From positions 558,001 through 622,000 of the forward strand of contig NZ_VFPN01000001.1 in NCBI RefSeq assembly GCF_006716695.1: a stretch of DNA of 64,000 nt, written 5' to 3'. Each line of letters begins with the position of its first letter. Within the stretch, counting starts at the first letter, position 1. The stretch comes from Klugiella xanthotipulae (GTDB lineage: Bacteria > Actinomycetota > Actinomycetes > Actinomycetales > Microbacteriaceae). A program made the position numbers and the translations under genes. A model generated the notes under the pieces. It ran no database searches. It saw nothing but the letters and a program-made list of their open reading frames with translations, and had not been told where the DNA came from. Shown piece after piece: positions 1 through 64,000 of the stretch.

Positions 1-1
1 G

Positions 2-358
2 GGTGCAGAAAGTGTCGGAGAATCTATCAGCAGGGTGCGGATGCACGAGCTAGGGTTCGCCGACCCCGTCCTCCAAAAGACTTTTGAGGGTCTGCCCTTT
101 CGGGTCGATTTCTGGTGGCCCGAGGCCCAGGTCATCGGCGAGTTTGACGGGCAGATCAAATATGTCACCCGTGCGTCTCCTGCGGACCTCTCGCCCGCGG
201 ATGTCGTGTGGCGCGAAAAGCGCCGCGAGGATGAGCTGCGGACCCGTTGCCGCCGTTTCGTCCGGTGGGATTGGGCGGTAGCCCGGTCGCCCCAGCGGCT
301 CGCAACCCTGCTCACGGAGGCGGGCGTCCCACGTCCTCGTATTGACAGAACTTCGTGA
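2..358 (+). CDS. DUF559-type (AbiEi/Vsr-like) protein, C-terminal part
   Basis: This gene is cut by the left edge: the frame is open to the first bases, so the GTG at 35 is probably internal, and 118 residues are visible. The remaining part resembles the C-terminal nuclease-like half of actinobacterial DUF559/AbiEi-type proteins. The Asp of VDFWWPE followed by GEFDGQIKY fits the D...ExxxK layout of that fold, and a basic REKRREDELR helix follows. No DNA-binding N-terminus can be seen, so a toxin-antitoxin role cannot be judged. It converges on icd across a strong hairpin. The family call rests on motif resemblance only. Confidence 0.6.
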   Translation, partial: GAESVGESISRVRMHELGFADPVLQKTFEGLPFRVDFWWPEAQVIGEFDGQIKYVTRASPADLSPADVVWREKRREDELRTRCRRFVRWDWAVARSPQRLATLLTEAGVPRPRIDRTS

Positions 359-472
359 CCACCCCGAAAATCCTTTTTCGGGTGAGTTTTGTGCAAAAAG
401 TAGAGAAATTAACGTCGATGTGTGAGGAAAAGTCACCCAAAACGCAAGGGTGGGGGTGAGGCAGGAGTAAGA

Positions 473-510
473 GTGGGGGTCGGATGCGCGGCGGCGCATC
501 CGACCCCCAC
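473..510. terminator. Bidirectional hairpin terminator between DUF559-type gene and icd
   Basis: Arms 473-489 and 494-510 form a perfect 17-bp stem with a 4-nt loop (GGCG). It lies between two convergent genes. There is no U-tract on either strand, as is common for actinobacterial terminators. Confidence 0.75.
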
Positions 511-530
511 GGGGTTCTGGCGGGGACGCC

Positions 531-1745
531 CTACGCCAGGCGCGCCTTCAGGTTGGCGGAGAGGGTCTCCAGGAACTCCTCCGTGGTCTGGTAGGGCTGG
601 TCCGGGCCAACGAGGAGGGCGAGATCTTTGGTCATCTTGCCGCTCTCGACGGTCGTGATGACCACATCCTCCAGGGTGTTGGCAAACTCGATGAGTTCCT
701 GGTTGCCGTCAAGCGTGCCGCGGTGGATGAGACCGCGGGTCCACGCATAGATCGAGGCAATGGGGTTGGTCGAGGTGGGCTTGCCCTGCTGGTGCTGGCG
801 GTAGTGCCGGGTAACGGTGCCGTGCGCGGCCTCAGCCTCCACCACTTTGCCGTCCGGCGTGGCCAGCACGGAGGTCATCAGACCAAGCGAGCCGAAGCCC
901 TGCGCCACCGTGTCCGACTGCACATCGCCGTCGTAGTTCTTGCAGGCCCAGACGTATCCACCCTCCCACTTCATCGCCGAGGCGACCATATCGTCGATCA
1001 GGCGGTGCTCGTAGGTGAGACCGGCGGCGTCAAACCGCTCCTTGAACTCGGCGTCAAAGATCTCCTGGAAGATGTCTTTAAACCGACCGTCGTAGGCCTT
1101 GAGGATGGTGTTCTTGGTGGACAGGTACACCGGGTAGTTACGCGACAGGCCGTAGTTGAGCGAGGCGCGCGCAAAGTCGCGGATGGAGGAGTCGAGGTTG
1201 TACTGAACCTGGGCAATACCGTCGCTGGGTGCCTGGTACACCTCAAACTTGAGGGGTTCGGAGCCGTCCTCGGGCGCAAACTCAACGGTGAGCTTACCCG
1301 GTCCCTGAAAACGGAAGTCGGTGGCGCGATACTGGTCACCAAACGCGTGACGACCCACAATGATCGGCTTGTTCCAGCCGGGCACCAGGCGCGGAATATT
1401 CGAGATAATGATGGGCTCACGGAAAATCACGCCGCCCAGGATGTTACGGATGGTCCCATTGGGCGACTTCCACATCTTCTTCAGGCCAAACTCCTCCACC
1501 CGCGCCTCGTCGGGTGTGATGGTGGCGCACTTCACGCCAACGCCGTGCTTCTGGATGGCGTGGGCGGCATCAATAGTGATCTGGTCGTCCGTCTCGTCAC
1601 GCTTCTGAATGCCGAGATCGTAGTATTCGAGGGTGATATCGAGGTAGGGGTGGATGAGCGATTCTTTAATGAACTGCCAGATGATACGAGTCATCTCGTC
1701 GCCGTCGAGCTCAACGACGGTGCCTTCAACCTTGATCTTGGACAT
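531..1745 (-). CDS. icd: NADP-dependent isocitrate dehydrogenase
   Basis: Converts isocitrate to 2-oxoglutarate and CO2 with NADP+ in the TCA cycle; cytoplasmic. At 404 residues with an N-terminal GDEMTRIIW, it belongs to the homodimeric 'eukaryotic-type' NADP-IDH group, not the E. coli type or the 740-residue monomeric type. Visible active-site segments are [10 protein letters not shown] (substrate), [20 protein letters not shown] (metal/substrate) and [18 protein letters not shown]. Start ATG 1745 has a GGGAG ribosome site about 5 nt upstream. It is monocistronic, divergent from the GNAT gene, and sits far from the other TCA genes of the window (sucCD, near 10 kb). Confidence 0.96.
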
Positions 1746-1972
1746 GGAACTCCCGTTACCTTGGTGGCGTCTCAGTTGTGTATCGTTGGCCTACCACGTG
1801 CGGGGGCTGCACCGAGACGCGAGCGGATTGTGGTGGGCAGATACGCCCGCACCGAGTCTACTAGCCGCGGGGGCCAGCGCTGAAACCTGCCGCCCCGCCA
1901 CCGCGGGCGTCTCGGGTACCCGCAGAGCACCTCCGGTACCACAGAGGGATGACGTCAGCCGCTCTTTGGCGA

Positions 1973-1978
1973 TAGCCT
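1973..1978 (+). promoter_or_regulatory. Putative leaderless -10 element of the GNAT gene
   Basis: TAGCCT lies 7 nt before the ATG at 1986 and no Shine-Dalgarno sequence is present. This spacing would place transcription start on or next to the start codon. Confidence 0.4.
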
Positions 1979-1985
1979 AAGCAGT

Positions 1986-2456
1986 ATGAGCGAGCTGAGA
2001 TTTGAAGAACTATCCGCCGCAACGATTGTTGCCGTGAACGCCCTCACTCTCAAGCCCGGCCAGGAGCAGTACATTGTTCCTGTCTCCTATGGAGCCGCCG
2101 CGGCCGTGAGCAACCCCGCCACCGCGTGGCAGCGTGTCGTCCTGGAGGGTGACAGTGTGGTGGGATTCATCCACGGAAACTTCGATGCCGAGAACCACCA
2201 AGAAGAATTCCGCTGCTGCCTGTGGCGCATCAACGTGGATGCGGATGCCCAGGGTAAGGGAGTCGGTAAGTTTGCCCTCGCCGGCCTGGCCGCCGAGGCA
2301 CGCGCCCGCAACTTCGACCGCCTCACCGTGCTCTGGGAGCGTGGGGATGACGGACCCGAGGAATTCTTCCTGCGCGTGGGTTTCACCCCCATCGGCGAGA
2401 CCACCTACGGAGAGGTCATCGGCGCGCTCGATCTGAATTCGGCGCACGCCCACTAG
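1986..2456 (+). CDS. GNAT family N-acetyltransferase
   Basis: A 156-residue acetyltransferase of the GNAT fold that transfers acetyl from acetyl-CoA to an unknown amine. The acetyl-CoA pyrophosphate loop is visible as DADAQGKGVGKFAL (about residues 78-91), after the strand CCLWRINV. The C-terminal half (FFLRVGFTPIGE) matches motif B. Overall resemblance is to spermine/spermidine or diamine acetyltransferase-like proteins, but the substrate cannot be read from sequence. It lies 7 bp upstream of the alkyltransferase-like gene and is likely co-transcribed with it. The start has no ribosome site but a TANNNT hexamer 7 nt upstream, suggesting a leaderless mRNA. Confidence 0.85.
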   Translation: MSELRFEELSAATIVAVNALTLKPGQEQYIVPVSYGAAAAVSNPATAWQRVVLEGDSVVGFIHGNFDAENHQEEFRCCLWRINVDADAQGKGVGKFALAGLAAEARARNFDRLTVLWERGDDGPEEFFLRVGFTPIGETTYGEVIGALDLNSAHAH

Positions 2457-2463
2457 GCACGGC

Positions 2464-2778
2464 GTGCGCGACTTTGTCTCCGAGGTGTTGGATGTCGTCA
2501 GCCAGATCCCGCCCGGCCGCGCCATGAGCTACGGCAGCATCGCGGCCACCCTCGGCTCCCGCGCAGCCCGGCAGGTGGGCACGATTATGGCCCGCTACGG
2601 CGCTACCGTGCCCTGGTGGCGGGTGGTGCGAGCCGATGGCCGGTCGGCCGCGAATCACGAGGAGAGGGCCCTCGCCCACTACCGGGCGGAGGGCACCCCC
2701 TTGCTGTTCTCCGCAACCGGAGACTCCTACCGGGTAAATATGCGCCTCGCGGCATACACCGTCGATACTCCCAATTAA
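2464..2778 (+). CDS. Alkyltransferase-like (ATL) protein, MGMT family without active Cys
   Basis: A 104-residue protein matching the DNA-binding domain of O6-alkylguanine-DNA alkyltransferases: VVSQIPPGRAMSYGSIAATL (wing-helix start) and GTIMARYGATVPWWRVVRADG. In true MGMT the motif reads PCHRVV; here it is PWWRVV, so the methyl-accepting cysteine is replaced by Trp. That is the signature of ATL proteins, which bind alkylated guanine and recruit nucleotide excision repair instead of repairing directly. GTG 2464 is taken as start because it is the first start after the GNAT stop. The 3' end overlaps the convergent VOC gene by 4 bp. Confidence 0.9.
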   Translation: MRDFVSEVLDVVSQIPPGRAMSYGSIAATLGSRAARQVGTIMARYGATVPWWRVVRADGRSAANHEERALAHYRAEGTPLLFSATGDSYRVNMRLAAYTVDTPN

Positions 2779-3575
2779 CCCCTGTGCGCTAGTCGCCAGC
2801 AGAATCCGTCAGGATCGGTAAACTGCGCCGAGTACCCGCCCTGCTCCGTCTCCTCTGCCGCAATAACGTCCCGGCCGCCGGCCGAGACCGCGGCCGCGAG
2901 AAGGGCGTCCACCTCGGCACGGGTTTCAGCACACCGGGTAAATACCGGCGGGCTGAGGCTGTCGCCCTGCTCGCCAACCCCCACATCCTTCGCGAGGGCC
3001 CGGCGCGGCATCAGACCTAACCGGCCCGACCCGGGGGCCGGAACAAAATCGCTGTACGTGCGGCCATAGTTCCGATCAACGGTCATCCCGAGAGCCCGGT
3101 AGAACGCCTGGGAGGCTTTCGGATCGGCGACGCCCAAGAGCACCGCGGTCTCGGTCGGCACCGGGGGCCGCGCCGCGGGGCCAGTATCCTTCTTGGTTGG
3201 GGCCGACACCTTCCAGAGTGCACCGTCCGGGGCGCGGAAGGTGGCCGAAAACCCGCCGAAGAATCCTTTCTGAGCCGGTTTGAGCACGGTCGCCCCGTTC
3301 CGAAGGGCCGCCTCCAGCAGCAGTTCGACCTCCCCGGGCTGAGGAACAATATACGACACGATAAAGCCGGGAAAGCCTGTGGCGACAGATTCGGCACCCC
3401 GCTCCGCTCCCGGCCGCTCATCCGAGGACAGGGCCACCCGCCCGGTACCGTGCATATCGAGGGTGGTACCGGCACTGTCTTCGGTGACATCGGGTGAGAG
3501 TACCGCGGTGTAGAACGCTCGTGCGGCGCTCACCTCCGGTACGGCGAGCGTGATGCGATCAAGTGAGAGTGTCAT
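2775..3575 (-). CDS. Two-domain VOC (glyoxalase/bleomycin-resistance fold) protein
   Basis: A 266-residue protein with two vicinal-oxygen-chelate modules. The first (about 1-128) opens with LDRITLAVPEVSAARAFYTA and closes with APDGALWKVS. The second (about 143-266) opens with LLGVADPKASQAFYRALGM and ends with DPDGFCWRLAHRG. Duplicated modules of this kind usually form one pseudo-dimeric metal site; actual substrate unknown. The start is supported by GAGGAGG a few bases upstream of ATG 3575. Monocistronic. The 163 bp upstream (3576-3738), between this gene and purH, contain nothing else I can recognise. Confidence 0.85.
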   Translation of the reverse strand: MTLSLDRITLAVPEVSAARAFYTAVLSPDVTEDSAGTTLDMHGTGRVALSSDERPGAERGAESVATGFPGFIVSYIVPQPGEVELLLEAALRNGATVLKPAQKGFFGGFSATFRAPDGALWKVSAPTKKDTGPAARPPVPTETAVLLGVADPKASQAFYRALGMTVDRNYGRTYSDFVPAPGSGRLGLMPRRALAKDVGVGEQGDSLSPPVFTRCAETRAEVDALLAAAVSAGGRDVIAAEETEQGGYSAQFTDPDGFCWRLAHRG

Positions 3576-3738
3576 GGTGCCTCCTCGGCGTCCTGGAGTC
3601 TGGGTAGAGATCTTCTGGGCATCCGGCAGCGGCGCGGTGGCCCATACAGCCCCGCGGGATGCCCGTACCCCACCAGGCTAGCCGCCCCCGGATATCCGCA
3701 CTTCTCGAATCCTGACCGATCCGGCCAGACACAATGGT

Positions 3739-5319
3739 CTAGTGGAAGAAGTGTCGCTCGGTGGCGAAGTACATACTCACGCCGGCCTCACGGGCAGCCG
3801 CGATCACCTCCGGGTCGCGGACGGACCCGCCGGGCTGTACGACGGCCTTCACCCCGGCATCCAGCAGTACCTGAAGGCCATCGGCGAAGGGGAAGTAGGC
3901 GTCCGAGGCGGCGACCGAACCTGCCGCGCGTTCACCGGCGCGGGTGACCGCGAGGTGGCAGGAGTCAACGCGGTTGACCTGCCCCATACCCACGCCCACC
4001 GAGGCACCTCCGTGGGCGAGCAGGATGGCGTTGGACTTCACGGAGCGGCAGGCGGTCCAGGCAAACTCCAGGTCAGCCAGGGTTTCAGCGTCTACCTCCG
4101 CGCCAGAAACGAGTGTCCACGGTACCTCCGCACGACTCGACACCACATCGGAGCTTTGGGCCAGGAACCCGCCGGAAATCTGGCGCACCTCCACCGAGGG
4201 GCGGGTGTACCCCTCGGGCAGTTGCAGTAGGCGCAGGTTCTTCTTGGACTTAAGCACGGTCAACGCGTCGGCATCGAAGGCGGGGGCCACGAGCACCTCG
4301 GTGAAGATCTCCTGCACGGTCTCGGCCATCGCGAGGGTCACAGGGCGGTTGGCCGCGATCACACCGCCGAAGGCCGAGGTGGGGTCGCAGTCGTGGGCAC
4401 GGCGGTGGGCCGAGGCAATCGCGTCGGGAGCCTTGGGCGCGGCCACCGCGACGCCACACGGGTTGGCGTGCTTGACGATGGCCACGGCGGGCTGGGTGAA
4501 GTCGAAGGCGGCGCGCAGGGCGGCATCCGCATCCACGTAGTTGTTGTAGGACATCTCCTTACCGTGCAGCAGCGTGGCCTGGGCGATCCCCGACCCCCCG
4601 CTGACCGCGTAGAGCGCCGCATCCTGGTGCGAGTTTTCGCCGTAACGCAGCTCGGAGACGAGCGTAGCGTTGACCGACAGGGTGGGGGCGGCGTTGGCAA
4701 CCGAGAACCACTCGGCGACGGCCGAGTCGTAGGATGCCGTGTGACCAAACGCCTCCGCGGCCAGCCCGGTGCGCTGCTCCAGGGTGGTCCCCCCGGTGGC
4801 CAGGGCCGCAACAATCTCGGGGTAACGCGTGGGCGACACCACAATCGCCACATTGGCGTGGTTCTTCGCGGCGGCTCGCACGAGGGCCGGTCCGCCGATG
4901 TCGATCTGCTCGATCACCTCGGCGGGGGCGGCCCCGGAGAGAACCGTCTCCCGGAACGGGTACAGGTTGACCACGACGAGATCAAACGCCTTAATATCGA
5001 GCTCACTCAACTGCTGCTGATGCGATTCGAGGCGCAGATCGGCGAGAATACCGGCGTGTACCCCTGGATGCAGGGTTTTCACGCGGCCATCAAGCGACTC
5101 GGGGAACCCGGTAATCTCGCTCACCTCGGTGACAGCGTGGCCGGCCTCCCGAATCGTGGCGGCCGTTGAGCCCGTCGAGACGAGCTCAACACCAGCGGCC
5201 GACAGCGCGGCGGCCAGCTCCGTGAGGCCCGTCTTGTCGCTCACCGAGATGAGTGCGCGCGTGACGGGCACGGCGTCGCGGTGGGTGTACAGGGTGGGGT
5301 CGTGTGCGGGGTTGGCCAT
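3739..5319 (-). CDS. purH: Bifunctional AICAR transformylase / IMP cyclohydrolase
   Basis: Catalyses the last two steps of IMP synthesis: formyl transfer to AICAR from 10-formyl-THF, then ring closure. The N-terminal MGS-like cyclohydrolase domain opens with [15 protein letters not shown] and carries [17 protein letters not shown]. The C-terminal transformylase domain shows [21 protein letters not shown] and [16 protein letters not shown]. The length (526 aa) is standard. Its ATG overlaps the purN stop by one base (TAATG), so the two are translationally coupled in a purN-purH operon. Confidence 0.97.
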
Positions 5320-5912
5320 TATGCGCTGAGCTCCTCAAGGTTGATCTGTCCGGTGGCAATGTCTCGGACGGTGGCCACGAGCATGTCCCGCTCCACCGTC
5401 TTGATACGTTCATGCAGGGTATGTTCGGTATCCGCTGGGTCGATGTCCACCGCGTGCTGGCGGATGATCGGCCCCGTATCGACGCCCTCGTCGATGATGT
5501 GCACGGTGGCCCCCGTGACGGTTGCACCGTCGGCGAGCGCATCGCGTACGGCGTGTGCTCCGGGGTAACGGGGCAGCAGGGCGGGGTGGGTGTTGATCAG
5601 ACGCGGGGTGAGCCGGGCGACAACATCCGCGGGCAGGATGCGCATGAAGCCTGCGCTGACCACCAGGTCGGGGGTCCACTGCGTGATCTGGGCCAGCAGC
5701 TCACGGCCCCACTCCTCACGGCTGTGAAACGCGCGCGGGTCAACCAGGAAATAGGGAATGCCGTACTCCTCGGCGTGGGCCAGGCCGTCGGCCTCGTTAT
5801 CGGCCCCCACCGCGACCACGCGGGCGGGGAACTCCGGGGAGGAGCAGGCCTCCAGCAGGGCGCGCAGGTTAGAACCGCTGCCAGAAATCAGCACAACGAG
5901 AGAAATCACCAT
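5319..5912 (-). CDS. purN: Phosphoribosylglycinamide formyltransferase
   Basis: Transfers formyl from 10-formyl-THF to GAR in de novo purine synthesis. It has 197 residues. Landmarks are [13 protein letters not shown] (phosphate binding), [20 protein letters not shown] with the catalytic Asn and His, and [16 protein letters not shown] with the catalytic Asp. GTG immediately after ATG 5912 is an alternative start, giving a two-codon choice. It lies 6 bp after the DUF6350 gene and one base into purH, forming an operon whose order matches the mycobacterial perM-purN-purH region. Confidence 0.96.
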
Positions 5913-5918
5913 CTGAGC

Positions 5919-7667
5919 CTACTCCCGTTCGGGCCAGCGGTAGTCATCAATCACATCGTCGATGTTGAGTTCCTCGGTCTGCCCATAGCGCGGGATGCCG
6001 CCGGTTTCAGCATCCCGCTGACGGCGTTCCCGCTCGCGCGCTTCGGCCTCGGGGCTCTCCGCCGTCTGGCGCACGCCGCGGCCCGCCTCGCCCAGGGGTA
6101 CGGTCTCGGCGTCGCCGGAGCCGACCAGCCCGCCCGATGGCGTCGAAGACGGACGCTTCGGTGCCGACGCATCAGGGTCGGGGTGCACGAAACGCTCCTC
6201 AGTTACGTGAAAGACGGAGTCCCGGACCCGGGCCAGCCAAGCGATCACGACGCGCGCGCGGGGCGACGCGGTATCCGGTGCAGAAATATCCGGCACCTCA
6301 GGATCCGGCACGGGAGCATCCGGAGCTCCCGCCCGCGCTGGCGTGCGCTCCGCCCGCAACCGACCGGCCCGCGCGGTGACACGCTGGGAGACCGCAGCCC
6401 ACCCGCTCGCGATTCGCTCACCCGACAGGTCGATCTCGACCCGCGCGGCCCGCGCGCCTGCGGCGGCCATGAGGGAGCCCAGGAGGCTCGCCAGCGCCAC
6501 AACCGTCGCGGTCCAGCCCATCACGGCCCAGCCGCTCGGACCCACCTCCTGTAACCGATCCGGACCAATCGCCCCGGCCGATACCCCGGCCGCACAGCCC
6601 AGGAGGGCACCGGCAACGCCACCCGTCACCGCCGCGCCCAGGGGCAGCAGCCAGAGCGGCACCCGGTTACCCCACGGCTCACACAGTGCACCGCAGAGTC
6701 GATAGCTGAGGGTACACCCGAGCAGGAGCGGAACGACCAGCCCCACGAGACCCCACGAATGCGCCCCCTCGGGCAGGACGCCCAGCAGCGGAAAGGCGGG
6801 AAGCGGGCCCACATGCGTGGCAACGGGGCTCACCGCCGTGCCGACACCCACCGCGAACCCCGGCCCGACCAGCCAGGATGCCGTCCAAATAATCGCGTTG
6901 GGGAGCAACGCCGCCTGAGCCAGGGCGAGGCCCAGGCTCCCCCACAGGGTGACATGTAGCCCCTGACTCAGGGCGATAATCGAGCCGTAGTTCAGTACCA
7001 GCATGACCGTGAGCAGTGCCGCAGCCACCCCCAGGATGCCCACGGCAGCCACCGCGCCGCCCCGCGCCGCGACACCCAACGAGCGCATCACCGGGCCCCA
7101 CAACCACGAAGCTTTCTCACGGAGAACCCGCGCAATCCGCTCCACAGGGGGCGTTGACGACCCGAGAGAGTCGGCGACAAAGCCGCCCAGCATCCCGAGC
7201 CCGTAGACCAGCACGGGCCGGAAGATATACCCGGGTGCCGTGACGGACACACTTCCGGTGACCGTCTGTGAACCGAGCAGCCACGAGCCGATACCAAAAA
7301 CCACGAGCGCCGTGCCGACCCCGAGAAACGGGGTGGATGACCGGGCCGCGCGGCGGCCAAGGGCCACCCCGCAGACCACCGTAATAACGGTGATGCCGAG
7401 CGGTGCGAGAGATAGGAGAAATGCGAGTGGCTCGCTCCCCAGACCGAGGGCAGTCATCGCGTCGGCGGGTACGGTGACGGCAACGGGCACGAGGTGCGCC
7501 AGCATCCAGGCGGACGCGGAAATGCCCAGGGCAGTACTGAAGGGAAAATCGAGTTCGTAGTCGATCATCCAGATGAGGGTCAGCGGGATGAGGGTGACGC
7601 CCAGACCGGCAGCCAGGACACCGACCGCCTCGATGGCGACCACGATGGCGGTAATAAGTCGTTTCAT
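5919..7667 (-). CDS. DUF6350 multi-pass membrane protein (PerM-like)
   Basis: A 582-residue integral membrane protein with roughly a dozen hydrophobic segments between residues 8 and 400, then a charged, Pro-rich cytoplasmic tail ending in EELNIDDVIDDYRWPERE. It corresponds by position and character to the DUF6350 family; the mycobacterial relative PerM supports cell division under stress and also sits just upstream of purN-purH. The frame is open to 7742, but that region lies inside the terminator of the upstream surface-protein gene. ATG 7667 (MKRLITAIVV) is therefore the sensible start, although no good ribosome site precedes it. Molecular function unknown. Confidence 0.8.
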   Translation of the reverse strand: MKRLITAIVVAIEAVGVLAAGLGVTLIPLTLIWMIDYELDFPFSTALGISASAWMLAHLVPVAVTVPADAMTALGLGSEPLAFLLSLAPLGITVITVVCGVALGRRAARSSTPFLGVGTALVVFGIGSWLLGSQTVTGSVSVTAPGYIFRPVLVYGLGMLGGFVADSLGSSTPPVERIARVLREKASWLWGPVMRSLGVAARGGAVAAVGILGVAAALLTVMLVLNYGSIIALSQGLHVTLWGSLGLALAQAALLPNAIIWTASWLVGPGFAVGVGTAVSPVATHVGPLPAFPLLGVLPEGAHSWGLVGLVVPLLLGCTLSYRLCGALCEPWGNRVPLWLLPLGAAVTGGVAGALLGCAAGVSAGAIGPDRLQEVGPSGWAVMGWTATVVALASLLGSLMAAAGARAARVEIDLSGERIASGWAAVSQRVTARAGRLRAERTPARAGAPDAPVPDPEVPDISAPDTASPRARVVIAWLARVRDSVFHVTEERFVHPDPDASAPKRPSSTPSGGLVGSGDAETVPLGEAGRGVRQTAESPEAEARERERRQRDAETGGIPRYGQTEELNIDDVIDDYRWPERE

Positions 7668-7741
7668 GTGTTTACGAGGGTACCCCGACTTGGTGAGCCC
7701 CGACCCGCGACACGGGGTCCCCGGGGTGAGCTCAGAACGCA

Positions 7742-7774
7742 CTCTGCCCGGATGCCGTGGGCATCCGGGCAGAG
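7742..7774 (-). terminator. Terminator of the LAVTG surface-protein gene
   Basis: Perfect 15-bp stem (7742-7756 with 7760-7774) and a 3-nt loop, located 17 bp after the stop of the gene ending at 7791. No U-tract. Confidence 0.75.
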
Positions 7775-7790
7775 CGTCACCGAGTGTGGC

Positions 7791-8921
7791 TTAGCGGAGA
7801 GCGGACCGGCGACGCAGCGACACGACAGCGAGCGATACGCCACCCGTCACGAGGGCAGCGGCGGCGGCGTACACGACACCCTGGTCTGCCCCCGTGACGG
7901 CCAGTACCGTGCTCGCGGACGCGGACGCGGACGCGACCTCGATCGCGGTGGTTGACCAGTAGTACCCGCTGGGGCTCTGGAACCTGATGTGATGCACACC
8001 CGCCGCGACCGTCGCGGGAATCGCCACGACGGCGTTGACGGCACCGGCAGCATCCGCGGTTGCCGTGCCGAGCAGGACAGGCGTGGAGTGCAGCCAGATC
8101 TCGACGCTCTCACCAACCGCAAAAACACCGACGGGGGCACTGACAGCCACCCGCGCACCGGCCGTGGTGGCATCCGTCTCGGTGGACACGGGCGGGGTGG
8201 AGGTTGCACCATCGCCCGGGACAACCGCGTCGAGGGTCGGTGTCGGCGGGGCCAGTGTCGGGGCGGGGGTGGTTGGTTCGGCTGTCGGCTCAACCGTCGG
8301 CTCAACCGTGGGCTCGGGGCTCGGCGGTGTCGGCACCGTCACGGGCTGCGGGGTGAAAACGTAGTGGGTGCCGTGCGCGTCGAACGAACGCACCACCGCG
8401 GTCTGACCCTCGTCAACAAAAAAGCCATAACCAATAATCAGGTAGCTGCCCATCTGGGCAACGAAGTCCGCGAGGGGAGCCTCGGCCAGCTGGCCGTAGC
8501 TGCCGAGTGCGCGGCTGGTGGTCCACAGACCGCTATCGTCCCCCACACGATAGTGCAGCGTCGTGAAGTTTTTGCCGTCGTTATAGAAAACGGGTACCTG
8601 AACAAATACCTCCCCCGTGGCATCACTGTCGAGGCTCGCGGCGAAGTCGGGCAGGGATGCGGTGATCGCGGCGGTGCCCTTCAGGATCTGCACCTTGCCC
8701 GTCAGAGCGAGCCCATCCGGCGTAGACGTATAGGTTCCCGCGGCACCAGCGCCCTCGTGCCAACCCAGGTATGTGGTCTCGTCCGGACGGATAGTGGCAT
8801 CCGTTACGTACTCGACCGGAGTGGTGCCCGATTCGGCCAGGGCAGCCGAGCCGCCGAGAGCCAATCCGGAGAGGGTGAGCGCCGCCGCAATTGCGACCCC
8901 CACAATCCTTGTGAACATCAT
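7791..8921 (-). CDS. Secreted surface protein with LAVTG sortase signal
   Basis: A 376-residue exported protein. It has an N-terminal signal peptide (hydrophobic about 8-24, likely cut after ...SAALA). A globular part (about 30-195) follows that I do not recognise, then a Pro/Thr/Glu spacer with PTVEPTVEPTAEPT and a second small beta-rich region (about 250-335). The end has LAVTG (340-344), a hydrophobic stretch and RRRSALR. LAXTG followed by a membrane anchor and Arg cluster is the recognition signal of actinobacterial class E sortases, so the protein is probably wall-linked. A strong ribosome site (AGGGGGA) precedes ATG 8921. Its leader contains a U-tract terminator (8953-8986). Ligand unknown. 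Confidence 0.8.
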   Translation of the reverse strand: MMFTRIVGVAIAAALTLSGLALGGSAALAESGTTPVEYVTDATIRPDETTYLGWHEGAGAAGTYTSTPDGLALTGKVQILKGTAAITASLPDFAASLDSDATGEVFVQVPVFYNDGKNFTTLHYRVGDDSGLWTTSRALGSYGQLAEAPLADFVAQMGSYLIIGYGFFVDEGQTAVVRSFDAHGTHYVFTPQPVTVPTPPSPEPTVEPTVEPTAEPTTPAPTLAPPTPTLDAVVPGDGATSTPPVSTETDATTAGARVAVSAPVGVFAVGESVEIWLHSTPVLLGTATADAAGAVNAVVAIPATVAAGVHHIRFQSPSGYYWSTTAIEVASASASASTVLAVTGADQGVVYAAAAALVTGGVSLAVVSLRRRSALR

Positions 8922-8952
8922 GATTAAATCCCCCTAATACATAGAATTATGC

Positions 8953-8986
8953 AAAAAAAGAGGGAGACATGAATCACGACTCCCTC
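8953..8986 (-). terminator. Intrinsic terminator with U-tract in the leader of the LAVTG gene
   Basis: On the minus strand a 7-bp GAGGGAG/CTCCCTC stem (8960-8966 with 8980-8986) is followed directly by seven T residues (8953-8959). It lies only about 30 nt upstream of the start codon at 8921. It could be an attenuator of the surface-protein gene or a second barrier to read-through from sucD. Confidence 0.6.
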
Positions 8987-9121
8987 GACACAAAACAATC
9001 ATTCACAGATTATCGGGAAACTAACAGAAAACATAAACGAAAAGGTCAGACTGATGTGGATACTTCATCATTTTTAGTGTGTTTACTAGGCGCTCAGCTT
9101 TCATACCGTTTTGATAACACA

Positions 9122-9152
9122 AGCGCCGCCCCTCCCCAGGAGAGACGGCGCT
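9122..9152 (-). terminator. Terminator of the sucC-sucD operon
   Basis: Inverted repeat AGCGCCG/CGGCGCT (9122-9128 with 9146-9152) starts 25 bp after the sucD stop. On the minus strand it is followed by a modestly T-rich stretch. Confidence 0.55.
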
Positions 9153-9176
9153 AATGTCGCGATGGTTGCTGACTTT

Positions 9177-11251
<2,075 letters not shown>

Positions 11252-11641
11252 CCAATCCGTGATCTTGCGCTCCGCAGTAACGGTGGTGCGGCAGCGCACT
11301 AATATGTCGGGGTCACGGTGCCCGCGCCGACAGAGAGGCCGGGGCGCGAACCGCGTGTACAACACTACCCCTTGCGCACAGCCCCGCCCGCCGCGCCGCC
11401 CTCAGGGTCGCCACCGCGGGCAACGGAACGCGGCGAGAGATGGCCCGCGGGCCCCACCCTGCCCCAACGCACAGCCGTAATATTTTTCCCCGAGAATGTC
11501 CTGAGCGGGACGCCCCGAAGCGATTCGCTCACAGACGTGGTCGCCTAGCGAGGTTTCCCCGCCGACGCCAACCCTCTCGTTGTTGCCCCTGACCCGCGAT
11601 TCCTCAGTTGTGCCGCGGCAACGGTGTTAACCTAGGGGCCT
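11252..11641. other. Divergent intergenic region, sucC / secreted hydrolase-like gene
   Basis: About 390 bp without a credible gene. It must hold the promoters of sucC (minus) and of the gene at 11642 (plus). A TAACCT hexamer 8 nt before ATG 11642 may be a -10. I looked for a ydaO-type (c-di-AMP) aptamer, which often precedes actinobacterial wall hydrolases, and did not recognise one. Confidence 0.5.
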
Positions 11642-12856
11642 ATGGGTATTTTCACTCGGCATCACCGATCCGGCACGGCACGAGCACTGGCCATCACGCT
11701 CGCCGCGCCCCTGTTGCTCTGCACGCTGATGGCGGCCCCGGCGCACGCCGACGACTCCCCCAGTTGGGACGACGTCCTCGCTGCCCGCGGCAACGTCACC
11801 CAAACCCAAAAACTGATCACCACGCTCGAGGGCAACCTGAACGCGCTACAGGCCACCGCCGCTACGAAGGGCGATGAGGCGGTCGCAGCCTCCCTCGCCG
11901 ATGCGCAGGCCCAGGCGAGCCTCGACACCATCACGGCGCGCACGCAGACGCTCACCGAGCAACTCGCGGCCGCTGAGAGCTCGGCCAACGACGCGATCAG
12001 CGGAGCCAGTTCCGCCGTCGCGAGCCTCTACCGGAGCAACATCTCCGGCAGCAGCACCGCAGAACTCCTCACCAACAGCAGCCCCGACGACTTACTCGCC
12101 CGTCTCACTTCGCTCGACCGACTTTCGCTGCGCAACTCACAGCTCGCCGAACGGGCCGAGCAGGGCCAGAACACGGTATCCGCCCTCACCGAGCAGGCAC
12201 ATACCGCCCGAACCGAGCAGCAAAAACTGACCGAAGAGGCGGATGCCTCAGCCCGGGACGCCGAGCAGGCCAGCCGGGACGCAGACGCCGCCGTTGCCGT
12301 GGTCCAGCAGCAACAAGGCGAACTGTACGCCAAACTGGCAACCCTCAAGAACACCTCGGCGACGGTGGAACAGGACTACCGCGAAGCCGAGGCCGCGCGC
12401 CTCGCCTACGAGGAGCAGCAGCGCCAGGCGGAGGCCGCGGCAGTAGCAGCTCGCCGTGCCGCCCAGCAGGGTTCCGGCGGGGTCGGCACGGGCGGCGGTG
12501 TGATCGCACCGCCCATCGTGAACAGCCCAGCCCCGAGCGGCGTTGACAACAGCCCGGCGGGGGCACAGGCCTACGCCTCTGGGCAGGTGGCGGCCCGCGG
12601 CTGGGGAAGCGCCCAGTTCCACTGCCTCGTCAGTCTCTGGACGCGCGAGTCTAGCTGGAGTTACACGGCCACCAACGCATCGAGCGGGGCCTACGGCATC
12701 CCGCAGTCCCTGCCGGGGGCCAAGATGGCCTCGGCCGGAGCGGATTGGCGCACCAATTCACAGACTCAAATCATCTGGGGCCTCGGCTACATCACGGGGC
12801 GCTACGGCACCCCGTGCGGGGCCTGGGCGCACTCTCAGGCGCTCGGCTGGTACTAG
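11642..12856 (+). CDS. Secreted coiled-coil protein with transglycosylase-like C-terminus
   Basis: A 404-residue exported protein. The signal peptide has an Ala/Leu-rich core and is cut near APAHA-DD (about 36). A long Ala/Gln/Glu-rich coiled coil runs from about 45 to 275, a Gly/Pro linker follows, and a C-terminal domain of about 95 residues includes FHCLVSLWTRESSWSY, ASSGAYGIPQSLPGAKM and GLGYITGRYGTPCGAW. That last domain matches the lysozyme/transglycosylase-like module of actinobacterial secreted proteins, with Glu of TRESSW as the likely acid. The coiled-coil arrangement resembles division-associated hydrolases such as RipA-type proteins, so a role in wall remodelling is likely. An AGGGG lies 3 nt before ATG. 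Confidence 0.85.
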   Translation: MGIFTRHHRSGTARALAITLAAPLLLCTLMAAPAHADDSPSWDDVLAARGNVTQTQKLITTLEGNLNALQATAATKGDEAVAASLADAQAQASLDTITARTQTLTEQLAAAESSANDAISGASSAVASLYRSNISGSSTAELLTNSSPDDLLARLTSLDRLSLRNSQLAERAEQGQNTVSALTEQAHTARTEQQKLTEEADASARDAEQASRDADAAVAVVQQQQGELYAKLATLKNTSATVEQDYREAEAARLAYEEQQRQAEAAAVAARRAAQQGSGGVGTGGGVIAPPIVNSPAPSGVDNSPAGAQAYASGQVAARGWGSAQFHCLVSLWTRESSWSYTATNASSGAYGIPQSLPGAKMASAGADWRTNSQTQIIWGLGYITGRYGTPCGAWAHSQALGWY

Positions 12857-12860
12857 TTCC

Positions 12861-12879
12861 CGGGGGCGTCCATCCCCCG
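12861..12879. terminator. Short hairpin between convergent hydrolase-like gene and pcrA
   Basis: CGGGGG (12861-12866) pairs with CCCCCG (12874-12879) in the 27-bp gap between two convergent genes. Weak but well placed. Confidence 0.4.
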
Positions 12880-12883
12880 TCGG

Positions 12884-15484
12884 CTAGCTCTCCGCGTCGG
12901 CGCTCGCCTCGGTACTCCCTGAACCAATTCCGTCTGAATCAGTTCCGTCTGAATCAGTTCCGTCTGAATCAGTGCTGACCTTGGTGATCGGAGCAATTTT
13001 AATCAGGATCTTCTTGGGCCCCACCTCCTCAAAATCGACGTGCGCAATGCGCTTCGTTCCCACACCCGTAACGGCGCTCACCACCCCGGGGCCGTAGTCG
13101 CTGTGCTCCACCCGATCCCCCGCCGCCAACTCCAGATCACCGTTATCCTGAACGCTGCCGAGGATGGTGTTGGGGAAGGCGGACTCACCGCCGCTGCGCT
13201 GCGCTGCGGCTTTCGCCCGCTTCGCCTCACGCCACTTCTGTAGGCTGCTCGTCATATTGCCCGAGGCTGGCTCGGACACCGCCGCGGAGGACCCACCCCG
13301 GAAACCCACCGAACTCGACGAGGGCTCATTCGACCGCCGCGAGTAGCCGCCGTGGCCGCCGCCCGGTCCGCCGCGCTGGGCGTTAAGCGCCCGCGGCTGT
13401 GTACCCTCCCGGCTCGTCACCATGCCCGGCGACTGCTTCCAGGAGATCAACTCCGGCGGGATCTCCTGCAAAAACCGGCTGGGCAGCGCAACGGATATCT
13501 CACCGTACTGGGCCCGGGTCATCGCGAGCGAGAGGAACAGTTTCTCGCGCGCACGGGTGATGCCCACGTAGAAGAGACGACGCTCCTCGGAGGGCCCGCC
13601 CGCCTCATCGGCCGACATCTGGTGGGGCAGCAATCCCTCTTCCACACCCGTGATGAAGACCGCACGATATTCCAGGCCCTTGGCGGTGTGCAGGGTCATC
13701 AGCGAGACCGTGCCGCTCGTATCGTCGAGGTCGTCGGCCGCCGCAACGAGTGAGACCTCGGTGAGGAAATCGACGAGCCCGCTCTCGGGGTTATTCCGGC
13801 TGAACTCGCGGGTCACGGCCAGCAACTCGTCCACGTTCTCGGCCCGCGCCTCATCCTGGGGGTCTTTGCTCGCGCGCAGGATGTCCAGATAGCCGGTCTC
13901 CGTGAGGATGTAGTTGAGGATGTCGCTCACCGCCGTGGGCTTCTGCCCCTCCGCGGTCAGCGCCATACTCGTGGCGTGGTCCAGGATGCCCGAGAGCGTC
14001 AGGATCGACCCGCGCACCTTCGGCCCATACCCCAACTCGGCCGCGCGCCGCATCGCGTCGCGAAACGAAATCTCCTGCCCCTCCGCAAATGCGGCGAGCT
14101 GCGCCTCCGTCATGGGCCCGATTCCACGCTTGGGCGAGTTCAGGATGCGCCGCAGAGCGTACTCGTCAAATGGATTCGCCACGGTAATGAGGTACGCAAT
14201 CGCATCCTTGATCTCGGCCCGCTCATAAAACTTGGTGCCGCCCAGCACCCGATACGGAATCGCCTCCCGAATAAAAATCTCTTCCAGCGCACGCGTCTGA
14301 GCATTGGTGCGGTAGAACACCGCCATATCTTTATAGCCCACACCATCCCGATGCAGATCCTCGATCTCATCGGCGATGAAACGCGCCTCGTCGTGACCGG
14401 AGTAGCCCGTGAACCCCACGATCTTCTCGCCCTCACCCAGGCCAGTCCAGAGATTCTTCGCTTTGCGGTCAAAGTTGTTCGAGATCACAGCGTTGGCCGC
14501 GCTCAGGATGTTCTGGGTGGAGCGGTAGTTCTGCTCCAACATGACGACCTCGGCCCCCGGATAGTCGCGCTCAAACTCGGTAATATTGCGGATATCCGCC
14601 CCGCGAAACGCGTAGATTGACTGGTCCGAGTCGCCCACAACCGTGAGACCGGCCCCCGGGATGGAGCCATCCTCGGCAACCTCCCGCGGGGCATACTCAA
14701 ATGTCGCGGCTGCGACGACCTCGGGCTCGACCGGCCGGGTCAGCTCACGAATAAGCGCGTATTGCGCATGGTTGGTGTCCTGGTACTCGTCTACCAGGAT
14801 GTGCCGGAACCGGCGCTGATAGAGCGCGGCCACCTCGGGAAAAGCCCGAAACAGAAACACCACCTGGCCGATGAGATCGTCAAAATCAAACGCATGAGCC
14901 CGCGCCAGTTCCTTCGAGTAACGCCGAAAAACCTCAAGAAATGCCTGCTCACGAGGATCATTCGCGCTCGCACTACGGGCAAACGCATCCACGTCTGTCA
15001 GCTCGTTTTTGAGCTTGGAAATACGGCTCGCGGTACCCGCCGGGGTGAGTCCCAGGTGGTCAAGATCAAGGTCCTTAATAATGCGTTTGAGTAGCGCACG
15101 CGAATCGGCCGAGTCATAGATAGTGAAGCTCTTCACGTAGCCAAAGCGTTCGGCCTCACGACGCAGAATGCGCACACACGCCGAGTGGAATGTAGAGATC
15201 CACATACCCTCGGCTGCCTGCCCGAGCAGCTGTTCCACCCGCTCACGCATCTCGGCGGCCGCTTTATTGGTGAATGTGATGGCCAGAATCTGGCTGGGCC
15301 AGGCCTCCCGAGACCGGATCAGGCTCGCGATGCGGTGGGTGAGCACCCGCGTCTTACCCGAGCCTGCCCCGGCCACAATCAGCAGCGCCGGGCCACGATA
15401 CTCAACGGCCCTCGCCTGCTCCGGATTGAGCCCGGCCAGTAGGTCGTCGGAGGAGGAGTCACTAAAGATGGGAGGCAACGTCAT
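12884..15484 (-). CDS. pcrA: ATP-dependent DNA helicase PcrA/UvrD (UvrD1 type)
   Basis: Superfamily 1A 3'-5' helicase for nucleotide excision repair and removal of recombinase filaments. All motifs are visible: AGAGSGKTRVLTHR (Walker A), LVDEYQDTN (Walker B), VGDSDQSIYAFRGAD, LEQNYRSTQNIL, TLHTAKGLEYRAVF and LFYVGITRAREKLFL. The C-terminal Tudor-like segment (GDRVEHSDYGPGVV...AHVDFEEVGPKKILI) binds RNA polymerase in relatives. The tail ends in a repeated SDGTD stretch encoded by a 15-bp tandem repeat. ATG 15484 (MTLPPIF) is preferred; the frame opens to 15517. Order pcrA-sucC-sucD is conserved in mycobacteria. Confidence 0.95.
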   Translation of the reverse strand: MTLPPIFSDSSSDDLLAGLNPEQARAVEYRGPALLIVAGAGSGKTRVLTHRIASLIRSREAWPSQILAITFTNKAAAEMRERVEQLLGQAAEGMWISTFHSACVRILRREAERFGYVKSFTIYDSADSRALLKRIIKDLDLDHLGLTPAGTASRISKLKNELTDVDAFARSASANDPREQAFLEVFRRYSKELARAHAFDFDDLIGQVVFLFRAFPEVAALYQRRFRHILVDEYQDTNHAQYALIRELTRPVEPEVVAAATFEYAPREVAEDGSIPGAGLTVVGDSDQSIYAFRGADIRNITEFERDYPGAEVVMLEQNYRSTQNILSAANAVISNNFDRKAKNLWTGLGEGEKIVGFTGYSGHDEARFIADEIEDLHRDGVGYKDMAVFYRTNAQTRALEEIFIREAIPYRVLGGTKFYERAEIKDAIAYLITVANPFDEYALRRILNSPKRGIGPMTEAQLAAFAEGQEISFRDAMRRAAELGYGPKVRGSILTLSGILDHATSMALTAEGQKPTAVSDILNYILTETGYLDILRASKDPQDEARAENVDELLAVTREFSRNNPESGLVDFLTEVSLVAAADDLDDTSGTVSLMTLHTAKGLEYRAVFITGVEEGLLPHQMSADEAGGPSEERRLFYVGITRAREKLFLSLAMTRAQYGEISVALPSRFLQEIPPELISWKQSPGMVTSREGTQPRALNAQRGGPGGGHGGYSRRSNEPSSSSVGFRGGSSAAVSEPASGNMTSSLQKWREAKRAKAAAQRSGGESAFPNTILGSVQDNGDLELAAGDRVEHSDYGPGVVSAVTGVGTKRIAHVDFEEVGPKKILIKIAPITKVSTDSDGTDSDGTDSDGIGSGSTEASADAES
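12931..12975 (-). repeat. 15-bp tandem repeat in the pcrA 3' end
   Basis: Three head-to-tail copies of CGTCTGAATCAGTTC (12931-12945, 12946-12960, 12961-12975; the last copy differs at one base). They encode the SDGTD pentapeptide of the PcrA tail. Copy-number change would stay in frame. Confidence 0.9.
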
Positions 15485-15541
15485 GGTGCCCACCAGTCTA
15501 CGTGCCACCCCCGACATCCGAGCGGTGCCCGGCAGCCCCCG

Positions 15542-16567
15542 CTAACGCCGCAGCGCCGCTACCAGATCGGGGTGATCGCAGAAAACCCCGTCAACCCCCG
15601 ACCTGAGGATCAGCCCAAACTCACCCTGCCAATCGCCCCACTGCACCGGATCGCTACCCAGGCGAAAATTCTTGCTCAGATAGGTGTTTTCGGGACGTAA
15701 CGTCCAGGTAAAAATCGTGAGTCCTGCCGCGTGGGCCCGCTCCACGAGAGCATTCGTACCGTCACCCGCCGCGAATTCACCCCGCCGAAGCAGTAGGCTT
15801 TTGGGCACGCTCACACCGTCAACCGGCGGATAGCCCTCGGAGCCCGCCGCAAGCTCCGCAAGCCCCGCCGCGGTTACCCAGTGGGAGAACGGCCGGGCAG
15901 TGCCGCCCAGCCGGGCCACATCATCCGCGGGAGACCCCGAAGCCTCGACCAGAAAAACCAGGCGGGCCGGGACACCTCGCTCGCGCAGCTGCCCGAGCAC
16001 ACGCCTCTCAAACGACTCCACAATCACACGCTGAGCACACTCTCCCCACCCCGCCGATTGGATCTCACGCGCGAAAAGTTCACCGAGCGGCAACCCCAGC
16101 GAATCAAAGTAGGTGGCGTGCTTAATTTCGGCCACGAGCAGCACGCGCCGACCGCGAGCCTCGTGCGCATCGAGAATGCTCAACAGGTCACGCAGACGCA
16201 GGATGGGCGAACGCCCATCACACGCCGCACTCTCCGGACGAGCCTCCCCCAGCCGCTCTCGTGTGCGCAGGGTGGCCAACTCGGCCCAGGTAAAGTCCTC
16301 GGTAAACCATCCCGTCTGCACGGTACCGTCAATCACCCTGGTGGTACGGCGGTCGGCGAACTCGCGGCGACCGGCGACATCGGTCGTATCGGCAATATTG
16401 TTCTCATGCCGGATGACCAGGATGCCGTCGCGCGTCGCCACAATATCCGGCTCAACCGCATCCGCCCCCAGTTCAATGGCCAGTTCGTAGGCCTCACGCG
16501 TGTGCTCCGGGCGGTAGCCGGAGGCCCCCCGATGGCCGATGATGAGGAGTGACGGGGTGGCTGACAC
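15542..16567 (-). CDS. Glycerophosphodiester phosphodiesterase
   Basis: Hydrolyses glycerophosphodiesters to sn-glycerol 3-phosphate and an alcohol. 341-residue TIM-barrel GDPD protein: IGHRGASGYRPEHTREAYELA holds the catalytic His and Glu, DAVEPDIVATRDGILVIRHE carries the metal ligands and second His, and LLVAEIKHATYF and GVDGVFCDHPDLV follow. No signal peptide, so it is cytoplasmic. The start is GTG 16567; the upstream sequence has no ribosome site but TATGGT exactly 6 nt before the GTG, a leaderless signature. Confidence 0.93.
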   Translation of the reverse strand: MSATPSLLIIGHRGASGYRPEHTREAYELAIELGADAVEPDIVATRDGILVIRHENNIADTTDVAGRREFADRRTTRVIDGTVQTGWFTEDFTWAELATLRTRERLGEARPESAACDGRSPILRLRDLLSILDAHEARGRRVLLVAEIKHATYFDSLGLPLGELFAREIQSAGWGECAQRVIVESFERRVLGQLRERGVPARLVFLVEASGSPADDVARLGGTARPFSHWVTAAGLAELAAGSEGYPPVDGVSVPKSLLLRRGEFAAGDGTNALVERAHAAGLTIFTWTLRPENTYLSKNFRLGSDPVQWGDWQGEFGLILRSGVDGVFCDHPDLVAALRR

Positions 16568-16573
16568 GCAGTC

Positions 16574-16579
16574 ACCATA
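16574..16579 (-). promoter_or_regulatory. Putative leaderless -10 element of the GDPD gene
   Basis: TATGGT on the minus strand, six bases before GTG 16567, with no Shine-Dalgarno sequence. Confidence 0.45.
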
Positions 16580-16672
16580 ACATCGTGCACCCTCCCGCAG
16601 TACATTCCCAGGCCTTCTCTACTACGATGTACAGGAATAACAATCCGCCGACCTTGAAAGCGAACGACACCC

Positions 16673-17539
16673 ATGGCGCTTGATAACCCCGCCTTCTCAC
16701 GCAATCCCGCGCTGAGCGGCAGCTCAAACACCAATCGCACGCTGAGCGCGGATGAGCTTAACCGCATCTATTCGCAACCCGCCGCCACTCTGAACCGCCC
16801 CGGCATTGACCAGCCCGCCGTTCAGCCCACGGCCCCGCAGAACCCGTTTGCCGGGTCGAGCGACCCCATGACCTACGACGATACGATCGCCAAAACGGCC
16901 GGCCTCTTCGCCATCCTGATCGCCTTCGCCGTTGTCGGCTGGATGGTTCCCGTCATCGCCTTCCCTGCCGCTATCGCCGGCTTCGTGGTGGGGCTGATCG
17001 CCTCGTTCAAGAAGGTGCCCTCTGTTCCCCTGTATGTCGCCTATGCGGCCCTTGAGGGTCTCTTCGTCGGCGGTATCTCCAACTTCTTTGAGGGCCAGTG
17101 GTCAGGAATCGTTGTCCAGGCCGTCCTCGGCACCCTCTCGGTGTTTGCGGTTATGCTCCTGCTGTTCCGCAGCGGCAAAGTGCGCACCTCCGCCAAGGCC
17201 ACCAAGGTTGTCCTGATCGCGATGGGCGGCTACGCGCTGTTCTCGCTGCTCAACTTTGGCATGATGATGTTCAACGTTCCCGGGTTCCAGACCATGTTCG
17301 GTGCCCGTGACCAGGTCATCCCCGGCACCGGTATCCCTTTTGGTATCGTGCTCGGCCTGCTGGCCGTATGCCTGGCCGCCTACTGCCTCGTGATGGACTT
17401 CGAGTACATCAAGAACGGTGTTGAGGCGCGCGCGCCCCGCGTTTACGGTTGGACCGGAGCGTTTGGTCTCCTGGTCACGCTCGTGTGGCTGTACCTTGAA
17501 ATCCTGCGCATCATCGCCATTCTGCGTGGCAACGACTAA
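16673..17539 (+). CDS. Bax inhibitor-1/YccA family membrane protein
   Basis: A 288-residue protein with a hydrophilic N-terminal tail (about 1-62), rich in Asn, Ser and Pro, followed by seven hydrophobic segments. This layout and the pair SKKVP-like loop / GVEARAPRVYGWTGAFGLLVTLVWLYLEIL-type end match the actinobacterial BI-1/YccA (TMBIM) group. Relatives act as pH-gated Ca2+ leak channels or modulators of membrane proteases; which applies here is unknown. Monocistronic or co-transcribed with the LRV protein 60 bp downstream. Confidence 0.88.
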   Translation: MALDNPAFSRNPALSGSSNTNRTLSADELNRIYSQPAATLNRPGIDQPAVQPTAPQNPFAGSSDPMTYDDTIAKTAGLFAILIAFAVVGWMVPVIAFPAAIAGFVVGLIASFKKVPSVPLYVAYAALEGLFVGGISNFFEGQWSGIVVQAVLGTLSVFAVMLLLFRSGKVRTSAKATKVVLIAMGGYALFSLLNFGMMMFNVPGFQTMFGARDQVIPGTGIPFGIVLGLLAVCLAAYCLVMDFEYIKNGVEARAPRVYGWTGAFGLLVTLVWLYLEILRIIAILRGND

Positions 17540-17599
17540 ATTCTTCTAGCCCCCCACTACATGCGGCCCCCGTCGCATTTTCCTCCAGAGGAGCCGCTT

Positions 17600-19837
17600 G
17601 TGAGTATCACAGCAGAACAGGCCCGAATCCTGCTCAGCAGCCCCGCGACGTCGGCAGAGGAGCTTGCCGATATCGCGTTTGCCCACCCGAACATGCGTGT
17701 CGCGATTGAGCGGCACCCCAATGTGTACCCCGGCCTGGTGGAGTGGCTTGCCGAATACGGTGAGCCGCTGGCTCCTGAACCGTTTAAAACGGAACCGTTT
17801 AAAACGGAACCGTTTAAAACGGAACCGTCTAAAACAGAACCCGCCACAACGGAGTCGTTGACGGCGGAACCGGTGGTAGACACCCCGGTAGACTCCCGAC
17901 CGCAACGTGCCCCGCAGACGATCCCCGACAACGCGGAGACACTGGAGGTTCAGCGACTTCCCGCGCAGGTAACACCCCTCCCCCGCACCGCTCCGTCTGC
18001 GGAGAACGAAAGCTCCTCTACCCCGGCAGCACCGACGCTGGCCGCTCCCGCCCAGACCGCACCAACGCATGCTGTACCGACGCATGCCGCACCCCAGGAC
18101 AACATCTCAGCCCCCAACCCTGGTGCTCACGCGACACCGCCCGCCACCGCGACACCGCTCACGCGACTGCCCACCGCGGCCCCGTCGGAACCGGCCGCGA
18201 CGACACCCACACCATCCGCCAGCGCACCCAGCGCACCCTCTGCCGCGCCCGCGCCCAGCACGACACCAGCACCCGCGACCCCCACGAGCAGCACACCCAT
18301 CGCACCGATGCCCGGCGGCATCAGCACGCCCTCCCACTCTGACCAGACGGTGCGCCCCACCACCGATGCCACCCCTGTCGCGCCCATTCCGGGTCTGGCC
18401 CCGCCGCTCCTCCCGGCACCGGGCGGCCTGACGCCCACGAGCAGCACCCCCATCGCACCGATGCCTGGGCACCTGCCACCGCGGGCCGAGTCCCCGTCCG
18501 CAGCGGTTCCCCCGGCACCAGTTGCACCGGCACCGCTGAACCCACCACCGATGAACCCTCCCTCCTCGGCTGCGCCTCACGCAGCCGCGCCTGGGATGCC
18601 CAGCAACCCCTCCCCCGCCGCCCCCACCGCACCGCGGCCGACTTCGGCACCGAGCAGCCCGGATGCACGTCGAAACCCTCGCACCACACCGCTGCCCACC
18701 GTCTCTGCTCCGACTCAGGCACCTCCGACTCAGGCACCTCCGACTCAGGCACCTCCGACTCAGGCACCCGCTGCGGCACCGTCCGCTCCGGCGCACCAGC
18801 CCTCTGCCCGGCAGGCCGCTGCCCCCCAGGTACCCGCACCACACACCTTGGCAGCACAGGCACCCGCGGCGCAGGTAAGCGGAGCACCCGCTGCCCCCCA
18901 GAAAGCCCCACCCACCGTTCCACCCGGAGCACCCGCCTCCACACCCGCCCAGGCTGTTCCGCCCGCCCCCGCCGCAGGGCCTCCGCTAACCCCACCACCT
19001 GCGCTCCCGCAGACCTCTCCACCTGTGGAACCCGCGCCCAGCTCACGCAGCGCAGCGGCGGGCCGCACCTCGGCCCATGCCACCCCCACGGACCGCAGCA
19101 CACCCAGCGCCGGTTCCGCTGACCGGCCCGCGTCCGACCGCGGCACCACGGGGCGCGGCACCACGGCATCCGGCAGCAACGTCACGGGCAAAGCCCCCAC
19201 CCGCGGGACCGTCGGCGGCTCTGCCACAGCCCCCTCCGGGCTGTCAGGCGGATCCTCCGATACCGACCACCTACAACCAACCGGCACGACCCCCGTGCCG
19301 CTTCCCAACGAGCGCCCCTCCAACGTGGTGCCCTTCAAAACCAACGACGGAAGCCGATTTGGCCGTCAGCAGCACCTCATTGAGGTGGACTCTCCCAGCG
19401 AACCGAGCGAGCCGCGCCCTTTTGGTGTTCGTCCCGATAGCCCATTCGGGCATCCGCCGGACGAGGACGAAAACGAGGCCTCCGGTCTGCAGCACAAGCC
19501 GAACATCCGGCCCGACTTCTCCAGCATCCCCAGTTTCAGCCCTGCCCTCGGTCTACAGGATCAGCCGCTCGTCGAGGAAACCTACGACCCCCGCGAATGG
19601 GAAGACTCCTACATTGGTATCCAAGGCCAGGAACCGCCGTACAGCATCTGGGCAATCGTCGCGATCATCTGCTGCATGAACATCCTCGGCGTGGTCTTTG
19701 GCTTCATCGCCAAGAGCAAAATCAGCCAGACCGGTGAGCGCGGCTGGAACCTCGCCCACTATGCCACCATCATCGGAGCCATCTGCACCGGTCTCACCGT
19801 CGTGGGACTGCTTCTCTACGTGCTGGTCCTTCGATAA
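17600..19837 (+). CDS. LRV-domain, Pro/Ala-rich, DUF4190-like membrane protein
   Basis: A 745-residue protein of three parts. Residues 2-56 (ITAEQARILLSSPATSAEEL...AIERHPNVYPGLVEWLAEYG) form the variant leucine-rich-repeat-like helix pair seen in many actinobacterial membrane proteins. Residues about 60-640 are a low-complexity Pro/Ala/Thr/Ser region with several exact DNA repeats. The C-terminus has two membrane segments (YSIWAIVAIICCMNILGVVF and the last 20 residues) flanking FIAKSKISQTGERGWN, as in DUF4190 proteins. GTG 17600 is chosen because GAGGAG stands 8 nt upstream; the ATG at 17561 lacks a ribosome site. The N-terminal part is probably cytoplasmic. Function unknown. Confidence 0.75.
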   Translation: MSITAEQARILLSSPATSAEELADIAFAHPNMRVAIERHPNVYPGLVEWLAEYGEPLAPEPFKTEPFKTEPFKTEPSKTEPATTESLTAEPVVDTPVDSRPQRAPQTIPDNAETLEVQRLPAQVTPLPRTAPSAENESSSTPAAPTLAAPAQTAPTHAVPTHAAPQDNISAPNPGAHATPPATATPLTRLPTAAPSEPAATTPTPSASAPSAPSAAPAPSTTPAPATPTSSTPIAPMPGGISTPSHSDQTVRPTTDATPVAPIPGLAPPLLPAPGGLTPTSSTPIAPMPGHLPPRAESPSAAVPPAPVAPAPLNPPPMNPPSSAAPHAAAPGMPSNPSPAAPTAPRPTSAPSSPDARRNPRTTPLPTVSAPTQAPPTQAPPTQAPPTQAPAAAPSAPAHQPSARQAAAPQVPAPHTLAAQAPAAQVSGAPAAPQKAPPTVPPGAPASTPAQAVPPAPAAGPPLTPPPALPQTSPPVEPAPSSRSAAAGRTSAHATPTDRSTPSAGSADRPASDRGTTGRGTTASGSNVTGKAPTRGTVGGSATAPSGLSGGSSDTDHLQPTGTTPVPLPNERPSNVVPFKTNDGSRFGRQQHLIEVDSPSEPSEPRPFGVRPDSPFGHPPDEDENEASGLQHKPNIRPDFSSIPSFSPALGLQDQPLVEETYDPREWEDSYIGIQGQEPPYSIWAIVAIICCMNILGVVFGFIAKSKISQTGERGWNLAHYATIIGAICTGLTVVGLLLYVLVLR
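17777..17836 (+). repeat. 15-bp tandem repeat encoding EPFKT
   Basis: Four copies of GAACCGTTTAAAACG at 17777, 17792, 17807 and 17822; the fourth carries two changes (EPSKT). In frame within the LRV protein linker, just after its N-terminal domain. Confidence 0.92.
18281..18465 (+). repeat. Separated 32-bp duplication encoding TSSTPIAPMP
   Basis: Segments 18281-18312 and 18434-18465 are identical at 31 of 32 bases and encode the same peptide twice in the Pro-rich linker. Confidence 0.85.
18710..18769 (+). repeat. 15-bp tandem repeat encoding TQAPP
   Basis: Four copies of CCGACTCAGGCACCT at 18710, 18725, 18740 and 18755 (last base differs). Nearly identical at DNA level, which suggests recent slippage. 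Confidence 0.92.
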
Positions 19838-19840
19838 CCG

Positions 19841-19896
19841 CCATACAGTGACGGCCCGACCCCACTCACCGGTGGGATCGGGCCGTCGCTGTATGG
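19841..19896. terminator. Bidirectional terminator, LRV gene / guaA
   Basis: 19841-19859 pairs with 19878-19896 (19 bp, one wobble), and an inner CCCAC/GTGGG stem sits in the loop. It fills most of the gap between the two convergent genes. Confidence 0.75.
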
Positions 19897-19906
19897 GGAG
19901 GGGGAG

Positions 19907-21493
19907 CTACTCCCACTCAATCGTTCCAGGCGGCTTCGAGGTGACGTCAAGCACCACCCGATTCACGCCGGGCACCTGGTTGGTAATGCGGTTCGAGATC
20001 CGGGCAAGCACATCGTACGGCAGCCGCGTCCAATCGGCCGTCATGGCGTCCTCCGAGGACACCGGGCGCAGCACAATCGGGTGACCGTACGTGCGGCCAT
20101 CCCCCTGCACACCCACCGAACGCACATCGGCGAGCAGCACCACCGGACACTGCCAGATCTCACCGTCGAGACCGGCTGCCGTCAACTCCTCGCGGGCAAT
20201 AGCATCGGCGGCACGCAGCAGATCCAACCGCTCGGCCGTCACCTCACCCACGATTCGAATACCCAGACCCGGTCCGGGGAACGGCTGGCGTCCCACGATA
20301 GTCTCGGGTAGGCCCAACTCGCGGCCAATCGCACGAACCTCGTCCTTAAACAACGTGCGCAGGGGCTCAACAAGCTCAAAGGTAAGATCGTCGGGCAGTC
20401 CACCCACATTGTGGTGACTCTTAATGGTGGCCGTACCGCTTCCACCGCCCGATTCCACCACATCCGGGTAGAGGGTGCCCTGCACCAGGTACTTGATCGG
20501 GTCGCCATCAGCCTCCTGGGCCTCGGCGATGAGAGCAGCCTGAGCTTGCTCAAACGTGCGGATAAACTCGCGGCCGATGATCTTACGCTTCTGCTCCGGG
20601 TCGGTTACCCCGGCGAGGGCAGAGAGAAACTGTTCCTCAGCATCCACTGTGACCAGGCGCACGCCCGTGGCGGCCACGTAATCCTCCTCGACCTGACGGC
20701 GCTCATCCTGACGCAGCAGACCGTGGTCAACAAAAACGCACACCAGCTGGTCGCCCACGGCCTCGTGCACGAGGGCCGCCGCAACGGCCGAATCGACCCC
20801 GCCCGACAGACCGCAGATGACCTTACCCGTGCCCACCTGGGCACGAATGGCAGCCACCTGATCGGCAATCACATGACCGGGGTTCCAGTCCTCCGCGATA
20901 CCGGCGGCGCGATGCAAGAAATTCTCCAACACACGCTGACCAAAGTCGGAGTGCTTCACCTCGGGATGCCACTGCACACCGTAGAACTGGCGAGCATCGT
21001 CGGCGAAGGCCGCAACCGGGGTGGCGTCCGTGCGGGCGAGCACGGTGAAGCCTGCGGGGGCCTCGGTCACCGAGTCGCCGTGGCTCATCCACACGTTCTG
21101 CTCGGACGACTGACCCGCCAGCAGGACGGCAGAGGTGTCGAGGAGAGTGGCATCCGTGGCCCCGTACTCGCTCGTACCGGTGTGGGCGACCGTGCCGCCC
21201 AGCGCGCGAGCCATGTCCTGAAAACCGTAACAGATGCCCAGCATGGGCACACCCAGCTCGTAGATGGCGGGGTCCAGGCTGGGGGCACCCTCGGCATAAA
21301 CGCTCGCCGGACCGCCACTGAGCACGATGCCCACCGGGTTTTTGGCGGCCACCTCGGCGGCCGTGATGCTGTGCGGCACAATCTCGGAGTACACGCGTGC
21401 CTCGCGCACGCGGCGCGCGATCAGCTGGGCATATTGCGCACCAAAGTCAACAACAAGAACCGGACGCGGCCCGGATGAGAGGTGGGTGTTAAT
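19907..21493 (-). CDS. guaA: GMP synthase (glutamine-hydrolysing), probable ATT start
   Basis: Converts XMP to GMP using glutamine and ATP. The class I amidotransferase domain comes first ([20 protein letters not shown], nucleophile Cys in [11 protein letters not shown], His/Glu in [12 protein letters not shown]). The ATP-pyrophosphatase domain follows ([16 protein letters not shown]), then the dimerisation domain ([13 protein letters not shown]). No ATG, GTG or TTG occurs between the far-upstream ATG 21547, which lacks a ribosome site, and the conserved domain. ATT 21493 has GGAGG exactly 6 nt upstream, overlaps the DUF3817 stop (ATTAA) and gives 528 residues, close to family length. I take ATT as start. 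Confidence 0.93.
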
Positions 21494-21968
21494 GGGATGC
21501 CTCCGCAGGGGTTTCGGTTGGGGTGATGGCGAGCGCCTCGCGCTCATCAAGGAAAGCGTTAACCTCGCGGGCCACACGCACCTCCATCACAAACGACAGG
21601 AAAGGAATGACACCGCCGAGGGCGATGAGGAGAAACTTGCTGAACGGCCAGCGCATCAGGCTCCAGAGCCGGAAATCACTGAATAGGTAGACCACATAAA
21701 ACCAGCCGTGGGCGATCAGGATGCCCATGGACAGGTTGACCCCACTCGTCATCGTGCTCGTGAGGCCCGTGCCGTCGTCCAGCACCGCCTCCAAAGTGAG
21801 CAGACCGTTGGGACTGAACGCAAAAATCTCGTAGTGAAAAACGTACTTGAGAACCATCTCGAAGGTGAGCAATAGAAGCATCACACCCGTGATCACCGAG
21901 GTGACCTTATACAGCTTGACGGCCTGCCGAATACGCGGGTAGTCGGAGGGTTTGGGTTCTAAGGGCAT
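21489..21968 (-). CDS. DUF3817 membrane protein
   Basis: A 159-residue membrane protein with three or four hydrophobic segments ([53 protein letters not shown]) and a hydrophilic Thr/Glu-rich end. It matches the DUF3817 family, which commonly neighbours guaA and guaB3 in Actinobacteria and resembles the YdzA/integral-membrane group. ATG 21968 ([12 protein letters not shown]) is chosen over the longer frame, which runs into SURF1. Its stop overlaps the guaA start. Function unknown. Confidence 0.85.
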
Positions 21969-21973
21969 GGCGA

Positions 21974-22834
21974 CTAGTCTACCGGCTGCGGATCGCCGGG
22001 AGCACGGGCCGTCTCCTCCTCCGCCACGCGAATCAGCTCGCACTCACGCTCCCAACCGTCGCGGGCGAGGCGATACCAGAAGTAGATCGCAAACCCGCCA
22101 AAAACAACCCACTCCACGGCATAAAACAGGTTGAGCCAGTTGATAGATTCCTGCGGAAGTGGCGGGCCAGAATCAATCAGCTGGAGGCCCTCCAGCTGAT
22201 CGTGTGAGACGAGGAATCCGTTGTAGACCGCGCCATCAACCGACTCCCAGAGGTTCGCAAGCTGCGCGGGGGCCATCGAGAGCACAGCAGAGGGATCGCC
22301 ACCCTCCTGATCGGGCACCGCCGGACCCTCTGGCGGTTGGTAGCGACCGTTCACGCGCTCAGTGGTGGCGGGGGCTTCACGCAGGCGATCACGCACGACC
22401 TCGGCGGCCTCCTCGGTGGGAGTCCAGCCGAGGGCAACGGCCACATGAGCTGTCTCCCCCCCGGCGGGCACCAGCAGGTGGCCCACCACCCAGTATCCGT
22501 TCTTACCACCGTTGACGCGGTTACCGACGACGGAGAAGTCTGCGGGCACAAACTCACCCTCCACCCAGGCGGTGCGCCCGCCCACCGCCTCGGCCACCGG
22601 GATGCCAGGTTCGGTCAGCTCCGTGAGCGGGACGACCTTCTCGGCCAGGTCATCCTCAACCACCTGGTTGGTGATCGCAGACTCAAGCTGCCAGTTGGCA
22701 AGCCAGGCAAAGCCGCCCGCGACCGCGATCGCCAGCAGCAGCGCACCGATCCACTTGGGGCGGAGCAGGACGCGTCTCAGGGTGGGCAGTGAGGTACTAA
22801 TAGTCGGGCTCCCGCTCTCGTTCTGGCCGCGCAT
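21974..22834 (-). CDS. SURF1 family protein
   Basis: A 286-residue protein of the SURF1/Shy1 group that assists haem-copper cytochrome oxidase assembly. The topology fits: one N-terminal membrane helix (WIGALLLAIAVAGGFAWLANWQL), an outer domain with ...VNGRYQPPEGPAV and a C-terminal helix (LFYAVEWVVFGGFAIYFWYRLARD) before a charged tail. The start is uncertain. ATG 22834 overlaps the antiporter gene by 38 bp and lacks a ribosome site, and no ATG or GTG follows before the helix; an ATT overlaps the antiporter stop (ATTAG), as at guaA. Confidence 0.85.
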   Translation of the reverse strand: MRGQNESGSPTISTSLPTLRRVLLRPKWIGALLLAIAVAGGFAWLANWQLESAITNQVVEDDLAEKVVPLTELTEPGIPVAEAVGGRTAWVEGEFVPADFSVVGNRVNGGKNGYWVVGHLLVPAGGETAHVAVALGWTPTEEAAEVVRDRLREAPATTERVNGRYQPPEGPAVPDQEGGDPSAVLSMAPAQLANLWESVDGAVYNGFLVSHDQLEGLQLIDSGPPLPQESINWLNLFYAVEWVVFGGFAIYFWYRLARDGWERECELIRVAEEETARAPGDPQPVD

Positions 22835-24383
22835 CCCGCGGCGGTGCCTGGTCTGGCGTGGCGGGGGAGGTACCCGCCGGGGGTGTGTCGGTGGGTGGCG
22901 GGGCTTCCCGCGTGGCGCTGTCGGCCTCGGCGGCCCGGACAGCGGCGGAACGGTCGCGATCACGCGGGCGCGGCGGCGCATCCGTCAATCCGTCGTCGAG
23001 CAGCGGACGCGGCACCTCCCACGTGGCCGCTACAGGGATATCGATGGCCCCGCTGTGCCCGGCACTCTCTGCGGGATCCTCGGCGGTGACGTGTGACATC
23101 CGCTCCATAGCCGCCCGGATGGCGACCGAGTCGGCATCGTTCGTTGCCGCTTCAACGAGGTCAATCTCAGCCGCAATCATACGCGCACGGACCCGTTTCT
23201 TCGCGGCCGCGCGACGGCGCTCGCCCGGGAAAATGACACGGAAAATCTGGTCAGAGTAGACGACGATAACGGGACCCAGGACGGCCATAATCAGCACGTA
23301 GAGTCCCGCAAAAGGTTGGATACGCGAGTCGAGTCCCGCGCTCAACGAGAGCGTGGCGAGAATGAGCGCAAATTCGCCCCTGTTCTGCAGGATAACGCTC
23401 GTGTTGAAACCCTCGCGTACCCCAAACTTGTTCAGCCAGGCCACAAATTGCCCGGCCCCAAAGTTGAGCAGCAGGGTCATCACCACCGCGAGGAGCACGG
23501 GAGCAAGCACCGCGCCAAAATGGGTGGGGTTGAGGGTGAGGCCAAAGTTCAGGAAAAAGAACGCGCCAAAAACGTCGCGCAGGGGGATAGCGATCCGCTC
23601 GACCTTGGCGTGATACTTGGTGGCCCCGATGACGAGGCCGATCAGAAACGCACCAATAGCATCCGTGACCCCCAGCACCTCGCCAACACCGCCGAACGCA
23701 AATGCCAGACCGATGAAGAAGATCGTGAAAAGCTCATCATCCTTCGTGTCGAAGAGCTTGGAGACGAGTGTTCCCGCGTAGCGCGCGACGACAAACATCA
23801 CCACCAGGAAGGTGAATGCGATCGCAAGCTTTCCGACAACCGACCACACCTCCGACTCGCCGCTCAGTACCACGGACACGATGGCCAGGTAGATCGCGAT
23901 GAAAATATCTTCGACCACCGTGACCCCCAAAATCATGGGGGTCTCGCGGTTGGCGAGGCGATTCGTCTCGATGAGCATCTTGGTGACGATGGCGCTCGAG
24001 GAGGTGGCCGTCATCCCCGCGATAATGAGCGCCTCGCGAGTGCCCCACCCCACCCAGAAGCCAAAGGCCAGACCAACACCCATGTTGATCAGGATGTACG
24101 AACCGCCCGAGATGATGAGCTTGCCCGCGTTGCCAAAAAACTCGTCCTGATCAAACTCCAGCCCGAGGCTGAACAGCAACAGCACCAGCCCCATCACGGC
24201 GATCAAAGCAATGTTGTCCGAGGCAAAGCTGATCGGGAACCACGGAAAAAAGGGGCTAGAGAGAAGCCCCACAATCATGTAGATCGGGATGGCGGGCAGG
24301 CCGATTCGTTTACCCAGCCGCCCCAGAATGTAGGCGATAACGAAGATGAGCCCCACGTTGATCAGGTCGGGGCCGACATGCAT
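22797..24383 (-). CDS. CPA2 monovalent cation:proton antiporter, KhtU/KefB-like
   Basis: Integral membrane exchanger of the CPA2 family: about 12 hydrophobic segments between residues 5 and 390, with LGRLGKRIGLPAIPIYMIVG, ...GLEFDQDEF and SSSAIVTKMLIE. A long charged cytoplasmic tail follows (about 395-528, Arg/Ala-rich, then Pro-rich). ATG 24383 is one base after the stop of the upstream RCK_C gene, giving a two-gene khtT-khtU-type unit for K+ (or other cation) efflux in exchange for H+. The frame extends seven codons upstream into khtT and was not used. Confidence 0.9.
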   Translation of the reverse strand: MHVGPDLINVGLIFVIAYILGRLGKRIGLPAIPIYMIVGLLSSPFFPWFPISFASDNIALIAVMGLVLLLFSLGLEFDQDEFFGNAGKLIISGGSYILINMGVGLAFGFWVGWGTREALIIAGMTATSSSAIVTKMLIETNRLANRETPMILGVTVVEDIFIAIYLAIVSVVLSGESEVWSVVGKLAIAFTFLVVMFVVARYAGTLVSKLFDTKDDELFTIFFIGLAFAFGGVGEVLGVTDAIGAFLIGLVIGATKYHAKVERIAIPLRDVFGAFFFLNFGLTLNPTHFGAVLAPVLLAVVMTLLLNFGAGQFVAWLNKFGVREGFNTSVILQNRGEFALILATLSLSAGLDSRIQPFAGLYVLIMAVLGPVIVVYSDQIFRVIFPGERRRAAAKKRVRARMIAAEIDLVEAATNDADSVAIRAAMERMSHVTAEDPAESAGHSGAIDIPVAATWEVPRPLLDDGLTDAPPRPRDRDRSAAVRAAEADSATREAPPPTDTPPAGTSPATPDQAPPRDARPEREREPDY

Positions 24384-24384
24384 C

Positions 24385-24921
24385 TCAGCCTGGCGGAACA
24401 CCAATGGCTCCCGTCTTCGGCTTGGCGATCAGCTCACCGGTGCGGAAGAAGTTAAAAGCTTTGGCCACCTTCTCGGGGCTACCGGCCACCACGAGGGTAT
24501 CGCCAGGGAAGACTCGGAAGTCGGGTGAGGGTGCAGGGTTGGCCGACTCACCGCGTACAACGGCCACGACAGTCAGGCCGATAATGCCGCGGTCGGCGAG
24601 TGAGCCCAGAGGCTGACCGGCAATATGATCCTCATAATCGACCGTGAACCAGTCAATGCTGAGACCGGGAACCTGATCAAGCGCCGACAGCGACTCGGTG
24701 ATCTGCGTCCCTCCCAGCAGCTCGGCGAGGGTGTGCGCCTCATCCTCGCTCAGGCGAAGCGAGACCTTACTGGCCTCGGCCGTATCCTCCTCATCGGCAA
24801 AGGTGATGAGGTCGCTATGGCCCGAGCGGTGAGCAATCACGCCCACCTTGCCGCCATCATCGGTCACAAAGGTGTGCAATACACCCACGCCCGGAAGCTT
24901 GACCCGACGTACGTCAACCAT
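24385..24921 (-). CDS. RCK_C (TrkA-C) regulatory subunit, KhtT-like
   Basis: A 178-residue soluble protein with an N-terminal beta-rich part (about 1-75) and a C-terminal RCK_C domain (SIDWFTVDYEDHIAGQPLGSLADRGIIGLTVVAVVRG and FPGDTLVVAGSPEKVAKAFNFF, where the GDTLVVAGS turn is typical). KhtT proteins bind cyclic nucleotides or sense pH and gate the partner antiporter. The ribosome site GGGGAG precedes ATG 24921. Its stop is one base before the antiporter start, so the two are co-translated. Confidence 0.88.
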   Translation of the reverse strand: MVDVRRVKLPGVGVLHTFVTDDGGKVGVIAHRSGHSDLITFADEEDTAEASKVSLRLSEDEAHTLAELLGGTQITESLSALDQVPGLSIDWFTVDYEDHIAGQPLGSLADRGIIGLTVVAVVRGESANPAPSPDFRVFPGDTLVVAGSPEKVAKAFNFFRTGELIAKPKTGAIGVPPG

Positions 24922-24995
24922 GATTACTCCCCGTTCGGATTCTTGGCAGTGTCCACAATCTTACCCCGCCGAGGGGCATCTGAACGGTGGCGAAC

Positions 24996-26105
24996 CTAGC
25001 GACCGCGCACCACAACCTCCACGCGCTGAAACTCTTTCAGATCGCTGTAGCCCGTCGTGGCCATCGAGCGGCGCAGTGCGCCGTGCAGATTGGACGTGCC
25101 ATCCGCCACGTTGGCCGGGCCGTAGAGCAACTCAGAAAACGGCGCAACCGTTCCTACATGCACTCGGTTACCGCGCGGCAGGTCATCGTGGTAGGCCTCC
25201 TGGCCCCAGTGCCAGCCGCCGCCGGGGGCGTCTGTGGCGCGGGCCAGGGCGGTACCGAGCATCACGGCGTCGGCACCGCACGCGATGGCTTTCACGATAT
25301 CGCCCGAACTGCCGAGGCCACCATCAGCGATGACATGCACGTAACGCCCACCCGACTCATCCAGGTAATCGCGGCGCGCACCGGCAACATCCGCAATGGC
25401 CGTTGCCATGGGTGCGTGGATACCGAGGGTGGCCTTGGTCGTGGAACTCGCCCCGCCACCGAAGCCGACAAGCACACCCGCGGCCCCCGTGCGCATCAGG
25501 TGCAGGGCCGCGGTATAGGTGGCGGCACCACCCACGATCACGGGAACATCCAACTCATAGATGAACTTCTTGAGGTTAAGCGGCGCGATCTCGGTAGAAA
25601 CGTGCTCGGCCGAGACGGTGTTGCCTCGGATAATGAAGAGGTCAACGCCGGCCGCGACGACCGTCTCGTAGAGCTCCTGCGTGCGGTGCGGCGAGAGGGC
25701 ACCGGCCACGGGAACGCCCGCGGCGCGAATCTCGGCCAGGCGGGCGGTGACGAGCTCGGGCTTGATCGACTCCGAGTAGATCTCGCGCATCCGCTGCGTT
25801 GCGCTCGTGACGGGGAGACGCTGGATTTCGTCCAAGAGGGGCTGTGGATCCTCGTAGCGGGTCCACAGGCCCTCCAAGTTGAGCACGCCCAGGCCGCCGA
25901 GCTGGCCGATCTGAATGGCGGTCTCCGGGGAGACTACCGAGTCCATCGGTGCGGCGATAAAAGGCGTATCGAATCGGAACGCGTCAATGCCCCACGAGGT
26001 TGAAACGACCTCGGGGTCGCGGGTGCGGCGACTGGGGACGATAGCAATATCGTCAAAACCATAGACTCGACGGGCGCGCTTGGCACGGCCAATTTCTATC
26101 TCCAT
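24996..26105 (-). CDS. guaB3: GuaB3, IMP dehydrogenase-related protein
   Basis: 369 residues from ATG 26105 (MEIEIGRAKRARRVYGFDD); a GTG four codons upstream is an alternative. It keeps the IMPDH TIM barrel (FIAAPMDSVVSP, VIVGGAATYTAALHLMRTGAAGV, VIADGGLGSSGDIVKAIACGADAVML) but has no CBS pair. The catalytic-loop segment reads GGGASSTTK where GuaB has SICTTR, so the active-site cysteine is missing. Catalysis of the IMP dehydrogenase reaction is therefore doubtful; GMP reductase-like or regulatory roles are possible. True guaB lies at 33425-34927. Confidence 0.9.
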   Translation of the reverse strand: MEIEIGRAKRARRVYGFDDIAIVPSRRTRDPEVVSTSWGIDAFRFDTPFIAAPMDSVVSPETAIQIGQLGGLGVLNLEGLWTRYEDPQPLLDEIQRLPVTSATQRMREIYSESIKPELVTARLAEIRAAGVPVAGALSPHRTQELYETVVAAGVDLFIIRGNTVSAEHVSTEIAPLNLKKFIYELDVPVIVGGAATYTAALHLMRTGAAGVLVGFGGGASSTTKATLGIHAPMATAIADVAGARRDYLDESGGRYVHVIADGGLGSSGDIVKAIACGADAVMLGTALARATDAPGGGWHWGQEAYHDDLPRGNRVHVGTVAPFSELLYGPANVADGTSNLHGALRRSMATTGYSDLKEFQRVEVVVRGR

Positions 26106-26130
26106 ACTCACTCTCACTACCCTACCTGGT

Positions 26131-26170
26131 CGCGGGCCCTCCGATCTCGGGAGAGAACGGAGGGCCCGCG
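26131..26170 (-). terminator. Terminator of the DUF11-repeat surface-protein gene
   Basis: Perfect 13-bp stem (26131-26143 with 26158-26170) and a 14-nt loop, 16 bp after the stop at 26187. Confidence 0.7.
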
Positions 26171-26186
26171 GGCTGAGCAGGGAAGG

Positions 26187-29100
26187 TTAGACGACCCGTC
26201 CGCCACCGCGGCGCCGGTTGCACATCGCCAGGAACACGCCCGAAGCCAGGAGGAACACTGCGGCGAGGCCGAGGGGGAACGGCGAGGAGCCGGTCAGGGC
26301 AAGACCCTGTACCAGATCCGTGTCGCTCGCCTGGCAGGCATCGGTATCTGTGCAGCCCTGGGCGCTCGTGACCGTGGCCGGGTTCAGCACCACGCCAAAG
26401 CCACCCGCATTGACCGTGGCCACCACCTGCACCGTGACATCCGCCCCGGCACCCAGCTCACCCAGCTCAAACGTGACCTCGCGCGTCTTCTCATCGTAGG
26501 TGCCACCCCCGGTAGCCGACACGAATGTGAGAGTGGGCGGGAGCTGATCCCGGGCCACAACCTCCGACGCGGCGACGGTACTGCGGTTGCTGATGACGAG
26601 GTCGTAGGTGAGTTGCTCGTCAACGTCCACCTGGGTGCGGTGGTCATCCAGGGTGATTCCGAGATCAGCGACTCCGTCCAGGTCAAATGACTCGCACGCG
26701 TCTGGACTCGAACAGCCGCCCGGTATCTGTACCAGGGCGGTGCTGAGCACATGAGCCCCGGGAGCGATGTCCTTATCGGCGGTGACGGTTACCTGTACGG
26801 TTGTGGTACCACCCGGAGCAATCCGGGGCAGGCTCCAGGTGACGGTGCCATCCGCCGCGTTCAGTTCACCGCCGTCGGATGCCGAGACAAATGTGACGTT
26901 ATCCGGCAGAGTGTTGGTCACCTCGGCCGCCTCGACTGTGTTCGTGGCGGAGTTGTTCCCCACCACGATGTCGTAGACGAGTTCCTGAGCCGGGGCAATC
27001 ACGGTCAGGTGATCGTCGAGGAGAATCCACACATCCGAGGGAAGGCGATCAGTATCAACCGAGACGCACTCCGCAACCGGAGTAGCCGGGTTATCGACGC
27101 ACACGCCCGCGGTCGCAATCGACGCCGTGTTGACCACGCGGGTGTCAGCCGGGAGGTCGTCGTGCACGCGCACCGTAACCGTGATAGTTACCGAGGCGCC
27201 CGGAGCGATCGTGCCCACATTCCACTCAAATGCGAGCGGGTTATCAATAGATTGGGTGGCCGTGATCGACGACGTGACAAAGTCCACGTTCGTCGGCATT
27301 GTGTCGCGCACCATCACCTCGGTAGCCTCGTCGTCACCATCGTTTCTCGCGGTGATCGTGTACACCGCAGTTTGCCCAGAGCGCACGATAGTCAGGCCAT
27401 CATCCACTGTAATGCCGATCGCGGGAACGCGGTCGGTGTCACTCGACTCACACTCGTTGGTCACGGTTGTGATGTCGTCGGCACATGTTCCGTCTGTGGC
27501 CACGCGCGCGGTCGCCACCACGGTCGCATTAGGCAGGACCCCCTTCGCAACCGTTCCGGTCACGTGCAGCGTCGTCTGGGCCCCGGCAGGCAGGTCACCC
27601 AGGTTCCACGTCACGGTGCGATTGGTGGGGTCGTAGGTTCCGTGCGCATCCGCCGACACAAATGTGAGGTCATCGGAAAGCACCTGGGTAACCGTCACGC
27701 GGGGAGCCACTCCGGGCATCCGGTTGGTGACGACCACATCGTAGGTGTTCTGCCCGCCGGGGACGGCAGTGGTCAGGTGGTCGTCGGTGGTCACCGAGAC
27801 CGCGGGAACGCTATCCGTATCGCGGGCACCGCACTCGTCACCGGGGGTAGCCGGATCATTGGTGCAGCCATGATCGGAGGTCACTGTGGCGTTATGCACC
27901 ACCGAGTCTCCCGCGGATACCGAGCCCACCCGGACCGTGACCGTGAGAGTCTCCGTGGTGTGCGCCCCCCGCTCACCGAGTGTCCAGGTCACGGTCGTCC
28001 CGTCTTCTGAGGGCACTCCACCGCCGGTGGCCGAAACGAACTCGGTGTTGGGAGGAAGAATGCTGGTCACGACCACGCCGGGTACCGCACCGTCACCGGT
28101 ATTGGCCACCACAACGTCATACGTCAGGACATCGGCAGAGCGCACCACCTCGCGGTGGTCATCCACCACAACCGAGATCGCGGGAGTACGGTCCACATCG
28201 GTCGCGGAGCAGATGGCGGTGCACCCCTCGGCTGAGGAAACGGTCGCGGTGTTGCTGATCGAGTGGTTCGGAGCCAACGCGGGATCGACGGTCGCCGTCA
28301 CCGATACCGTCTGCGTCCCGGAGACCGGGATGGTACCAACGTCCCAGCGCACGGTGCGAGTATCTGGATCGTATCGACCCCCCTTCGTGGCGCTGACAAA
28401 GGTGAGTTCTTCCGGCAACGAGTCGGTCACGGTCACGCCCGTGGCCCGGTCCTCGCCCGTGTTGGTCACCACCAGGTCGTATGTGGTGTCCTCTCCGGTA
28501 CCCACAATCTCCGTGTGGTCGTTCTTCGCGATACTCACGCCCGCAACAGGAACGGGATGTGTCGTGAGGCAGCCCCGCCCGGTATCGGTCACGCAGGTGG
28601 CCGGAACGGAACCACCGTTGGGGTCACTCGCCTCAGCGGTCGCCCGGTTGAGAAGCGTGGTGGCCTCGGCAAAGTCTGTCTTGACGACCACCGCGTAGGT
28701 GAGAGTCACACTCTTCCCGATGCCCAGGGGGCCCGTCCAGGTGAGGAGATTACCCGCGCGGGTGGGGGCTGGGCCGGTCGAGGCGGCGAGGGAGGAATCC
28801 TGGATCGTCGCGTCGTCGAGCACATCGGCCAGATCATTCCGAATGGTGACCCCTGTGAGCGGAGTCTCGCCCGTGTTGCTGGCCGTCACCGTGTAGGTCA
28901 CGGTGCTTCCGCGCGTGACGGCCTGCCCAGAGGGTGAGTCCGCTTGCAGAGCGATCGAGAGGGAGGGATCACCGGCGATGATTGGATGAACCGTAGAGCA
29001 CGCGGTCTCAGCACCGGTCGTGCAGCCGGATGCGACCGCCCCTCCCGCCGGGTCAGTCGCACTACCGACGACCCCGCGTACAAGAGACTGTCCACTGCGG

Positions 29101-30575
29101 TACTCCTCGCCCAGCAGCACCTGATAGGTGAGCGTGACGCTTTCGGCCGGGGCTAGGGTTCCTTTCCAGGTGAGGTTTTTACCCGAGATGACAGGAACCG
29201 CGCCGGTGGTAGCGGCAAGCGAACCCGCCACCACGGTGGCGTTGTCGAGAACATCCGCCAGGGCATCGGTGAGCGTCACATTCGTGAGGGTGGCATCCCC
29301 TGTGTTTGTCGCACTGACGGAATAGGTGACATAATCGCCAGCGGAAACAGCAGTGCCCGACGCGGGGGTCGCCGACGTGGCCACAGCGAGGCCTGCGGTG
29401 AACCCCTTGACGGTGACGGCAAATGTTGCTGTCTCCATCTCATACAGGCTGAGCTCGTCCACACCCAGGTCGTTACCAATACCGCCGATAGTCATGTTGC
29501 GTACCCCCAGCGTCAGCGAGGTGGCCGAACCGGTATTCACGGTCGAGGTCATACTGGTCCAGGTGGTGGCCGCGTTATTGCAGCTAGGTTGCTTCGGCGA
29601 ATTGACACTCGAACCGATGAGGGTATTGCCCGCGAATAGAGCGCTGCGCACGGGGTTGATGGGGTCCGAATCGTAGCTCAGGTTGGCCAGGTAGCCCGAG
29701 AAGGTGTAGTTCGTGTGGGGGGTGAGACCCGTCACCGTGGTTACCACCAGGTTGTTCGGCACCGGCATATTTTCCGAACCGTTAATGATGAGAAACTTAC
29801 CCGCCTGTTCAGCCGTGGCCGTGGGCACCTGGTAGGAGTTGTTCGCCGAGCAGACCGTTGCACTGTTCACCGTCATCGGGGTACCCACGCTGCGCAGGTC
29901 GGCCCACAGGTTATTGAAGTGCGACGTGGAGCCGCCCATATTTGCGGTCGGCCAGATCGTGTACAGCCCGTCACACGGACCATACTGCGTCGACGTGCAG
30001 GTACCGTTGCTCGCGTTCAGTACCGTGGGGTCCTTATACCGGTACGCCGTGTTGAGATCCGGAAGCACCGGTTTGGCCTGGGCAGGTTCGGATGCGCTGC
30101 CGTTGTAGTCAAATGTGCCGTTGTCAAAATCCGTGATGAGGTTTGCGGCCGAGGTTGACACCCGCGAGAGCTGCAGACCCGACACCGTACCCTCGAACCC
30201 CACCGGCGGCACCAGGCTGACCGCACCGGAACGAGCCGCGGTGCCCACCAGGCTATACAGGATGGGATCGGGTGAGAGCGGTGCGAGCGTCGTTCCCGCC
30301 ACGGTGACCGACCATCCAGCCGGCACCCCGCCTAAGATATAGCTGCTCGACGGAGTAGCCATCTCGTCCGTCACCGTAATGACGAAACCCGGGTCCGCAG
30401 CTGACAGCCGCTTCTGGATTGTTGCGGGGGTCGCGGTGACCGATAAGCCGTCTGTGGCCTCAGCCGGGGTGCCGGGAGTCGAAACGAGGGCAGCAACCAG
30501 GAGGGCCGCGACAACTGCGATTGCTGTCGTGCGGCCGATCCACCGCCGCGCAGCGTTCAGCGTGTAGTCAATCAT
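26187..30575 (-). CDS. Giant DUF11-repeat surface protein with LALTG sortase signal
   Basis: A 1462-residue exported wall protein. Signal peptide about 1-41. An N-terminal beta-rich region (about 45-390) has four Cys and an ITDFDNGTFDYNG motif; its exact family is not recognised. Eight DUF11-type Ig-like repeats begin near residues 395, 538, 680, 800, 927, 1052, 1184 and 1304. The last six are of one subtype with a DDH(R/L)T-like entry, a TFVSA core strand and a linker holding two Cys and a DTD(R). LALTG (1425-1429), a hydrophobic anchor and NRRRGGGR close the protein, the layout of class E sortase substrates. No good ribosome site. It lies 155 bp downstream of the ECF fusion gene, same strand. 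Probably an adhesin or fibrous surface layer component. Confidence 0.87.
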   Translation of the reverse strand: MIDYTLNAARRWIGRTTAIAVVAALLVAALVSTPGTPAEATDGLSVTATPATIQKRLSAADPGFVITVTDEMATPSSSYILGGVPAGWSVTVAGTTLAPLSPDPILYSLVGTAARSGAVSLVPPVGFEGTVSGLQLSRVSTSAANLITDFDNGTFDYNGSASEPAQAKPVLPDLNTAYRYKDPTVLNASNGTCTSTQYGPCDGLYTIWPTANMGGSTSHFNNLWADLRSVGTPMTVNSATVCSANNSYQVPTATAEQAGKFLIINGSENMPVPNNLVVTTVTGLTPHTNYTFSGYLANLSYDSDPINPVRSALFAGNTLIGSSVNSPKQPSCNNAATTWTSMTSTVNTGSATSLTLGVRNMTIGGIGNDLGVDELSLYEMETATFAVTVKGFTAGLAVATSATPASGTAVSAGDYVTYSVSATNTGDATLTNVTLTDALADVLDNATVVAGSLAATTGAVPVISGKNLTWKGTLAPAESVTLTYQVLLGEEYRSGQSLVRGVVGSATDPAGGAVASGCTTGAETACSTVHPIIAGDPSLSIALQADSPSGQAVTRGSTVTYTVTASNTGETPLTGVTIRNDLADVLDDATIQDSSLAASTGPAPTRAGNLLTWTGPLGIGKSVTLTYAVVVKTDFAEATTLLNRATAEASDPNGGSVPATCVTDTGRGCLTTHPVPVAGVSIAKNDHTEIVGTGEDTTYDLVVTNTGEDRATGVTVTDSLPEELTFVSATKGGRYDPDTRTVRWDVGTIPVSGTQTVSVTATVDPALAPNHSISNTATVSSAEGCTAICSATDVDRTPAISVVVDDHREVVRSADVLTYDVVVANTGDGAVPGVVVTSILPPNTEFVSATGGGVPSEDGTTVTWTLGERGAHTTETLTVTVRVGSVSAGDSVVHNATVTSDHGCTNDPATPGDECGARDTDSVPAVSVTTDDHLTTAVPGGQNTYDVVVTNRMPGVAPRVTVTQVLSDDLTFVSADAHGTYDPTNRTVTWNLGDLPAGAQTTLHVTGTVAKGVLPNATVVATARVATDGTCADDITTVTNECESSDTDRVPAIGITVDDGLTIVRSGQTAVYTITARNDGDDEATEVMVRDTMPTNVDFVTSSITATQSIDNPLAFEWNVGTIAPGASVTITVTVRVHDDLPADTRVVNTASIATAGVCVDNPATPVAECVSVDTDRLPSDVWILLDDHLTVIAPAQELVYDIVVGNNSATNTVEAAEVTNTLPDNVTFVSASDGGELNAADGTVTWSLPRIAPGGTTTVQVTVTADKDIAPGAHVLSTALVQIPGGCSSPDACESFDLDGVADLGITLDDHRTQVDVDEQLTYDLVISNRSTVAASEVVARDQLPPTLTFVSATGGGTYDEKTREVTFELGELGAGADVTVQVVATVNAGGFGVVLNPATVTSAQGCTDTDACQASDTDLVQGLALTGSSPFPLGLAAVFLLASGVFLAMCNRRRGGGRVV

Positions 30576-30631
30576 GTGCGAGGAAATTCACTTTCTCAAA
30601 TTGGGTGGGGTGTGAACCGCGACCCGACCCC

Positions 30632-30652
30632 TATAACCGGGTGCACGTTATA
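30632..30652. promoter_or_regulatory. Inverted repeat TATAAC-N9-GTTATA upstream of DUF11 gene
   Basis: Perfect 6-bp half-sites 57 bp upstream of the DUF11 protein start, overlapping any likely promoter. It may be an operator or a -10 region; no regulator is known to match. Confidence 0.35.
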
Positions 30653-30730
30653 CAGCAACCTGCCTGTTCACACCGTTAATAAGGAGTGGACGTAAGACGC
30701 TTTAATCACGCAAAGTAATGCAGAAAAAAT

Positions 30731-32110
30731 TTAGGTGGTGCGGACAGTGGCAACGGGAAGGGGCGCATCGGCCGCAATATCCACGACAAATTGCAGGTTA
30801 TAGGCCTGCAATCGCGCCATATTGAGGGTGGGTGTGCAGACGCTCACCCGGTTGGTCACCACGCACCCGGCGGAGACCGCCGACACCGCAACACCGTCCG
30901 GCATGGTCACCGTCACCTCATAATCGCCGGGGCTGCCCTCGCCCTCAACCGTGACCGTGAGCAGAAGCTGAATACCGCTCCCGCCCGCCCAGTACTCGGG
31001 CGGCACCTCCCGCCACTCGACGCTCACGACACCGGACGAGGAAGGCGTCGAGGTCGCAAGACGGTCGGGTACGGCCGATACGCTCGCCGTCGTGTCCGCC
31101 TCCGGGGGAGTATCAGCAGCGTTCTCCTCGGCGGGCACGCGCGCCGACACCTCAACCGCCGAGCCCGAGCCGCTGACCGTGGGCGCGACGAGGGCGGGCT
31201 GAAGCAGTGGAAACAGGATGACCCCGGCCGCAACCACCAGGCCAACGCTCGGCACGCCGATCTTAAGCAGAGTTGCCCGCAGCCCCGCACCGCCCAGCGG
31301 TGTGGACACAGGAGCGCTCCCCGCGAGAACGGACGCCGATCCCCCCACAGCGGAGGTGCCCGCCATACCCGCGAGGTCGCCCACAAAGACCAACCCCAGC
31401 AGAACCGCAACCGGCACGCGGGCGGCCAACATGGCGTGCAGCAGAGTCTGGCAGCGCGGGCACCCCTCGCAGTGCTGTTCGATTCGGCGGCGGCGCAGTG
31501 CCGTGGAGCGACCGCGCGCGTACGCGGCTAGGTAGTCGTCGCGCATCTCACTGCATGTGAGATTATCGGCGACAAGCTCCTGTAAGTAGCGGGTGCGCAG
31601 GAGGTCGCGGGCCCGATGCACCGCCGAGCCCACCGAACGCTCGGAGAGTCCGAGGCGCTGGGCGACCTCGGCCAGCCGCATCCCCTCAACCTCAACCAGG
31701 TAGAGGATGGTCTGTGACCGTTCGGACAACTGGAGAAACGCCCGACGGACGGCCCGGGCGGCGGCGATGCCGTCGTCATCGGGAAGGACGGGGTCCTGAC
31801 TCTCTTCGGCGATCTGGTCGATATCCGGGGTCGCAACGAGCCGGTTTTCCACAGCGAGTACTTTGAGGGCTTCGTGACGGACAGCCACGCGCATGTAGGA
31901 GATGAATGCCGCACGGGTGGGGCCACCCCCGGCCCGTATCGCGCGGAGCACGGAGAGAGAGGTCTCGGCAACAACATCTTCACGCAGCGACTCGTCGCGG
32001 ATCAACGACGCCGCAAACCGCTCCAGATTCCGTTGCGACCGCACGAAAAGGTCCCAAAACTCCTCTTCGCTGATCGAGTTGCTCGTCAACTCACTCATAA
32101 CAACCCGCAC
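30731..32110 (-). CDS. ECF sigma factor fused to zinc-finger anti-sigma, membrane and sensor-like domain
   Basis: A 459-residue fusion. Region 2 (about 17-85) shows LREDVVAETSLSVLRA; region 4 (about 120-178) shows LSERSQTILYLVEVEGM and SERSVGSAVHRARDLLR. A zinc-finger anti-sigma module follows: Cys186, then H213-x3-C217-x2-C220. Two hydrophobic segments (about 227-249, 284-309) precede a Thr/Ser/Pro linker and a DUF11-like beta domain with C416-x8-C425-T. If both segments span the membrane the last domain would be inside; if only one does, it is outside, which the Cys pair and linker favour. GTG 32110 is used because AGGGGA stands 5 nt before it. It likely regulates itself and the surface gene downstream (inference). 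Confidence 0.85.
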   Translation of the reverse strand: MRVVMSELTSNSISEEEFWDLFVRSQRNLERFAASLIRDESLREDVVAETSLSVLRAIRAGGGPTRAAFISYMRVAVRHEALKVLAVENRLVATPDIDQIAEESQDPVLPDDDGIAAARAVRRAFLQLSERSQTILYLVEVEGMRLAEVAQRLGLSERSVGSAVHRARDLLRTRYLQELVADNLTCSEMRDDYLAAYARGRSTALRRRRIEQHCEGCPRCQTLLHAMLAARVPVAVLLGLVFVGDLAGMAGTSAVGGSASVLAGSAPVSTPLGGAGLRATLLKIGVPSVGLVVAAGVILFPLLQPALVAPTVSGSGSAVEVSARVPAEENAADTPPEADTTASVSAVPDRLATSTPSSSGVVSVEWREVPPEYWAGGSGIQLLLTVTVEGEGSPGDYEVTVTMPDGVAVSAVSAGCVVTNRVSVCTPTLNMARLQAYNLQFVVDIAADAPLPVATVRTT

Positions 32111-32540
32111 TCATCCCCTGATGACGTCCCCCACTCACTAGCTGGGCCAATAGTAAGCATGACGTGTAAAAATTCGCGTGAAATATCATCAAATCTCACC
32201 CCGAACACGGGTTTAATTCATACTCAGCGAGCGAGTTTCCTCGCCGAATAGCGATCATCCCGACGCTCGCGACCAATGCCCAACCCTCAACGCCCCTGGA
32301 GAGGGAAGTTTTATCAGACACACGACAGGCCAGGACGCTTCTCACTACCCACGCGGCACCACGCCCGACCCGGCGAGGTTTTCACCAGAGAGAAAATAGA
32401 TTTTTATTCATGAGAATCCCTTTATGACTTAATATTTCCCACCTGTAGTCCAATGGGAAAGGCTCACTTATAGCCGCAGAGGCCCGTCCAGCTGAGCCGC
32501 ATGGAAGCCGAATGATTATCACATCACGGCCACCGGAACC

Positions 32541-32576
32541 GCTTCGGATAGCGAGGTTATCCTCGCTATCCGAAGC
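32541..32576. repeat. Perfect 16-bp stem hairpin in non-coding DNA
   Basis: 32541-32556 is the exact reverse complement of 32561-32576 with a TTAT loop. There is no flanking gene end for it to terminate and no U-tract, so it may be a remnant terminator of a lost gene or a structured RNA element. Confidence 0.7.
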
Positions 32577-33328
32577 GGGCGGCTGTGCACACCGACGAGA
32601 ACGAGTACATACTCATACACGGCGAATCGTCCCACTCGCGACGCTCTCTATTCGGTGTCACAGTATGCCGACACACCCGCCGAGATCAGCGAGCGGGTCA
32701 CCCCGTTCGGCCGCGGCGTGGGCCTCCAGGAAAAACTTCTCCTGCGGTCCGATGCCCACATTTCGTGGAAACCGGCCATACCCCGCCGAAAATGCAGCGG
32801 CTACGCGCTTGTTACGCCCGAGCCCGCCCGGCGAGAAAACGCCACTCCCGTGGTCGAGATACACGAGACAGGAGTGGAGTCGCAGTCGCCAACTCGGCCC
32901 GCGAAGGTCGAGTAATCGCACACCAGAAAACGCTCTCGATTATCCGCTTGATTTCATAGTTATCCCCAACCCCCATTTTGTATCCCCCTTCACTCAACCC
33001 AAGCCCCCATAGCTCGAATATCGTCACGAAGTGGATAGTTCAGAAAGTACAATAACACCGACCTGAAAGTCAATCCTGAGGCTAACATCAGTAAGGATTT
33101 TTAGTGTTATTAATCAAGTAATTGTGTAAGGTTCGCTAAAAAATTTGTTTATTTTTTAAATAAGTACAGAAGTGTTTATCTTTTTTCTCAGATAAACCGC
33201 ACGTTTCCGACGGTTTTTGCCACACGTCTCTCCACCCATGAACGCCGTGCGAGAAAGTTGCACAAGCAACCCGCAAAACAAATATGAATTATTTAGTTTT
33301 GATAACAATTCACGGTTGCCTCATTCAA

Positions 33329-33393
33329 CCCCGGGCATCCGGCACTATACGCCGGATGCCCGGGGTCACTACCCATTCGGGCGGTGACCCCGG
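33329..33393 (-). terminator. guaB terminator region with two overlapping hairpins
   Basis: 33329-33343 pairs perfectly with 33351-33365 (15 bp). 33360-33369 pairs perfectly with 33384-33393 (10 bp). The two stems share 33360-33365 and exclude each other. They lie 32 bp after the guaB stop. Confidence 0.65.
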
Positions 33394-33424
33394 GCATCAC
33401 CGAGGACAACGGGCGCGGCAGCCC

Positions 33425-34969
<1,545 letters not shown>

Positions 34970-35087
34970 TCAAGAGGCGCGCAGTGTAACAATCGTAAAC
35001 GACACCGGGGCCGAATATGTTCCTGCGGAGGAATTAGTCAGACCGGCCCGGGGGAACCGGAGTCCGCGCGCCGTGGGGCCGAGCCCG

Positions 35088-35987
35088 CTAGCGACCCGCG
35101 GCGGCCCGCTGTCGGCGTCCAGCACCCACCATATCGATAACAAGCATGAGTACCGCCAGCCAGACGATACCAAACCCCACCCAGCGCGCCGGCGGCATCG
35201 CCTCATGCATGATGTACACGGCAAACAGAAACTGCAGAATGGGGGCCACAAACTGCGTCAAACCCACCTGGGTGAGGGTGAGCCGACGCGCGCCCGCAGC
35301 GAAGAGCAGGAGCGGCACAGCCGTGGCCGCTCCCGTGCCCACCAGCAGGGCGGTGTGTACGGGCGAAACGCTGATGATCGTGAGACCAGCCGTACCGGAC
35401 ACCACGGCCAGTTGGATCATCGCCACCGGTGCCAGCCATACGGTCTCAATCGTGAGACCGGGGATCGCATCCACCCGGGCACCGGTGCGCTTCTTCACAT
35501 AGCCGTACAGCGCAAACGAGAACGCCAGCACGAGCGAGATCCAGGGCAGCCGACCGTAATCAACGGTGAGGATCACAACGGCCACGCACGCGACTCCCAC
35601 CGAGGCCCACTGCAGCGGCCGTAGCTTTTCGCGCAGCAGGATCACGCCCAGCAGCACCGTCACGATGGGGTTAATAAAGTAGCCGAGGCTCGTCTCCAGC
35701 ACGCGACCGGCGAGGGCCCCGTAGATGAAAACCTGCCAGTTCAGGTAGATCACGAGGCCGGCCACACCACCGGCACAGAGCACCCGGGGCGTCCGAAAGA
35801 TCGCGATCAGAGCGGGCCAGGTACGCGTGACCGTGAGTAGCAGCGCGCAGAATATCAGTGAAAAAAGGACCCGCCAGGGCACAATCTCAAACGGACTCGC
35901 CGCGCTCACAAGGACAAAGTAAGCGGGAAGGATACCCCACAGCAGATAGGCCCCCAGGGCGTAAGTCAGCCCGGTACGTTCATTCAC
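35088..35987 (-). CDS. rarD: EamA-family transporter RarD
   Basis: A 299-residue membrane protein with ten hydrophobic segments arranged as two EamA halves. The first holds YALGAYLLWGILPAYFVLV, IVPWRVLFSLIFCALLL and IYLNWQVFIYGALAGRVLETSLGYFINPI, the last being distinctive for the RarD subgroup. Substrate unknown (drug/metabolite transporter superfamily). The start is GTG 35987, preceded by TAAGAT and exactly six bases, with no separated ribosome site: a likely leaderless mRNA. Confidence 0.9.
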   Translation of the reverse strand: MNERTGLTYALGAYLLWGILPAYFVLVSAASPFEIVPWRVLFSLIFCALLLTVTRTWPALIAIFRTPRVLCAGGVAGLVIYLNWQVFIYGALAGRVLETSLGYFINPIVTVLLGVILLREKLRPLQWASVGVACVAVVILTVDYGRLPWISLVLAFSFALYGYVKKRTGARVDAIPGLTIETVWLAPVAMIQLAVVSGTAGLTIISVSPVHTALLVGTGAATAVPLLLFAAGARRLTLTQVGLTQFVAPILQFLFAVYIMHEAMPPARWVGFGIVWLAVLMLVIDMVGAGRRQRAAAGR

Positions 35988-35993
35988 CTCCCT

Positions 35994-35999
35994 ATCTTA
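35994..35999 (-). promoter_or_regulatory. Putative leaderless -10 element of rarD
   Basis: TAAGAT followed by AGGGAG and GTG. The regulator gene at 63454 has the same six-base spacer after its TAGAAT. Confidence 0.5.
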
Positions 36000-36029
36000 G
36001 GGGCGGAATCCACGCACACCCCGAACGCG

Positions 36030-36065
36030 TGAGAGCCCCGGATGCCGATGCATCCGGGGCTCTCA
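36030..36065 (-). terminator. groES terminator
   Basis: Perfect 16-bp stem (36030-36045 with 36050-36065) and a 4-nt loop, 16 bp after the groES stop, upstream of rarD. Confidence 0.75.
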
Positions 36066-36080
36066 TCTAACGCGGTGTTC

Positions 36081-36377
36081 TTAGCGAACGACGATGGCAA
36101 GCACGTCGCGAGCGGAGAGAACGAGGAGGTCCTCACCCGAGTACTTCACCTCGGTTCCACCGTACTTGGAGTAGATCACCTTGTCGCCAACGGCGATGTC
36201 AAGCGGAACACGGTTTCCGTTGTCATCAATGCGGCCGGGGCCAACGGCCACAACCTCGCCCTCCTGGGGCTTTTCCTTGGCGGTATCAGGGATAACCAGG
36301 CCAGACGCAGTCGTCTGCTCTGCCTCTACCTGCTTGATAACAATGCGATCCTCGAGCGGCTTAATGGAGACCGACAC
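36081..36377 (-). CDS. groES: Co-chaperonin GroES
   Basis: A 98-residue 10-kDa chaperonin cap for Gro[32 protein letters not shown] is split by the mobile loop ([11 protein letters not shown]), and [21 protein letters not shown] closes the barrel. The start is GTG 36377 with AGAGG upstream. No groEL follows within the window, so the chaperonin partner is encoded elsewhere. Two CIRCE-type operators lie 40 and 85 bp upstream, indicating HrcA heat-shock repression. Confidence 0.97.
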
Positions 36378-36416
36378 AGTTGACCTCTTTCTTGAACGTA
36401 AATATCAGAGCATGAG

Positions 36417-36443
36417 TTAGCACCCTCACGACGAGAGTGCTAA
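36417..36443. promoter_or_regulatory. CIRCE operator 1 (HrcA site) of groES
   Basis: TTAGCACCC, nine bases, GAGTGCTAA: one mismatch from the canonical TTAGCACTC-N9-GAGTGCTAA. Located 40 bp upstream of the groES start. Confidence 0.9.
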
Positions 36444-36461
36444 GTCGAGTTTAGGGTCTCA

Positions 36462-36488
36462 TTGGCACTCACGCAAGGTGAGTGCCAA
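36462..36488. promoter_or_regulatory. CIRCE-like operator 2 upstream of groES
   Basis: TTGGCACTC, nine bases, GAGTGCCAA: perfect dyad with the CIRCE spacing, embedded in a longer 15-bp perfect inverted repeat (36458-36472 with 36478-36492). It could serve groES, the divergent gene at 36565, or both. Confidence 0.75.
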
Positions 36489-36564
36489 TGAGAAGACGTC
36501 CCATGACACCGAACAGGGGCCTCGCTATACTGGGCAGGCTCTCCAATTGCAAAGGATGTCCGCC

Positions 36565-37011
36565 GTGACCATTCAGCCACCCCCTGGGCCCACAGCCGGT
36601 TACCGCGCCCCGTCTCCCACCCAGCCCGGCTACGGCCAACAGCACTACCCGCAACCGCAGTACGGCCAGCCCGGGTACGGGGCACCCGGCCAGGGCCCAC
36701 AGCACTACCCCACCCAGCCGCTCGTCGGCTCCTACTATCCCCAGTTCGCCCAGCCGCGCACCAACGTCCTCGCCATCGTCACGCTGTGTGCCGCGTTTTT
36801 TCTGCCCCTCGCCGGTATCGTCACGGGCCATATTGCCCTGCGCCAACTGCGCACCTCCGGTGAGGGCGGCCAGGGGTTAGCGGTGGCCGGGCTTATTATC
36901 TCGTATGTATTCACCGGGATCATCACCCTGGTCATCCTCTTCTATCTCCTCGGGCTCCTGCTCTGGGGAGGTTTCCTTCTGGCATTGTTAGGGACCACCG
37001 CAACGGTATGA
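36565..37011 (+). CDS. DUF4190-type small membrane protein
   Basis: A 148-residue protein with a Pro/Gly/Tyr/Gln-rich cytoplasmic N-terminus (about 1-60, repeated PQYGQPGYG-like units) and two membrane helices flanking GHIALRQLRTSGEGGQGLAVAGLI, the hallmark loop of DUF4190 proteins. The start is taken as GTG 36565 (8 nt after GGA); ATG 36556 directly abuts AAAGG and is less likely. It overlaps the methyltransferase start by 4 bp (ATGA). Function unknown. Its upstream DNA is the dual CIRCE region of groES. Confidence 0.8.
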   Translation: MTIQPPPGPTAGYRAPSPTQPGYGQQHYPQPQYGQPGYGAPGQGPQHYPTQPLVGSYYPQFAQPRTNVLAIVTLCAAFFLPLAGIVTGHIALRQLRTSGEGGQGLAVAGLIISYVFTGIITLVILFYLLGLLLWGGFLLALLGTTATV

Positions 37012-38279
37012 CAGACGAATCGACGGCCCCCCTCTGGGACGAGCTGGCCTTCCTCGGCGGCGAGGAGGGCCAGGCACTGCTAACCGAGCTCGCCGCTGCA
37101 CCCGGAGACGACGCCGTCGCGCTGGTCAGTCGCCTGCGCAAACGCGGTCTCACTCCCGAACAGGTTTCCGCCGCGGTCAGTCAGGCCGCACTACGGCGTA
37201 AAGCCACGGGCAAGTTCGGCCCGGAGTCCGCCGAGCTCTTCTTTACCGAGGCCGGCCTGGAACAGGCTACGCGACACACGGTCGCCGACCGGCACGCTGC
37301 CCGCTTCGCTACGGCTGGCCTCACCCATGTGGCCGATCTGGGCTGCGGCATCGGCGCGGATGCCCTCGCCCTCGCCCGCGCCGGGCTCACCGTCACCGCC
37401 GTGGAGCGCGACGAGCACACCGCACGGGTGGCCGCCCTCAACCTCAGCAGGTACCCTCGGGCACGGGTGATCACGGCGGATGCCGAGAGCGGCCAGATCG
37501 CTGCCCTCCTCACCGGCCGCAACGGCGATCTCGACGGCACCGTTGACGCGGTGTTTCTCGACCCAGCCCGCCGCACCTCCGGTCGCCGCAACACCCGCCG
37601 CCTGACCGACCCCAATGACTACTCCCCCTCGCTCACGTTTGCGCTTGACCTCGCCGAACGTCTCCCCGTCGGCATTAAGCTCGGCCCCGGGCTCGACCGC
37701 GAGCTCATCCCCGACGCCGTTGAAGCACAGTGGGTATCCGTCGGTGGACAGGTGGTCGAGATGGGGCTCTGGAGCGGACCGCTCGCCCGGCCAGGCATCC
37801 GCCGCTCAGCCCTCGTTACGGCGGGCACCACCACCCACGAACTCGCCGCAGCGGCCGATGCTACGGATGCCGAGGTGCGCGATCTCGGCACCTATCTGTA
37901 TGAGCCTGACGGGGCCGTCATCCGGGCCCGTCTGATCGGCGCACTCGCGGGTCAGTTAACTGCCGGGATGCTGAGCGAGAGCATTGCCTACCTCACGGGC
38001 GACACGCTGGTCACGACCCCTTTCGCTGCGGCTTTTCGGGTGCGAGAGGTTCTCCCCGTGCGCGAACGCGACCTCAAGAGGGCACTGCGCGAACGCCGCA
38101 TTGGCACGCTTGAGATTAAGAAGCGCGGGGTCGATATTGACCCCGCCGAATTGCGCACGAGGCTGGCACTGCGGGGGCCGGAGTCGGCCACACTGATCGT
38201 GACGCGAATGGGTGAGAAACGTGTGGCGCTTCTCGCGGATCGCGTCTCAGCGGGTAACCCTGTGTTTTCTGAGGCCTGA
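37008..38279 (+). CDS. Class I SAM-dependent methyltransferase, THUMP-like domain protein
   Basis: A 423-residue protein. A helical N-terminus (about 1-95) is followed by a Rossmann methyltransferase core with VADLGCGIGADALALARAG (SAM site), VTAVERDEH and AVFLDPARRTSGRR (a D-P-A-R motif reminiscent of nucleic-acid methylases). The C-terminal part (LEIKKRGVDIDPAELRTRLALRG) is the THUMP-like module common to this actinobacterial family. An RNA substrate is probable but unproven. Translationally coupled to the preceding DUF4190 gene. Confidence 0.87.
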   Translation: MTDESTAPLWDELAFLGGEEGQALLTELAAAPGDDAVALVSRLRKRGLTPEQVSAAVSQAALRRKATGKFGPESAELFFTEAGLEQATRHTVADRHAARFATAGLTHVADLGCGIGADALALARAGLTVTAVERDEHTARVAALNLSRYPRARVITADAESGQIAALLTGRNGDLDGTVDAVFLDPARRTSGRRNTRRLTDPNDYSPSLTFALDLAERLPVGIKLGPGLDRELIPDAVEAQWVSVGGQVVEMGLWSGPLARPGIRRSALVTAGTTTHELAAAADATDAEVRDLGTYLYEPDGAVIRARLIGALAGQLTAGMLSESIAYLTGDTLVTTPFAAAFRVREVLPVRERDLKRALRERRIGTLEIKKRGVDIDPAELRTRLALRGPESATLIVTRMGEKRVALLADRVSAGNPVFSEA

Positions 38280-38295
38280 AGATCCTCTGTTCACT

Positions 38296-38324
38296 TTGAC
38301 AAAGTATACCCCCGGGGGTATTTT
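38296..38324 (+). promoter_or_regulatory. Strong promoter with CsoR-like operator in its spacer
   Basis: TTGACA (38296-38301), exactly 17 bp, TATTTT (38319-38324). The spacer is almost entirely the 16-bp palindrome ATACCCCCGGGGGTAT (38306-38321), which also enters the -10. This is the shape of CsoR/RcnR-family Cu(I)-responsive operators. It points at the small Cys-rich gene at 38378. Confidence 0.75.
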
Positions 38325-38377
38325 CATTACGGGGTTGATATTTATCACCCCCGACACCTCCACACCGGAAGAACACC

Positions 38378-38542
38378 ATGTGCCGAGCAGTAACGTGTAG
38401 AAAATGCGGAAAAACGACCTGGGCCGGATGCGGCCAACACATCGACCAGGTCCTGCGAGGCGTGCCGCAGGCCCAGCGCTGCCAGGGCCACGCCAACGAG
38501 CCACGGAAAAGCCTCTTCGCCCGGCTGTTCAGCCGCAGTTAA
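38378..38542 (+). CDS. Conserved 54-residue Cys-rich small protein
   Basis: A small protein starting MCRAVTCRKCGKTTWAGCGQ and ending LFARLFSRS. Five Cys (2, 7, 10, 18, 35) and His 21 and 38 suggest a metal-binding knuckle (C-x4-C-x2-C-x7-C). I recognise this as a widespread but uncharacterised small-protein family of Actinobacteria. GGAAG stands 7 nt before ATG. Expression from the CsoR-like promoter 55 bp upstream would make it metal-induced (inference). Its last bases overlap the end of the convergent tetR by 4 bp. Confidence 0.8.
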   Translation: MCRAVTCRKCGKTTWAGCGQHIDQVLRGVPQAQRCQGHANEPRKSLFARLFSRS

Positions 38543-39156
38543 GCGTCTTCGCCCGGATCGCGGGACAACCGGGCCACCACCACGTCCAGTACCCGATCCA
38601 TCACCACCCGTGGTGGCTCCTCACTGTGCACCGCCCACCAGGTCAGCACGGCCAGACTCGTTGAAATGAGGGCCTGCGAGAGCACCTGCGGCCCCAGGTC
38701 ATCAGCCGACACCCCCTGACTGGCCGCAATAACCTCGGCAATTTGGGCCCGCACCTCGCCCAGCAGTGGCAGCCCGTGGCTCATCAGCGACGGGTTGGCA
38801 TCAATCAAAATGAGTCGCTCTCGCGTCACCGCCTCGCTCTCCGCCGAAAACGTTACGGCCCGCGCATAGGCGGCTCGCAGATCCACACGTGACGCAATCG
38901 AACGGCCCGGCCCGGCCGCAAGATGAGCCGCCAGCTCGGCCTGAAACCGGTCGATGGCCTCCGTCATCCCACCCCATACCAGATGATTTTTTGACGGAAA
39001 ATAGCGGAAAATGCTGCGCCGACTGGCCCCGACGGCCGCGGCAATATCGTCCATTGTGACGCTCTCGAAGCCGCGCTCCACAAACAGGTGCATGGCCACG
39101 CGGGCCACCTCGTCGGGGTCAATTGTGGCCGGGCGGCCTCGGCGTTGTTTCTGCAC
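38539..39156 (-). CDS. TetR/AcrR family transcriptional regulator
   Basis: A 205-residue repressor-type protein. The N-terminal HTH (about 8-55) contains VERGFESVTMDDIAAAVGASRRSIFRYFPSKNHLVW; the C-terminal ligand domain has few landmarks. GTG 39156 (then QKQRRGRPATIDPDEV) is chosen over GTG 39222 because it gives a normal basic N-terminus and has TATGCT exactly six bases upstream. It is divergent from an SDR gene 108 bp away and probably controls it; the effector is unknown. The RRSIFRYFPSKN stretch resembles the MftR-like branch, but no mycofactocin genes are present. Confidence 0.88.
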   Translation of the reverse strand: MQKQRRGRPATIDPDEVARVAMHLFVERGFESVTMDDIAAAVGASRRSIFRYFPSKNHLVWGGMTEAIDRFQAELAAHLAAGPGRSIASRVDLRAAYARAVTFSAESEAVTRERLILIDANPSLMSHGLPLLGEVRAQIAEVIAASQGVSADDLGPQVLSQALISTSLAVLTWWAVHSEEPPRVVMDRVLDVVVARLSRDPGEDA

Positions 39157-39162
39157 AGTGAG

Positions 39163-39168
39163 AGCATA
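39163..39168 (-). promoter_or_regulatory. Putative leaderless -10 element of tetR
   Basis: TATGCT, six bases, GTG 39156, without a ribosome site. Supports the shorter TetR start. Confidence 0.5.
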
Positions 39169-39264
39169 GCGGTACCCCGACTCACAGGATGTCTTTATGT
39201 CACTCAGTGCTAAAATTGCCACGGCCCGTCACCCACTGGCCCATTTTCAAGGAGGACTACTCAG

Positions 39265-40020
39265 ATGAGCATCACCACAGACCGCTTCGCCGGCAAAACC
39301 GCCATCGTCACGGGTGCCGGTTCCGGCATCGGCCGCGCCACCGCCACCCGCCTCGCCCACGAAGGTGCCCGCGTCATCGCCGCGGATGTCGCCCCCGAGC
39401 GTCTCGTTGAACTCGCCGCAGAGCTCAGCGCCTACAACGTCGTCACGATTGCTGGCGACATCACCGCCGAAGAGGTGGTGCAGAAAATCGTCGCGGCCGC
39501 CGACGGTCGGGTGGATGTTCTCGCCAACATTGCCGGCATCATGGACGGCTTCCTGCCCGCCGCCGAAATCGACGACGCCACCTGGGAGCGCGTCTTCAAC
39601 GTCAACGTCAACTCGATCATGCGACTATCGCGCGCGGTCCTCCCGCTGATGATCGCGCACAACAGCGGTGCCATCGTCAATGTGACCTCCGAGGCTGGTC
39701 TCCGCGGCTCGGCCGCCGGCGTCGCCTACACCGCCTCAAAGCACGCGGTGATCGGCTTCACCAAGAACACGGCCGTGATGTATGCCGCTCACGGCATCCG
39801 CACCAATGCTGTCGCCCCCGGCGCGGTCATAACCAACATTGAGGCCCCCATGAAGTCGCAGCACGCGGCCGGCGTGGTTGGCCCACTCCTGCAGGTTGTC
39901 GTCCCGGCACCCGCCGAAGCCGACCGCCTCGCGGCCGCCATCACCTGGCTCGCAAGCGACGATGCCGACAACGTCAACGGCCAGGTCCTGGCCAGCGACG
40001 GCGGCTGGTCAGCGATCTAG
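39265..40020 (+). CDS. Short-chain dehydrogenase/reductase (SDR)
   Basis: A 251-residue classical SDR. The cofactor motif is TGAGSGIG (about 17-24). [10 protein letters not shown] with Asp at the end of beta-2 favours NAD(H). LANIAGI is the NNAG equivalent, and the catalytic Ser (NVTSEAG), Tyr and Lys (YTASKHA) are intact, followed by [12 protein letters not shown]. Substrate unknown; an alcohol or ketone is likely. A strong ribosome site (AAGGAGGA) precedes ATG. Divergent from TetR, which is its probable regulator; a 26-bp palindrome follows the stop. Confidence 0.92.
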
Positions 40021-40025
40021 GCGCA

Positions 40026-40051
40026 GTGTGGGCGGTGCGCACCGCCCACAC
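40026..40051. terminator. Bidirectional palindromic terminator, SDR / tsaD
   Basis: A perfect 26-bp palindrome (two 13-bp arms, no spacer; as RNA it folds with a GCGC tip), 5 bp after the SDR stop, between convergent genes. Confidence 0.65.
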
Positions 40052-40146
40052 CCAGAGTGATTTTTCCTCACAGTTCGACGTTTATTTGTCGGTATTCTGA
40101 CCAAAACTCACCCATTTTGCTCCCCCGCACCGGCTCCCGGCACCGA

Positions 40147-41694
40147 CTACCGCACCTGAATCTCGGTCACGGGCAGCGTCGAATCCGCACCAAACCCCAC
40201 CCCAGAAGGCTTGTACCCGGCCATAATGAGTTGCGCGCCCAGCGCCGCAATCATTGCACCGTTATCGGTACACAACGAAAGCGGCGGAATCCGCAGCTCA
40301 ATACCCGCGGCAGCGGCCCGCTCAACGGCAAGTTCCCGCACCCGCGCATTGGCCACAACGCCCCCGCCGAGCAGCAGTCGCGGCACCCCGGTATCTCGGC
40401 AGGCCGCGATGGCCTTACCAATCAGCACATCGGCGACAGCCTCGCGGAAGCTCGCCGCAACATCCGCAACGGGCACCTCCTCGCCAGCATCCTGCGCCCT
40501 CTCCACCCAGCGGGCCACGGCCGTCTTCAGACCCGAAAACGAAAAATCGTAGCGATGCTTCGCCATATCCTTCGGCAGGGTGAGGCCGCGCGGAAAGCGA
40601 ATGGCCTTCGGATTTCCGGATGCCGCCACCCGATCAATCTGCGGCCCACCCGGGTAGGGCAGCCCGAGCACGCGCGCCACCTTGTCAAACGCCTCACCCG
40701 CTGCATCATCAATGGTCTCGCCCAGCAGTTCCACGTCACTCACGAGGTCGCGCGCCAACAGCAGCGAGGTGTGTCCACCCGAGACGAGCAGCGCCACCGT
40801 GGGAAACTCAATCGGATCGTGCTCGTCTCCCGTACGCAGCACATCCGCCCCCACATGACCCACCAGGTGGTTGACGGCGTAGAGCGGCTTATCGAGGGAA
40901 ATAGCGAGCGCCTTGGCCGCGCTCACCCCCACCATGAGCGCACCCGACAGACCCGGCCCACTCGTGACCGCAATCGCGTCAAGGTCATCGTAGGCCACCC
41001 CCGCATCGGCGAGCGCCCGATCAAGGGTGGGGCGGAGGGCCTCCACATGCGCGCGCGCCGCAACCTCGGGCACCACCCCGCCGTAGCGGGCGTGCTCGTC
41101 CATGCTCGACGCAATCGCGTTCGCCAGTAGGGTGTCTCCGCGCACAATTCCGATGCCGGTCTCGTCACAACTCGTCTCAATGCCCAGCACCAGGGGGGCG
41201 GAACGGTTCCTCAGGGTCAGTCTCATCATGATCGCATCCACGTTATCCGGCTGGTAGTACCTGGGCCGGACGCCAATCTGTTCAAATCCATCACTCTCGT
41301 ACAGCCCACGCGCCACGGGGTTATCGGCCCGTACCTCCAGGAAAATCCGGCTGGCCCCGCGGTCGCGGGCCTCCGTGACGAGGGCGCGCAGCATCCGTCG
41401 CCCCGTCCCATACCCGCGATGTTCGACGGCGAGCGCAATGGTCTGGATGTCCCCCTCGCCGCTCCCCCGAGCCGAGAGCAGACCGGCGTAGCCGACAACC
41501 CGCTCGGGTGCGGGACCATCGGCGGGCAACACGGCCACAATGTAGTGTCGGTGGCTACCGCTCAGTTCCTCGGTCATCGCCGCGCGCGACCACGCCTCCC
41601 GCCCAAACGAGCTGTTCTCGATCAGCATGATCGCGTCGAGGTCGTCACGGGTCGCGTTACGCAGCACGGGTGCAGCACCCTCGGCGGCGCTCAT
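40147..41694 (-). CDS. tsaD: RimI-TsaD fusion: N-acetyltransferase + t6A37 threonylcarbamoyltransferase
   Basis: One continuous 515-residue frame. Residues 1-160 are a RimI-type GNAT ([49 protein letters not shown]), the family that acetylates ribosomal protein S18. After an 8-10 residue join, [17 protein letters not shown] starts a full TsaD. It has [20 protein letters not shown], metal-site [16 protein letters not shown] and DNGAMIA, and transfers threonylcarbamoyl to A37 of ANN-decoding tRNAs. A GTG at the TsaD junction could allow internal initiation, but no well-spaced ribosome site is seen. It overlaps tsaB by 4 bp. Confidence 0.94.
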
Positions 41695-42302
41695 CGGGTT
41701 ACCCGCTTGGGGCCGGTGGAGGGGGTCACATCGGGCGAACGCAGGTAGAGCGCACCCTCGGTGACAAAGTCGGTACCCTCGGCACGCATCCGGGTGGCGA
41801 GTACGGCCAGGTTCGTGGCGAGAAGGCCCGCCTCGTTTCCGTCCCGCACGGGCACCCCCTCGGGAAGTTCGGCTGCCTTCCCCACGGCCGGGCCGTGCAC
41901 CCGCCGCCAGGTGTCACCCTCACGAACGTAACGCGACCAGTAGACTTCGCGGCGGCGAGCATCCGTGACCACCAGCAGGTGCTCACCCTCGGCCCCCGGG
42001 AACCCCTCAACAACCCCGTCGTGGCTCACTACCCGGTACAGCGGCACGCCGCGCCCGGCGGCAAAAGCCTCGGCAGCGGCGATCCCCACGCGCAACCCGG
42101 TGAAGGGTCCCGGCCCCATACCCACAACGACGCCCGTCACCCCCTCGGCGGAGACTCCAGACTGCGACAGTGCCGACACGATCAGCTCGCCAATCACCTC
42201 GGCATGTTTCAGCGGGTTGGGTGAGGTCGCGTCGAAGCGCTGACCGTCGGAGGTGAGCACGCCGACGCTGGTCCCGAGTGAGGTATCTATCGCAAGAAGC
42301 AC
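41691..42302 (-). CDS. tsaB: TsaB, t6A complex dimerisation subunit
   Basis: 203 residues from GTG 42302 ([19 protein letters not shown]), the standard N-terminus; the frame opens to 42362 inside tsaE. Inactive ASKHA-fold paralogue of Tsa[26 protein letters not shown] is the family signature. Forms the TsaB-TsaD-TsaE complex for tRNA t6A synthesis. All three partners are encoded consecutively here (tsaE, tsaB, rimI-tsaD), downstream of alr. Confidence 0.95.
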
Positions 42303-42339
42303 GTCTACAGGGTACCCGCTCGGGATGCGCGGCGGCGGC

Positions 42340-42861
42340 CTACCGGTCCAGGTGTACGCCACCCGCCCAGCGCGGCCCCACCGCGGTGATCGTGATCACG
42401 CGCGGCTCGATCGGCTCCTCACCCTCAGTGGGTTCCTCGGTAGCCCTTCCGGCCGCACCGGTCGGCCGTTCGATCACGAGGTCGAGCCAGGAGTCCGCGA
42501 CACCGTCAAGCATCCCGGCCCCCCACTCGGCCACCACGACGGAGGTCGCGAAGTCGATATCGAGGTCGTCCAGTTCCACGGCGCTCGCGAGCCGATACGC
42601 GTCAACGTGCACGAGGGCCGGACCGCCCACCACCGATGGGTGGGTTCGGGCCAGCACAAACGTGGGGCTCGTCACCGGGCCACGCACCCCCAAACCTTCA
42701 CCGATACCGCGGGTCAACGTGGTTTTACCCGCACCGAGCGGTCCCGTGAGGGTCACCAGGTCGCCCGCGCGCAGCTGGCGGCCGAGCCGGATGCCCAGGT
42801 CGTGCATCTGGTCGGGGTCGGTAATGGTGACGACACTCACCCGCTCCTCGGCGGCGCTCAT
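42340..42861 (-). CDS. tsaE: TsaE, t6A complex ATPase
   Basis: A 173-residue P-loop ATPase: TLTGPLGAGKTTLTRGIGEGLG (Walker A), VTSPTFVLART, LVHVDAYRL (Asp of switch) and VVVAEWGAGML. Required for multiple turnover of the TsaBDE machine. A Glu/Pro-rich insert (about 140-155, TEEPTEGEEPIEP) near the end is not part of the core. It overlaps alr by 4 bp (ATGA) and is followed by tsaB after 37 bp. Confidence 0.95.
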   Translation of the reverse strand: MSAAEERVSVVTITDPDQMHDLGIRLGRQLRAGDLVTLTGPLGAGKTTLTRGIGEGLGVRGPVTSPTFVLARTHPSVVGGPALVHVDAYRLASAVELDDLDIDFATSVVVAEWGAGMLDGVADSWLDLVIERPTGAAGRATEEPTEGEEPIEPRVITITAVGPRWAGGVHLDR

Positions 42862-44036
42862 GACGCGTACACCCGGGTCACGCGCGGCCCCACGCGGGTG
42901 ACCATCTCGTAGTTGATGGTGCCGCAGGCCGACGCAAACTCTTCCACGCTCGGTATGCCGTCGGCCGGGTCACCCCAGAGCACCGCGGTGTCGCCCACCT
43001 GCACGGTGTCATCACCCACATCCACGATGAACTGGTCCATCGCCACGCGTCCCGACACCCGGTAGGTGCGACCGTTGATGCTCACCGGGGCAACGGAGGA
43101 GGCTGCCCGCGGTATCCCGTCGGCATAGCCCAAACCCACGAGCACCACGGTCGTCTCGGCCGCGGTGTGATACGTATAGTCGTAGGACAGGCCCGTCCCC
43201 GCCGGCAGCCGCCGAACGTGCAGCACCGTGCCCTCCAGGCGCATCGCCGGACGCAGCCCCAGGTCGGCGCTCGTCTGGCCGGGCAGGGGTGAGAGTCCGT
43301 AGAGGAGGAGGCCGAGCCGCACCGCGTTCACGGGCAGACCCGGGTAGCTCAGCGCCGCGGCCGAGGCCGCAATATGGGTCAGTTCGGGGGTGAGCCCGGC
43401 GGCACGCGCCTCGGCCAGGATGTCCATAAAAAGCTCAACCGCCGCACGATCATCCGCCTCCGATGCGTTCGACAGGTGGCTAAATACCCCACGCACCCGC
43501 AGCAGGCCCTCAGTCTCGTAGGCTCGCGCCCGCGCAAAAACCTCGGCACGCTCGGCCGTCGGGATGCCGTTGCGGCTCAGCCCCGAGTCGCATTTGAGCT
43601 GCACAATGGCCGGTGAGCCAACGCGCCGAGCTGCCTCGGTCACGGCGTCGAGCTGCGCGCGTGAGTTCACTCCCACGTCAATCCCGCGCTCAATCGCCAC
43701 GCCGAAGTCGGTGCCGGGCGCGTGAATCCAGAACAGCACCGGCTCCTGGATACCGGCCTCCCGCAGCTCAAGCGCCTCGCACAGGTCCGCCACCCCCAGC
43801 CAGGTGGCCCCCCCGTCGAGGGCGGCGCGCGCCGACTCAACAGCGCCGTGCCCGTAGGCGTTGGCCTTCACGACCGCGATGATCGTGGTGTCCGGGATAC
43901 GCCGCCGCAGCTCCCGCACATTGTCACTGATCGCGGCGGTACTGATCCGGGCGCGGCGCATCGGCGACCCGAAGCCCGAAGTCTCGGCGGGTGCCGACGG
44001 CGAGCTCTCGCCCGGTGGGGTCTCACTCACGGTCAT
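42858..44036 (-). CDS. alr: Alanine racemase
   Basis: PLP enzyme making D-alanine for peptidoglycan. 392 residues from ATG 44036, which has GAAGGAGG 5 nt upstream; longer frames run into acpS. The PLP lysine is in IIAVVKANAYGHGAVES, CDSGLSRNGI carries the substrate-binding Arg, and the second-subunit Tyr is in TGLSYDYTYHT. It begins inside the 3' end of acpS (14-bp overlap) and overlaps tsaE, so acpS-alr-tsaE-tsaB-tsaD form one tight operon. Confidence 0.96.
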   Translation of the reverse strand: MTVSETPPGESSPSAPAETSGFGSPMRRARISTAAISDNVRELRRRIPDTTIIAVVKANAYGHGAVESARAALDGGATWLGVADLCEALELREAGIQEPVLFWIHAPGTDFGVAIERGIDVGVNSRAQLDAVTEAARRVGSPAIVQLKCDSGLSRNGIPTAERAEVFARARAYETEGLLRVRGVFSHLSNASEADDRAAVELFMDILAEARAAGLTPELTHIAASAAALSYPGLPVNAVRLGLLLYGLSPLPGQTSADLGLRPAMRLEGTVLHVRRLPAGTGLSYDYTYHTAAETTVVLVGLGYADGIPRAASSVAPVSINGRTYRVSGRVAMDQFIVDVGDDTVQVGDTAVLWGDPADGIPSVEEFASACGTINYEMVTRVGPRVTRVYAS

Positions 44037-44391
44037 GCGGGCCTCCTTCGACAACAACAAATGCGGTGGCCATCCCGCCATCGTGCGTGAGCGACAGATG
44101 AACCCGGTCGCCACCGACCGCGGCGAGAGCCGCGCGCAGGCCCTCGCTGAGCTCAAACGCGGGCCGACCCGCGGTGCGCGGCGGAACCACCAGGTCGTGC
44201 CAGCTCACCCCGTCCGAACCGCCCAGCGCCTTAATGAGTGATTCTTTGGCGGCAAAGCGGGCCGCGAGCGAGCGCACAGGCAGTCCCCGTTCCGCCTCGG
44301 TAAAGAGCCGCACAGCGAGCGCGGGGGTGCGGTCAAGGGACCGCTCAAAGCGAGCGATCTCAACCGTGTCAACCCCAATACCGATAATCAT
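44023..44391 (-). CDS. acpS: Holo-acyl-carrier-protein synthase
   Basis: Transfers 4'-phosphopantetheine from CoA to acyl carrier protein. 122 residues: MIIGIGVDTVEIARFERSL (Mg2+ Asp), LFTEAERG and AARFAAKESLIKALGG (Mg2+ Glu), then HLSLTHDGGMATAFVVVE. A typical AcpS-type PPTase. First gene of the acpS-alr-tsa operon, 33 bp after glmS would end on the same strand (glmS stops lower at 44425, upstream in transcription). Confidence 0.95.
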   Translation of the reverse strand: MIIGIGVDTVEIARFERSLDRTPALAVRLFTEAERGLPVRSLAARFAAKESLIKALGGSDGVSWHDLVVPPRTAGRPAFELSEGLRAALAAVGGDRVHLSLTHDGGMATAFVVVEGGPHDRE

Positions 44392-44424
44392 GCCTTCACC
44401 CTGCGGCCCGGAGGGCCGGACCGG

Positions 44425-46275
44425 CTATTCGACCGTGACCGACTTGGCCAGGTTGCGCGGCTGGTCCACATCGAGCCCCTTAGCCGTCGAGAGCTCGAGC
44501 GCAAAGAGCTGCAGCGGAACCACCGACAGCAGCGGCTGGATGAGCGGCTCAGCCAGGGGCACCGGGATGACCTCATCGGCGAAGGGCAGCACGGCGGCAT
44601 CCCCCTTCTCCGCGATGGCGATCACGCGGGCACCACGGGCACGGATTTCCTGGATGTTGGACACGATTTTGGAGTGTAGCTCGGCCGAACTGCGCGGACT
44701 CGGCACGACCACAAACACGGGCTGGCCGGGCTCAATCAGGGCGATGGGGCCGTGCTTCAACTCGCCGGCGGCGAAGCCCTCGGCATGGATGTACGAGATC
44801 TCCTTCAGCTTGAGCGCCCCCTCCAGCGCGATGGGATACCCCACGTGACGACCGAGGAACAGCACCGAACGCGTGTCGGCCATCCAGTGTGCCAGCTGAC
44901 GCACCGTGTCAGTCACCTCAAGCACCTCGGCAAGCTTCTCCGGCAGGGCCAGGAGCTGGCGGGTCATATCGTGCAGGCCCTCGGTGCTGAGCGTGCCACG
45001 CACGGTACCCAGATGCAGACCAAAGAGGTAGAGGGCAACAATCTGGGCCACAAACGCCTTGGTCGAGGCGACGGCCACCTCGGGACCGGCATGAGTGTAG
45101 ATCACTCCGTCCGACTCGCGCGGGATAGTGGCGCTCTGGGTGTTGCAGACGGAGAGGGTCTTGACCCCGGCATCCCGGGCATACTTGACGGCCATCAGGG
45201 TGTCCATGGTCTCGCCCGACTGGCTCACCGAGATGAGCAGGGTACGCGCGCTCAGCACGGGGGTCCGGTAGCGGAACTCGTGGCTGAGCTCCACGTCAAC
45301 GGGCACACGGGCCCAGGCCTCAATCGCGTACTTGGCCGTGCTCGCGGCGTAGGCGGCGGTGCCGCAGGCGATAATCACGATGCGATCAATGTCCTTCAGG
45401 ATATCCGGCCCCAGGCTACCCAGCTCCGGGATCTCCACGGCACCCTCAACGATACGGCCACGCAGCGTGTTGGCAATCGCGTCGGGCTGCTCAGCGATCT
45501 CCTTCGCCATAAAGGAGGACCAGCCACCCTTATCGGCGGAGGAGGCATCCCAGGCGACCTCAAACTCTTCGATCTCGACCCGGTTTCCGGCGAAATCGGT
45601 CACCTCAACCGAGTCGGGCGTAATCACGGCGATGTTGTCCTCACCAATCGCGACGGCGCGACGGGTGTGCTCCACAAATGCGGCCACGTCTGAACCGAGG
45701 AAGTTCTCCCCCGTGCCCAGCCCCACCATGAGCGGCGAGTTGTGACGCGCGGCCACAACAACGCCCGGTTCGTCGCTGTGCACGGCGAGCAGCGTGAAGG
45801 TTCCCTCCAGCCGGTTGACAACCTCGCTAAACGCCCGACGCAGGTCACCCAATCGGCGGTAGGCCCGACCCAGCTCAACGGCAACCACCTCGGTATCGGT
45901 CTCACTCTCGAAGTGGTAGCCCTCGGCCAGCAGTTCGTCTTTCAGCGGCGCAAAGTTCTCGATAATTCCATTGTGAATGAGGGCTAACTTGCCGTCATCC
46001 CCCAGATGCGGATGGGCATTCTCATCCGTTGGCCCCCCGTGTGTGGCCCAGCGCGTGTGGCCAATTCCCGTGGTACCGGCGGCGAGGGGATGCTCGATCA
46101 GGTCCTCCGCGAGCACCGCCAACTTGCCCGCCCGCTTACGCGTGTCGATCGAGCTATCGGCGGCAACCACCGCGACACCGGCCGAATCGTAGCCCCGGTA
46201 TTCCAAGCGTTTCAGCCCGCCCATCAGGACGGCCAACGTATCATTTGCACCGGTATAACCCACGATTCCACACAT
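44425..46275 (-). CDS. glmS: Glucosamine-6-phosphate synthase (isomerising)
   Basis: Makes glucosamine-6-P from fructose-6-P and glutamine, the first step to UDP-GlcNAc. 616 residues: Ntn amidotransferase starting MCGIVGYTG (Cys1 after Met removal), with [16 protein letters not shown]. Two SIS isomerase domains follow ([19 protein letters not shown], and [28 protein letters not shown]). The end [11 protein letters not shown] is invariant in GlmS. TAAACT lies seven bases before the ATG without a ribosome site, a probable leaderless start. glmM, the next pathway enzyme, lies about 1.1 kb away behind coaA. Confidence 0.97.
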
Positions 46276-46282
46276 GAGAAAC

Positions 46283-46288
46283 AGTTTA
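46283..46288 (-). promoter_or_regulatory. Putative leaderless -10 element of glmS
   Basis: TAAACT on the minus strand, seven bases before ATG 46275. The gap to coaA on the other strand is only 33 bp, so the two promoters must overlap. Confidence 0.4.
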
Positions 46289-46308
46289 GTGGCACTATGG
46301 GAGATCTA

Positions 46309-47262
46309 ATGAGTGATGCGATGCGTGCCTGGCGCGAAGATGCGGCCAGCCCCTACACCGAGATTAGCCGCGAAAAGTGGGCCGCCCTGGCACCGGCGAC
46401 CCCCCTCCCCCTCAGCGAAACCGAGATCGTGCAGCTGCGCGGTCTGGGCGAACCGCTCAATATGGTGGAGGTCGGCGAGGTGTACCGACCACTCAGCCGC
46501 CTGATCAACCTGTACGCAACGGGTACTCGGAAGCTCAACGCCACCGCCAAAGAGTTCCTGGGCGACGAACCCACGGCCACCCCCTTTGTCATCGGCATCG
46601 CCGGTTCGGTCGCCGTCGGCAAATCCACGATTGCCCGCCTGCTGCGCGAGCTCCTCGCCCGCTGGGAGGACACCCCCCGCGTCGAGCTTGTCACAACCGA
46701 CGGTTTCCTGTACCCCAACGCCGAGCTGGAACGCCGCGGCATCGCGCACCGTAAAGGCTTCCCCGAGTCCTACAACCGCCGCGCCCTGCTCAAGTTTGTC
46801 AGCCAGGTGAAGAGCGGTGTCGCTGAAGCCCGCGCGCCCTTCTACTCGCACCTCGTCTACGACATCATGCCGGATGCCCACGTTGTGGTTCGTCGCCCCG
46901 ACATCCTGATCGTCGAGGGCCTCAACGTGTTACAACCCGCCTCCGCCGAGCATCCCCTTGCCGTGAGCGATCTCTTCGATTTCTCCATCTATGTGGATGC
47001 CCGCACCGACGATATCGCGCGCTGGTACGAGGACCGCTTTCTCACCCTGCAGAAGGGTGCCTTCACCGACCCCTCCTCCTACTTCCGTCGCTTCGCCGAC
47101 CTCAACGAGGATCAGGCCCGCGCACTCGCGAGAGAGTACTGGAAGAACATCAACGAGCCCAACCTGCTCGAAAATGTGCGCCCCACGCGCTCACGCGCCA
47201 CGCTCATGCTGCGCAAAGGACCCGACCATGCCGTCAATAAGGTGCTGCTACGCAAGATGTAG
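46309..47262 (+). CDS. coaA: Type I pantothenate kinase
   Basis: Phosphorylates pantothenate, first and rate-limiting step of CoA synthesis. 317 residues: N-terminal [16 protein letters not shown], Walker [48 protein letters not shown] and [16 protein letters not shown] 46309 has GGGAG upstream; ATG 46297, four codons earlier, is also possible and would be near-leaderless. Divergent from glmS with only 33 bp between, convergent with glmM. Confidence 0.96.
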
Positions 47263-47276
47263 CCGCCCGTTAACGA

Positions 47277-47307
47277 CAGAACGCGAGGATAGTCTCCTCG
47301 CGCTCTG
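47277..47307. terminator. Bidirectional terminator, coaA / glmM
   Basis: 47277-47289 pairs with 47295-47307 (13 bp with one mismatch) around a 5-nt loop, in the 79-bp gap between convergent genes. Confidence 0.6.
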
Positions 47308-47341
47308 CCTGAAATCCTGCTCGCCGCACCGGCGCCTCCGG

Positions 47342-48688
47342 TTAGAGTGCCGTACGCGCCCGCACTACATCAGCCAGATCGTTGGCCAGCTGTTCGGCGA
47401 CCGAGTGTTCGGCAGCCTCGACCATCACCCGCACAACGGGCTCGGTGCCCGAGGGACGCAGCAGCACACGGCCAGTCTCACCCAGCACCAACTCGGCCTG
47501 GTTAACCGCCTGGGCGATCACCGAGTCTGTGGCCGCTCTACTCCGGTCAACCCCGCGCACATTCACGAGAATCTGCGGATAGACCGTCATGACAGAGGCG
47601 AGTTCCTTGAGGGTACGACCGGTGCGCACCATCTCCGCGGCCAGTTGCAAGCCCGTCAGGATACCGTCGCCGGTTGTCGCGTGCTCACTCATGATAATGT
47701 GCCCAGATTGTTCGCCGCCGAGGGAATAGCTGCCCTCGTTGATCGCCTCCAGCACGTAGCGGTCACCCACCCCGGTCTCCACAATCGCGATGCCGCGGTC
47801 GGCCATCGCCACCCGTAGTCCCAGGTTGCTCATCACCGTCGCCACGAGGGTGTGCTCCTTGAGCAGCCCGCGTTCCGACATCGAAAGTGCCAGGATGGCC
47901 ATGATCCGGTCGCCATCGATGACGTTGCCCTCGTGATCCACCGCAAGACAGCGGTCGGCATCTCCGTCGTGGGCGACGCCGAGATCGGCACCGTGCTCAC
48001 GCACAGCCGCCGCAATGAGGTCGAGGTGGGTCGAGCCCACTCCGTCGTTAATGTTAAAGCCGTCTGGGTCATTACCGATGACAGTGACCGTGGCCCCCGC
48101 ATCCCGAAACACATCCGGTGAGATGCCCGCGGCCGCACCGTTGGCGCAATCGAGCACCACGTGCACACCATCCAGGCGCTCGGTGAGTGTGCCCAGCAGG
48201 TGCACCACGTAGCGGTCCTCGGCGTCCGCGAAGCGGCGGATGCGGCCCACCTCGCGGCCCGTCGGGCTCAGCTTGGGTTCGGCCAGCGCTGCCTCGATGC
48301 TGTCCTCAACATCGTCGGGTAGCTTGACTCCACCGCGCGCAAAAAACTTGATTCCGTTATCGGGGGCCGGGTTGTGTGAGGCCGAAACCATCACGCCAAA
48401 ATCGGCTCCCGCATCCGCCACCAGGAAGGCGGCGGCCGGTGTGGGAATAACACCGGCATCGAGCACATCTACGCCAGCACTGGCGAGGCCAGCGCATACG
48501 GCGGCAGAGATGAACTCTCCGGAGACCCGGGGGTCTCGGGCGACTACGGCTACGGGTCTGCGGCTGTCCTCACGTGCAGGACGACCCAGCACCCGGGCTG
48601 CTGCTTGAGCAAGCCCGAGTGCCAGGTCGGCTGTCACGTCTATACCAGCGAGACCACGAACTCCGTCCGTGCCAAAAAGGCGACGCAC
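47342..48688 (-). CDS. glmM: Phosphoglucosamine mutase
   Basis: Interconverts glucosamine-6-P and glucosamine-1-P for UDP-GlcNAc synthesis. 448 residues from GTG 48688 ([14 protein letters not shown]), the normal N-terminus, with AGGA 7 nt upstream; the frame opens further to 48790 without support. The active phosphoserine is in [19 protein letters not shown], the metal loop is [11 protein letters not shown], the sugar loop GGEQSGHII and the phosphate loop [12 protein letters not shown]. It follows rpsI by 25 bp, so it is likely co-transcribed with rplM-rpsI. Confidence 0.96.
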
Positions 48689-48713
48689 AATAAGTTCCTG
48701 TATCCCGCGTCGA

Positions 48714-49199
48714 TTAACGCTTCGAGTACTGAGGAGCCTTACGGGCCTTCTTGAGTCCGGCCTTCTTACGCTCCTTGACGCGAGCGTCACGACTCAGGAA
48801 GCCGGCCTTCTTGAGGGCGGGGCGGTTGTTCTCTTCGTCAATCTCATTGAGCGCACGGGCGATGCCCAGGCGCAGTGCACCGGCCTGACCCGAGGGGCCA
48901 CCACCCGAGATACGGGCGATGACATCGTAGCCACCGGCCAGCTCAAGAAGGGTGAACGGGTCGTTAATCAGCTGCTGGTGCAGCTTGTTGGGAAAGTAGT
49001 CCTCAATCCCGCGACCGTTGACGGTGATCGTGCCGGTTCCGGGGATCAGGCGCACGCGGGCAATAGCCTGCTTGCGTCGGCCAACGGCTGCGCCGGGAAC
49101 ACTCAGGGCCGGACGGCTTGCCTGGGGTGCCGCCTCGGCGGGGGTTTCGGTGGTGAAGCTTTCGGGAGTTGCCTCAAGCTGGTCTGCAATAGTAGCCAC
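48714..49199 (-). CDS. rpsI: 30S ribosomal protein S9
   Basis: 161 residues, longer than the ~130 of E. coli S9, owing to an acidic N-terminal extension (about 1-35) common in Actinobacteria. The core starts at [24 protein letters not shown] and ends in the C-terminal [12 protein letters not shown], whose final Arg contacts the P-site tRNA. GTG start. 44 bp after rplM. Confidence 0.98.
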
Positions 49200-49243
49200 G
49201 GTGTCTAAAATCCTTTATTTTCTAATATCTCTAGGCTTCGCGA

Positions 49244-49690
49244 CTACTGCGCGACCTGCGTGAACGTGAATGCCTTGGGCTGCTGCGCACCGTGGGGGTG
49301 CTCGGGGCCTGCGTAGACCTTCAGCTTGCGGAACTGGTCAGCACCCAGCGAGTTCTTGGGCAGCATTCCACGAATGGCCTTCTCCACTGCACGCTCGGGG
49401 TTCTTGGCCAGCAGGTCGGTGTAGCTCACGGAGCTGAGTCCACCCGGGTAGCCTGAGTGGCGGTAGGCGCGCTTATTCTGCGCCTTATTTCCCGTCAGAA
49501 CGACCTTGTCGGCGTTGATGATGATGACAAAATCGCCCATGTCCATGTGGGGGGCGAAGGTTGCCTTGTGCTTGCCACGCAAGAGTGCTGCGGCGTGGGT
49601 TGCGAGACGGCCCAAGACGACGTCGGTGGCGTCAATGACGACCCACTCGTGCGTAACGTCTGAGGCTTTAGGAGAAAAAGTGCGAGTCAC
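49244..49690 (-). CDS. rplM: 50S ribosomal protein L13
   Basis: 148 residues from GTG 49690 ([20 protein letters not shown]). The frame continues upstream to 49822, but those residues have no L13 counterpart. Core landmarks are [32 protein letters not shown] and GMLPKNSLG. The preceding 157 bp, after truA, probably include the rplM promoter and leader; no specific element recognised. First gene of rplM-rpsI-glmM. Confidence 0.97.
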
Positions 49691-49847
49691 TACTGTGCTG
49701 CTTTCTGTGTCGAAATGAGGTGTTCGTGAATCCCACTCCAGTGGTGTTTCCCCGGGGGAAGCAACTGTCGGAGGGCTCAACTTCGGGCATTCCATCCCAG
49801 GGACAGAGATACCAAGGGTCAATCCTAGCAGACAAGCTCCGCACTAC

Positions 49848-50717
49848 CTAGTCGCGGATGGCGCGGGTCAGATCGGCCCGTTCCGCCCACTGCGCGGCCT
49901 CCGGGTAGGCAACCTGCTCCAACGACAGCCCGTGCGGCGGCATCACCACAAAGCGGCTGCCCCGCGTGACCGAGTCGCGAACATCCGCCATATCCCCCAC
50001 CGAGAGCTTCCCCACGCCAACCGCCACGCAGGCACCCACGAGCGAGCGCACCATCGAGTGACAGAACGCATCAGCACGCACCTGGGCGATCAGCACCCCG
50101 TGCTCATCGCGCCGCCAGCGAAATGACTGCAGGGTGCGGATGGTGGTGGCACCCTCGCGCGCCTTGCAGAAGGTCGCAAAGTCGTGCAGACCCTCCAGCG
50201 CACGACCGGCGGCATCCATCGCCTCGTGGTCAAGCGGATAATCCACCCAGACCGTGTGCGCGCGCGACAGCGGGTCACGGTCGGCCCCCAGATCAGCCAA
50301 CCGATACTCGTAACGCCGCCACAGGGCCGAAAAGCGGGCATCAAAATCATGGCCCACCTCGGTCACCTCGGTAATAGTGATGTCGCTATTGGTGTGGCCC
50401 AGGACCCCGCGCAACCGCGTGCGCAGCTGGCTATCCCGCGGGGTATCACGGTTGTCACGCCGCCGGTCACCCAGCGCGACAAGCTGATCGGCGTTGAGAT
50501 CAACGTGTGCAACCTGACCCCTGGCGTGCACCCCGGCATCCGTGCGACCGGCGACCGTGAGCACGGGAACGCCGCCCAGGTGTCGGGTGACCGTGGCCAG
50601 GGCAGATTCGAGGACTCCCTGCACCGTTCGAAGGCCGGGCTGTTTCGCCCAACCAGCAAAATCGCTTCCGTCGTAGGCGAGCGCCACGCGAAAGCGACGA
50701 GAGTCGTTGCTGTGCAT
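49848..50717 (-). CDS. truA: tRNA pseudouridine(38-40) synthase
   Basis: Converts U38-40 of tRNA anticodon arms to pseudouridine. 289 residues: FRVALAYDGSDFAGWAKQPG, catalytic Asp in VAGRTDAGVHARGQVAH, and FCHSMVRSLVGACVAVGVG near the end. ATG 50717 is taken as start; oddly its GGAGGT sits directly against the ATG, so another start cannot be excluded. In most relatives truA follows rplQ directly; here a two-gene plus-strand block (50797-54380) separates them. Confidence 0.94.
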   Translation of the reverse strand: MHSNDSRRFRVALAYDGSDFAGWAKQPGLRTVQGVLESALATVTRHLGGVPVLTVAGRTDAGVHARGQVAHVDLNADQLVALGDRRRDNRDTPRDSQLRTRLRGVLGHTNSDITITEVTEVGHDFDARFSALWRRYEYRLADLGADRDPLSRAHTVWVDYPLDHEAMDAAGRALEGLHDFATFCKAREGATTIRTLQSFRWRRDEHGVLIAQVRADAFCHSMVRSLVGACVAVGVGKLSVGDMADVRDSVTRGSRFVVMPPHGLSLEQVAYPEAAQWAERADLTRAIRD

Positions 50718-50796
50718 ACCTCCATAAAACCACACCGGGCGGTGGGCCGCGGGTATCCTGGGGTGACTTCCCCCGCTCCCCAACCCCTACAGTAGG

Positions 50797-52770
50797 ATGA
50801 TCCACCACACGTTTCCCGCCGTCGCGACAGTTCCCACCGGGGCTGTCGGCGCTGCCACGACGCGCCGCTACAACGGGCTCGACGGATTACGCGCACTAGC
50901 TGTCTCGCTCGTGCTGGTGTACCACCTCACTCCCGGTGTGCTCCGCGGAGGTTTCATCGGCGTGGACATCTTTTTTGTGGTCAGTGGCTTCCTGATCACG
51001 AGCCTGCTCCTGCGGGAACACGCCGTACACGGCCGCATCTCACTGCGCGGGTTCTGGCAGCGCCGAGCCCGCCGTCTCTTGCCAGCCCTCGCCCTCGTCA
51101 CCCTCACCTGCAGCTCACTCGGTGCCCTGGTGGGCGGAGATACCCTGGTCAATCTGAGCAATCAACTCCTGGGAGCCGCAACCTTTAGCAGCAACTGGGT
51201 CTACATCATTGACGACAGCAGCTACTTCGCACGAGACACCCCCGACCTCTTCCGCAACCTCTGGTCCCTCGCCGTTGAGGAGCAGTTTTACATCCTGTGG
51301 CCGCTCGCCGTTATCCTGCTTCTCGCCGTCGCGCACAGCCGACGCCAGCGGGTGGTCACAGTAGCAACCTTCGCGCTCGCATCTGCGGCACTCATGGCTT
51401 TCTACTATGTGCCGGGTGAAGACCCTACACGCGCCTACTTCGGTTCAGACTCGCACAGTTTTGGACTGGCGATTGGGGCCGCACTCGCGTTCCTCGCAAC
51501 GCGGACTCAACCGGGCCGGACATCCGACCAGCGGCCCAGCTCCGCTCTCCTCGCCCGCCCGGTCACCGTGTACGGAGTTGCCCTGTTCAGCACTCTGGCC
51601 CTCTTCGCCGGGGCCGTGTGGCTACAGGAACAGGGCGGCTTCACCTATCGTGGCGGGATAGTACTCGTGAGCCTCGCCACGGCAGCGCTAATCTGGGCCG
51701 TCACCAACCACACAACCGCCCTCGGCCGGTTTGTGGATATCCGCCCCCTGCGCTACATTGGCGAGCGTTCCTACGGCCTCTACCTCTGGCACTGGCCACT
51801 CTGGGTGCTCCTCCAGAGCGCCACGCACACCCTCGACCGCGCGCACTGGAACCCCTGGCTCACGGGTGTGCTCGCACTCGCCCTAACCGCCATCTGCGCC
51901 CACCTGTCCTACCGCTTTGTCGAGCAACCCATCCGCCGGCTGGGTCTGCGCGGTGCGGCCGTGGCCGCGTGGCATTCGGTGGGTGGTACCGGAATTCGCT
52001 CCGTAACGGCGAGCACGGTCGCCGCGCTCCTGGTCCTCACCGCCAGTGGCAGCACCTCTGCAATCATGTCGAGCACCAGCACAAACTCGGCAACAACCAA
52101 CATCGAGCGGGGGCAGACCGCTGTCAACAACGCCGACCTCGAAGGAGCCGCCCCCGACGGTATCAGCCCCAGCGCTACAGCCCCCGGCCCCGGTAGCGCG
52201 GGGAACACGCCCCCCGGTGTACCACCACCACAGCATCCACTTCCCACCGGCGACCACATCTCGGCCGTCGGCGACTCGGTGATGCTCGCGAGTGCCCCCG
52301 AACTTCAGGCCGCCTTCCCCGGGATCACGGTGGATGCCGCCGTCTCACGCTCCATGCGCAGCGGCGCGGAGATCGTAACCCGGATGGCCACCGAGGGCAC
52401 CCTCCGCAACGTTCTGATCGTGGGCCTCGGCACCAACGGCCCTATCAGCGACGAGTCACTCGAGGCAATCCGGGTCGCGGCCAACGGACGACCACTCGTC
52501 CTGGTGAACGCGTTTGGACCGCGGAGTTGGATTCCCGAGGTCAACGCCCAGCTCACAGCTTTTGCCGCCCGCTACCGCAACGTAGACGTCGCCAACTGGA
52601 ACGAGACGATCAGTGGCAGTGTCAATTTTCTCGCCGGCGACCAGATCCATCCCGGGGCGCAGGGCGCTAGTCTCTATACATCGAGCGTGCAGGCGGCCCT
52701 TCAGCGGCTCGCCGATCTGCCACCCCTCCGCGACAGCACGGGCTACGGGCTCGCGGGTCCGCCCTCCTAG
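50797..52770 (+). CDS. Acyltransferase-3 / SGNH fusion (OatA-like O-acetyltransferase)
   Basis: A 657-residue membrane protein. The N-terminal acyltransferase-3 domain (about 24-400) has RYNGLDGLRALAVSLVLVYH with the catalytic His, GGFIGVDIFFVVSGFLIT, SLAVEEQFYILWP and ERSYGLYLWHWPLW. A Ser/Thr/Pro linker (about 425-485) leads to an outer SGNH hydrolase-like domain: GDSVM (Ser near 492), GLGTNGPI and DQIHP (Asp/His near 615). Proteins of this layout O-acetylate peptidoglycan or surface glycans. No clear ribosome site at ATG 50797, so the start is tentative. It is 74 bp upstream of the second ECF fusion, same strand. Confidence 0.9.
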   Translation: MIHHTFPAVATVPTGAVGAATTRRYNGLDGLRALAVSLVLVYHLTPGVLRGGFIGVDIFFVVSGFLITSLLLREHAVHGRISLRGFWQRRARRLLPALALVTLTCSSLGALVGGDTLVNLSNQLLGAATFSSNWVYIIDDSSYFARDTPDLFRNLWSLAVEEQFYILWPLAVILLLAVAHSRRQRVVTVATFALASAALMAFYYVPGEDPTRAYFGSDSHSFGLAIGAALAFLATRTQPGRTSDQRPSSALLARPVTVYGVALFSTLALFAGAVWLQEQGGFTYRGGIVLVSLATAALIWAVTNHTTALGRFVDIRPLRYIGERSYGLYLWHWPLWVLLQSATHTLDRAHWNPWLTGVLALALTAICAHLSYRFVEQPIRRLGLRGAAVAAWHSVGGTGIRSVTASTVAALLVLTASGSTSAIMSSTSTNSATTNIERGQTAVNNADLEGAAPDGISPSATAPGPGSAGNTPPGVPPPQHPLPTGDHISAVGDSVMLASAPELQAAFPGITVDAAVSRSMRSGAEIVTRMATEGTLRNVLIVGLGTNGPISDESLEAIRVAANGRPLVLVNAFGPRSWIPEVNAQLTAFAARYRNVDVANWNETISGSVNFLAGDQIHPGAQGASLYTSSVQAALQRLADLPPLRDSTGYGLAGPPS

Positions 52771-52832
52771 ACCCCGCCGACGGACCGGACGGTTATCGGC
52801 ACACACCATCCCGCATCAGGGCAACTTACGCT

Positions 52833-52838
52833 TATGAT
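52833..52838 (+). promoter_or_regulatory. Putative leaderless -10 element of the second ECF fusion gene
   Basis: TATGAT, six bases, ATG 52845. Close to consensus TATAAT; no convincing -35 seen. Confidence 0.45.
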
Positions 52839-52844
52839 GGTGGG

Positions 52845-54380
52845 ATGTCCGATATTCTCCCCGCTCTGTCTGACGACGACCTGCTCAACCGGGTCCGTGA
52901 CGGCGATCTGGACGCCGTCAGCGAGATTTTCTCCCGCCATCACCTCGCCGTGCGCAACCTCGCCTTCCGCTGGGAGCAGAACCCCACCCAGGTTGACGAT
53001 CTTGTCTCGGAAGCCTTCGCTCGGCTGGTAGAGCAGCTCAAGGCGGGCAAGGGACCGCAGTGCGGTGTGCGGCAGTATCTCTACGTGACCATGCGCAACA
53101 TCGTCACCGATTCGTTGCGGGCGTCGGCACCCACCCACTCTGTGAGCGACATTGACGACTATCTTCCCGCGGTCGAGGCAGCAGACCTGGCAGGCGAACG
53201 CGACTGGGAAAACACAATTGTGGCACAGGCGTTCACGGGGCTGCCTGAACGATGGCAAGAAGTGCTGTGGTACGGCTCCGTGGAAGGGCTCAAGCCGCGC
53301 GAGATGGCCCCGATTCTCGGCCTGGCACCCAACGCCTGTTCAGCGTTGCTCTTACGAGCCCGGGAAGGTTTCTCACGCGCCTACCTGGAGGCCAGAGTCG
53401 CCTCCGATCTCCCCGAGGAGTGCAAGGCGAATGCGCCAGCCCTCGCCGATATCGCCACGTCGCGCGGTCACACCCCGCGCGCCCTCCGTCGGCATCCACA
53501 CATCAGCACGTGCGCCCACTGCCAGGCGGCACTCACCAATAGCGCGGATATCACGGCCACCCTCCGCACAATCGTTGCGCCGCTGACGGTGGGCAGCGCT
53601 GCCGTTGCGGCCGCACTCTGGCCGACCCAGCAGGCCTCAGCTCTGGCCCTACTGGGCGCATTCCCCCTCACAAAAATTGCGGCGGGGGTACTCGTTGCCA
53701 CTGTCGTTACCACCGGGGCCATCCTGGGCCTGACCCACGCGGAACCCGGAGAACAGGATGCGGGCCAGCCGCTCACCGCAGCAGCATCGCTGGAGCAACC
53801 GGGTGTACCCGTTGCTCCCGATCCCGGTGACGCCCCCACCGCTCCCCTGGGTGAGGTCACCATCGAAGGTGCCGCACCCACGGAACCGGCCGCGGCCACT
53901 CCAGGAAAGCCCTCGGCCACTCCCCCGGGTACTGTTCCGGCTGCACCCAGCCCCGGAGCACCGCCCGCAGCTCCGGCCACCCCGACGATAACTCCGACCC
54001 CCACCGTGGGCTTTACTCTCTCTGCCCCGGCCACAATTGAACAAAAGTCTTCAGACTCACTCGTCGTGACCGTCACAAACTCAGGTACGGCCGCCTCGGG
54101 GTCACTCTCGTTCAGTGTGACACTCAACGGGGATGGATCTTTCCCACGCAGCACAGCACAGTCAAGCGGCGCAGCCGCCTGGAGCTGCACGGCCTCGGGA
54201 ACGACGGCCCGCTGCACCGCCAGCAACCTGGGGGTCGGCAGCACCAGCTCCGTTTCCATCCCCGTGGCGGCCGAGGGATATCCCGGAAGCACAGTCACCG
54301 CCCTGCTCAGCCCCAGCGGCAGCGGGGTCACCTCGACGGGAAGCAGCGCATCGAGCACCATCGTGTGGCCCACCCGCTAA
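52845..54380 (+). CDS. Second ECF sigma / zinc-finger anti-sigma / membrane / DUF11-like fusion
   Basis: 511 residues with the same order of parts as the protein at 30731-32110. Sigma region 2 (about 11-95; PTQVDDLVSEAFARLVEQL), region 4 (about 125-185; GLPERWQEVLWYGSVEGL, LGLAPNACSALLLRAREGFSRAYL). The zinc-finger anti-sigma module has Cys193 then H219-x3-C223-x2-C226. Hydrophobic segments about 242-258 (weak) and 278-298 (strong). A Pro/Ala linker (about 300-390) leads to a beta-rich C-terminal domain with C448-x8-C457-T. Sigma-core identity with the other copy is low, so this is not a recent duplication. Probably controls the adjacent acyltransferase or envelope genes (inference). Confidence 0.85.
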   Translation: MSDILPALSDDDLLNRVRDGDLDAVSEIFSRHHLAVRNLAFRWEQNPTQVDDLVSEAFARLVEQLKAGKGPQCGVRQYLYVTMRNIVTDSLRASAPTHSVSDIDDYLPAVEAADLAGERDWENTIVAQAFTGLPERWQEVLWYGSVEGLKPREMAPILGLAPNACSALLLRAREGFSRAYLEARVASDLPEECKANAPALADIATSRGHTPRALRRHPHISTCAHCQAALTNSADITATLRTIVAPLTVGSAAVAAALWPTQQASALALLGAFPLTKIAAGVLVATVVTTGAILGLTHAEPGEQDAGQPLTAAASLEQPGVPVAPDPGDAPTAPLGEVTIEGAAPTEPAAATPGKPSATPPGTVPAAPSPGAPPAAPATPTITPTPTVGFTLSAPATIEQKSSDSLVVTVTNSGTAASGSLSFSVTLNGDGSFPRSTAQSSGAAAWSCTASGTTARCTASNLGVGSTSSVSIPVAAEGYPGSTVTALLSPSGSGVTSTGSSASSTIVWPTR

Positions 54381-54409
54381 TCCGCCACACGCGGAGGCAC
54401 GGAACCCTC

Positions 54410-54463
54410 CCATCACGAGAGAGCCCCCGAACCGGGAACGGTTCGGGGGCTCTCTCGTGATGG
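54410..54463. terminator. Bidirectional terminator, second ECF gene / rplQ
   Basis: Perfect 24-bp stem (54410-54433 with 54440-54463) and a 6-nt loop, the strongest hairpin in the window, between convergent genes. Confidence 0.85.
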
Positions 54464-54482
54464 TGCCGTGCGGAGCGGAGGA

Positions 54483-55001
54483 CTACTTGTCCTCGGTCTC
54501 CTCAGCCACAGCTTCCTCGACAACAGCCTCGTCGGCTACGGTCTCCTCAGCAACAACGTCCTCGACAGGAACGTCCTCGGCAGGAGCTTCCTCGACAACA
54601 GCGGCGGGCTGAGCCGCCTGGGCCTTCTTCGCCTTGGGGGTAACGGGCTCAAGAACGAGCTCGATAACGGCCATGGGCGCGTTGTCTCCCTTGCGGAAAC
54701 CGGTCTTCGTAATGCGGGTGTACCCGCCCTCACGCTCAGCCAGCTGGGGGGCGATCTCGGTGAAGAGCTCGTGAACAACATCCTTCTGCGTGATGTTCTG
54801 CAGCACGCGGCGACGCGCGTGCAGGTCGCCACGCTTGGCGAAGGTAACCAGACGCTCAGCGTACGGCTGCAGGCGCTTGGCCTTGGTCTCCGTGGTCTGA
54901 ATGCTCTTGTGGATAAACAGCGATGCGGCGAGGTTCGCGAGCATCAAGCGCTCGTGCGCCGGTCCGCCTCCGAGGCGGGGTCCCTTTGTGGGCTTAGGCA
55001 T
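54483..55001 (-). CDS. rplQ: 50S ribosomal protein L17
   Basis: 172 residues. The L17 core (about 1-118) has [42 protein letters not shown] and [20 protein letters not shown]. It is followed by a long acidic Ala/Val/Glu tail of about 50 residues, seen in many actinobacterial L17 proteins. Last gene of infA-rpmJ-rpsM-rpsK-rpoA-rplQ. Confidence 0.98.
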
Positions 55002-55040
55002 TTTAGTTTCTCTCTGGGATAAAAGGTGTGGTGGAGGTGA

Positions 55041-56030
55041 TTACTGGTTGGGCTCTTCGTCGTAGCTGTAGAACTGTGCGCCGTCAAAGCCGGGCACGGC
55101 GTCCTTGAGCGACAGTCCCAGCTCAACCAGCTTGTCCCGAACCTCGAAAACAGACTTCTGACCGAAGTTACGGATGTTCATAAGCTGCGCCTCAGACAGG
55201 GCAACCAGCTCACTCACAGTGTTGATTCCCTCGCGCTTGAGACAGTTGTAGCTGCGCACCGAGAGGTCCAAATCTTCAATCGGAACAGCCAGTTCGTTGC
55301 TCAGTACGGCGTCAACCGGAGCGGGGCCGATCTCAACTCCCTCGGCGGCGGTGTTCAACTCGCGGGCCAGACCGAAAAGCTCAACCAGCGTGCTACCGGC
55401 CGATGCGATGGCGTCACGGGGCGTGATCGCGGGCTTGCTCTCCACGTCCACAACCAGGCGATCAAAGTCGGTACGCTCGCCGGCACGAGTTGCCTCGACG
55501 CGGTAGGTCACCTTGAGAACGGGCGAGTAAATCGAGTCAATCGGGATGCGACCCACCTCGGCATCCTCGTTACGGTTCTGAGTGGCCGACACGTAGCCGC
55601 GGCCACGTTCGATTGTGAGCTCCAGCTCAAACTGAGCCTTCTCGTTCAGGGTGGCGATCACCAGGTCGGGGTTGTGCACCTCAACGCCGGCCGGAGCCGA
55701 GATATCGGCTGCGGTCACTTCGCCCGCACCGGTTTTACGCAGGTAAGCGGTGATGGGCTCGTCGTGCTCGCTGGAGACAACCAGATCCTTGATGTTCAGG
55801 ATGATCTCGGTCACGTCTTCGGCCACACCCGGAATGGTGGTGAACTCGTGTGAGACACCCTCAAACCGAACGCTGGTGACGGCGGCACCCGGAATGGATG
55901 ACAGTAGGGTACGACGAAGGGAGTTTCCGAGCGTGTATCCGAAACCGGGCTCCAGGGGCTCGATGACGAAGCGTGAGCGAAACTCCGAGATGTTTTCTTC
56001 AGTCAGAGTGGGGCGCTGTGCAATGAGCAC
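55041..56030 (-). CDS. rpoA: DNA-directed RNA polymerase subunit alpha
   Basis: 329 residues: N-terminal assembly domain ([32 protein letters not shown]) and C-terminal DNA/activator-binding domain ([42 protein letters not shown]), whose Arg and Asn residues contact UP elements. rpsD, which lies between rpsK and rpoA in many bacteria, is absent; instead a 17-bp perfect hairpin stands in the gap, so rpoA may be partly uncoupled from rpsK. Confidence 0.98.
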
Positions 56031-56098
56031 TGTGTGTTTCCTTTCGGCTAAGAGTCCGCTATATGACTCTTGCGTTGTCGAGGTTATTAAGTTGTGGA

Positions 56099-56137
56099 GT
56101 GCGTCGAGCCTTCACACGGGGTGAAGGCTCGACGCAC
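56099..56137 (-). terminator. Hairpin between rpsK and rpoA (attenuator or terminator)
   Basis: Perfect 17-bp stem (56099-56115 with 56121-56137) and a 5-nt loop, 12 bp after the rpsK stop, within a ribosomal operon. A second small stem (AAGAGTC/GACTCTT, about 56050-56070) follows before rpoA. Confidence 0.65.
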
Positions 56138-56149
56138 CGGAAGAACGAT

Positions 56150-56548
56150 TTAGACGCGACGACGCTTCGGCGGGCGGCATCCATTGTGCGCCTGCGGAGT
56201 GACGTCGGTGATCGAACCAACCTCAAGACCGGCCGCCTGGAGCGAACGGATCGCGGTCTCGCGTCCCGATCCCGGTCCCTTAACGAAAACATCAACCTTC
56301 TTCATACCGTGCTCCTGCGCCTGACGCGCGGCGGACTCGGCGGCCAGCTGAGCGGCGAAGGGGGTCGATTTACGCGAGCCCTTGAAGCCCACCCCACCCG
56401 AGGAGGCCCAGCTGATTACGGCACCGGTCGTGTCGGTAATCGACACGATGGTGTTGTTGAAGGTCGATTTGATGTGGGCTTGGCCCACAGCAATATTCTT
56501 CTTGTCTTTACGACGCGGCTTACGAGTAGCCGCTTTTGGTGCTGCCAT
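56150..56548 (-). CDS. rpsK: 30S ribosomal protein S11
   Basis: 132 residues; [50 protein letters not shown] and [18 protein letters not shown] are the S11 landmarks. It lies 44 bp after rpsM. Confidence 0.98.
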
Positions 56549-56592
56549 TGTTTTCTCCTAAAACTGTTTGGCGATAGCCCAGTGGCTAACTA

Positions 56593-56967
56593 CTACTTGG
56601 CCTTCTTCTTACCGGCGACGGTACGCTTCGGTCCCTTGCGGGTACGTGCGTTGGTCTTCGTGCGCTGTCCGCGAACGGGCAGACCGCGGCGGTGGCGGAT
56701 ACCCTCGTAGCTACCGATCTCCACCTTGCGACGGATGTCGGCGGTTACCTCACGGCGAAGGTCACCCTCCACCTTGAAGTTACCCTCGATATAGTCGCGG
56801 AGCGCAACGAGCTGCTCGTCGGTCAAATCCTTAACACGGATATTTCCGTCAATTTCGGTGTCGGCAAGGGTCTTGAGTGCCCGGGTACGACCCACACCGT
56901 AGATGTAGGTGAGTGCGACCTCCACGCGCTTTTTGGGCGGGATGTCTACGCCTGCTAGACGTGCCAT
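56593..56967 (-). CDS. rpsM: 30S ribosomal protein S13
   Basis: 124 residues: [28 protein letters not shown], then [29 protein letters not shown]. The C-terminal extension reaches toward P-site tRNA. The 182 bp between rpmJ and rpsM contain small hairpins and a TATAAAAAAATAC stretch on the minus strand, which could be an internal promoter. Confidence 0.98.
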
Positions 56968-57082
56968 GATGGCTTCTCCTCTGAAATGAGTGGAGGTATG
57001 TCACAACACCTGTGCCCCGGCCTCCAACCGGGGGTGTCCCCCGCACGTATGCGGGATCTGGTATTGCTCGTATTTTTTTATA

Positions 57083-57149
57083 CTCTCGTGCGAGAGGCTG
57101 TGTGAGATTGCTCTCGATTTTCGCGAATTCTCGGGATACAGACCCGAGA
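57083..57149 (-). other. rpmJ-rpsM spacer with hairpins and AT-rich stretch
   Basis: TCTCGGG/CCCGAGA (57129-57149) follows the rpmJ stop directly. The 14-bp palindrome CTCTCGTGCGAGAG (57083-57096) abuts TATAAAAAAATAC on the minus strand. Possible terminator followed by a promoter for rpsM. Confidence 0.4.
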
Positions 57150-57263
57150 TTAGCCCTGGCGCTGCTTGTGACGCGGGTTTTCGCAGATAACCATCACTCG
57201 ACCGTTGCGACGGATGACCTTGCACTTGTCACAGATCTTCTTAACGCTGGGGTTGACCTTCAT
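57150..57263 (-). CDS. rpmJ: 50S ribosomal protein L36
   Basis: 37 residues, [20 protein letters not shown] at the start and [10 protein letters not shown] at the end. It has the zinc-ribbon Cys11, Cys14, Cys27 and His32, so this is the zinc-binding (C+) paralogue. Position between infA and rpsM is the conserved one. Confidence 0.98.
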
Positions 57264-57334
57264 AATGTTTTTCCTTGGTGTCGCTGTCCTCGTGCCGGCG
57301 GGATGCCGTCGGCCGTTACTTACAGCATCCAGAT

Positions 57335-57556
57335 TTACTTGTAGCGGTAGACGATACGACCCTTGGTGAGGTCGTACGGCGTCAACTCCACAATCACGCG
57401 ATCCTCCGGGAGGATACGGATGTAGTGCTGACGCATCTTGCCAGAAATGTGGGCGAGTACCTTGTGCCCGTTGGTGAGCTCAACGCGGAACATCGCGTTG
57501 GGCAGAGCCTCAACTACCTGGCCCTCGATTTCGATGACGCCGTCTTTCTTGGCCAT
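57335..57556 (-). CDS. infA: Translation initiation factor IF-1
   Basis: 73-residue OB-fold protein, [20 protein letters not shown] and [35 protein letters not shown]. Binds the 30S A site during initiation. First gene of the block; its promoter must lie in 57557-57723. Confidence 0.99.
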
Positions 57557-57639
57557 AGCCTCACTGTCGCTAAAGTATTAATGGATGCTGGTCCTGCGTG
57601 GGGCCTGGGCGCGAAGGCACAAACCGCCAAAGAGAAATC

Positions 57640-57709
57640 CTACCGCGTGTCGGCTTGCTTGTCCACTTGAAACCGGTGCCACCGACGGGATGGAGCGCAC
57701 ACGCGGTAG
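57640..57709. other. Long-range 11-bp inverted repeat between mtlD and infA
   Basis: 57640-57650 is the exact reverse complement of 57699-57709, enclosing 48 bases that themselves contain ACCGGTGCC/ACCGACGGG-type partial repeats. It may be an extended mtlD terminator or a structured infA leader. Confidence 0.4.
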
Positions 57710-57723
57710 GCCGGATGCCCAGG

Positions 57724-58863
57724 CTATCCTCGAAGCAGCGCCACCACGGCAGGGAAGAGCGGGTGTTCCGATTCGAGGCCGGTGATCCGCGTGGCAAGTT
57801 CTTCAGGAGCGAGATCCGAGGCCAATAGAGCCCTCAGCTCAACGCTCTCCGGGTCCTCCGCAACGTCGAAACGTAACAGAGCACCGATAGCATCCAAGAG
57901 GGCATCACTCGGGAGGCCACGCTCAGCCAGTTCGGTGGCTGGGCCAATGAACCGCTCGTGGCGCGACACCTTACGCAGCGGCTGGCGACCAACCCGCTGC
58001 ACCGTATCCGTGAGGGAGGGGTTGGCAAAGCGTGTGAGGATCTTGGTGAGGTAGGCCTCCTGCACATCGGGATCGAAGCCGTGCTTGGCCACCACAAGCG
58101 CCTTAGTCTCCTGAAGCACGGCGTAAACCCGGTCGCGGACGGTCGGGTCGGCAAGCGACTCGGCGATGCCCTGGTACCCCGCGGCGCGACCGTAATAGGC
58201 GGTCGTCGCGTGGCCCGTGTTCACGGTAAACAGCTTGCGCTCGATGTAGGGCGCGAGATCATTCACCCACGTCACACCCGGGATATCGAGGGTGCGACCG
58301 TCAAACGGCCCGGCCTCAATCGCCCACTCGAAGAACGTCTCGACCGTGACATCCAGGCCGGCCGTAGGATCCTGCCCTGGCACAATGCGGTCAACCGCCG
58401 TATTGGCGTACAGCACACGGGATTCAAGGAGGACGGCATCCTCTCCCGCCTGCTCCCGGATATGGGCGGCGAGCGTATCGGTCGCATTGATAGCATTCTC
58501 ACAGGCCATGACCACAAGCGGTTCCGCCTCCGCGGGGCGCAGGCGCAGACCCGCAATGATTGCGGGCGCAATGAAGCGCAGCACATTGGGGCCCACCGCG
58601 GTGGTCACAATCGCGGCCCCCGCAACCTCGCGGGCAACGGTATCCGGTTGGGTCGCACCGTTGAGGGCGCGAAAACCCGAGACCACATGGTCGGCGGAAT
58701 CCTGCCCCACCTCGTGCACCGTGTAACTGTCGGCGGCGGCAAGCGCGTCGATAAGTTCAGCGTTAACATCGCTAAAGACAATCTCATAACCGGCACGGTT
58801 GAGCAGGAAGCCCACAAAACCCCGGCCGATGTTCCCGGCCCCAAAGTGAACGGCGGTGCTCAT
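57724..58863 (-). CDS. mtlD: Mannitol-1-phosphate 5-dehydrogenase
   Basis: NAD-dependent oxidation of mannitol-1-P to fructose-6-P. 379 residues: MSTAVHFGAGNIGRGFVGFLL (dinucleotide site), ACENAINATDTL and the catalytic-lysine segment APYIERKLFTVNTGHATTAYYG. Last gene of the mannitol PTS operon, overlapping mtlF by 4 bp. Confidence 0.97.
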   Translation of the reverse strand: MSTAVHFGAGNIGRGFVGFLLNRAGYEIVFSDVNAELIDALAAADSYTVHEVGQDSADHVVSGFRALNGATQPDTVAREVAGAAIVTTAVGPNVLRFIAPAIIAGLRLRPAEAEPLVVMACENAINATDTLAAHIREQAGEDAVLLESRVLYANTAVDRIVPGQDPTAGLDVTVETFFEWAIEAGPFDGRTLDIPGVTWVNDLAPYIERKLFTVNTGHATTAYYGRAAGYQGIAESLADPTVRDRVYAVLQETKALVVAKHGFDPDVQEAYLTKILTRFANPSLTDTVQRVGRQPLRKVSRHERFIGPATELAERGLPSDALLDAIGALLRFDVAEDPESVELRALLASDLAPEELATRITGLESEHPLFPAVVALLRG

Positions 58864-59297
58864 TCGTTGACCGCCTCAAGCAGGGCAAAAACCTCGTCGG
58901 CCGAGCCCGCGGCGAGCAGACCGGCCACCTCATCCTCCTCAGAAAAGATGATGGCAATCTTGGACAGAATCTCCAGGTGCTCGTTGTTGAGGCCGGCAAT
59001 GCCGACCACAAAACGCACCTCGTTGCCGTCCCAATCGATGGGTTCGTCGTAGCGCACCACCGAGAGACCGGAGCGCAGGATACTGTCTTTGGCCTCATTG
59101 GTGCCGTGCGGAATAGCCAGGAAGTTACCCATGTAGGTGGAGACGGATGCCTCGCGTTCAAACATGGCCTCCACATAGGCGGGCGACACCGCCCCGGCCT
59201 CTACCAGCACGGTGCCGGCCTCGCGAATCGCGTCATCCCGCGTGGCGGCGGTGCCGGAAACACGGATCATCTCTGCGGTCAAAATGCTGTTACTCAC
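58860..59297 (-). CDS. mtlF: PTS mannitol-specific EIIA
   Basis: 145 residues from GTG 59297, which has AGAAGG 9 nt upstream; the ATG at 59318 lacks one. The phosphorylated His is in GNFLAIPHGTNEAKD (near residue 64), and FVVGIAGLNNEHLEILSKIA follows. Accepts phosphate from HPr and passes it to the IIB domain of MtlA. Lies between mtlA and mtlD. Confidence 0.95.
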   Translation of the reverse strand: MSNSILTAEMIRVSGTAATRDDAIREAGTVLVEAGAVSPAYVEAMFEREASVSTYMGNFLAIPHGTNEAKDSILRSGLSVVRYDEPIDWDGNEVRFVVGIAGLNNEHLEILSKIAIIFSEEDEVAGLLAAGSADEVFALLEAVNE

Positions 59298-59345
59298 GGT
59301 CTTGTACCTTCTCGTCATTGAATTTCTGGGGGGTGCACACGAGCA

Positions 59346-59378
59346 GTGGGGTGGCGCGGAACACCCGCGCCACCCCAC
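59346..59378 (-). terminator. Hairpin between mtlA and mtlF
   Basis: Perfect 14-bp stem (59346-59359 with 59365-59378) and a 5-nt loop, just after the mtlA stop. It may lower expression of mtlF-mtlD or protect the mtlA end of the mRNA. Confidence 0.6.
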
Positions 59379-59382
59379 CCGG

Positions 59383-60876
59383 CTAGGGCTGGTCGGCGAC
59401 GGCCTGAACAACCTCGTCGTACCGAGGGCTGTTCATGAAGTTATCCACCGAAACGTGCTGGGCGCTCGGGATCTTACCCAGGGCCCTCTCCGTGAGATCC
59501 TTGTGCGTGATCACGATCTGAGCCTCACCGTCCACCAGATTAGCGATGGCCTTGTTGGTCACGGTAATACCCGCTACGCCCGCCTTCTTGAGCTTATTGC
59601 GAAGAACCGAGGCCCCCATCGCACTGGAACCCATACCGGCATCACAGGCGAAGATGATGCTCGTGACCGGGGCCACAGTGGTGAGGGTCGCGGTGCTCGC
59701 TGTGGGCGTGGCCTCCGCCCCATTCTCGCCGAGAAGCGAACCCACACGGCTCTCGCCGCCCTTGTTTGCTGCGTTCTGAGACACGGCCTCAGCAAGCTTA
59801 TTCTCACCCGCAGCCTCTGCCGCAAGATCACGGCTACGGCTCGCTCGGAGGATCACCGCGGCGACCAGGAACGATACGGTCGCCGAGAGGATCACCGAGA
59901 GGATCACACCCACATAACTATCGCTCGCGGTCTGGATCAGAATGGCGATGATGCTGCCGGGAGCAGCCGGGGCTCGAAGCCCGGTCTGGAAGATCAGGTT
60001 GGTCGCCACACCCGTCGCGCCGCCAGCAATCGCCGCAAGCACCAGGGCGGGCTTCATCAGCACATACGGGAAGTAGATCTCGTGGATACCGCCAAAGAAC
60101 TGGATGATCATGGCACCGGGCGCGCTCGCCCGAGCCATCCCCACCCCGAAGATCGCAAACGCGAGCAGGATCCCCACGCCGGGCCCGGGGTTTGCCTCTA
60201 GCAGAAACAGAATCGACTTGCCGGCTTCGTCAGCCTGCTCGGTGCCCAGCGGTGTTAGCACGCCGTGGTTGATCGCGTTGTTCAGGAAGAACACCTTGGC
60301 CGGCTCAATAATGATGCTCGTGAGCGGCAACCAGCCGGTCTCAATCAGCCAGTTAACTCCCCCACCCAGCACGTGGGTGATCCAGGTGACGGCCGGACCG
60401 ATGAGGTAGAAACCGCCGATAGCAAGGCCAAAGCCCACGATTCCCGCCGAGAACATATTGACCAGCATCTCGAAGCCGGGCTTAATCTTGTCCTCCCAGA
60501 GCCCGTCCAGCTTCTTCATGATCCAGGCCGCGAGCGGTCCCAGCGCCATAGCACCGATAAACATGTGGATGTCGGGGGCGGCCGCGATGGCCCCCATTGT
60601 GGCGATTGTCGCCACAACACCACCCCGGGTGTCGTAGACCATTCGACCACCGGTATTGGCGATCAGCAGCGGAAGTAGGTAGTGGATCGTGGGGCCAACG
60701 ATGGAGGCAAGGCCCTCGTTGGGGGTCCATCCCACGTCAATAAAGAACGCGGTAATGAGACCCCAAGCGATGAATGCCGGGATGTTGGGCATCACCATCC
60801 CGCTGAGGAATGTACCGAACCTTTGTACCCCTACGCGGGCACCGTTACCGGCCGTGTCGGTTGACGTCGTAGTCAT
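59383..60876 (-). CDS. mtlA: PTS mannitol-specific EIICB
   Basis: A 497-residue transporter: IIC membrane domain (about 15-345; SGMVMPNIPAFIAWGLITAFF, GGIHEIYFPYVLMKP), a linker, and a cytoplasmic IIB domain (about 400-495) with phospho-Cys in IIFACDAGMGSSAMGASVLR. The EIIA part, fused in E. coli MtlA, is separate here (mtlF). It overlaps ptsI by 4 bp. Confidence 0.96.
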   Translation of the reverse strand: MTTTSTDTAGNGARVGVQRFGTFLSGMVMPNIPAFIAWGLITAFFIDVGWTPNEGLASIVGPTIHYLLPLLIANTGGRMVYDTRGGVVATIATMGAIAAAPDIHMFIGAMALGPLAAWIMKKLDGLWEDKIKPGFEMLVNMFSAGIVGFGLAIGGFYLIGPAVTWITHVLGGGVNWLIETGWLPLTSIIIEPAKVFFLNNAINHGVLTPLGTEQADEAGKSILFLLEANPGPGVGILLAFAIFGVGMARASAPGAMIIQFFGGIHEIYFPYVLMKPALVLAAIAGGATGVATNLIFQTGLRAPAAPGSIIAILIQTASDSYVGVILSVILSATVSFLVAAVILRASRSRDLAAEAAGENKLAEAVSQNAANKGGESRVGSLLGENGAEATPTASTATLTTVAPVTSIIFACDAGMGSSAMGASVLRNKLKKAGVAGITVTNKAIANLVDGEAQIVITHKDLTERALGKIPSAQHVSVDNFMNSPRYDEVVQAVADQP

Positions 60877-62576
60877 GATGAGTGTTCTTCTTTCTGTGTG
60901 GTGTGGGGGGTGCGATTATTGATCGCGGCGCGCACGGCGGTGCGGGCGTCGGCAGCATCGTCGGCGGCGAGCGCAACGAGCGCCAGCGCGCGCGCCTCTT
61001 CCCGGGTGTGCCCGCGCAATTCGGCGCGGACATCGGCGAGTGCCGCGGGAGACATGGAGAGCGTAGTTGCCCCCAGTCCCACGAGTACCACCGCGAGGAG
61101 CGGGTCGGCGGCGGCCTCGCCGCAGATACCGACGGGTTTACCGAGATCGGCCCCGGCATCTCCCACCATCTTGACGAGGTGCAGCACCGAGGGGTGCCAC
61201 GGGTCCTGCAGATTGGACACCGAGCCAAGCATCCGGTCAGCCGCCATGGTGTACTGGGTGAGATCGTTGGTGCCGATCGAGGCGAACGCGGCGTGCTGGA
61301 GAATATTCGCCGCGCCGATTGCAGCGGAGGGCACCTCCACCATCACACCGACCGTACGCAGGCCAAGCTCGTGCGCGAGGGCCGTGAAGTAGCGAGTTTC
61401 CTCCACCGTCGCCACCATCGGGGCCATGACCCAGAGGTCGGATTCTGTATCGCCATCGGCCTCGGCCAGCGCGGTCAGCTGCTCCCGCAGAATATCCTCA
61501 TTGGCGCGGAGGGCGCGCAGACCACGGACACCGAGCGCGGGGTTCTCCTCGCGGGCAGAGTTGAGGAAGGCGAGGGGCTTGTCGGCTCCCGCATCCAGGA
61601 GCCGGACAACAACCTTCCGGCCGGGAAAGGCCGCGAGTAACTCACGATACTTCTCGCGCTGCTCGACAACGGTTGGCGCGCTCGTGGCGTCGAGAAAGAG
61701 GAACTCGGTGCGGAAAAGGCCAACGCCCTCGGCCCCCGCGGCGAGCGCAGCCTGGATACCACCGGCCGAACCGAGGTTAGCCAACAGCGGTACGGCGGTA
61801 CCGTCCGCGAGCGCACCGTCGGTGATCGGAGCGGCGGCCGCCGAACGCCTCGCGTCGCGGGCATCCTCGGCGCGAGCCACACTGGCCCGATCGGGGTTGG
61901 CCGTGACGATTCCAGTCGAGGCGTCAACAATCACGGTCGTGCCATCAGCCAGCTCCTGGGCACCCGCAACACCGACAACAGCAACAATGGCCTTATCGCG
62001 GGCAAGGATGGCGGTGTGGGCGGTTGGGCCCCCGTCGCTCGTCACGAGAGCCATCACCTTGTCGAGGTTGAGCAGGGCGGTATCGGCAGGCGCAAGATCG
62101 CGGGCCACCAGCACAAAGGGAGTCTCGGAGTCGGGCACACCGGGTGCGGGCACCCCCTGGAGGTGCGCGAGCACCCGACCCGACACATCGTCCAGATCGG
62201 TGGCGCGTTCGGCCATGTAGCCACCGAGGCCAATAAGCATGTCTCGGAACCCGCCAAAAGCGGTCCAGACCGCCATCTCGGCGGTCTTACCCTTGGCGAG
62301 CAGATCCGCAATCGAGGCTTTCAGGGTTGGATCCTGAGCCATCATGGCCTGGGCTTCCAGCACGTCCCGGGCAGTCCCGCCGGCACGCTCCCCTCGCGCC
62401 ATCAGATCGGCGGCGACCGCGGCGAGGGAGACGTTGACGCGCTCGGTCTCCTCAGCTGCGGTGAGTTCGCTCACGGTGTCGCTGGGGGCTGGCAGGGGGT
62501 CAGGCATGCGGAGAACGGGACCAACCGCCAGCTGGCGGCCAATTCCGATTCCGTGCAGTGTACGTGTTTCTGACAT
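60873..62576 (-). CDS. ptsI: PTS enzyme I (phosphoenolpyruvate-protein phosphotransferase)
   Basis: 567 residues. Phosphorylates HPr from PEP. The active His is in SDGGPTAHTAILARDKAI; the PEP-binding barrel shows GVGLFRTEFLFLD, GVMVEVPSAA and the catalytic Cys in GICGEAAADPLLAVVLVGLG. Placed inside a mannitol operon, between ptsH and mtlA, suggesting that mannitol is the main PTS sugar of this strain or that this is a dedicated set. Confidence 0.96.
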   Translation of the reverse strand: MSETRTLHGIGIGRQLAVGPVLRMPDPLPAPSDTVSELTAAEETERVNVSLAAVAADLMARGERAGGTARDVLEAQAMMAQDPTLKASIADLLAKGKTAEMAVWTAFGGFRDMLIGLGGYMAERATDLDDVSGRVLAHLQGVPAPGVPDSETPFVLVARDLAPADTALLNLDKVMALVTSDGGPTAHTAILARDKAIVAVVGVAGAQELADGTTVIVDASTGIVTANPDRASVARAEDARDARRSAAAAPITDGALADGTAVPLLANLGSAGGIQAALAAGAEGVGLFRTEFLFLDATSAPTVVEQREKYRELLAAFPGRKVVVRLLDAGADKPLAFLNSAREENPALGVRGLRALRANEDILREQLTALAEADGDTESDLWVMAPMVATVEETRYFTALAHELGLRTVGVMVEVPSAAIGAANILQHAAFASIGTNDLTQYTMAADRMLGSVSNLQDPWHPSVLHLVKMVGDAGADLGKPVGICGEAAADPLLAVVLVGLGATTLSMSPAALADVRAELRGHTREEARALALVALAADDAADARTAVRAAINNRTPHTTQKEEHSS

Positions 62577-62580
62577 ATCG

Positions 62581-62847
62581 TTACGCGTCGTGGTCGGTTT
62601 CGAGCAACGTCACGAGATCAGCCAGAACGACATCCTCGTTGGCTCCCGTCACGCTCACGGTCACTTCGTCGCCGTGGCCAAGGCCGAGTGAAATAACCCC
62701 CAGGATGCTCGCCGCATTCACGGGTGCGCCGCCGGGCTTCGCAATGGTCACCTCGGCCCCGCTCGCCGCGGCAGTCTGGGCGAAGAGCGATGCCGGGCGG
62801 GCGTGCAATCCCTGCTGGGACAGAATGGTCACGGTTTTCTCAGCCAT
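62581..62847 (-). CDS. ptsH: Phosphocarrier protein HPr
   Basis: 88 residues from ATG 62847 (GAGGAGG upstream). The active His is in LSQQGLHARPASLFAQTA; the regulatory-serine region is VNAASILGVISLGLGHGDEV. Its first 8 bases overlap the preceding IIB-like gene; ptsI follows after 4 bp. Confidence 0.97.
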   Translation of the reverse strand: MAEKTVTILSQQGLHARPASLFAQTAAASGAEVTIAKPGGAPVNAASILGVISLGLGHGDEVTVSVTGANEDVVLADLVTLLETDHDA

Positions 62848-63241
62848 GAGATGGCCTCCTCGGTGTTGATGAATCGGTGGGAAGAATGGACGATTGAGAA
62901 GGGCCGTACGATGTTTCACGTGTGACGGGCCTGCCGGGGGTGTGCGCGGCCAGAACAGAGCGAGCGAGCGCCACAGCGGCGGCACCATCGAGCGTGCGCA
63001 GGACATCCTCAGGGACCACGCCGACGGCGGCGAGGGGATGCGTGACCGCAACCGCATCACGCTGTTCACTCAGGTGCGGACCCAACAGGACAACATCACC
63101 ATCACACTGCGCGGCCAGTCCGGAGAGCGCCGAGACGTGTACCCTCACAGCGTCGCCGGTCGCCCGGATACTCGCCTCGATTCTGTGGGCGAGAAACGTG
63201 CTGGAGACACCCGCTCCACACACGACCGTTATGTTCCGCAT
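62840..63241 (-). CDS. PTS EIIB-like protein
   Basis: A 133-residue protein whose N-terminus MRNITVVCGAGVSSTFLAHR has the P-loop-like Cys-x-x-G-x-S-S pattern of IIB domains of the lactose/cellobiose/mannitol superfamily, with Cys8 as the likely phosphorylation site. The last 40 residues are Ser/Thr/Pro-rich and not conserved-looking. First gene of the operon, overlapping ptsH. No matching IIC besides MtlA is nearby, so it may be an orphan IIB with a regulatory role. Confidence 0.7.
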   Translation of the reverse strand: MRNITVVCGAGVSSTFLAHRIEASIRATGDAVRVHVSALSGLAAQCDGDVVLLGPHLSEQRDAVAVTHPLAAVGVVPEDVLRTLDGAAAVALARSVLAAHTPGRPVTRETSYGPSQSSILPTDSSTPRRPSHG

Positions 63242-63441
63242 CGCGGTAACCCCCTCACAACTCTGTGTTCAACAGTTATGTAACTCGTGACAGGCCAGTG
63301 GCATGTTCTCTTCATTCTCACCCCGTCGCCCCGAGACTTCCAGTAGTTTCATTTCCGCAGCGCCGGAAACGGCCTGACAGACTGGTCTGACGGTCCATCC
63401 CAACGACATTCTCGCTCCCGGTGCCCCGGTACGTCAGCGCC

Positions 63442-63447
63442 TAGAAT
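63442..63447 (+). promoter_or_regulatory. Putative leaderless -10 element of the mtl regulator
   Basis: TAGAAT, then AGGGAG, then GTG 63454, the same six-base spacer as in rarD. Confidence 0.45.
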
Positions 63448-63453
63448 AGGGAG

Positions 63454-64000
63454 GTGTCAACAGAACGCGCGAAGTCACTCGTGGCCTACCTCGCTCAGGC
63501 AGATGACTGGGTGACCGCCTCCGAGCTCGCGCACACCCTCGGGGTCACCACCCGCTCGGTACGCAACTATGCGACGGAGATGCGCGACCATTACGCCCCC
63601 TTTGAGGTGCTCATTCGTGGACCCCTCGGCTACCGCATCAACCGCGTCGCCCTCCAGGCCCACCACGAGGCCACCAGCGGCAACCTCTCCCCCGAGTCCA
63701 CAGCGATCTCACGCGCCGGGATTGACCGCGGCAGCGAGCGTCCGGCCCATCGGCAACGGGCAATCGTCGAGTGGATCCTCGGCAACACCTCCCCCGTTGA
63801 TCCACACGAAATAGCCGCCCACTTCTTCATCAGTGAATCCACGCTGGAGGCCGACCTCCGTCGGCAACGCCCCGTTGTCGCGCGCGCGGGCCTCACGCCC
63901 ACCCGCCGGGCGAATGGCATCAGCATCGAGGGTCATGAGCCCAATAAGCGTCGCCTGCTCGCCACGCTCTATCTTGAAGACCTCGACAATAACGTGATTG
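63454..64000 (+). CDS. BglG/MtlR-type PRD regulator, N-terminal part
   Basis: Open to the end of the window (182 residues seen). Starts with a DeoR/HTH_11-like winged helix (LVAYLAQADDWVTASELAHTLGVTTRSVRNYATEM), then a second HTH-like unit (AIVEWILGNTSPVDPHEIAAHFFISESTLEADLRR) and ANGISIEGHEPNKRRLLATLY, typical of the Mga/PRD region of MtlR and BglG-type regulators. PRD and EIIA/B-like domains would follow beyond the window. Divergent from the mannitol operon and so probably its activator, controlled by PTS phosphorylation. The start rests on the TAGAAT-N6-GTG leaderless signature. Confidence 0.85.
   Translation, partial: MSTERAKSLVAYLAQADDWVTASELAHTLGVTTRSVRNYATEMRDHYAPFEVLIRGPLGYRINRVALQAHHEATSGNLSPESTAISRAGIDRGSERPAHRQRAIVEWILGNTSPVDPHEIAAHFFISESTLEADLRRQRPVVARAGLTPTRRANGISIEGHEPNKRRLLATLYLEDLDNNVI

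Follow-up and report, generated by a model that had tools for sequence, protein, structure and literature searches.

A putative membrane-tethered ECF sigma factor encoded beside a giant sortase-type surface protein, and the recurrence of this pairing in Micrococcales

ECF sigma factors of the groups ECF48, ECF52 and ECF53 carry a C-terminal extension with a zinc finger, one or two transmembrane (TM) helices and a domain outside the cell (PMC8999054). Such proteins, among them the ECF52 protein SCO4117 of Streptomyces coelicolor, combine these parts in one polypeptide in Actinobacteria, and proteolytic release has been proposed for them (PMC5826349, PMC8999054). No fixed partner surface gene for SCO4117, ECF48 or ECF53 is reported in the literature that we examined. 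Sigma is also fused to anti-sigma in IutY (ECF243) of Pseudomonas putida, which is freed by Prc and RseP cleavage (PMC8999054), although IutY belongs to Gram-negative iron cell-surface signalling and no adhesin partner is described for it in that source. In Clostridium thermocellum, SigI/RsgI pairs form many paralogous membrane sigma systems whose outside sensors serve the control of a surface machine, and RseP is reported to cleave RsgI (PMC12203970).

The window analysed here is a stretch of 64,000 nucleotides from Klugiella xanthotipulae. It encodes a protein that matches ECF48, ECF52 and ECF53 by their published architecture (zinc finger, TM segment and, by prediction, outside domain). Like IutY, this protein joins sigma to anti-sigma in a single gene, whereas in SigI/RsgI the two are separate, sigma-I is not an ECF factor, and cellulosome genes are controlled. 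A proline-rich region and a carbohydrate-binding domain are described for SCO4117; the linker of the window protein is not strongly proline-rich, and its C-terminal fold fits CBM2 and CLIPPER equally. The features of the locus are as follows.

33425-34927, reverse strand: guaB (IMP dehydrogenase), upstream flank of the cassette (TIGR01302, E 1.3e-178; synteny)
32111-33424: 1.3 kb separating guaB from the cassette, with no gene called in it, GC 0.53 and a perfect 18-bp inverted repeat at 32539-32578
30731-32110, reverse strand: fusion of 459 aa, with ECF sigma, zinc anti-sigma-type, TM and predicted extracytoplasmic sensor parts in one piece
31862-32047, reverse strand: sigma region 2, residues 22-83, weak here (PF04542, 18 bits, cut-off 24)
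31604-31756, reverse strand: sigma region 4, residues 119-169 (PF08281, E 2e-12; fold match to ECF region 4 structures)
31451-31555, reverse strand: zinc anti-sigma-type motif C186...H213-x3-C217-x2-C220 (zf-HC2, 20.1 bits, just under the cut-off of 22.2)
31379-31435, reverse strand: first hydrophobic segment, residues 226-244, by hydropathy; weaker in many paralogues
31184-31240, reverse strand: main TM helix, residues 291-309, by hydropathy; N-in/C-out from charge bias
30734-31036, reverse strand: C-terminal beta-sandwich, a putative sensor, residues about 359-459, DUF11/CLIPPER- or CBM2-like, with two Cys and no Lys
30576-30730, reverse strand: gap of 155 bp, with the sigma fusion upstream of the giant on the same strand
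26187-30575, reverse strand: giant surface protein of 1,462 aa, with a signal segment, an N-terminal region and eight DUF11 repeats
26289-26303, reverse strand: LALTG sortase-type motif, followed by a hydrophobic stretch and an RRR tail (direct reading)
24996-26117, reverse strand: guaB3, downstream flank of the cassette (TIGR01304, E 3.8e-168; synteny)
52845-54380, forward strand: second one-piece sigma fusion, with a CARDB/DUF11-like sensor, two Cys and a C-H-C-C motif, and without an anchored neighbour

The fusion at 30731-32110 opens with GTG, the alternative ATG being residue 5. Its first 180 residues reach 54.4 bits with NCBIfam TIGR02937 (cut-off 42.9), which marks an ECF sigma factor, and sigma-70 regions 2 and 4 lie in a short sigma domain, as is characteristic of ECF factors. 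At E 0.1, PF04542 recognizes region 2 in all 22 aligned fusion members and zf-HC2 recognizes 16 of the 22, the window protein being included in both cases, and the zinc ligands C186, H213, C217 and C220 show no variation across the 22 sequences. The fusion bears the ZAS/zf-HC2 motif, with zinc binding and sigma inhibition as putative functions. The original prediction had placed ECF regions 2 and 4 and a C...H-x3-C-x2-C finger in one frame; the PF08281 and TIGR02937 matches and the invariant ligands bear this out, hydropathy recovers its two hydrophobic segments, and its statement that ECF/anti-sigma fusions are known in Actinobacteria agrees with ECF48, ECF52 and ECF53.

The C-terminal domain of the window fusion is predicted to lie outside the cell. 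Among 49 fusions, K and R residues are more numerous before the strongest TM segment in 29 and after it in 3, a bias that predicts an external C-terminus. Most paired sensors have exactly two cysteines, the pattern to be expected if they form an extracellular disulfide. One paralogue in a genome of another genus of the same family (G003), namely G003_L058_9 (L058:9800-11431 (+); a 543-aa frame with sigma, zf-HC2 and TM parts), finishes with LTLTG followed by hydrophobic residues and RRRR, a sorting signal that exceeds the TIGR01167 cut-off. If the signal is used, the C-terminus of this sigma-bearing protein is exported, and the protein is possibly wall-anchored. Fusions of the L065/L067 type, which have a hydrophobic C-terminal end, were checked as further carriers of sortase signals and rejected, leaving L058 as the only one. 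The first hydrophobic segment is probably not always membrane-spanning; as a second TM helix it could place the C-terminus inside. Taken together, the charge bias, the paired cysteines and the L058 signal lend sequence-based support to the predicted one-protein transmembrane sigma switch with its sensor outside.

The neighbouring giant also carries DUF7927 and DUF7507 domains, and displays the signal, stalk repeats, LPXTG-type motif, TM segment and basic tail of a sortase-anchored fibrillar adhesin. A TIGR01167 search at E 0.5 did not list its LALTG anchor, so the anchor is assigned by direct reading; the same reading and the eight repeats confirm that an LALTG-anchored DUF11-repeat protein lies 155 bp downstream on the same strand, as had been claimed. 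A search of 299 other genomes of the family at E 1e-30 returned no relative of its 537-aa C-terminal part.

The distance between guaB and guaB3 is at most 250 bp in 13 of the 27 genomes compared and 7.3 kb in the window. Since the sigma gene, the giant and the 1.3-kb stretch split this usual pair, the cassette looks like an inserted unit. The interval is also 3-15 kb wide in several other genomes (G009, G016, G017, G018, G039, G040 and G044), and may be a general insertion hot spot (24996-34927 in the window). An Rfam search at the cassette returned no RNA element.

Fusions of this kind recur next to sortase-type proteins. The window genome has seven, five of which adjoin giant sortase-type anchored proteins on the same strand. 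G003 has 25 TM-bearing fusions in the loci that were read, 21 of them next to a giant in the same orientation; in nine of these 21 pairs the two genes overlap by 4-11 bp. In genome G017 two of three fusions are paired with giants. The probability of such adjacency by chance, calculated with generous counts of anchored genes from TIGR01167 matches, is about 4e-7 for the window genome (5/7) and 8e-22 for G003 (21/25), values that overstate the case because paralogues are treated as independent and that make the sigma tree the better guide. Outside these expanded genomes, the enrichment across the order is modest: 9 of 71 further fusions have an anchored neighbour, compared with 2.5 expected from a background of 19 anchored genes among 1,066 others (P 9e-4), and the remaining 62 have none.

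Plasmids carry the same association, among them two from Micrococcaceae with fusions next to sortase-pilus operons. The one from Arthrobacter alpinus bears two fusions, each adjoining a SpaA-type pilin gene that belongs to a class C sortase cluster, and the SpaA protein beside the first fusion contains DUF7927 and DUF11, like the giant in the window. The arrangement is repeated on a Paenarthrobacter plasmid, so that on both plasmids fusions adjoin SpaA, SpaH and class C sortase genes, and on an Arthrobacter plasmid a fusion lies upstream of an LANTG protein. The region L193:2974-18750 (NZ_CP013746.1) belongs to a mobilizable Arthrobacter plasmid with two sortase-pilus clusters, each with its own fused sigma. 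The one Streptomyces plasmid copy that was checked has no sortase-type pairing. A search of named genomes with alignment A1 recovered only two relatives, both Leucobacter MAGs. A conserved neighbourhood in relatives, whose absence would have spoken against the original prediction, is thus present, since fusions adjoin sortase-type proteins in other genera.

Not all members look alike. The second fusion in the window starts 74 bp after an Acyl_transf_3 membrane acyltransferase gene (50797-52770). Three paired fusions of G003 (L042:9281-10546, L054:6287-7549 and L054:13128-14321) have no recognizable folded sensor; each has instead a proline-rich tail that closes with a short tryptophan-containing peptide (TTPGWEAFD, ETESWVVITP and ETEGWVVVDE); these look like docking peptides.

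In a sigma-domain tree of 125 rows, built with FastTree and with local support only, the window protein falls in a supported clade of five whose members are all paired. The pairing label requires 14 changes on this tree, in contrast to 34.7 when shuffled (0/500), and at least 6 changes are forced by supported branches. Pairing is therefore clustered, and has been gained or lost several times.

Upstream of several paired giants we detected a bipartite ECF-type element, AAA[AG]TTTTT-N6-9-GCGTAWGGATT, which resembles the SigI promoter form AAA-N13-14-CGWA (PMC4711584). An unseeded motif search gave a mixed motif, and was replaced by a motif built from eight seeds chosen visually and judged by leave-one-out and by non-seed genes. 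Under leave-one-out all eight seeds rank within the top 5%. Of the genes that were not seeds, 4 of 21 paired giants reach a score of at least 16, compared with 5 of 333 other genes (P 0.001). One of these five lies upstream of a truncated giant relative (L040), and an anchored 734-aa gene in L055 also has a high score. A short ORF at about 15395-15620 (-) of L040 in genome G000 resembles a giant N-terminus and has a very strong ECF-like promoter match that was one of the seeds; the ORF is probably what is left of a truncated giant gene. Promoter sequences speak well for regulation in several paralogous pairs and weakly in the window pair, where the giant has a weak promoter-like match at about 30703-30732 (score 13.3; 6% of background upstream regions score as high) and the sigma gene has another at about 32148-32176 (3% of background regions as high). 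Control of the giant by the window sigma factor is accordingly extrapolated from the family. In G003 (L041-L062) the word GGGGA, often as TAGGGGA or TTGGGGA and in some cases in more than one copy, is present within 400 nt upstream of 18 of 19 giants and of 98 of 246 other genes; some of these copies resemble ribosome-binding sites.

The analysis establishes the fused architecture and its repeated pairing with sortase-type surface proteins, in which the partners have diversified together; the recurrence suggests that each switch runs its own surface fibre. We consider it reasonably probable that the window protein is an ECF sigma factor that is tethered to the membrane, inhibits itself and is dedicated to the adjacent sortase-anchored adhesin, and whose sigma part is released by cleavage. 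At rest, the zinc anti-sigma segment would keep both sigma regions, 2 and 4, bound at the membrane, while one main TM helix would hold the two-cysteine beta-sandwich outside. A surface event at the sensor, which might be a ligand, the state of the wall or the fibre itself, would then free the cytoplasmic sigma part, most likely through cleavage in two steps, with an M50 site-2 protease acting last. This cleavage is modelled on IutY, on the proposal for ECF48, ECF52 and ECF53 (PMC8999054), and on RsgI (PMC12203970); an M50 site-2 protease and sortases are encoded. The freed sigma factor would activate the adhesin gene and, in many cases, the sigma gene as well. The many fusions without an anchored neighbour, including the second one in the window, count against a dedicated switch.

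What the sensor detects is where the readings diverge. An AlphaFold (AF2) model of the last 110 residues is a beta sandwich with pLDDT 86. Its matches to the solved DUF11/CLIPPER domain 9IFR (VIA Z 9.2, 97 residues, 2.8 A) and to CBM2 chitin/cellulose-binding domains (2cwr, Z 9.4; 6qfs, Z 9.2) are tied, so that the modelled fold is CnaA-like and fits the two families equally; resemblances to integrins, adaptor proteins and further unrelated proteins with a beta sandwich were dismissed as generic. Pfam found neither a DUF11 nor a CBM match in the window sensor, and direct assignment as DUF11 failed. A profile comparison by hhalign with the giant's DUF11 repeats gave a weak match (E 0.0067, probability 5.7). 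CLIPPER domains (DUF11; PMC12617251) resemble the sensor by fold and the giant's repeats by sequence, and differ from the sensor in that its lack of Lys makes the Lys-Asn isopeptide bond of an isopeptide-bonded CLIPPER impossible. The DUF11-like C-terminal domain proposed originally thus stands as a fold, on the match to 9IFR, and does not stand as a Pfam assignment or as a choice over CBM2.

A CBM2-like domain could instead bind a polysaccharide and turn the adhesin on when the cell meets that surface. This would be similar to the proposal for ECF52 SCO4117 and to the report for SigI/RsgI, and is in keeping with the CBM2 structures among the top matches and with the carbohydrate-binding domains of ECF52 proteins (PMC5826349, PMC8999054). 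We regard sensing of a glycan or the wall as a serious but unlikely alternative: CBM2 and CLIPPER match equally well, W17 of the domain is the only invariant aromatic Trp among class I sensors and a CBM2-type aromatic face is at best putative, and the other paired sensors either show no sequence relationship or consist of proline-rich tails.

The dedicated switch could also read the fibre itself. Sensor class co-varies with the N-terminal class of the giant over 28 pairs (Mantel r 0.62, 0/5,000 permutations), which indicates that pairs are kept and duplicated together and does not by itself imply contact. If the sensor followed the secretion, sorting or assembly of the giant by direct contact between beta sandwiches, then synthesis would be matched to display. 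Besides the co-variation, the operon-like overlap in nine pairs and the Ig/DUF11-type beta sandwiches in both sensor and giant at the window are compatible with such feedback, and a surface protein feeds an ECF sigma pathway in Porphyromonas gingivalis (PorA-PorXY-SigP; PMC7712824). Yet co-variation is also expected if pairs simply duplicate as units, and no short-form sensor is convincingly similar in sequence to its own giant, for which reason a simple model in which the sensor was copied from its giant was dropped. The window pair is also an exception on the giant side, its N-terminus clustering apart from those of the sister pairs, whose giants are of the Big_6/GEVED type with unrelated N-termini. 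As sensors of the same class adjoin these giants, sharing of a DUF11 fold is no rule of pairing; the fold class that the sensor and the anchored protein were predicted to share holds for the window to the extent that the sensor is DUF11-like, and it is equally CBM2-like. We find direct feedback from the fibre doubtful. That the window protein is a general ECF52-like regulator, next to the giant incidentally since both are genes of variable islands, is improbable, because fusions in the expanded genomes adjoin giants far more often than by chance, share their strand, often overlap them and group by pairing on the tree, even though the majority of fusions across the wider order lack an anchored neighbour, SCO4117 is pleiotropic (PMC5826349) and the cassette looks like an inserted unit splitting a conserved gene pair.

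For the dedicated switch, the fused architecture is of a kind already known, and what appears new is its systematic pairing with sortase-built fibres in large paralogue families. Fused ECF sigma factors paired with sortase surface genes were looked for and not found in the literature that was searched, and an earlier description in the main ECF classification papers is possible. Tentatively, some Micrococcales may possess families of single-protein sigma switches in which every member has a sortase-built fibre of its own, giant adhesin or pilus, as its partner and reads it, such that fibre display is wired to RNA polymerase within one polypeptide; the sigma protein of at least one relative has a wall-anchoring signal. 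To our knowledge, how Gram-positive bacteria choose which giant adhesin or pilus to display is largely open. If the reading is true, a one-protein switch beside each adhesin, with about 20 in one genome, would be a simple modular answer to the choice of display, offering a testable partner in each case. It would also give a concrete job to the fused ECF groups, of which SCO4117 is the best understood in the literature that we examined.
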